From IMG/VR virus record IMGVR_UViG_3300045931_000077, positions 1-24,578 of that record: 24,578 bases of DNA. One strand, given 5' to 3'. This stretch comes from a virus. Each line of letters opens with the position of its first letter. Positions within the stretch are counted from its first letter, which is position 1. Below, one piece after another: positions 1-24,578 of this stretch. The position numbers and the translations under genes are program-made. The notes beneath the pieces were generated by a model, which was given only the letters and a program-made list of their open reading frames with translations, ran no database searches and was not told the origin of the DNA.

Positions 1-12
1 CTTCCCGGCTCT

Positions 13-42
13 CAACGCCGTAACCGATCGGTTACGGCGTTG
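13..42. terminator. Perfect 30-bp palindrome at the end of the early operon
   Basis: Every base from 13 to 42 pairs with its mirror position around a central GATC. The arms read CAACGCCGTAACC and its complement. As RNA from the minus strand this forms a 13-bp stem closed by a GATC tetraloop, and it contains the TAA stop of the last leftward gene. No U tract follows in the 12 bases left before the window edge. A transcription terminator is the simplest reading; a bidirectional terminator or a protein-binding site near the packaging region is also possible. Confidence 0.6.
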
Positions 43-214
43 CTCCGCCGGCCGTCTCGACGCGGTCGCGGAGGTCAGTCGACGGGATCGCCTCAAGCTC
101 GATGCCGTAGTCCAGGCCCGTGTGTCGCCGATACCACGCGATGTCGGAATCGCCTGGCTTGAATGTGTCTTTAAGCGCGATCAGACGGACAGCGTCCTCG
201 CGCAGCAGCGCCAC
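32..214 (-). CDS. Hypothetical protein, coding clearly extends upstream of the GTG start
   Basis: I do not recognise this 60-aa product. The frame is charged and has strong G/C third positions. Coding-like sequence continues in the same frame upstream to about position 346 (segments such as PKPVCDHDPKGARI and EDDIPRRLAEYGAINW), yet no ATG, GTG or TTG exists there in frame. GTG at 214 is therefore only the first canonical start and probably truncates the protein by about 44 residues. An ATG at 339 in the neighbouring frame, well placed after the stop of the preceding gene, would reach this frame by a -1 shift at a CCCAAAC heptamer (313-319). The gene ends inside the 13-42 palindrome and is the last of the leftward operon in the window. 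Confidence 0.6.
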   Translation of the reverse strand: MALLREDAVRLIALKDTFKPGDSDIAWYRRHTGLDYGIELEAIPSTDLRDRVETAGGATP

Positions 215-341
215 GCGCTTGACCCGCCAGTTGATCGCGCCGTATTCGGCGAGCCGCCTGGGAATGTCATCCTCGGAAATTCGAGCGCCTTTGGGATCGT
301 GATCGCAGACGGGTTTGGGCCGCCGATCGTCGGCAACATCG

Positions 342-674
342 TCACGCCCCCGGCTTGCGCGGATGGAAACTCTCGAGCGGCGCGCGTCGCCACTTCGTGA
401 GCCGCGTCCGCCACCGCTCGCGCGTCATCACCCCGATCGCCGCGGTCTCGGTCTGACATTCGGCGATCAACACCGGGCCCGTCGCCTCGAGGCGGGAGAC
501 GTGCCACCAGGTGGGATGGGTACTGCCCGCCAGCGGCGGATGATCGACGAACGGATCGCGCGGCGCTGACGGGTCGGGCCCGAGCGCGGGCGGCCCGTCC
601 GCCTCGAGCCACGGCCGATTGAGCGCCGCCCGGGCCCCCGCCCGCTGCCGCTGCCGGACCCGCCACCCCCCCAT
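342..674 (-). CDS. Hypothetical protein
   Basis: This 110-aa protein has no family I recognise. The start is ATG at 674, preceded by a purine-rich GGGGAGGGG Shine-Dalgarno stretch, 23 bases after the HNH gene ends. The first third is Arg/Pro-rich; the C-terminal half (WWHVSRLEATGPVLIAECQT, then a basic tail) looks globular. Its position between the HNH endonuclease and the palindrome, on the side expected to adjoin the terminase genes, suggests an early-late or packaging-linked gene, but that is inference. Confidence 0.55.
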   Translation of the reverse strand: MGGWRVRQRQRAGARAALNRPWLEADGPPALGPDPSAPRDPFVDHPPLAGSTHPTWWHVSRLEATGPVLIAECQTETAAIGVMTRERWRTRLTKWRRAPLESFHPRKPGA

Positions 675-697
675 GCGCCCCTCCCCCCCCTTGGGCC

Positions 698-1051
698 TCA
701 CGCCCCCCGCCGCGTCTTGGCGGCATGGCACCCCCGGCAGAGCCCCTGCAGATTGCCCCGATCCCAGAACCGATCCGGATCCCCGTGATGGGGGACGACA
801 TGGTCGATGTCGGTCGCGACCTCGAGTCGGCCCTGCTGCTGACAGGCGACGCACCAGGGATTGTCCGCCAGCACCTCGGCCCGCAACCCCCAGGCGGGAT
901 GCACCCAGCGCGCCTGGTAGTACCAGCGGCGGGCGTCCCGATAGGGGCGCCGCTGCTCCCGGGCCTGCGCCAGCGCGCGCGCATGGACTGGGCAGGGCAC
1001 GCGCTCGGGGCAGCGCGAGACGGGGCAGGGCGGGGCGGGAGCGACCGGCAT
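698..1051 (-). CDS. HNH endonuclease
   Basis: This 117-aa protein carries a clear HNH nuclease fold signature. There is a CxxC pair at residues 67 and 70, DIDHVVP with Asp83-His84, Asn100 in the GNLQGLC segment, and a second zinc pair at Cys105/Cys108 followed by His109. An extra Cys cluster (9, 14, 20) sits at the N-terminus. Small HNH proteins of this type lie next to terminase genes in many HK97-like phages, where they assist DNA cleavage during packaging; that role is inferred from family knowledge. The ATG at 1051 shares its A with the TAA stop of the membrane-protein gene (TAATG), so the two are probably translationally coupled. The terminase is at the other end of this window, which fits a circular gene order. 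Confidence 0.88.
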   Translation of the reverse strand: MPVAPAPPCPVSRCPERVPCPVHARALAQAREQRRPYRDARRWYYQARWVHPAWGLRAEVLADNPWCVACQQQGRLEVATDIDHVVPHHGDPDRFWDRGNLQGLCRGCHAAKTRRGA

Positions 1052-1206
1052 TAGAGCACCCCGAAGAACCGCGCCAGGTAGAGCACGACCGCCAGGAGGA
1101 TCACCACCCGCACGATCGTCCGCATCGGCGCCGGCATCGGGATGTACGTATCCACGAGGTACCACAGCACCCCGAGGATGATGAGCGTCAGAATCAGCGT
1201 GATCAT
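1051..1206 (-). CDS. Small two-helix membrane protein
   Basis: This 51-aa protein is nearly all membrane. A first hydrophobic segment (about residues 2-18) and a second (about 31-48) flank a short polar turn containing PMPAPM. The start is ATG at 1206 with a strong GGAGG seven bases upstream. The pattern resembles small phage-encoded Thivi_2564-type membrane proteins as I remember them. A holin-like role is possible because of size and topology, but no endolysin is adjacent, so I do not assign it. It overlaps the HNH start by one base. Confidence 0.75.
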   Translation of the reverse strand: MITLILTLIILGVLWYLVDTYIPMPAPMRTIVRVVILLAVVLYLARFFGVL

Positions 1207-1267
1207 GCGCGCCTCCGTGACTCGGTTCTCACGCACTTGGCCCGGCCGGTGCAACACGGTCGTCAAC

Positions 1268-1519
1268 ATGGAGGATCCCGCACCGCCGGACGTCTGGCCT
1301 GTCGCCGCGGCACACACGGCGCGTATGCCGACCGCACGCGTCCCCAACCTCGACGAGCCCGCGCCGACCGTGTGTGACGTCGTGCACGACGGGTCCTGGG
1401 TGGTGCGCCATATCTGGCAGCCGGGCGCCTCGCGCTGTCAATGCCACGAGCTCGCCATTCGCCCGCGCGGCACCGCCCTCGAGATCTACGCCCGCTTCCG
1501 CTACGTCGAGCGCGGCTGA
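1268..1519 (+). CDS. Hypothetical protein on the opposite strand
   Basis: This 83-aa protein is the only plus-strand gene in the leftward early operon. The codons have strongly G/C third positions on this strand, and the C-terminal half (VVHDGSWVVRHIWQ, CQCHELAI, LEIYARFRY) looks like a folded domain with one CxC pair. The antisense frame is Arg/Ala-rich and looks like a shadow. No strong Shine-Dalgarno precedes ATG 1268, so the start is uncertain; an in-frame ATG at 1205 is an alternative. It is divergent from the membrane protein gene (62-bp gap) and converges with the next minus gene, overlapping its end by 19 bp. Function unknown. Confidence 0.6.
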   Translation: MEDPAPPDVWPVAAAHTARMPTARVPNLDEPAPTVCDVVHDGSWVVRHIWQPGASRCQCHELAIRPRGTALEIYARFRYVERG

Positions 1520-1965
1520 CGCTCGGCGCGCCGCAGCCGCGCGATAGTGCGCAGCTGTTCGGCGAAAAGCACGAGCCTGTACCGCGCGCGCGTCTTGCGC
1601 TCGTCGTCGCCGGGTGAGGCCGTCGGCATGGCGCGCGGCTTCAGCCCCGGCAGCGGCCCGAAGCGCGCTCGCAGGTGCGCGAGTGCCGCACGGGACTCGT
1701 CGCCCGACAACGGTCGCGACGCGGCCGGCTCCGGCGTCAGCGGCGCCGGGGCGAGCTGCGGTCCTCGCGACTTCGCGATCGCCGTCTCGACGGCCGAGAG
1801 CGCCGCGCCGAGCTCGATCGGTGTTGGATACGCTCGATGCTCCCTCGCAATGTGGCATTTGATGCGCTCCTTCCACTCGGCATCGTCGATGCCCGGCTCG
1901 TGCTCTAGCACCCGGCGCGCGATCGCGCACAGGGCCGCGAACGTCAGCCGGGGTTGGGTCTGCAT
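1501..1965 (-). CDS. Hypothetical protein
   Basis: This 154-aa protein has a helical N-terminal part (residues 1-60, with a WKERIKCHIAREH segment), a Pro/Ala-rich linker, and a basic C-terminus with a second helix (RYRLVLFAEQLRTIARLRR). I do not recognise the family. The start ATG 1965 follows GAAGAAG. It lies after the DUF1376-like gene, where phages often carry replication-associated genes. The same frame stays open upstream for about 26 codons without a start. Its 3' end overlaps the convergent plus-strand gene by 19 bp. Confidence 0.65.
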   Translation of the reverse strand: MQTQPRLTFAALCAIARRVLEHEPGIDDAEWKERIKCHIAREHRAYPTPIELGAALSAVETAIAKSRGPQLAPAPLTPEPAASRPLSGDESRAALAHLRARFGPLPGLKPRAMPTASPGDDERKTRARYRLVLFAEQLRTIARLRRAERQPRST

Positions 1966-2147
1966 CTTCTTCAGCGAAAAGGCCGTCGCGCGCAGCGCGG
2001 CGGTGATACCACGTTGTACGGATCTCCACTGCGGGATCGAAGAGGCTGGTTGCTAGTAGTACCTCTGTACATCTGATCTCTGGAGAATGCATCGGTTGAG
2101 CATCGCGTTCGCATCTGGCATGCATCCTTGCAGGGCATCTGCTCCAG

Positions 2148-2513
2148 CTATGCGTTCGCATCGTCGGTCCACCGTTTTTCGGCGGATTTTCGCGCTTTCT
2201 CTGATCGCTGTAGTACCTCGTTTCGGATCGCTTGTAGCTTCAAATTTTGGATCCCTTGTGGTACCACCTTGAAGCACTTGGCGATGATCGGTTTCCCCGC
2301 GGTTTTCCACCGCGGCCCGAGGCCAGAAATCCGCGCCAGTTCTCGCTCGTCGTTTGGGAGCGCGCCCGTCGGGGATTGCCACTGCCGCGCGAGCAGTCGG
2401 AGATACGCGCCCTGCTGGGCGAGCGTGAACCCCGCGACCGCCGTCGACGAGAGCCAGTCCTCGACATAGAACGGCATGTAAGGCAGCCGGACCTTCTCGC
2501 CGTTGACCCCCAC
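2148..2513 (-). CDS. DUF1376-like replication protein (short form)
   Basis: This 121-aa protein has the hallmarks of the DUF1376 domain. The motif LPYMPFYVEDWLSST is followed by a helix with LAQQGAYLRLLARQW, then an SPTGALPNDERELARISGL segment and a basic C-terminal helix (KARKSAEKRW). The domain is found at the N-terminus of phage replication initiator-like proteins and acts with DNA in early replication. Here the protein ends just after the domain, in DDANA and a TAG stop. Reading through this stop gives about 58 more codons, and a neighbouring frame repeats the DANAML pattern, so the tail may have been lost by mutation. It lies next to recombination genes, as usual. Confidence 0.8.
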   Translation of the reverse strand: MGVNGEKVRLPYMPFYVEDWLSSTAVAGFTLAQQGAYLRLLARQWQSPTGALPNDERELARISGLGPRWKTAGKPIIAKCFKVVPQGIQNLKLQAIRNEVLQRSEKARKSAEKRWTDDANA

Positions 2514-2516
2514 GGC

Positions 2517-2750
2517 TTACTCACCGGTCGTGTTGCTGCCGTCATGGATCCTGAGCGCGCCGGGCGCCCGCTGGTGCCCGTTGCGCAGCTGCGCCGAGAC
2601 GAACGCCAGGACGCGCAGGCGGTCCTCGACGTCCTCGAGGTCGAGCAGCAGCCCCGTCACCAGCGCCGACGTGCGCAGGACCGGGTCCTCGAGCGCCCGG
2701 CGCAGCGCGTCCCCTTCGTTGCGTGAACTGACTTCCACGGTCATCTTCAT
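2517..2750 (-). CDS. Hypothetical small helical protein
   Basis: This 77-aa acidic, Leu-rich protein is probably mostly helical. It has an EDPVLRTSALVTGLLLDLEDVEDRLRVLAFVSAQL stretch, given here only as a pattern of alternating hydrophobics at about residues 21-55. ATG 2750 overlaps the exonuclease stop by four bases (ATGA), so it is translationally coupled to it. No known family recognised. Its place between the exonuclease and the DUF1376-like gene suggests a role in recombination or replication, which is inference only. Confidence 0.65.
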   Translation of the reverse strand: MKMTVEVSSRNEGDALRRALEDPVLRTSALVTGLLLDLEDVEDRLRVLAFVSAQLRNGHQRAPGALRIHDGSNTTGE

Positions 2751-3403
2751 TCGGCACCGACTTTCTCGAGTTCGCGATCGAGCAGCTGTTGCACCTCGGC
2801 GAGCTCGCGATCGACTTCGGACAGAAACAGGCGCGCGGCGAGTTCATACGCGAGCAGGTCGACGTGCTCCCGCAATACGCGCACGCGCACGAAGCGGAGC
2901 GGCACGGGGAAGCGATCGTCGTAGCTGACGAAGTCGCACCAGGCCGCCCCGGTGATCCACAGGTTGTGGACGATCTGCGGGCGATACTCCGGCGGGATCG
3001 CGCCGGCGCGGACGTAGCCCAGGTGGGTCGCCGCCTTCGGGCACTTGATCTCGAGGATGCCCGTGTAGTCGCGGATCTCGCCGTCGGGCGAGCAGCCCGC
3101 CTCGAGGGTGTCGTGCGCCACGAACCCGACCTCGCGCACCAGCAGGCCGGTCGTCGCCTCGTAGACGGCCCGCGCCGTGGCTTCCATGTCAATGCCTCTC
3201 TGCATGTCTTTCGAGACGTAGCCGTTCTCCTGGGGCAGCTGCGTCAGCCGCTCGCACACCAGGCGGAGGCGGAGGTCGCGCCGCTTGGCGGCTTCGCCCG
3301 TCTTGATCGTCGTCAGCATGTCGCCCGCGCTCGAGCCGGTCAGGCGGCCCAGGCGCGCCGTCGCCCAGGCCGCCGTGCGCTGGTCCGGAGTCACGAGGAT
3401 CAT
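2747..3403 (-). CDS. YqaJ/lambda-exonuclease-type recombination nuclease
   Basis: This 218-aa protein is a PD-(D/E)XK nuclease of the YqaJ viral recombinase family. Seen in the sequence: RLTGSSAGDML near residue 20; Glu74 in a ME-x-x-AR helix followed by YEATTG; Asp108 in CSPDG; the E-x-K catalytic pair Glu118/Lys120 in LEIKCPK; and a YRPQIVHNLWITG helix before CDFVSYD. The family degrades one strand of double-stranded ends 5' to 3' and hands the single strand to the annealing protein. The Bet gene lies directly upstream with an ATGA overlap, so the pair should be made together. Length is typical for the family. Confidence 0.92.
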   Translation of the reverse strand: MILVTPDQRTAAWATARLGRLTGSSAGDMLTTIKTGEAAKRRDLRLRLVCERLTQLPQENGYVSKDMQRGIDMEATARAVYEATTGLLVREVGFVAHDTLEAGCSPDGEIRDYTGILEIKCPKAATHLGYVRAGAIPPEYRPQIVHNLWITGAAWCDFVSYDDRFPVPLRFVRVRVLREHVDLLAYELAARLFLSEVDRELAEVQQLLDRELEKVGAE

Positions 3404-4263
3404 TCGGTCTCGCCCTCGACGACGTCGCCGTCGGTGGTCCGCTGCGCCTCGCGCTTGAGCGCCTCCCAGCCGAGGCGGTAGGCCTGGGATTGCGCGACGT
3501 AGGCGCGCAGCGCCGGCGCGGAGGCGGCATACGCCTGTTCGAGCTTCGCCAGGTCGCGCTCTTCGGCGGTCGCACGCAGGTCGTCCCACCACGCCTCGAA
3601 CCCCGCGGGCGCCGGCGCCGGCGGCGCCTCGTCCTCCGCCTGGGCGTCGACGGCGCGCTGCCCGTCGAGTTCTTCGGCGGTCTGCATCCCGCCGAATTCG
3701 TCGGGGAAGGCTTCGCGCAGCCCCGCCGCCTCGCAGCACTTCGTCAGCATCTGCACCGGCGCGCGGCGCCAGCGGGCGTTGGCCGTGAGCTCCGACGTCT
3801 TCCGGTCCTTCACCGTCGCGCACACTTCGCGGAAGTAGGTGCGGACGGGAAACTCGACGCGCTGCCCCGCGGTCTCGTTCCAGCGGTAGAACGTGAGCTC
3901 GCACCAGGCCGGCGCCTCGACGCCGAAGACGGGGCCGATGGGCCCGTAGTCGGGCCGGCTGTGCCCGAGGTAGACGCCCGTGCGTTGTGAGGTCGTGCGG
4001 AGCTCGTAAATGCCCGGCAGCACGACGTCGCGCGTCACGTAAGCGCCGGTCACGGGGTCGCGCACCTCGATCGGCACGATGTGGCACGGCCGCTTGAGCG
4101 GGTCGAGATTGCGCGCGCGGCAGTAGTCGAGCACCAGGAGCACGCTCTTCGGGTTCGCGCCGGGATAGAGCGAGTGGCAGAGCGTGCGCCACTGGGCTTC
4201 GCTGACGCCTCGTCGCGCGACGGGCTCGGGGAGTTTGCTGCTCTCGAGGGCGGTCGTGGTCAT
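3400..4263 (-). CDS. bet: Bet/RecT-type single-strand annealing protein
   Basis: This 287-aa protein matches the phage Bet (Red-beta) family over its first 200 residues. The conserved landmarks are NPKSVLLVLDYCRARNLDP, then KRPCHIVPI, GIYELR, a GPVFGVEAPAWCEL strand, YF.EVC...D and the helix RWRRAPVQMLTKCCEAAGL ending in AFPDEFGG. The family coats and anneals complementary single strands during recombination. The C-terminal third is Ala/Pro-rich then helical, as in other Bet proteins, and may bind a host partner. ATG 4263 overlaps the previous stop (ATGA) and follows GAGGTGG. Its nuclease partner is the next gene, again with a 4-bp overlap. Confidence 0.93.
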   Translation of the reverse strand: MTTTALESSKLPEPVARRGVSEAQWRTLCHSLYPGANPKSVLLVLDYCRARNLDPLKRPCHIVPIEVRDPVTGAYVTRDVVLPGIYELRTTSQRTGVYLGHSRPDYGPIGPVFGVEAPAWCELTFYRWNETAGQRVEFPVRTYFREVCATVKDRKTSELTANARWRRAPVQMLTKCCEAAGLREAFPDEFGGMQTAEELDGQRAVDAQAEDEAPPAPAPAGFEAWWDDLRATAEERDLAKLEQAYAASAPALRAYVAQSQAYRLGWEALKREAQRTTDGDVVEGETE

Positions 4264-4817
4264 GGCTTCACCACCTCGAACGATTCCCACGGCCCGACGG
4301 CGTCCCGGGATTCGAACGTTACCGGCTTGTTGCTCACCGGAGGGCCCCCGTTCGTCACGGCGATCACCGTGCCGCTGTTCATCCGCAGGCCGACCGTCTG
4401 CCCGTACTGCACCGCGTTGGCTTCTAACGCGGCGATGCGCTGTTCCAACTGCGGGTCGCTCGGCACGGCGCCGCCGTCAGCGCCAGGCGTGACGATGGGC
4501 GGGCCGCCCAGATCGCGCCATTCCCACAGCAGCGATCCCGGCGTCGGGCCGTCCTTCAGCGGACTCACCGGATGCGTGTAGTAGCCGAGGTCGTCCGGTA
4601 TCGCCGTCGGCAGAAAGATGCGCCCGGCGATGCGCCCGTCGGTCCCGATCTGCTGCGTCATCGCGTGATGCGGCATCGACGCATCGGGAATGACCCACGG
4701 CTTGTAGCCCGCCGGGAGCCCGCTCGCGCCGAGCACGGCCTCATAGTCGTCGGCCGGTTGCCCTTCCGCGCGCTGAATCAGGGTAAAGAAATACGCGCCG
4801 TATTCCTGTAGGTTCAT
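4260..4817 (-). CDS. Hypothetical phage protein upstream of Bet
   Basis: This 185-aa protein has no family I recognise. It begins MNLQEYGAYFFTLIQRAEGQ and is rich in Pro and Gly in the middle. A short coiled-coil-like stretch (PQLEQRIAALEANAVQYG, about residues 122-139) precedes a strand-rich C-terminus ending in SFEVVKP. ATG 4817 follows GAAGGACGGGAAGG, a strong ribosome-binding region. The leader between it and the preceding gene is repeat array A. The stop overlaps the Bet start by four bases, so it is translationally coupled with the recombination pair. Confidence 0.7.
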   Translation of the reverse strand: MNLQEYGAYFFTLIQRAEGQPADDYEAVLGASGLPAGYKPWVIPDASMPHHAMTQQIGTDGRIAGRIFLPTAIPDDLGYYTHPVSPLKDGPTPGSLLWEWRDLGGPPIVTPGADGGAVPSDPQLEQRIAALEANAVQYGQTVGLRMNSGTVIAVTNGGPPVSNKPVTFESRDAVGPWESFEVVKP

Positions 4818-4846
4818 CCTTCCCGTCCTTCTCTGAACATCTGTGC

Positions 4847-5012
4847 TTTGCCGTGCCCGACTCAGCCTGACCGCGCCTCGCCGTGCTATGCCCCGCCTGC
4901 TTTGCCTCGCTTCGCCCGGCCATGCCATGCCCGGTCACGCCTGACCAAGCCGGGCCGCGCCTGCTTTGCCGCGCCGCGCTCGGCCGTACCATGCCAAGCC
5001 CGGCCTTGCCTC
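4847..5012. repeat. Degenerate pentanucleotide repeat array A (GCCNN)n
   Basis: About 166 bp of noncoding DNA in which GCC (occasionally ACC or GCT) recurs every five bases on the plus strand. Examples are GCCGT, GCCTC, GCCAT, GCCCG and GCCAA. The phase is reset twice by the element GCCTGCTTTGC, at 4895-4905 and 4959-4969. Frames through it give only Arg/Gly/Ala-rich shadow translations. It fills the gap between two genes of the early operon, so on the transcript it is a GGC-rich leader ahead of the 4817 start. Confidence 0.85.
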
Positions 5013-5019
5013 CGACCTC

Positions 5020-5598
5020 TCAATGCACCGTCGTTTCGAGTGCGAGTTTGCAGGCGGCGAGACTCTCCAGCGCCACCGCCAACGAGACGGCGCGCGCCCG
5101 AATCGCCTCGTCGGGGGAGGTTTCGATCCGCCGCTTCGCATGCTGGATCCGCACTTCCAGCGCATCGCGCTTTTCCATCAGCGCATGAATCACGGCGGCC
5201 ATTTCTTCGGGATGCTGAATGACATCATCTAGCGTGCGATAGCGCCCCTCGCCTTTCGCCTCCGGGACGTTGAAGAACACGGGCACACTCTGCGCAACCG
5301 CGTCGGCGTCCTTGCCGGATCCCATGACGATCACTTCGATCGAATTGAGCACTGTGCGTGCTTGCCAGAGCCGGTATTGATGGCTGGCTTTGACATCGTC
5401 CCACTCGAGCGTGGGATGAAACGGATGCTCCGCGTCCTGCGCGATCTCGATGTAGCGCGACGGCTTCAGTTCCCCTTCGGCCTCGTACACTTGCAGTAAG
5501 GCATCGCCGACGGCCTGAATATTCGCGGCCTTCGGAAATCGTGCGCCCTTGCGCGTGCGAAACTGCGCCGGCCGCTGTTTGGTCTTTGCTCGACTCAT
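5020..5598 (-). CDS. Hypothetical phage protein between the two repeat arrays
   Basis: This 192-aa protein has no family I recognise. A basic N-terminus (MSRAKTKQRPAQFRTRKG) precedes a probable helical domain. Features are an EWDDVKASHQYRLWQARTVL helix near residue 70, a strand-rich middle around VPVFFNVPEAKGEGRY, and a long C-terminal helix (from about residue 130) in which two-residue hydrophobic spacing suggests a coiled coil. ATG 5598 follows AAAGGTTGG; longer reading frames upstream run into repeat array B and were rejected. The gene is flanked by arrays on both sides and is expected to be co-transcribed with Bet and exonuclease. Confidence 0.75.
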   Translation of the reverse strand: MSRAKTKQRPAQFRTRKGARFPKAANIQAVGDALLQVYEAEGELKPSRYIEIAQDAEHPFHPTLEWDDVKASHQYRLWQARTVLNSIEVIVMGSGKDADAVAQSVPVFFNVPEAKGEGRYRTLDDVIQHPEEMAAVIHALMEKRDALEVRIQHAKRRIETSPDEAIRARAVSLAVALESLAACKLALETTVH

Positions 5599-5625
5599 AC
5601 TCACCAACCTTTCAGAAACATTGAA

Positions 5626-6199
5626 TGCCTTGCCCTGCCACGCCCGGCCACGCCTAACCGGACTCGATCCCGCCCTGCTGGGCCTGGCCACGCCTGCTGT
5701 GCCGTGCCACACCACGCCGCGCTCCACCGCGCGCCGCCCCGCTGCACCGGGCCGCGCCTCGCCCTGCTATGCCTCGCCTGCCGCGCCGCTCCAGACCCCG
5801 CCCCGCCACTCCAGTCCTTGCCTCGCCTGCTTCGCCATGCCATGCCGCACTGCGCCAGACCGCACTGCGCCAGACCTCACCGCGCCTGACCATGCCGCGC
5901 CTGCTTTGCTGCGCCTCGCCTCGCCCGTCCTAACCTGACTCGACCACTCTTAACCGCGCCAGGCCGTGCCGGGCCTGCTTTGCTTGGCCCCGCCGCGCCA
6001 CGCTTAACCCAGTCGCGCCCAGCCACGCCAGGCTCCGCCCCGCCTGCCTTGCTCAACCCAGACAAGCCGGGCCGCACCTCACCTCACCTCACCTCACCGG
6101 GCCATGCCGCGCCTGCCTTGCTGTGCCCCACCGCGCCATGCCGGGCCGTACCAGGCCCCGCCTTACCGTGCCATGCCGAACACCGCCGGGCCGCGCCTG
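5626..6199. repeat. Degenerate pentanucleotide repeat array B (GCCNN)n with a ~70-bp super-repeat
   Basis: About 575 bp without a credible gene. GCC recurs with period five on the plus strand. Recent local expansions are visible: ACCTC four times in tandem at 6076-6095, and a perfect 15-bp tandem duplication at 5846-5875. The element GCCTGCYTTGC and close variants starts at 5825, 5899, 5973, 6042, 6111 and 6195, spaced 74, 74, 69, 69 and 84 bp, with looser copies at 5692 and 5776. The last copy overlaps the TAG stop of the upstream gene. It is not a CRISPR array: there are no identical repeats with unique spacers. Confidence 0.88.
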
Positions 6200-6901
6200 C
6201 TACGCCGTCTTGGCTTCGGGTTCGCGCGCACCGCTCACCACAACATGCGTCACGCGGAACATGCCCCAGCCCTGGCCCGCTGATTCGCGGCTGTCGGGAC
6301 GGCCCGCGCCGATGCCGACCTGGGCGCCGATGCGTGCAAAGAGATTCGTGATGTCGTCGCGCGTGAACATGTCCGCATCGAACCGGACGTTGACGACCAT
6401 CGACCATTTGCGGAACATCGCGCGCGCGCGCAGATCGGCGACGCCGGACGAATTGCGCACGGGTGCGATAAACGACTCCGGTGATCCCGTGATCCTCACG
6501 AGCGCCGTCTGTCCATCCTCCGAGACACCGTCGGCTTCGATAAAGATCGCGAGCTTCGCGAACGTCATCTTGAAGCCGACCAGACGACAGGCCGAGATGG
6601 CCGCAGCACGAAACGCGGCTGCGTTGAAGCCGTACCAGCCATCGGGACTCGTGTACAGACTGTCGCGATAGCCGGCTTCGAAGTTTTTCGGGTCACGCTT
6701 CCGCTTGCCGCGCGCCGTGCTGCCGGCGAGCTGCTGTTCTTGCATCGCATTGCGGGAGATGAGACCGAAGCGATTCGAGACCAGCGGACTGCCTTCGAGG
6801 TTCTCGATGTGGATCCCGATCCACTCCATCCGTGGCGGCGTGATCTGAATGCTCACGGCTTTCTTGGTTTCTTCCGCGTCCTTCTTTTCTTTCTGTGGCA
6901 T
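6200..6901 (-). CDS. Conserved phage protein with RAMP-like glycine-rich C-terminus
   Basis: This 233-aa protein belongs, from memory, to a family found near phage recombination genes and having no assigned function. Residues 38-46 (SPLVSNRFG), a basic linker with KRKRDPKNFE (67-76), the segment GWYGFNAAAFRAAAISACRLVG (split across 88-109) and an APVRN strand (146-150) precede a Gly-rich stretch at 196-213 containing VGIGAGRPDS then GQGWG. That last pattern resembles the glycine-rich loop of RAMP (Cas5/Cas7-like) proteins, which is only an inference from motif shape. ATG 6901 follows GAGGAACAACT. Repeat array B begins at its stop codon. It lies two array-separated genes upstream of Bet and exonuclease. 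Confidence 0.8.
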   Translation of the reverse strand: MPQKEKKDAEETKKAVSIQITPPRMEWIGIHIENLEGSPLVSNRFGLISRNAMQEQQLAGSTARGKRKRDPKNFEAGYRDSLYTSPDGWYGFNAAAFRAAAISACRLVGFKMTFAKLAIFIEADGVSEDGQTALVRITGSPESFIAPVRNSSGVADLRARAMFRKWSMVVNVRFDADMFTRDDITNLFARIGAQVGIGAGRPDSRESAGQGWGMFRVTHVVVSGAREPEAKTA

Positions 6902-7058
6902 AGTTGTTCCTCACTTCCGTTTCGTCCCAATCAAAGGCCTGCTGATCGGGCAGGCCTGACCTCAACACGCAGTCCGGCGCATGCCGGACCACGTCTCCAG
7001 GCTTCTGCAAGCGCCAGCCGCACCAGAAGCAGCGCCCGCTACGCGGCGGCCGTCTCAT
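6693..7058 (-). CDS. Small zinc-finger-like protein with a long 3' overlap
   Basis: The first 55 residues look like a real zinc-binding module: RCFWCGWRL, then H27 and C32 in VVRHAPDCVL, a C-x2-C-x-H-x4-C arrangement, followed by an acidic QAFDWDETEVRNNY segment. The frame then runs on for about 65 more residues inside the start of the 233-aa gene, where the translation is low-complexity and looks like a shadow. Either the protein truly overlaps its neighbour by 209 bp, or a small indel has removed an earlier stop. ATG 7058 overlaps the previous stop (ATGA), which supports the start. Function unknown; small zinc proteins in this position often bind DNA or host proteins. Confidence 0.55.
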   Translation of the reverse strand: MRRPPRSGRCFWCGWRLQKPGDVVRHAPDCVLRSGLPDQQAFDWDETEVRNNYATERKEGRGRNQESREHSDHAATDGVDRDPHREPRRQSAGLESLRSHLPQCDARTAARRQHGARQAEA

Positions 7059-7273
7059 GCCTCGTCGTCCATGTCGAACAGCGGCAGCTCGCCCTCGTCG
7101 CGCGCGGCCTGGCGCATGCGATCGACCAGCGCGTCGCAGGCCTTCTTCGCGTGCTTCACCTCGTCTTGCAGCCCCACGAGCTCCGCGGTCTGTGCCCGGA
7201 GTTGCCGCTCGAGCGCCGCGAGGTGATGGAAGCGGCGCGCGGCGCGCTCCTGGGTGATGTTCGTCTGGCCCAT
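7055..7273 (-). CDS. Small coiled-coil protein
   Basis: This 72-aa protein is predominantly helical. A heptad-like stretch (LERQLRAQTAELVGLQDEV, about residues 21-39) runs into a basic segment with a single Cys and ends in an acidic tail (ELPLFDMDDEA). No family recognised. ATG 7273 shares its A with the previous gene's TAA (TAATG), and the stop overlaps the zinc-finger gene by four bases. It is one of a string of coupled small early genes. Confidence 0.65.
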   Translation of the reverse strand: MGQTNITQERAARRFHHLAALERQLRAQTAELVGLQDEVKHAKKACDALVDRMRQAARDEGELPLFDMDDEA

Positions 7274-7527
7274 TAGTTCTCCTCGCCGGCGATGTCGACC
7301 GACGTGAGGATGTTCTTGCCGTGGACGCGGTCGTACGAGACGACGACCGCAACCGGGCACCCCTCGACGCCGAGACAGTCGGAATACAAATCCGCGTCGT
7401 GGGTCACCAGGCGCAGCACGGGCGCCCAGGGCGGCGCCGGCGCCTGGACCTCGATGACGTAGTAGGGCGGCACCTTCGGCCCCTCGACGTACCACGAGCC
7501 GATGACGTGGACGGGCGGGGTGGTCAC
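7273..7527 (-). CDS. Hypothetical small beta-rich protein
   Basis: This 84-aa protein starts at GTG 7527, overlapping the stop of its neighbour (GTGA). The sequence alternates short strands (HVIGSWYVEG, PPYYVIEVQA, VLRLVTHDAD, VAVVVSYDRV), which suggests a small beta-rich fold. There is no recognised motif. Both ends overlap adjacent genes by one and four bases, typical of a compact, translationally coupled early operon. Confidence 0.65.
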   Translation of the reverse strand: MTTPPVHVIGSWYVEGPKVPPYYVIEVQAPAPPWAPVLRLVTHDADLYSDCLGVEGCPVAVVVSYDRVHGKNILTSVDIAGEEN

Positions 7528-7712
7528 TGGTCGTCCTCGTCGCCGCGCTCGAGGCGTTCCACCCACACGCGCAGCTGCGTCCAGACCTCCGGCTCGAGCA
7601 CGATGCGGTTGGTCGTCCGCACGCCGTTCTCCGTCGTCAGGACGAGGCTGTAGCCGTCGAACGCGACGTAGACGCCGTCGCCGAGATACGTGCGATAGGC
7701 GAGACGCGTCAC
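7524..7712 (-). CDS. Hypothetical small protein
   Basis: This 62-aa protein begins at GTG 7712 (RLAYRTYLGDGVYVAFDGYS), with a strand-rich first half and an amphipathic C-terminal helix (VWTQLRVWVERLERG). I recall similar short phage early proteins but cannot name the family. Overlaps of four bases at both ends couple it to its neighbours. Longer frames upstream are Arg-rich shadows. Confidence 0.65.
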   Translation of the reverse strand: MTRLAYRTYLGDGVYVAFDGYSLVLTTENGVRTTNRIVLEPEVWTQLRVWVERLERGDEDDQ

Positions 7713-7978
7713 TGGTCGTCCTCCGCCCGACAGCGCCCGCGGATGATCGGCGCCAGGCGTTCGCGCGCCGCGGCATAGCCCGGCTGCCAGTGCTCGGCGA
7801 TCGGCGCGCGGCCGAAGCCCGCAATCAGTTCCACGCCGCAGTCGTCGCAGACCCACAGGTCGGCATCCCAGAGCCGGTAGGGGTCCCCGGCCTCGGTGAG
7901 CTCCTCGACGGTGACGGAGTTCTGCTGGACGCGGAGAAAGCGGCCACAGCCGCACAGCAGGTTGGAGGCGGTCGGCAT
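7709..7978 (-). CDS. Small zinc-ribbon-like protein
   Basis: This 89-aa protein has two Cys pairs: CGC at residues 9-11 and CDDC at 44-47 within LWVCDDCGVEL, separated by about 33 residues. This suggests a single zinc ribbon. The C-terminal part is helical and contains AEHWQPGYAAARERL. ATG 7978 overlaps the TAA of the preceding membrane-protein gene by one base. Function unknown; zinc ribbons in small early phage proteins are often regulators or inhibitors of host factors. Confidence 0.68.
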   Translation of the reverse strand: MPTASNLLCGCGRFLRVQQNSVTVEELTEAGDPYRLWDADLWVCDDCGVELIAGFGRAPIAEHWQPGYAAARERLAPIIRGRCRAEDDQ

Positions 7979-8127
7979 TACCGGTCGCCCTCGTCGTCGT
8001 CGCGGCGATAGAGCCGCGCGCTCCGCTTGACGAATTCGTCGTCAGGGGTCCCGCGGACCGCCGTCGACACCAGCAGCGCGACGCCGGCGATCGCCAGCAG
8101 GACGAGCGCGATCACCAGGGTCAGCAC
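7978..8127 (-). CDS. Small single-pass membrane protein
   Basis: This 49-aa product starts at GTG 8127, two bases after the stop of the excisionase-like gene. Residues 2-21 (LTLVIALVLLAIAGVALLV) form a clear transmembrane helix, followed by a charged tail with PDDEFVKRSARLYRR and an acidic end. The TAA stop overlaps the next ATG by one base. The N-terminal helix with a charged cytoplasmic tail fits an early membrane protein such as a superinfection-exclusion or anti-host factor, but nothing in the sequence proves this. Confidence 0.65.
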   Translation of the reverse strand: MLTLVIALVLLAIAGVALLVSTAVRGTPDDEFVKRSARLYRRDDDEGDR

Positions 8128-8129
8128 GG

Positions 8130-8348
8130 TCAGGCCCCCCGGCGCAGCGTGCGCGCCATCTCGAGCGCTGAGCTGTGGCCGTGCAGCCAGGCGTCGAGCT
8201 CGCGCGTGTCGAAGAGGTAGAGCCGCCCGCGCCGGCAGCAGGGGAGGCGGTGCTCGACGATCAGCCGCTGCAGCGCCGAGCGCGAGCCGAGGCGGAGGTA
8301 CGTGATCGCCTCGTTCGCCGTCAGGTAGGGGCTGGGGGCGGTCACCAT
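8130..8348 (-). CDS. Excisionase/MerR-like helix-turn-helix protein
   Basis: This 72-aa protein shows the helix-turn-helix pattern of the excisionase (HTH_17) family: YLTANEAITYLRLGSRSALQRLI (residues 8-30), then a wing with RRGRLYLFDTRELDAWL. Proteins of this family bind DNA at attachment sites or promoters and assist excision or early regulation. ATG 8348 overlaps the Cro-like stop (TGATG). As the second gene of the lytic operon, it is placed like the xis of other temperate phages, but it is separated from the integrase by the immunity region. Confidence 0.78.
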   Translation of the reverse strand: MVTAPSPYLTANEAITYLRLGSRSALQRLIVEHRLPCCRRGRLYLFDTRELDAWLHGHSSALEMARTLRRGA

Positions 8349-8590
8349 CACGCCACCTTCGACGCTGGGAAGAGGTCGTCGAGCGTCAGCGGCTTGAGCC
8401 CGTGCTGGCGCAGGACGCGCACGATGCGGACGAGCGTGCCGTGCGTCACCGTGGCCGGGTCGACGCGCCCGTTCTCGAGATAGCAGATCAGCGCGCGGTT
8501 GACGCCGACGGCGGCGGCCAGCTCGGCCTGGGTGAGGCCCGCCCACTTGCGCGCGGTTTTCAGGTCACCAATGTTCGTTTTGATGCGCAT
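8348..8590 (-). CDS. Cro-like XRE-family regulator
   Basis: This 80-aa protein is a single XRE helix-turn-helix domain: residues 5-60 include LKTARKWAGLTQAELAAAVG, then VNRALICYLENGR, the classic turn and recognition helix. It is the first gene of the leftward operon and is divergent from the repressor gene, the standard position of Cro. Its promoter (TTGACA/TACAGT, 17-bp spacer) lies 30-58 bases upstream of ATG 8590. It should repress the repressor gene and its own promoter from the shared 8591-8730 region. Confidence 0.85.
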   Translation of the reverse strand: MRIKTNIGDLKTARKWAGLTQAELAAAVGVNRALICYLENGRVDPATVTHGTLVRIVRVLRQHGLKPLTLDDLFPASKVA

Positions 8591-8619
8591 ACGTCGTCCG
8601 TGTCACTTGCAAGGCACGG

Positions 8620-8648
8620 ACTGTATGGTCTGATGTTCGTGGTGTCAA
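8620..8648 (-). promoter_or_regulatory. Leftward early promoter (sigma-70 type)
   Basis: Read on the minus strand: a consensus -35 TTGACA (8643-8648), a 17-bp spacer and a -10 TACAGT (8620-8625). Transcription should start near 8613, about 23 bases before the Cro-like ATG. An 8-bp palindrome CTTGCAAG (8606-8613) sits at the predicted start. This is the best promoter match I see in the window. Confidence 0.8.
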
Positions 8649-8664
8649 CCTAAAATGTGGGCTC

Positions 8665-8711
8665 AGACAGACAAATAATTTTTATGTCTAAATCCTGTCG
8701 AGACAGTGTCT
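8665..8711. promoter_or_regulatory. Operator region: clustered AGACA/TGTCT half-sites
   Basis: Half-sites AGACA occur at 8665, 8669 and 8701, and TGTCT at 8685 and 8707. The last pair forms a perfect inverted repeat AGACA-G-TGTCT (8701-8711), which touches the -10 hexamer TATACT (8711-8716) of the repressor gene. AGACA (8669) and TGTCT (8685) form a second pair with an 11-base spacer. The lower-GC stretch between the divergent Cro-like and repressor genes is where regulators of this type bind. Confidence 0.65.
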
Positions 8712-8716
8712 ATACT
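8711..8716 (+). promoter_or_regulatory. -10 element of the repressor promoter
   Basis: TATACT is a close -10 match, 15 bases before ATG 8731. No good -35 lies 17 bases upstream, so the promoter may need activation or rely on the repressor. Transcription would start at about 8723, leaving almost no leader and no Shine-Dalgarno. Confidence 0.5.
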
Positions 8717-8730
8717 TGTGTGCGATAAAC

Positions 8731-9093
8731 ATGACACGTAAACTACGGCCACAGATGGGCACAGATCTCGGGAAGAACGTGAAACGGCTCCGCAAGGCCC
8801 GCGGCCTGACACAGGCGAAGCTGGCGGAGCGCGTGGCCGTGCAGCGACAAACGATCATCAAGATCGAGCAGGGCAAGACGGTCGCGTCGCATCAGACCAT
8901 TGTCGATATTGCGAAGGAACTCGGCGAGACCGTCGATGCGCTGCAGGGACCCCCGCCGGGGACTCGTGGCGTCGTCAGCCCGGATTCTTTACGGCTCGCG
9001 GCGATGCTGGACGAGTTAGAGGAGGACGAGTACCGCGCGATGCGACACGTAATTGAGAAGCTCTATGCAGCCCGACGAGCTGCACGAGGATAG
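8731..9093 (+). CDS. XRE-family phage repressor (CI-like, short)
   Basis: This 120-aa protein has an XRE DNA-binding domain at residues 10-70: LGKNVKRLRKARGLTQAKLAERV, then VQRQTIIKIEQGK. The C-terminus is a helical region (LAAMLDELEEDEYRAMRHVIEKLY). It lacks the peptidase domain of LexA/CI-type repressors, so induction is not by RecA-stimulated self-cleavage. Its divergent position from the Cro-like gene makes it the probable lysogeny repressor. ATG 8731 has almost no leader and no ribosome-binding site, so it may be translated leaderless; ATG 8755 is an alternative. A TGACACG motif overlaps the start codon region (8732-8738). Confidence 0.78.
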   Translation: MTRKLRPQMGTDLGKNVKRLRKARGLTQAKLAERVAVQRQTIIKIEQGKTVASHQTIVDIAKELGETVDALQGPPPGTRGVVSPDSLRLAAMLDELEEDEYRAMRHVIEKLYAARRAARG

Positions 9094-9196
9094 CGTCGAG
9101 GTCGTCCGGTTCGAGCGTGAGGAGGTAGGCAATCGCCTGCCGTTGCACGAGGGAATAGCGTCGTTTCCGAGACAACGGGGTCGCTGGCGATGCCAT
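8975..9196 (-). CDS. Hypothetical small protein antisense to the repressor end
   Basis: This 73-aa gene starts at ATG 9196 with a strong AGGAGG eight bases upstream, the main reason for accepting it. The first 50 residues look folded (RRYSLVQRQAIAYLLTLEP, DDLDAILVQLVGLH); the last 20 are Pro/Arg-rich. The 3' end runs 119 bp into the repressor gene on the other strand. The product is unknown. Its antisense overlap could let its transcript influence repressor mRNA, which is inference. Confidence 0.5.
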   Translation of the reverse strand: MASPATPLSRKRRYSLVQRQAIAYLLTLEPDDLDAILVQLVGLHRASQLRVASRGTRPPLTRPASPRAVKNPG

Positions 9197-9298
9197 GCAG
9201 GGTTCCTCCTCTCCAACACGGCTCGTACCCTATCGGCACGGTGGGCCTTCTCGCAAGACCCAAAACGACAAATTCACACAGCTGACCTCGAAATGTTT

Positions 9299-9330
9299 CG
9301 TGTCATGTAGGACTAACACCGATTGACACG
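9299..9330. promoter_or_regulatory. Inverted repeat CGTGTCA-N18-TGACACG upstream of the integrase operon
   Basis: CGTGTCA at 9299-9305 and TGACACG at 9324-9330 are perfect inverted copies, 15 bases upstream of the coiled-coil gene's ATG at 9345. The same 7-mer recurs in the immunity region and in the hairpin next to attP. A binding site for a phage regulator or integrase arm site is likely. I see no clear sigma-70 promoter for the plus-strand operon in the 9197-9344 gap. Confidence 0.5.
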
Positions 9331-9344
9331 GCGCGAAAGGATGT

Positions 9345-9569
9345 ATGAGCACGATTGACGACGGATTCCGGAAGATGCTCGAGGGCGTCAAGCTCGCCGA
9401 CGAAGGCCGTGACGAGATCATGCGCGGGCTCGAAGCCGCCTGGCAGGGCCGCACCGATCTCGACGGCCAGCTGCGCGACCTAAAAGAGACCATCACCGAG
9501 CTGCAACGGCTGGTGCTCGACCAGGGCCAGGAACTGGCGCGGCTGCGCGAGCGGTTGAACGGCGCCTAG
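9345..9569 (+). CDS. Small coiled-coil protein upstream of integrase
   Basis: This 74-aa protein is almost entirely helical, with a heptad pattern from about residue 35 (LDGQLRDLKETITELQRLV, then LARLRERL). The start ATG 9345 follows AAAGGATGT. It lies two bases upstream of the integrase ATG, so both are probably made from one transcript. Function unknown; it could be a small partner or regulator of the integrase. Confidence 0.65.
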   Translation: MSTIDDGFRKMLEGVKLADEGRDEIMRGLEAAWQGRTDLDGQLRDLKETITELQRLVLDQGQELARLRERLNGA

Positions 9570-9571
9570 TC

Positions 9572-10657
9572 ATGGGCGTCTTCACCCGGCCCGACTCGCC
9601 CTACTACTGGCTCTTTCTCGAGACCACCAAGCAGAAAGAGAAGACCGACATCCGCATCGGCGAGACCGTCGCGCAGCGGAAGGACAGCCGCAAGATCGCG
9701 ACCGACCGCTACCACCAGCGCATGAACGAGCTGGCGGCGCGGCTCTATCGGCTGCCGAGCGCGACGCCGGCGATCCGGTTCGCGAAGTATGCCGAGCGGT
9801 ATGCGGTTGACGTCATCGCGCACCGGAAGGGCGCACGGCGCGAGCTGGAGATCCTCGCGCAGCTCGAGGCGTTCTTCGGCGACGACCTCCTGACCGCGAT
9901 CGACCCCGACCGCGTCCGCGCGTATCACACGCACCGACGGACGGGTCGGCGGCCCGTGGCGGCCCGGACCATCAATCGCGAAGTGGCGCTGCTGAAAGGC
10001 ATGCTGCGCGACGCGGTGCCGAAGTACCTCAGTGCCTCGCCGCTGGTCGGGATGAAAATGCTGCCCGTGGTCCCGCCGCGCCGCCGCTTTGTGACCGATG
10101 CCGAGTTCGCCCAGCTCCTCGCGGTCTGCGAGGATGCGCAGGACCGCGCCGTTCTGCTGCTCGGGCGCGACCCGCTGATCCGGCTCGGCGACATCCTCGA
10201 CCTGCAGCGCACGCACCGCGACGGGCCGTGGCTCTACATCGGCGACCCGAAGAGCGGCCGGGCCTACGAGGCCGCGCTCTCGCCGCGCTGCCAGGCCGCG
10301 CTCGACGCGCTCGTCAAGGAGCATGACAGCGCCTGGCTCTTCCCGAAGTTTCGCCGGGCCGAGAACCCACGCGACTGGACCGGGTCGGTCCGGCAGCGGC
10401 TCGAGTATCTCTGCCGGCAGGCGGACCTGCCGTATGGGCGCGCGAAGCACGGCATCACGTTCCACTGGGGGACGCGCAAGTCGGGCGCGACCGAGCAGCT
10501 CCTCGACCGCCAGGTGCCGCTGTCGGCGGTGCAGAAGCAGGGGAACTGGAAGAAGCCCGACGTGTTACTTGGCATCTACGCGGAGGCGCGGGCCGAGGAC
10601 CAGCTGCGCGCGGCGGGCGCGCTGCCGGCCAAGCGCCGCGGAAGGAGGACCGCGTGA
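9572..10657 (+). CDS. int: Tyrosine-family phage integrase
   Basis: This 361-aa protein catalyses site-specific recombination between attP and the host attB. An N-terminal arm and core-binding region (residues 1-165) is followed by the catalytic domain. Visible active-site residues are Arg204 (LIRLGDILDL), Lys227 (DPKSGR), Arg302 (in HWGTRKSGAT), Trp326 (QGNW) and the nucleophile Tyr336 (GIYAEA). The usual His-x-x-Arg box appears as Trp299-x-x-Arg302, with His298 one residue early, which is unusual. Trp326 corresponds to the Trp seen in Cre. The attP-like tRNA fragment lies 400 bp downstream. ATG 9572 starts two bases after the coiled-coil gene's stop. Confidence 0.92.
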   Translation: MGVFTRPDSPYYWLFLETTKQKEKTDIRIGETVAQRKDSRKIATDRYHQRMNELAARLYRLPSATPAIRFAKYAERYAVDVIAHRKGARRELEILAQLEAFFGDDLLTAIDPDRVRAYHTHRRTGRRPVAARTINREVALLKGMLRDAVPKYLSASPLVGMKMLPVVPPRRRFVTDAEFAQLLAVCEDAQDRAVLLLGRDPLIRLGDILDLQRTHRDGPWLYIGDPKSGRAYEAALSPRCQAALDALVKEHDSAWLFPKFRRAENPRDWTGSVRQRLEYLCRQADLPYGRAKHGITFHWGTRKSGATEQLLDRQVPLSAVQKQGNWKKPDVLLGIYAEARAEDQLRAAGALPAKRRGRRTA

Positions 10658-10881
10658 GGTTTTTGATTCACGGAAGGAAAGTCGGTGACGCCCTGATCGA
10701 CGTCGGGCTGATTCCGAAGCACTGCGCCAGCGTGGAGATCCTGACGCCAGCCGATGGCCCGCTGCAGATCCGGTATACGGTCAACGTCCCCGACAAAGAC
10801 TTATCGAAACTCGCGAAGGCGTTTCAAGCATTGGCGGATCAATTTGAAGCGCCAGGCGACGATCCCGCGGAGGACCGATGA
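10654..10881 (+). CDS. Hypothetical small protein
   Basis: This 75-aa protein starts at GTG 10654, overlapping the integrase stop (GTGA). It begins RFLIHGRKVGDALIDVGLIP, has a central beta-like region (VEILTPADGPLQIRYTVNVP) and a C-terminal helix ending in an acidic tail. No family recognised. Overlaps of four bases at both ends make it part of the integrase operon; a recombination accessory role is possible. Confidence 0.65.
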   Translation: MRFLIHGRKVGDALIDVGLIPKHCASVEILTPADGPLQIRYTVNVPDKDLSKLAKAFQALADQFEAPGDDPAEDR

Positions 10882-11045
10882 CGTTCGATCGATGGCGCGG
10901 CCGCCCGGGAATTCTCGGCTGGCTGATCTGGCAGTGGGACGTCTGGCAGCTGCGCCGCGCCGCGCGGATCCTCGTGGCTGAAGTTCGGCGAAGACGTTCC
11001 CGAACCGTTCCCGGTCGTGACGAAACCACAAAGAATCCCGCATAA
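10878..11045 (+). CDS. Small Trp-rich basic protein next to attP
   Basis: This 55-aa product starts at ATG 10878, overlapping the previous stop (ATGA). It begins MTFDRWRGRPGILGWLIWQW, has an amphipathic Trp/Leu stretch (residues 11-33) that could lie on a membrane, and ends in a basic tail (RRRRSRTVPGR). It ends 16 bases before the tRNA-like attP sequence. Too short for a family call; function unknown. Confidence 0.5.
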   Translation: MTFDRWRGRPGILGWLIWQWDVWQLRRAARILVAEVRRRRSRTVPGRDETTKNPA

Positions 11046-11060
11046 ACTCGCGCGCCACAC

Positions 11061-11113
11061 GCGCGTTCGCAACGCGGAGGCCGGGGGTTCGAGCCCCCCG
11101 CCGTCCACCACCA
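11061..11113 (+). other. attP core: 3' part of a tRNA-Ala(CGC)-like gene
   Basis: From 11061 the sequence matches a tRNA 3' half: an anticodon arm GCGCG-TTCGCAA-CGCGG (four paired bases; anticodon CGC at loop positions 34-36), variable loop AGGCC, T arm GGGGG-TTCGAGC-CCCCC, acceptor strand GCCGTCC (U at position 70, as tRNA-Ala requires) and ACCA. The D arm and 5' acceptor strand are absent, so it is not a functional tRNA gene. Integrases commonly use tRNA 3' ends as attachment cores, and this lies just beyond the integrase operon. Confidence 0.8.
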
Positions 11114-11160
11114 AGAAATCAATAGAATCAGGCCTAAATCGTCGCTTTCGCCTTCGGCGT

Positions 11161-11187
11161 AGCTGACACGTCTCGTGTCAGCTTTTG
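11161..11187 (+). terminator. Hairpin terminator after the integrase operon
   Basis: AGCTGACACG (11161-11170), loop TCT, and CGTGTCAGCT (11174-11183) form a perfect 10-bp stem, followed by a short T run (TTTT) on the plus strand. It is 50 bases downstream of the attP core. The stem is made of two copies of the TGACACG/CGTGTCA 7-mer also found at the immunity region, so a protein-binding role as well as termination is possible. Confidence 0.65.
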
Positions 11188-11248
11188 CCGCCTTTCGCCA
11201 CGTTTTGCCGGTTCCCATTCCCGCCCTGTTCCCGGTCCGGCGCCGCCC

Positions 11249-11332
11249 CTACCGCCCGCGCAGCGCCTGGACGATGAGCACGAGAAAGGCGCCCACGGCC
11301 AGGAGCCCGAGCGCGATCAGCGCCGCGCGCAT
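11249..11332 (-). CDS. 27-aa single-helix membrane peptide
   Basis: This is a short open frame from ATG 11332 that starts directly after the TGA of the preceding gene (TGAATG). The translation is one hydrophobic helix (MRAALIALGLLAVGAFLVLI) with a short basic tail ending GR. It is the last gene of the structural operon, before the attP region. Small membrane peptides at this position could act in lysis, but size alone cannot prove it. Confidence 0.45.
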   Translation of the reverse strand: MRAALIALGLLAVGAFLVLIVQALRGR

Positions 11333-11605
11333 TCAGACGCCCGTCCCGAGCAGTTGTTTGACCCACACGGACGACGAGAACAGATTCGCGATCGGCGGAA
11401 GGTCGCCCACGTAAAACCCCTTAATGGCGTTGATCTCTTCCTGCGTGAGTCCGAGCGTGATGAGGTCTGCATCAGGCCAGGACTCCAACTGAATCCGAAA
11501 GTTGCTGGCGCGCTGCAACGTGTCGCGGAGTAGCGATGCGAGGTCTCCCGCTTGCGACTGAATCTGTGCCGCGCTGACTTGCTTCCCTGCCGTGACGATC
11601 GCCAT
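11333..11605 (-). CDS. Hypothetical tail-operon protein
   Basis: This 90-aa protein has a helical N-terminus (VSAAQIQSQAGDLASLLRDTL) and a region with LTQEEINAIKGFYVGDLPPI, ending in a possible helix with VWVKQLLG. No family recognised. ATG 11605 follows AAAGGAAAGGG, and a 27-aa gene abuts its stop. Its place after the receptor-binding-like gene suggests a tail accessory or lysis role. Confidence 0.65.
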   Translation of the reverse strand: MAIVTAGKQVSAAQIQSQAGDLASLLRDTLQRASNFRIQLESWPDADLITLGLTQEEINAIKGFYVGDLPPIANLFSSSVWVKQLLGTGV

Positions 11606-11623
11606 GAGTGCCCGCCCTTTCCT

Positions 11624-12127
11624 TTAAATCCGGTAAGTGCCGCCGATGATGATGTCGAAGTTGTCCGCAACGTGTGAGGCATCCAACGGCGCCATACTAG
11701 TTTGCCCGTATTGCAGCGTCAGCGTGATGGCCGTCCCGCTTCCGAGGTACCCGGCAGGGACGGAGCCATTCGCCGCCATCCCGTTAAACAATCCGACCGA
11801 CATCGGAAAGTAGTATCCGGGGTTACTGTAGGGGAGTCCGCTGATGGACAACGACCCGGCCAGCGATCCCTTACTCGTGAGCGTGATGCGACAGCCGACC
11901 ACAACTAATCCTGCGGCGTACCCATATGCCCCAAGTTGCGTGGAATAGATCGGCGTTCCACCTCCGGAGCCAACGAGCGTGGGCGTCCATGCGCCATCCG
12001 TGCTGCCGACTTCCGCATCGATCGCGTCCATCAACGCATCGACATCGGCCTTATCCCACACGGAGCCGGTCATTCCCGAGCCGTCGTCGTCGACGAGCGT
12101 GTTGTACCAGGTGCGATCGAGCGCCAT
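11624..12127 (-). CDS. Tail tip/receptor-binding-like protein
   Basis: This 167-aa protein begins MALDRTWYNTLVDDDGSG, an opening I associate with phage tail-tip or tail-fibre proteins. A short helix (WDKADVDALMDAIDAEVG) is followed by a Gly/Ser/Thr-rich beta region typical of fibre or knob domains (TLVGSGGGTPIYSTQLGAYG, then ITLTLQYGQTSMAP). ATG 12127 starts one base after the stop of the hub gene. It is the first small gene after the large hub, as expected for a receptor-binding component. Codons are less GC-rich than in the head genes, which may indicate recombination. Confidence 0.7.
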   Translation of the reverse strand: MALDRTWYNTLVDDDGSGMTGSVWDKADVDALMDAIDAEVGSTDGAWTPTLVGSGGGTPIYSTQLGAYGYAAGLVVVGCRITLTSKGSLAGSLSISGLPYSNPGYYFPMSVGLFNGMAANGSVPAGYLGSGTAITLTLQYGQTSMAPLDASHVADNFDIIIGGTYRI

Positions 12128-12128
12128 G

Positions 12129-14546
12129 CTACGGGACTCCTCCCTCTCGGCCGCGGAGTTGCCGAAGCAGATTCGCGAACGTGAAGAGCTTCGACGTTGC
12201 CTCGATGCGTTTCAGCGGGAGCGCGGACGCGCGTCCGCCCGCGACGGCAATCTCCGAGAAGCCGATGCGTTGAATCCGGAACGTCCCGCTAATCGGCGGT
12301 TGCGAGATGTCGATCGTGATGAGCCGTCCGACTTGCAGCGAGGGATCACGGCTCTCGAAGGTGAGCGTCTTCGCAGGAGACTTCCGATCGGTCAGATGCG
12401 CCGTGCATTGCGCCGTGAGCTCGACGAGTCCGAAGCGCGAGTCCGACAGGACTTCCTCGACGACGCCGTCCTCGTAGATGGGATTCTGTCCCGTGGGCGT
12501 GAGCCGATTCGCCATTTGACTAATCGCGGTCGGGTCATCGATGACGATCCGAATCGTGACGGTGTCGCCCTTCCGAATCGGCGCGAGCAGCGCGCCCGAG
12601 CCGCTCGCGGGAATCCCGACGAGCCGCGGCTGGACGAGGACTTGCGCCCCGTAGCGGATGACGGCCGTAATCGAGCCGACGCCCGACGCCGGAACGCCCG
12701 TCAGCGCGCCCGAGCCGATGCCGGTATACCGGACGATCATTCCTCCGAGCCGGACCCATCCTCCCGGCGTCACGCCGCCGATCATGTCGGCCGCGAACGG
12801 CGTCGTCGAGGAGACGGGAAGCGAGGTCGCGCCGATGTTGACTTGTCCTTCGTCCTTGATCCCGCTGGAGTCTGACGCGGGCGGTGCGGCGCCAAGCGCG
12901 GCATCGGCACTGCGATCCGCGTATTGATCGGCGGTATTGTTCGCAATCGTGGCGAGTAACTTGAGCGCGGACCCGTTCGCCGTGGTGCGGTAAATCTTCC
13001 GGCCCGTCACCACCGGCGCCTTGCTGATCGGCACGTCGTACAGATCGACGGTGCCGTATCCGCTTGGCGAGAAGACGAGCGTGCCACCCGATGAGTACCC
13101 GCACGCACACTGATAGATCCATCCACCTGAATAGAAGCTATCGCCGGTCGTGTACTGCCATTGATTCGCGGCCGGGCCAGCATTGTCCATCCGATAGACG
13201 AGTACGTAGGCCGTCGGCGCCGCTGGCCCGCCCGGTTCCAACGTCGGATAATAGAACGCGCTCGATCCGTCGCTATGCGTGTAGTACGAGCGCGGACCGA
13301 CATAGACCTCCCAGTCGTTCCCGTCCCACGGCAGCCACGCCGTACCCGCCCCGAGCGGTCCAAACGCTCCGGCGCGATATTGGATTTGCACGGCAAAGGC
13401 AATGTGTGTCGCACCCGGTGAAATCAATCCAGGCGGGTACGATCCAGGTGGACGGCCACGCGCGGCCACGGCGGGCGGTGCGACAGGATTGATCGTCTGA
13501 ATCGTGATCGCCCGCACTGGTCCCGGCAGCGATTCGCCAGCGGCGGTCGTGAACGTCACCGCATACCCGTACGTCGCGCCCACGGTATGTGTGTTTCCGG
13601 CCGCGGGAGTCGGCCGCGGCGCCGCGCTAGGCGCGTTACCGGTCCCGACGAGCGCGCCCGTCGCGCCGAGCCCGCGGACGCCCGCGTAGGTGAGGAGTTG
13701 CGTATTGACTTCGACGGTCCCTCCCGTCGCGCTGTACCACGATTGCGGCTCGTCGCCTTCATCGATGAGGAGCTCCACCGCGCCCGCGGCGTGATCGATG
13801 CTCGCGCCGACGCCTCCACCGCGGCCGATGACGCGCGTCACGACTTGCGAGAGGTCTTCCGAGAGCGTGTGATTCCGCGAGGTCCGCGGACTGGCGTCCG
13901 TGATACTGCCTGCGGTCTCGCTCTCCGTGAGGAAGACGTGCAGATCGCTTTGATAGTCGAGATACCACGATCCCCCGATGCGCTCGCAGATCGTCGTGAG
14001 GCACTGCGGGAGGAGCTCGTTCGTAAACGTGACGGCGTCGAGCGTCGGTAGTCCCGGCGCGACGTGTCGCGTCGTCACGCCGCGACAGAACCGCGAGACG
14101 AGGTCCAGAACGATCGCGCTCGCGCTCTGATTCGCATACGTCGCGAGCACTCTCCGGCGATTCATGAGCCATGTCGGATCGATGCAGCGAATATCGAACG
14201 CGACATGGTGCTTCTGTGACTCGTAGAGGACGGTGGACTCGATGACGCGTCCTCCGAACAGTTGATGCCCGAGGTCCGGTCGTCCGGCGTCGTAGACTTC
14301 GATCGTCTGTCCCGCAACGGGATGAACGCCCGCGCTCGCGCGGAATGACGCCGTGTCCGGCTGGTCGTTCAAGACGTGCTCGATGCTCGCGCCTTCGATG
14401 CGGAGTCCGGTCGGATGTCCCCCGAGGAGCACGCCATCGATCCGGGAGATGACGATGGACTCGTAGACGTTCAAGCGGAACGCCTGCAAGCGGGCGAAGC
14501 CGAGCCGCGCACAGCCAGGACGATGCGACGGAGAGACGGATGCCAT
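12129..14546 (-). CDS. Tail hub/baseplate protein with fibronectin-like insertion
   Basis: This protein is about 805 aa from ATG 14546; a TTG at 14552 would add two residues. Its first 280 residues look like a tail-hub domain (GLRIEGASIEHVLNDQPD, FGGRVIESTVLYESQ, AFDIRCIDPTWLMNRRR). A central Gly/Ser/Pro-rich region contains fibronectin-type segments (THTVGATYGYAVTFTTAAGE and TGRKIYRTTANGSALKLLAT). The C-terminal 150 residues return to hub-like sequence, ending ATSKLFTFANLLRQLRG. It follows the tape measure gene directly, as a distal tail hub (Tal-like) should. The insertion may carry adhesive domains. It lacks an obvious peptidoglycan-cleaving domain. Confidence 0.75.
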   Translation of the reverse strand: MASVSPSHRPGCARLGFARLQAFRLNVYESIVISRIDGVLLGGHPTGLRIEGASIEHVLNDQPDTASFRASAGVHPVAGQTIEVYDAGRPDLGHQLFGGRVIESTVLYESQKHHVAFDIRCIDPTWLMNRRRVLATYANQSASAIVLDLVSRFCRGVTTRHVAPGLPTLDAVTFTNELLPQCLTTICERIGGSWYLDYQSDLHVFLTESETAGSITDASPRTSRNHTLSEDLSQVVTRVIGRGGGVGASIDHAAGAVELLIDEGDEPQSWYSATGGTVEVNTQLLTYAGVRGLGATGALVGTGNAPSAAPRPTPAAGNTHTVGATYGYAVTFTTAAGESLPGPVRAITIQTINPVAPPAVAARGRPPGSYPPGLISPGATHIAFAVQIQYRAGAFGPLGAGTAWLPWDGNDWEVYVGPRSYYTHSDGSSAFYYPTLEPGGPAAPTAYVLVYRMDNAGPAANQWQYTTGDSFYSGGWIYQCACGYSSGGTLVFSPSGYGTVDLYDVPISKAPVVTGRKIYRTTANGSALKLLATIANNTADQYADRSADAALGAAPPASDSSGIKDEGQVNIGATSLPVSSTTPFAADMIGGVTPGGWVRLGGMIVRYTGIGSGALTGVPASGVGSITAVIRYGAQVLVQPRLVGIPASGSGALLAPIRKGDTVTIRIVIDDPTAISQMANRLTPTGQNPIYEDGVVEEVLSDSRFGLVELTAQCTAHLTDRKSPAKTLTFESRDPSLQVGRLITIDISQPPISGTFRIQRIGFSEIAVAGGRASALPLKRIEATSKLFTFANLLRQLRGREGGVP

Positions 14547-14548
14547 CG

Positions 14549-16099
14549 TCAAAACCGCACGCCCTGATGACGCATCTCGGTCGTGAGCTTCTTCGCGAGG
14601 TCATCGGCCGTCGAGTTGTTGACGTTGATATTGAGCGTGTGCTGATTCGACGACGCGGGAGGCGTGACGAGTCCTCGCGCCACATTCGTCGTCGGGAGTC
14701 CGGCGCGCTGCATCATCGAGAAGTCATACCCGCCCGTCGCGAGCGTCGAGCCCATCGCGACACCGCTCTTGGCGTACGCGCTCATGAGTTCGTGTCCCGC
14801 GAGGACCGAATCGAGCGCGGACCGATTCGCGCCGAGCGCGGCGTTGAGCTGGTAGTACGCTTGCGTGTTTTTCTTCACGCTGTCCGTGTCTTCGTCTGTC
14901 TTTTTTTTCTTCCCTTCGATGCCGTACTGCATATCGATATAGGCCTGCACCATGTCTTGCGTCTCGCGCTCGAACGCTTCGGTTTCGGCCTTCATGCGCT
15001 GCGTGTCAGCGACGACGCTGTCGGCGGTGATCGTTACCTGCGTGCCGACGTTGGCCCATTCGGACGTGAGCCCTGAGACGACGGGCGGTAACTGGATCGT
15101 CTGGATGTAGGTGTCGCGCATCGCTTGCGGGGCGACTTGCCCGGCGCGCGTGTACGCCTCGATCCCTTCACCGATGACGCGATTGAGTTCCGATTGCGAC
15201 TTCGCCGATAACCCGGCGACGCTGCCGATCCCCTGGAGCGCGAGCATGTACTCTTGCGCCTTCTTGATGTCGTCTGCGCCGGTGAGCGAGTCGCGGAGTT
15301 TCTTCTGCGCCGCCGCCGCGGCCTCGGTCTTGCGGGCCGCTTCCTCGTGGGCCGCGCTCTGCGTTTTGGTTTTCTGGACGTAGTAGGTGATCGCCTCGGC
15401 CGTCATCCCGTATTGCTTGGCGAGCTGCGCGACGGTGCCGGTGTGATTCGCCAGCGCCGCCGAGATCTCCGGAAGCACGGCCCGATGCTTGCGGATCTCG
15501 CCCTCCCACAACGCCTGGCGGTGGGTCGCGGTATCGACCGCCGCCGCGGCCTTCTGGACGGCGTTGTAGTTGATGGTCATCGCCTCGGAGAGGTCGGTGA
15601 TCGTCCGGCCCGCCGTGGCGCTCGCGCGCGCGAGGAGGTCCTGTTTGTAGCCCGCCACCTCGGCGGCATCGCCGATCCCGAGCACGCGGGCCGTGAGCCG
15701 GCCGATGACGTCATCCGACCCGGTCAGGTCGGCAATCCAGCGGCCGACGTTCCAGCCGGCCAGCGCGGCGCCGGCCACCGCGCCCGCCGTGCCCAGTGCG
15801 CCGAGTTCGGCGGTCGTCTTGCCCGCCACCTGGCCGAGCTCGTCGAGCATGCCGATCGGCTTGGCGAGCGAGAACCCGAGCGCGTTCGCCGACTGGTCGA
15901 CCGTGCGCAGGCCGGCGGAAATCTGCGTCAGGCCGGCCCCCGACTTGGTGCCCATGCCGTCCATCACGGCGCCGGTCTTCGCCAGCGTCGCGCCGGTCTT
16001 CTTCGCTTCGGCGTCCATCACGCCGAGCGCCGCGCTGGCTTTGTGCGCCTCGCTGACGAAGGCGGAGAAGTCGGCCTGCAGAGCGCCGGTCAGGGCCAT
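14549..16099 (-). CDS. Tape measure protein
   Basis: This 516-aa protein is long, Ala-rich and helical, with a coiled-coil N-terminal half and a central hydrophobic stretch (ALGTAGAVAGAALAGW, about residues 100-115). Such proteins set tail length, and at about 1.5 angstrom per residue this one implies a tail near 77 nm. ATG 16099 shares a base with the stop of the frameshifted chaperone (TGATG), the usual chaperone-to-tape-measure order. The C-terminus (NINVNNSTADDLAKKLTTEM) matches the end of many tape measures. It is short for the family. Confidence 0.88.
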   Translation of the reverse strand: MALTGALQADFSAFVSEAHKASAALGVMDAEAKKTGATLAKTGAVMDGMGTKSGAGLTQISAGLRTVDQSANALGFSLAKPIGMLDELGQVAGKTTAELGALGTAGAVAGAALAGWNVGRWIADLTGSDDVIGRLTARVLGIGDAAEVAGYKQDLLARASATAGRTITDLSEAMTINYNAVQKAAAAVDTATHRQALWEGEIRKHRAVLPEISAALANHTGTVAQLAKQYGMTAEAITYYVQKTKTQSAAHEEAARKTEAAAAAQKKLRDSLTGADDIKKAQEYMLALQGIGSVAGLSAKSQSELNRVIGEGIEAYTRAGQVAPQAMRDTYIQTIQLPPVVSGLTSEWANVGTQVTITADSVVADTQRMKAETEAFERETQDMVQAYIDMQYGIEGKKKKTDEDTDSVKKNTQAYYQLNAALGANRSALDSVLAGHELMSAYAKSGVAMGSTLATGGYDFSMMQRAGLPTTNVARGLVTPPASSNQHTLNINVNNSTADDLAKKLTTEMRHQGVRF

Positions 16100-16583
16100 C
16101 AGGGCTGGTCCTCCGCCAGCACGCTAAACGTGGATTCGGGCAGGGTCTGCACGGCGTCCCAACTCAGGCCGGTCCGCCGACAGACGGCGAGGGTGTGTCG
16201 GACGAGGCGTCGATAGACGCCGTTTTTTTTAGCGCCGTGGCCGCCGCCTCGACCGCCGCGTGATGCGCCTCGATCGTGTGCTTGACGTCCTGGGCGACCG
16301 CCTGGCGCAGGTTGTTGAGCGCGGCCTGGACGTCGTCGGGCGGCAGGCCGCGAACCGGGATGCGCGCGCCCTGCGGGTCGGTCAGCGTCCAGTCGATCAG
16401 GTAGGCGATCACCGTGGCGTCGGTCGTCTTGATGACGTCCCGGCGCAGTTCCCCGTCCTTCGCTTCGGTATACATCCGCGACAGCAGGGCGATGTACTGG
16501 CCGTGATTGAGTTCCGCCCAGACCGTCACCGTGCGGCCGTCCGCGAGCGACAACGTCACCTCGCGCGGGATCACCATATCCAT
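16099..16583 (-). CDS. Tail assembly chaperone, frameshifted long form (gpGT-like)
   Basis: Reading zero-frame CTA-AAA-AAA-ACG at 16232-16221 meets the slippery heptamer A-AAA-AAA (16230-16224). A -1 slip there continues with 41 new codons (NGVYRRLVRHTL... to LAEDQP) and stops at 16099-16101. The long product is 161 residues (120 + 41). The extension carries a GLSWDAVQTLPESTFSVLAE pattern typical of the T-part of tail chaperones. It ends exactly at the tape measure start, as in lambda G/GT. Both forms are needed in fixed ratio to fold the tape measure and recruit the tail tube. Confidence 0.85.
16164..16583 (-). CDS. Tail assembly chaperone, short form (gpG-like)
   Basis: This 139-aa product begins MDMVIPREVTLSLADGRTVT, with a strand-rich N-terminus and helices after residue 40 (NHGQYIALLSRMYTEAKDG). 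Its position between tail tube and tape measure, and the downstream -1 frameshift product, identify it as the short chaperone form. The zero-frame tail after Lys120 is Ser/Pro-rich (TASIDASSDTPSPSVGGPA) and looks nonessential. Confidence 0.8.
   Translation of the reverse strand: MDMVIPREVTLSLADGRTVTVWAELNHGQYIALLSRMYTEAKDGELRRDVIKTTDATVIAYLIDWTLTDPQGARIPVRGLPPDDVQAALNNLRQAVAQDVKHTIEAHHAAVEAAATALKKTASIDASSDTPSPSVGGPA
16224..16230 (-). promoter_or_regulatory. Programmed -1 frameshift site (A-AAA-AAA)
   Basis: A run of eight A residues on the minus strand (T at 16223-16230) contains a heptamer in the correct phase for simultaneous P- and A-site slippage. It is the only such A run I see in the structural operon. 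See the tail chaperone entries for the two products. Confidence 0.85.
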
Positions 16584-16586
16584 GCG

Positions 16587-16886
16587 TCAGCGTCCTTCCG
16601 GCGGCCCCAGGGCGGCCGTCAAGGTGGTGCCGGTCACTTGGAGCGTCTTGGGCAGCACGGGGAAGCACCAGAGCCCGGCCGGCCGGGCGAGGCGCGGCGC
16701 CTGAAAGAGCAGCGGGAGTTGCCGGAGCCGCAGCGTGTCGACCCGTTCCACCCGGGCCGAGAGCCGCCAACGGAAGTGTTCGTCCCGCGTCACGGACCAG
16801 CGCCCGAGCGCCGCCGCTTCCCCCGCGCCCCAGACAATCGCGCCCCGCTGCCCGCCAAAAGTGGCGGTGCGGAACAGCCCGGGCAC
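16587..16886 (-). CDS. Hypothetical tail protein
   Basis: This 99-aa protein starts at GTG 16886, nine bases after the tail tube stop. It is beta-rich with an N-terminal LFRTATFGGQRGAIVWGAG segment and a Leu-rich middle (LRLRQLPLLFQAPRL). No family recognised. Its place between tail tube and chaperone fits a tail-assembly or minor tail component. Confidence 0.6.
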   Translation of the reverse strand: MPGLFRTATFGGQRGAIVWGAGEAAALGRWSVTRDEHFRWRLSARVERVDTLRLRQLPLLFQAPRLARPAGLWCFPVLPKTLQVTGTTLTAALGPPEGR

Positions 16887-16895
16887 GGCGCCCCC

Positions 16896-17309
16896 CTACG
16901 CCGACGTCGGCAGCGTCCAGGGCCCGGCGGCCATGAACGTGCCCGACAGCGCGGGCGCTCCTTCGACGTCGGTATCGAGTTCGGCGTCCATGTAGGCCAG
17001 GCCGCTGAATTCGTGCGGCGTCGCCGCGCTCGGGTCGTTGGCATGCGGGATCAGGGCGAGCATGCCAGGCGCGGTCAGCGCCGTCGCCTCGATGAGCGAC
17101 ATATCCGCGCTGTCCCAGAACCCGGTGATCGTCCCGCTGATGTCCCGCATGCCGGGGACATAGACGCGGTTGGTGTCCTGGAAACAGGTGACGTTGATCT
17201 TTTCGGTCGCGAGACTGAGCGTCCACGACTTGATCGAGGCGAGCGCGACGGTCGTCGCCCCGCCCGTGGGATCCCATTTCACGAGTCCATCACGGCCTGC
17301 GCGAATCAT
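16896..17309 (-). CDS. Major tail (tube) protein
   Basis: This 137-aa protein is beta-rich: VALASIKSWTLSLATEKINV, then a TCFQDTNRVYVPGMRDISGT segment and ITGFWDSADMS. This fold and the following chaperone/tape-measure cassette match the phage tail tube protein (TP901-like/HK97 gp6 type). ATG 17309 follows AAGGAAGGA. The protein forms the hexameric tail tube rings. It is at the lower end of the family's length. Confidence 0.8.
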   Translation of the reverse strand: MIRAGRDGLVKWDPTGGATTVALASIKSWTLSLATEKINVTCFQDTNRVYVPGMRDISGTITGFWDSADMSLIEATALTAPGMLALIPHANDPSAATPHEFSGLAYMDAELDTDVEGAPALSGTFMAAGPWTLPTSA

Positions 17310-17324
17310 GATGTCTGTCCTTCC

Positions 17325-17765
17325 TTAGACAGTCGGCGTGACCTGCACCCGATAGCGCCCGCCGTGATGCTGCCATCGGACCGATTTATCCCCCGGATCG
17401 AGTTCGCCGGGGTCGCGAAGACGCTCGACGCGCACGGTCGACAACCACCCATAGCCCGCCACGGTCAGCGGCTGGTCCTCGAGCAGCGCGTCGATGCGCG
17501 CGGCGGCGTCGGTCGCCGGCGCCATCGCGCTCGTGAGCACCACCGCCTGGACGGCGTAGGTGATCACTTCGATGGCCCGGCGCGCGGCCGGCGCGGCGGC
17601 AAAAACGGCGATGTCGGCGGTCTCGTCGATCGTGACCAGCGCAAACGCCGTCGTCCCCTGCGGCGCCAGCCCGAAGTGCACGCCCCCGGGCAACAGCGCC
17701 GCGAGCGTCGCATCGCTCGCCAGCCGTGCGATCACCGCCGTGTCGACCGCGCTCGAATCAGGCAC
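17325..17765 (-). CDS. Tail terminator/completion protein (DUF3168-like)
   Basis: This 146-aa protein starts at GTG 17765. The order (a helical N-terminus with VIARLASDATLAALLPGG, then FALVTIDETAD, then a helix and strands RVERLRDPG, YRVQVT) is like the DUF3168 tail terminator family, which caps the tail tube and joins head to tail. It overlaps the preceding gene by eight bases and precedes the tail tube gene, the expected place. Confidence 0.72.
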   Translation of the reverse strand: MPDSSAVDTAVIARLASDATLAALLPGGVHFGLAPQGTTAFALVTIDETADIAVFAAAPAARRAIEVITYAVQAVVLTSAMAPATDAAARIDALLEDQPLTVAGYGWLSTVRVERLRDPGELDPGDKSVRWQHHGGRYRVQVTPTV

Positions 17766-18168
17766 CGGTGACCGTCAACCCTTCCGCCCGCATGATGGCG
17801 GCGATCCGCGGCACCAGGTCGATCCGGGCCTGCTGCACGCGCGGGATGAACACATGCGCCGCCGGCATCACGCCGCGGTTGGCTTTGGTCTTCTTGGTCG
17901 TGCGCGCCGACCAGCCAATGTCGTAGATCAGCGCGTAGCGCGCCTTGTTGTGAATCACCACCCGGGCCTTGGTCTTGCGCGGCTGCGATTTGACGGACAT
18001 CCCGGCGGCCAGCGTGCCCGACACGACCGGATAGGCCCCGGTAATCGCGGCGGCCACCGTCGTCGCGTGCGCGAGGAGCGCCGCCTGCGCCTGCGCCGCC
18101 AGGAACGACGGCAACTGCGTCCACTTCCGCTGCTCGACCGCGACGCCGCCCAGCGAGAACTTGATCAC
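17758..18168 (-). CDS. HK97 gp10-like tail completion protein
   Basis: This 136-aa protein starts at GTG 18168, overlapping the preceding stop (GTGA). A helix with LPSFLAAQAQAALLAHATTVA precedes TGAYPVVSGTLAAGM and a NKARYALIYDIGW motif, and the C-terminal segment holds VFIPRVQQARIDLVPRI. This pattern is that of the HK97 gp10/putative tail-component family. It acts at the head-tail interface. Confidence 0.72.
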   Translation of the reverse strand: MIKFSLGGVAVEQRKWTQLPSFLAAQAQAALLAHATTVAAAITGAYPVVSGTLAAGMSVKSQPRKTKARVVIHNKARYALIYDIGWSARTTKKTKANRGVMPAAHVFIPRVQQARIDLVPRIAAIMRAEGLTVTGA

Positions 18169-18518
18169 GGCAGCGCCTCGGCGGCGACCAGCACCAGCTC
18201 GCGGCGGACCGCCCCCGGATCGCGCCACCCGAGCACCTGGAACGTGCGCAGCCCGCGGTCCGGGTCGGCGTAGGTCAGCCGCGTCTGCACGGTGACCTGC
18301 GGGTGATAGGGCAGCGTCACCTGGTGCGTCCCGCTGGCCGAGATGGTGTCGGCGGTCAGCCGTTCCATGTCGGCCCCGCCCAGCGCCTCGAGCGCCACCC
18401 ACGCCGCCGGCGGGTCAAGCGGCGTCCAGCTCTCCGTGAACCCGCCGGCGCCGTCGGGCACCGGGGCGCCGGGATTCTCCAGCGTCACGTAGGTCGTGCG
18501 GCGGCCGGCGGGGATCAT
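18165..18518 (-). CDS. Head-tail adaptor (SPP1 gp16-like)
   Basis: This 117-aa, beta-rich protein begins MIPAGRRTTYVTLENPGAPV and has the DGAGGFTESWTPL segment seen in phage head-tail joining proteins. It is followed by ASGTHQVTLPYHPQVTVQTR and a GLRTFQVLGWRDPG end. ATG 18518 overlaps the previous stop (ATGA). The family seals the portal channel and connects it to the tail. Confidence 0.82.
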   Translation of the reverse strand: MIPAGRRTTYVTLENPGAPVPDGAGGFTESWTPLDPPAAWVALEALGGADMERLTADTISASGTHQVTLPYHPQVTVQTRLTYADPDRGLRTFQVLGWRDPGAVRRELVLVAAEALP

Positions 18519-18853
18519 GCGATCACCGGGGTCCGCAGGCGCCGCAGCGTGCCGACGACCAGGGGATGGAGGTCGCCGCGGTCGAGGTCGCGGCGCGGCC
18601 CGCCGCCCTCGAGGTCATCGCCGCGGAAGCGCCAATACTCGCCGGTCTGGAACAGGATCATCTGCGGCACAATCGCCGGCGCGGTCTCCGGGGTCCACCC
18701 CCCGACGATCGCCGCGTCCTCGGGCGTCGGGCTGAGGTACTCGAGGAGCACGTATTCGGCCGCGTCCAGCGTCAGGCCGAGCGCCGCGTCGTCCGCGGTC
18801 CCGACCACCCGGCAATAGTCCTTCGCCTGCGCCAGCGTCACTAGGGCGGCCAT
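18515..18853 (-). CDS. Head-tail connector (gp6-like)
   Basis: This 112-aa helical protein begins MAALVTLAQAKDYCRVV, followed by ADDAALGLTLDAAEYVLLEYL, the signature of the phage gp6-like connector family. It binds the portal and forms the first connector ring. ATG 18853 overlaps the preceding stop (TGATG). It lies one gene after the portal, separated by the collagen/chitin-binding-like protein, which is not the usual order. Confidence 0.82.
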   Translation of the reverse strand: MAALVTLAQAKDYCRVVGTADDAALGLTLDAAEYVLLEYLSPTPEDAAIVGGWTPETAPAIVPQMILFQTGEYWRFRGDDLEGGGPRRDLDRGDLHPLVVGTLRRLRTPVIA

Positions 18854-19359
18854 CAGCGCGCCTCCCCCGGGGCGGCGGCGTCCTTGCCATCCCGGCCACA
18901 CTTGACCGCCAGCGTCCAGGCCGCCCCGCCGCCCGGCCGCTCGCTCGTCGCGGCGTTACAGTGCCAGAGCGACCCGTGCCACGTCACCATGTCGCCGGGC
19001 TCGTAGCGGCCCGGCTGGTAGACGCCGCAGAAGACCGGCACCCGGAACGCCAGCTGCCCGGCCGGCGTCACCACGTCGCCGTGCCGGAATTGCAGCGTGA
19101 CCAGGCGCGGGTCGTCGGGCGCCTGCAGGCACTCGAGCTCGCCGGCGGTCCACGCCGCGCCGTCGGCCCCCGCCGGCCCGGGCGGCCCCGGGAGCGGCGC
19201 GCGGGCTTCCAGGACGGCGAGGCGTTCGCGCAGCAGGGCCAGCTCCGCGCGCGCCTCGGTCAGCGCCTGGTCCAGCCGCGCCGTCCGCGCCTGCTCGGGC
19301 GCCACCGCCGCCTTAATCGTCAAGCGCACGACTTCCGCGAAGTCCTCGAGGTTAGGCAT
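18853..19359 (-). CDS. Virion-associated protein with collagen-like and chitin-binding-like segments
   Basis: This 168-aa protein has a helical N-terminus (residues 1-50, coiled coil), a short Gly-x-Y segment (GPPGPAGADG, about residues 57-66) and a C-terminal module with YQPGRYEPGDMVTWHGSLWHCN and an Ala-Trp repeat. The last module looks like a carbohydrate-binding (CBM5/12-type) domain, often seen on phage virion proteins. It could decorate the head or portal region and bind glycans. It overlaps the portal end by eight bases and lies between portal and connector. Confidence 0.68.
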   Translation of the reverse strand: MPNLEDFAEVVRLTIKAAVAPEQARTARLDQALTEARAELALLRERLAVLEARAPLPGPPGPAGADGAAWTAGELECLQAPDDPRLVTLQFRHGDVVTPAGQLAFRVPVFCGVYQPGRYEPGDMVTWHGSLWHCNAATSERPGGGAAWTLAVKCGRDGKDAAAPGEAR

Positions 19360-20746
19360 CGCGTAGCCAGCCTTCCTGGGCGGCCTTGACGGTCAGCAGG
19401 GCCGCGAACGCCTTCAGGTCGACGTCCTCGGCCTCGTCCTCCGGCGCGCGCGCCTGCGGGGCGCTGGCGGGCTTGGAGAAGGGCTGGTCGGCGTCGCGTT
19501 CGGCCAGCGCGGCCATGCTGTACATCTGCTGCTGCAGATACGGCGTGTCGCCGCCCGGCACCGCGCCGACCCCGAAGTACTTCGCCCGTGACTCGTTCGG
19601 CGACAGCACCCCGCCGACGATGGCATCGGTGGCCGCCTTGGTCTTCGTCGTCGTGTCCATCCAGATCAGCGCATCGATGTCGCACTCCGTGCCGTACCGC
19701 TTGCCCGGCACGTCGACCAGTCCGAGGCCGTGATCGAGCGCGAGCTCGAGCGCCACGATCAGGCACTGCAGACACTGGCTGTAGTACTGCTGCACCAGCG
19801 GTTCCGAGTTGGCGTAGGGCGGCTGGTGGCTCGAATCGATCAGCGCCGCCGGCACGTGATAGCAGCTGCAGATCTGCTCGACCGTCCATTTCAACTGCTC
19901 GATGAGCTGCGCATCGACCGCGTTGACCGTCATCGCCTGATAGGTGATGCCATTGGGCAGGATGGCCACCTTGCCCGCGTTCGTGCCCGTATATTTCTCG
20001 GTCCATTCCGTGTGCATCCGAGTGGCTTGCTCTTGGTTGAGCTGCCCGGGCACCAGCAGCACCCCGCCCGGGCTCGAGCCGTTGGCGAAGAAATTCGTCG
20101 AGTTCTCCTGAATCTTCAGCCCCTGCAGGGCCACCATCCCGCACGCATAGATCGGCGTCACGCCGACCAACGGATGGAAGAGCGGCACCATCAGGTCATG
20201 GATGATTTCGCGCGCCGGCACGGTCACCGTGTCTTCGACGCCGGCCAGCGGGCTGGTCGTCAGCTCGTAGTAGACGGCGCCGTCGGGGGTGACCAGCGGT
20301 CGCACCTGGGCGGGGTCGAGCACGTAGAGCGCCACGACCACGCCCCGCTCGTCGCGCTGTTTCAGGACGTAGGTATTGCCAGTGGTGAGCTTCGAGACCA
20401 GCCACTGCTCGAGAAACTTGTTGATCGTCTGATAGCGGTTTGGCTTCGCCAGGACCGGGGAAAACGCCGGACTCCAGATCTCGGTCCAGATGCCGGCGTC
20501 GTCCTGCTCGACCAGGCGGACCGGCAATTTGCCGATGTCCTGGGCGATCAGCGTCGTGCAGGCGTAGACCGCGGCATACGCCAGCACCGAGGGCGCGGCG
20601 ATCTCCTGGTTCTGCTGCCAGGCCCCGGGAAACGGCTCGCGGACGATCGGCCACCAGCCGCCCGACCCCCGCACCGGCACGGGCGCGCCCGTCGGGGTCA
20701 GCCCCCGACCACGCGCCCGCGTCACGTCGAACCCCAGGAAGCGCAC
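19352..20746 (-). CDS. Portal protein (HK97 family)
   Basis: This 464-aa protein matches the HK97-type portal family. It begins MRFLGFDVTRARGRG. Landmarks are AVYACTTLIAQDIGKLPVRL, TGNTYVLKQRD, a HPLVGVTPIYACGMVALQG region and GKVAILPNGITYQAMTV, then SSHQPPYAN and EQYYSQCLQ-like segments. The portal dodecamer sits at one capsid vertex and is the channel for DNA. It is four bases downstream of the capsid gene's stop; in HK97 the portal gene comes before protease and capsid, so the order here is reversed. Confidence 0.9.
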   Translation of the reverse strand: MRFLGFDVTRARGRGLTPTGAPVPVRGSGGWWPIVREPFPGAWQQNQEIAAPSVLAYAAVYACTTLIAQDIGKLPVRLVEQDDAGIWTEIWSPAFSPVLAKPNRYQTINKFLEQWLVSKLTTGNTYVLKQRDERGVVVALYVLDPAQVRPLVTPDGAVYYELTTSPLAGVEDTVTVPAREIIHDLMVPLFHPLVGVTPIYACGMVALQGLKIQENSTNFFANGSSPGGVLLVPGQLNQEQATRMHTEWTEKYTGTNAGKVAILPNGITYQAMTVNAVDAQLIEQLKWTVEQICSCYHVPAALIDSSHQPPYANSEPLVQQYYSQCLQCLIVALELALDHGLGLVDVPGKRYGTECDIDALIWMDTTTKTKAATDAIVGGVLSPNESRAKYFGVGAVPGGDTPYLQQQMYSMAALAERDADQPFSKPASAPQARAPEDEAEDVDLKAFAALLTVKAAQEGWLRDA

Positions 20747-20750
20747 GGCC

Positions 20751-22592
20751 TCAGACGGTGTAGGCCGCGTCGGTGAGGTAGTAGACGGCGCTGGTGCGCG
20801 CGCGCTGCCAGTTGATCATCCGCTCAGCGCGCAGGCCGACCAGGTTGTCCTGCCAGAACGAGCGCAGCACCGGCCCGACCGCATTGGCCGGATCGGAATC
20901 CATGACCACGGACGCCTCGCGCGACACGTCGATCGAGACGCCGCCCTCGTCGGCGTAGAGGATGTCCGGCCCCGAGAGGCCGATGACATTGGCCCCGGCC
21001 GTGTTCGAGGCGATGATCTTGATCCCTTCCGCCGAGCCCCCGCCGACGCCCATTGACGGAAAGACCTTATTGCCCATCGCGTCCCGTTTCATGCCCATCG
21101 CGAGCGCGTTCTTCTCGCTCATGATCAGCGTGATCGTCGAGAGCGGATAGCCGGCCGTGCTGAAGTGATTGAGGATCGTGCCGAGGTCCGTCGACGCATT
21201 GTCACTCGACGCGGCCGTGCCCGCGCCGTTGGTGATCGACGCCGGGCTGACGTTCGCCACCACCGCGACCGCCGGGTCAATGAATTGCGAATCCAGGAAC
21301 TGGGCGATCCCCCCGATCATGTCGCCCCGGACGATGGTCTCGGCGTCGGGGCTCGAGAGCTTCGCGAGCTCCTCAGTAATGACGATGATCCCGGCCGCCT
21401 TGCTGAACTGGATCGCGGTCGTGGTCAGCGCGAGTTTCGTCACGGGCTTTGGCGCCCCCTGCCCGACCCACCCGTAGGTGCCGCCGCCGGTCTGCAGCGG
21501 GACTTGCGTATTGAACGGCACCTTGCGCAGGTTGCTGATCTTGCCCAGGATGGTCTCCGGGCGCAGCAGCGCGAGAAACTCGTTCTGGGCGTTCTGGATC
21601 TGCACCAGCACGCCCGCCCAGGCCGGCGTCGTCGTGTCGCCGGGCGCGACGGCCGCCTTGACCATCAACTCGACTTCGGGCGTGCTGTCGCGCCAGCGCC
21701 GGGCGTTCTCCATGGCGCGCAGGCTGTCGCCCTTCGCCTGGAGCATCGCCATGGCGTAGCGCACGAACGCCGTGCCCTTCTCGACGTTCGCCTTGACCGA
21801 GACGACCGGCAGCCCGTGGCGCTCGGTCGCAATCGGCGCGGCCTGGCCGCGGTTCAGGGTCTCCAGCTCGCGCAGGCGCCCGAGGTCGGCGTCGATCGAC
21901 TTGACCTGAGCGGAATAGTCGCTGTATTTCGCGGCGTCGGCGTCCGCGAGGGTCGTCAGCGTGTCGCCGTCCTCCATCAGGGCGGCCATTTTCGCGATCA
22001 GGTCGGTGCGCGTCGTCTCGCGCGCGGCAATGCGTTCGGCAAAGGTCTGCATGGGTCGGGTCTCGGGAGACAGGCCCGCAACGCCGGGCAGGGGATGGCC
22101 GAGCGCGGCCGATTTGATGTTCAGGATCGTGGCTTCGACGTTCATGGGGATGGTCACGGCCGACAGTTCCGCCCACAACCACCGCTTGATATGCAGGCCG
22201 CTGGACGGATTGCGCGGATTGCGCGGTTCCGCCTCAAGCGGCTTGAACCCGATCGACAGGCCGCGCACCAGCCGCGCCTTGACGCTCTGCCACGCGTGGT
22301 CGAGCGTGTCGCGCAGCGCGCCGGGCTCCTCGACCTGGGCGAATCGGGCCGTGACGCGAATGCCGGCCGCATCGACGTGCGCGGCGATGACTTCCCCGAC
22401 CGGACAGCGGTGATCGTGTTGCCACAGCAGCGGCATCGGCAACGTGAACGATGCGCCGGTCGGATCGATTACATCGCCGCCGCGGTCGGCCGTCGGCGTC
22501 GTGGCGATGCCCTCGATCTCGCGCGTCGCCACGTCGATGCGTTTGACCTCGAGCGCGGCAAAAGCCCGGGTGAGCATGGGATCGCGCGGCAC
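20751..22592 (-). CDS. Prohead protease-scaffold-major capsid fusion
   Basis: This 613-aa protein joins an HK97-type prohead protease (residues 10-165; His59 in LLWQHDH, Ser113 in GLSIGF, and a WAELSAVTIP strand) to a helical delta-like scaffold (183-250) and an HK97-fold major capsid (from about 265, with GTYGWVGQGA, IIVITEELAKLS and a C-terminal FWQDNLVGLRAE segment). The protease matures the shell by cutting the scaffold. GTG 22592 starts the frame, ATG 22577 is an alternative, and ATG 22052 (MQTFAERIAA) could start a separate capsid product. Fusions of this kind are known but unusual; here there is no separate protease gene. Confidence 0.88.
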   Translation of the reverse strand: MPRDPMLTRAFAALEVKRIDVATREIEGIATTPTADRGGDVIDPTGASFTLPMPLLWQHDHRCPVGEVIAAHVDAAGIRVTARFAQVEEPGALRDTLDHAWQSVKARLVRGLSIGFKPLEAEPRNPRNPSSGLHIKRWLWAELSAVTIPMNVEATILNIKSAALGHPLPGVAGLSPETRPMQTFAERIAARETTRTDLIAKMAALMEDGDTLTTLADADAAKYSDYSAQVKSIDADLGRLRELETLNRGQAAPIATERHGLPVVSVKANVEKGTAFVRYAMAMLQAKGDSLRAMENARRWRDSTPEVELMVKAAVAPGDTTTPAWAGVLVQIQNAQNEFLALLRPETILGKISNLRKVPFNTQVPLQTGGGTYGWVGQGAPKPVTKLALTTTAIQFSKAAGIIVITEELAKLSSPDAETIVRGDMIGGIAQFLDSQFIDPAVAVVANVSPASITNGAGTAASSDNASTDLGTILNHFSTAGYPLSTITLIMSEKNALAMGMKRDAMGNKVFPSMGVGGGSAEGIKIIASNTAGANVIGLSGPDILYADEGGVSIDVSREASVVMDSDPANAVGPVLRSFWQDNLVGLRAERMINWQRARTSAVYYLTDAAYTV

Positions 22593-22622
22593 TGTACGCG
22601 CATCCCCGCGATCGGCGTGAAT

Positions 22623-22799
22623 TTAAGGTGGTAAATACCGCCGCCCGGTGAGTATGCGCCGGATGTGTTCAGGGACCGAGCAGCGCGCTTTGGCCGCCCG
22701 CAGCCAGATCGCCGCGTACTCCTTCGACGGCAACCGGAAGGAGACATCGACCGAGGGATCGGTCGGATCCAGCGGGCGCCGACCGGGCTTGCGCTTCAC
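22623..22799 (-). CDS. Small ribbon-helix-helix-like protein
   Basis: This 58-aa protein starts at GTG 22799, overlapping the terminase stop (GTGA). After a basic start (MKRKPGRRPLDPTDPS) comes a strand-helix-helix pattern (VDVSFRLPSKEYAAIWLRAA, then VPEHIRRIL) typical of ribbon-helix-helix DNA-binding proteins. A regulator or packaging-related DNA-binding role is possible. Confidence 0.65.
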   Translation of the reverse strand: MKRKPGRRPLDPTDPSVDVSFRLPSKEYAAIWLRAAKARCSVPEHIRRILTGRRYLPP

Positions 22800-24457
22800 G
22801 GCGCCCCCCCAAACACGTAGATCCCATAGTCGGGTGCCGCCGGCGTCGCGGCCAGGCGGTCCCGCCGGTCGAGCGCCAGGATCAACGCCACCACCAAGTC
22901 GATGCGATCGCTCGAGAGCGCCTTCGACGGCTTCAGGTTCCCCGCCGCGTCGCTCTCGACCGCGACGCGGTCCATCTGCGCGTGCAGCACCGGGTGCCCG
23001 TCGTGCCGCAACGTCCGCGACAGGATGGCGGCCTCGAGCGATTTCGTCGGCGCGCTCAACGCCGCGAACCCCTGCCGGATCGGCACGCAGACAAACCCGT
23101 CGTGCGTCGCGAGCCGCGTCACCAGGTCGGTCGCATTCCACGGGTCGTAGGCCACTTCGCGCACGTCGCTCTCCGCCGCCCAGGCGCGCAGCTCGGTGCG
23201 CACCCGCTCGTAGTCGACGACATTGCCCGGCGTCGCGATTAGCTGCCCGCGCCGCGCCCATTCGTCATAGGGCAGGCGTTCCCGCGTGACGCGCTCGCGC
23301 AGCTTGGCCTCCGGCACAAAGCACGCCACCCGCACGTCGAAGCCCGGGCCGTGGGCGTCGGGATACACGCCGACCAGCGCCGTCGTGTCCGTCGTGGCCG
23401 ACAAGTCGAGGCCGACGTAACACGGCCGGCGCGCATACGCGACCGGCGGCCCCGCACATGCCTCCCACGCGGCCATCGGGATCCAGCGCGACGCCTGCTC
23501 CGTCCACTGGTTCAGATACAGCCGCCGAAAACTGTTCTCCTGCGCCGGGATGGCCTGCGCCCGCTGGCACATGCTGCGCATCTCCTCGAGCGAGCGGAAG
23601 TCGCCGAGCGCGGGATTCGCCACCCGCCACGTCTTCTCGAGGCGCCAGTTCGCCTCCGCCGGCGCTTCATAAATCACCGGCAGGAACGTCGGGTCGATCG
23701 TGGGGTCCGCCAGGACCCGCTGCCCGTGCGCGTAGAGCTCATGGAGAATCGAGGTCCGGTCGACCCCCGCCGTCGAGATCGCCATCATCAGCGGCTGGGC
23801 CCGCGCGCCCTGACTGGTCGCCAGCACGTCCCACAACTCCCGCGTCGGGGCCGCGTGCAGTTCGTCGTAGATCACCACGGACGCATTGAACCCGTGCTTG
23901 CTGTACGCCTCGGCGCTGATGGCCCGATAGATACTGCCGCTCGCCCGATGGACGATGCGCTTCTGCGAATCGATGATGTCGACCTGCGCGCCGAGCGTCG
24001 GATCGTTGCGAATCATCTGCGCCGCGACGTGGAACACCAGCGCTGCCTGGTCGCGATCCGCGGCGGCGCTGTACACTTCGCCCCCGACCTCCCCGTCCCA
24101 GAGCAGAAAGTAAACCGCCAGCGCCGCCGCCAGTTCCGTCTTGCCGTTCTTCCGCGGCAGCATCAACAGCACGGTGCGGTACTGCCGCCGCCCGTCGCGG
24201 CGCTGCGTGAACAGCCGCCGCACAATCCGCACTTGCCACGGGCGCAACCGAAACGGCTCGCGCGCGTGCGGCCCTTTCGTGTGCGTCAGCGTGTTGATGT
24301 AGGTGATGGCGCGCGTCGCCTGCCGCCGGTGAATCACCGGGGGTGCCGGCGGGGTGACGACAAAGTCGGGCGGGAGTGGCCCGTGGATCGCCGGGCGGTA
24401 CGTCCCGTGTGCGACGTGGTCTGCGAGGGATTTCTTTTTCCGACCGCGCGTCGCCAT
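22796..24457 (-). CDS. terL: Terminase large subunit
   Basis: This 553-aa protein is a Terminase_1-type large subunit. The ATPase half has the Walker A LPRKNGKT (100-107), the Walker B SVVIYDEL (193-200) and a following STAG coupling motif (228-231). The nuclease half has the RuvC-like YVGLDLSATTD (Asp351), and Asp517/Asp520 in SDRIDLVVALILALD. It cuts phage DNA and drives packaging by ATP hydrolysis through the portal. ATG 24457 follows GAGGTGG. The upstream gene is a partial small subunit candidate. It is the most conserved gene in the window for classification. Confidence 0.95.
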   Translation of the reverse strand: MATRGRKKKSLADHVAHGTYRPAIHGPLPPDFVVTPPAPPVIHRRQATRAITYINTLTHTKGPHAREPFRLRPWQVRIVRRLFTQRRDGRRQYRTVLLMLPRKNGKTELAAALAVYFLLWDGEVGGEVYSAAADRDQAALVFHVAAQMIRNDPTLGAQVDIIDSQKRIVHRASGSIYRAISAEAYSKHGFNASVVIYDELHAAPTRELWDVLATSQGARAQPLMMAISTAGVDRTSILHELYAHGQRVLADPTIDPTFLPVIYEAPAEANWRLEKTWRVANPALGDFRSLEEMRSMCQRAQAIPAQENSFRRLYLNQWTEQASRWIPMAAWEACAGPPVAYARRPCYVGLDLSATTDTTALVGVYPDAHGPGFDVRVACFVPEAKLRERVTRERLPYDEWARRGQLIATPGNVVDYERVRTELRAWAAESDVREVAYDPWNATDLVTRLATHDGFVCVPIRQGFAALSAPTKSLEAAILSRTLRHDGHPVLHAQMDRVAVESDAAGNLKPSKALSSDRIDLVVALILALDRRDRLAATPAAPDYGIYVFGGAP

Positions 24458-24472
24458 GCCGCCGCCACCTCG

Positions 24473-24578
24473 TCAGTCCGCGATTCGGCTGGGGATGGTC
24501 CGCGCGTCGGCTCGGGCCTTCGCGCGCCGCTTTCGGCCGGTGGTGCGTCCGCCTCGTTGGAGCTTCGGCCGCCGGTCG
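24473..24578 (-). CDS. Partial gene upstream of terminase, probable small-subunit C-terminus
   Basis: Only the last 34 codons lie in the window, ending with TGA 15 bases before the terminase ATG. The translation is Arg/Lys-rich (RRPKLQRGG, TTGRKRRAKARADARTIPS). Position and basic tail fit a small terminase subunit, but the fragment is too short for a family match; it could be any packaging-linked gene. Confidence 0.4.
   Translation of the reverse strand, partial: DRRPKLQRGGRTTGRKRRAKARADARTIPSRIAD

Follow-up and report, generated by a model that had tools for sequence, protein, structure and literature searches.

The two blocks of period-five repeats in the early operon of this viral DNA (the window, i.e., the whole analyzed stretch of 24,578 nucleotides) are very probably the vrRNA arrays of a VIPR system that the phage carries and probably uses to silence rivals; expression, processing, binding, and silencing are what we infer here. 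VIPR, described in a preprint of 2026 (PMC13142463), is a virus-borne RNA-guided relative of CRISPR. Each vrRNA guide is a run of 9–16 YNNGG repeats in which GGY is fixed and NN hypervariable, and its binding partner is Vipr, a minimal RAMP homologue with an RRM core and a G-loop; in the reading of the target, a single base is passed over between NN pairs, in most cases a codon wobble position (PMC13142463). The majority of VIPR systems are found in phages and prophages, with vrRNAs in intergenic sequence flanking vipr and the vap genes; there are accessories vap1–6 and VIPR types I–VII, some of which have other array layouts. That work experimented with an E. coli phage and also gives an example from a Pseudomonas prophage (PMC13142463).

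The window holds a minimal-RAMP Vipr, units of 9–16 GGY/NN repeats, and intergenic arrays on the same strand (the arrays are so placed in 76 of 80 relatives as well), and its guide units U4, U1, U11, and U8 match targets with a 1-nt skip, all in the wobble frame. The locus (Table 1) is very probably a new member of VIPR, with an accessory unlike that of SUSP1 and a densely packed array.

Table 1. Features of the VIPR locus and of the related recombinase gene (positions in the window).
Feature	Coordinates	Strand	Description
vipr	6200..6901	-	233 aa, predicted RAMP-fold guide-RNA-binding protein; directly upstream of array A
Candidate vipr-accessory gene	5020..5598	-	192 aa, phrog_15946, between arrays A and B
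vrRNA array A	5625..6199	-	eight units, U1–U8; starts at vipr stop codon; period-5 Z 12.2
vrRNA array B	4848..5012	-	three units, U9–U11; period-5 Z 6.1
Guide unit U1	6114..6197	-	16 repeats; predicted target phage major capsid gene (L201)
Guide unit U2	6045..6113	-	13 repeats; SSB-like tail reading, tentative
Guide unit U3	5976..6044	-	13 repeats
Guide unit U4	5902..5975	-	14 repeats; predicted target terminase large subunit gene (L106:317-358)
Guide unit U5	5828..5901	-	14 repeats
Guide unit U6	5779..5827	-	9 repeats
Guide unit U7	5695..5778	-	16 repeats
Guide unit U8	5625..5694	-	~14 repeats; candidate target primase-polymerase gene (L200)
Guide unit U9	4962..5010	-	9 repeats
Guide unit U10	4898..4961	-	12 repeats
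Guide unit U11	4848..4897	-	10 repeats; predicted target recT-family recombinase genes of other phages
Window's own recT-family recombinase gene	3400..4263	-	PF03837, E 1.7e-15; homologue of U11 target

Period-Five Arrays and Their Code

At lag 5, block 5626–6199 has an identity of 0.56 (Z 12.2; 2000 dinucleotide shuffles give 0.34 ± 0.018). For 4847–5012 the value is 0.54, where shuffling gives 0.32 (Z 6.1). The period-five repeats reported for both blocks in an earlier note, made from the letters alone, are thus real and far above shuffled sequence. The signal ends at the borders of the adjoining genes, and a scan of the whole window shows no comparable period-5 signal anywhere else. As that note had also stated, the blocks are noncoding, non-random, and kept within a tight early operon; to call them kilobase-scale was generous, the combined length being approximately 740 bp.

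The minus strand, which is the coding strand of the operon, reads GGYNN in both blocks. The information profile of 129 pentamers shows 1.29, 1.78, and 0.98 bits at the GGY positions and 0.20 and 0.01 bits at NN. GGY is seen in 101 of these pentamers and RGY in 118, against a GGY frequency of 0.055 on the rest of the minus strand, outside the arrays; AGY accounts for 17 of the 28 departures from GGY. The GCCNN repeat of the earlier description is better given as GGYNN on the minus strand; it is non-uniform and broken into units of length 5n+4.

These units, approximately 11 in number with 9–16 pentamers each, are bounded by a junction RGCA|GGC, at which the five-base frame shifts by a single nucleotide. 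Inside the arrays, eight units run from one junction to the next; they measure 84, 69, 69, 74, 74, 49, 84, and 64 bases, all of them 5n+4. The same junction recurs with biased flanking bases at 253 junctions of related loci. The vipr stop codon (6200–6202) lies inside the first array junction (GGCGTAGCAGGC), so that the gene leads straight into the array.

Tandem Repeats Finder reports CACCT repeated 4.8 times at 6075–6098 and a 15-base unit repeated 3.1 times at 5845–5891. Such local tandem copies, as well as the position of the arrays at gene borders in a mosaic region, would suit slippage-driven DNA, either a recombination hotspot or a module linker, growing in fives. It is extremely improbable that the arrays are of this kind: all junction-to-junction units are 5n+4; the NN positions are nearly bias-free, whereas slippage would yield similar neighboring pentamers; and in 76 of 80 loci the arrays keep to the Vipr strand, while no locus has them reversed. 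Of the proposed repeat growth in multiples of five, the tandem copies are confirmed, although they are at least partly information content of the guides. For instance, four GGTGA copies yield GA-GA-GA-GA, that is, four acidic codons, tentatively similar to an SSB-type tail. The recombination hotspot, also proposed at the time, finds no support, given the strand-locking and the 5n+4 units.

Another candidate function was RNA structure. Repeats forming a structured RNA for stability, attenuation, or as a protein-binding scaffold, with no guide function, might draw on co-transcription of the array with the rest of the operon, provided that this forms a single unit, and on GG every five bases, which could in principle form two-layer quadruplexes. 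However, the folding energy is ordinary for a sequence of this dinucleotide content (z -1.22 against shuffles, of which 11 in 100 fold equally well), an Rfam scan, covering the hammerhead and other known RNAs, is without match, and the NN positions match phage genes exactly (see below), which is not predicted for a scaffold; we consider this explanation very unlikely. An assembly spacer is likewise unsupported. The view that the blocks are functional DNA is likely to hold. The statement that no function is established for them is superseded, as the arrays match the vrRNAs of VIPR systems; a DNA-binding platform comes close insofar as the RNA probably directs a protein onto DNA, and not otherwise.

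Vipr and the Candidate Accessory Protein

The protein encoded at 6200–6901 belongs to phrog_4652 (E 4.5e-15), which also holds the Vipr of Escherichia phage SUSP1. The latter, agp039, sits amid SUSP1's own GGYNN arrays and is identical in sequence to PDB 36pp_D, "SUSP1 Vipr protein". The same PDB entry is retrieved by a six-member profile including the window protein (E 3.2e-8) and, more weakly, by a 45-member one (E 1.1e-4); comparison of the two Vipr proteins by hhalign gives 96.9% (E 2e-10), and the glycine-rich GxGxxRP segment of the window protein aligns with GVGDWRP of SUSP1. The best structural matches of the AlphaFold2 model (pLDDT 78) are the RAMP subunits Csm3/Cas7 (Foldseek E 1.9e-5; Z 11.2 over 137 residues at 3.7 A). 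Judging by sequence profiles and the predicted fold, the product is Vipr, a minimal RAMP homologue; NCBIfam and PADLOC contain no model matching it.

The RAMP fold (Z ~11), as predicted for the window Vipr, is common to it and the class 1 CRISPR effectors (Csm3, Cas7). Unlike class 1 CRISPR, the locus has no CRISPR array, no other cas genes were found, and the guide code is noncontiguous. No cas gene is seen among the scanned window proteins, and the array is one of pentamers with no CRISPR repeats; on this evidence the locus does not qualify as CRISPR-Cas.

The protein encoded at 5020–5598 probably assists Vipr, by analogy with Vap1 in SUSP1. Its homologue lies beside Vipr in 72 of 80 related viral loci, and homologues are also present in cyanophage Cy-LDV1 and cluster-F mycobacteriophages, with none found in Gordonia phages. 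A single-sequence scan of viral contigs with this protein retrieved none, relatives surfacing only beside Vipr matches. The model of the protein is confident (pLDDT 92.7); a fold search with it gave no significant match, only the C-terminal helical hairpin being aligned. Comparison by hhalign shows no relation of this protein (phrog_15946) to SUSP1 agp038 (phrog_5926).

Comparison With SUSP1 and Other Relatives

The type II VIPR of SUSP1 (PMC13142463, PDB 36pp) and the window have in common a phrog_4652 Vipr, the GGY/NN code with 9–16 repeats, and arrays on both sides of the protein genes, on the same strand. The accessories differ (phrog_15946 in the window, phrog_5926 in SUSP1), and so do the numbers of guide units, approximately 11 and 4, respectively. 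SUSP1 vrRNAs carry an invariable structured 3' tail (PMC13142463), whereas the window units are joined directly by the one-base slip; no tail of the SUSP1 type was recognized in them, while the conserved junction with biased flanks was found. The junction may stand in place of the tail.

The earlier note was right that such repeats recur in other phages. By blastn, cluster-F mycobacteriophages carry an array of this type as well, again on the strand that encodes the early operon, and 76 of 80 Vipr loci contain one. Cy-LDV1, cluster-F mycobacteriophages (Cheoctovirus), and Gordonia phages share with the window a homologous Vipr, GGYNN arrays, and the GGCAGGC junction. The gene order vipr–array–accessory–array is common to Cy-LDV1 and the window; in contrast, the mycobacteriophages have a single array, with the accessory upstream of vipr.

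For synteny, we considered 80 uncultivated viral contigs with a related Vipr. GGYNN arrays are seen on the Vipr strand in 76 loci and, by the same criterion, on the opposite strand in none. Loci L019, L046, L058, and L093 have a related Vipr and the accessory, with no GGYNN array near Vipr on its strand, also under a looser test; their guides may lie elsewhere or follow another consensus. In the closest relatives, L014 and L015 (Vipr 62% identical), arrays are on both sides of vipr and comprise up to nine blocks over ~5 kb, the guide set being larger than that of the window.

In several genomes, GGYNN arrays are covered by annotated "hypothetical proteins", namely gp51 of BobaPhett and gp39 of ByChance (mycobacteriophages) and gp43 of Gordonia phage Pipp; the annotated arrays are at L005:6013-6177(-), L006:6018-6176(-), and L008:4581-4850(+). 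These three proteins are probably shadow ORFs over vrRNA arrays. The VIPR reading would explain a class of "low-complexity" gaps in phages, in places annotated as hypothetical proteins, and the guide code is seen in other lineages (mycobacteriophages, Gordonia phages, a cyanophage, and 80 uncultivated viruses).

Predicted Guide Targets

Guides were decoded as NN pairs with one free base between them. This skip rule was adopted from PMC13142463 and rests on that paper, since the large collections were scanned at a 1-nt skip only. A collection of 2.9 million viral contigs was searched for units U1, U2, U4, U5, U8, and U11, each represented by an exact seed with 18–20 specified bases.

U4 matches a terminase large subunit gene (L106:317-358) at 26/26 nt, or 13 consecutive dinucleotides, running eight bases past the seed without mismatch; the target protein contains TerL_nuclease (PF20441) and is 34% identical to the window TerL. 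U1 matches a major capsid gene (Phage_capsid, PF05065; 40% identity to the window capsid) at 22/22 nt, or 11 consecutive dinucleotides, extending four bases past the seed, with agreement lost after these 11 pairs. U11 matches a recT-family gene at 18/18 nt, at the same site in seven viral contigs, the protein being 52% identical to the window RecT. U8 agrees at 20/20 nt over its first 10 dinucleotides with a primase-polymerase gene (Prim-Pol, PF09250), with mismatches thereafter. The skipped bases are at sense-strand wobble positions in all four targets, and three of the four genes (capsid, terminase, and recT) have a homologue in the window itself. In contrast, only 2.5% of the DNA of VIPR-bearing relatives encodes homologues of window proteins, most of that being Vipr.

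Several seeds each gave an additional apparent chance match in the viral contigs, and a lone seed match hence proves little; the argument for targets relies on the extension past the seed (U4, U1), the codon phase, and the homology of targets to the phage's own genes. These also bear on an improbable alternative, a VIPR locus with decayed or unused vrRNAs and chance target matches. Replacement of GGY by AGY in 17 pentamers and the apparent chance matches of several seeds in the collection would be in line with it; however, the mismatch-free extension of U4 by eight bases and of U1 by four, the wobble frame of four out of four best matches in phage genes, and the homology of three out of four targets to genes of the window speak against it.

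The window's own recT agrees with U11 at 16/18 bases, better than all 200 shuffled guides; guide and self are thus two bases apart. This gene, 3400–4263(-), is overlapped in another frame by a long exonuclease ORF (2747–4192), and the start of the YqaJ exonuclease is probably near the end of recT.

U2 decodes to A-[IM]-P-[DE]4-A-P-F-stop, which tentatively reads as an SSB-type C-terminal tail; it agrees at 17/18 nt with the 3' end of a small gene in L171 ending with ...SDEDVPF-stop, an SSB-like acidic tail, and has no 20-nt exact match in the viral contig collection. U5 agrees at 17/18 nt with the accessory gene in a different VIPR locus (L041/L144), and the agreement does not extend further.

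Exact 20-nt matches of U5 in L094 and L095/L096 were judged to be due to chance, and a second match of U4, in L105, lies in the wrong frame and breaks down when extended. The genome collection contains no U4 target; the U11 pattern has four matches there, none of them in a recT gene. In 1.8 Mb of relatives, exact matches are observed at skip 1 only, mostly in loci fetched by that very pattern, and the numbers are small: just one exact match is independent, and near matches are no more frequent than in the reversed-order control. An excess at skip 3 in these relatives came from array-against-array matching and was gone after masking.

Proposed Mechanism

In the VIPR reading, the minus strand would be transcribed with the early operon into an RNA of approximately 11 units, each of 9–16 GGY-NN pentamers, parted by the one-base slip at RGCA|GGC. 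Vipr would coat each unit by binding its GGY triplets and leave the NN pairs exposed for pairing with double-stranded DNA, where one base is passed over between successive pairs. Once bound, the complex would keep the target from being transcribed, with the accessory protein probably assisting as Vap1 does in SUSP1. Several of the guides appear to be aimed at core genes of other phages, i.e., those for the terminase, the major capsid protein, and a RecT-family recombinase. As such guides address essential functions (packaging motor, capsid, recombinase), the phage probably silences rivals, and the likely role of the system is repression of rival phages within the same cell.

More tentatively, the slip at the junction could be a processing site or handle, with overlapping guides cut from one continuous RNA; approximately 11 guides might then jointly hit the terminase, capsid, and recombination genes of rivals, while a few self-mismatches spare the phage itself (16/18 for its own recT versus 18/18 for the target). 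This further step is possible, though we would not expect it to hold in full.

The locus supplies predicted natural VIPR targets in the terminase, capsid, and recombinase genes of related phages. The predicted attack on related phages is open to direct test, and the mycobacteriophage loci belong to well-studied laboratory phages.

Cross-matches are also seen between two of the uncultivated loci, L078/L180 (2142-2260, 2362-3657) and L081/L184 (5360-5420, 5708-7000), whose guides match each other's DNA-adenine-methylase-like gene, with nine pairs exact in one direction and 8/9 in the other. From these matches, the two VIPR phages apparently target each other.
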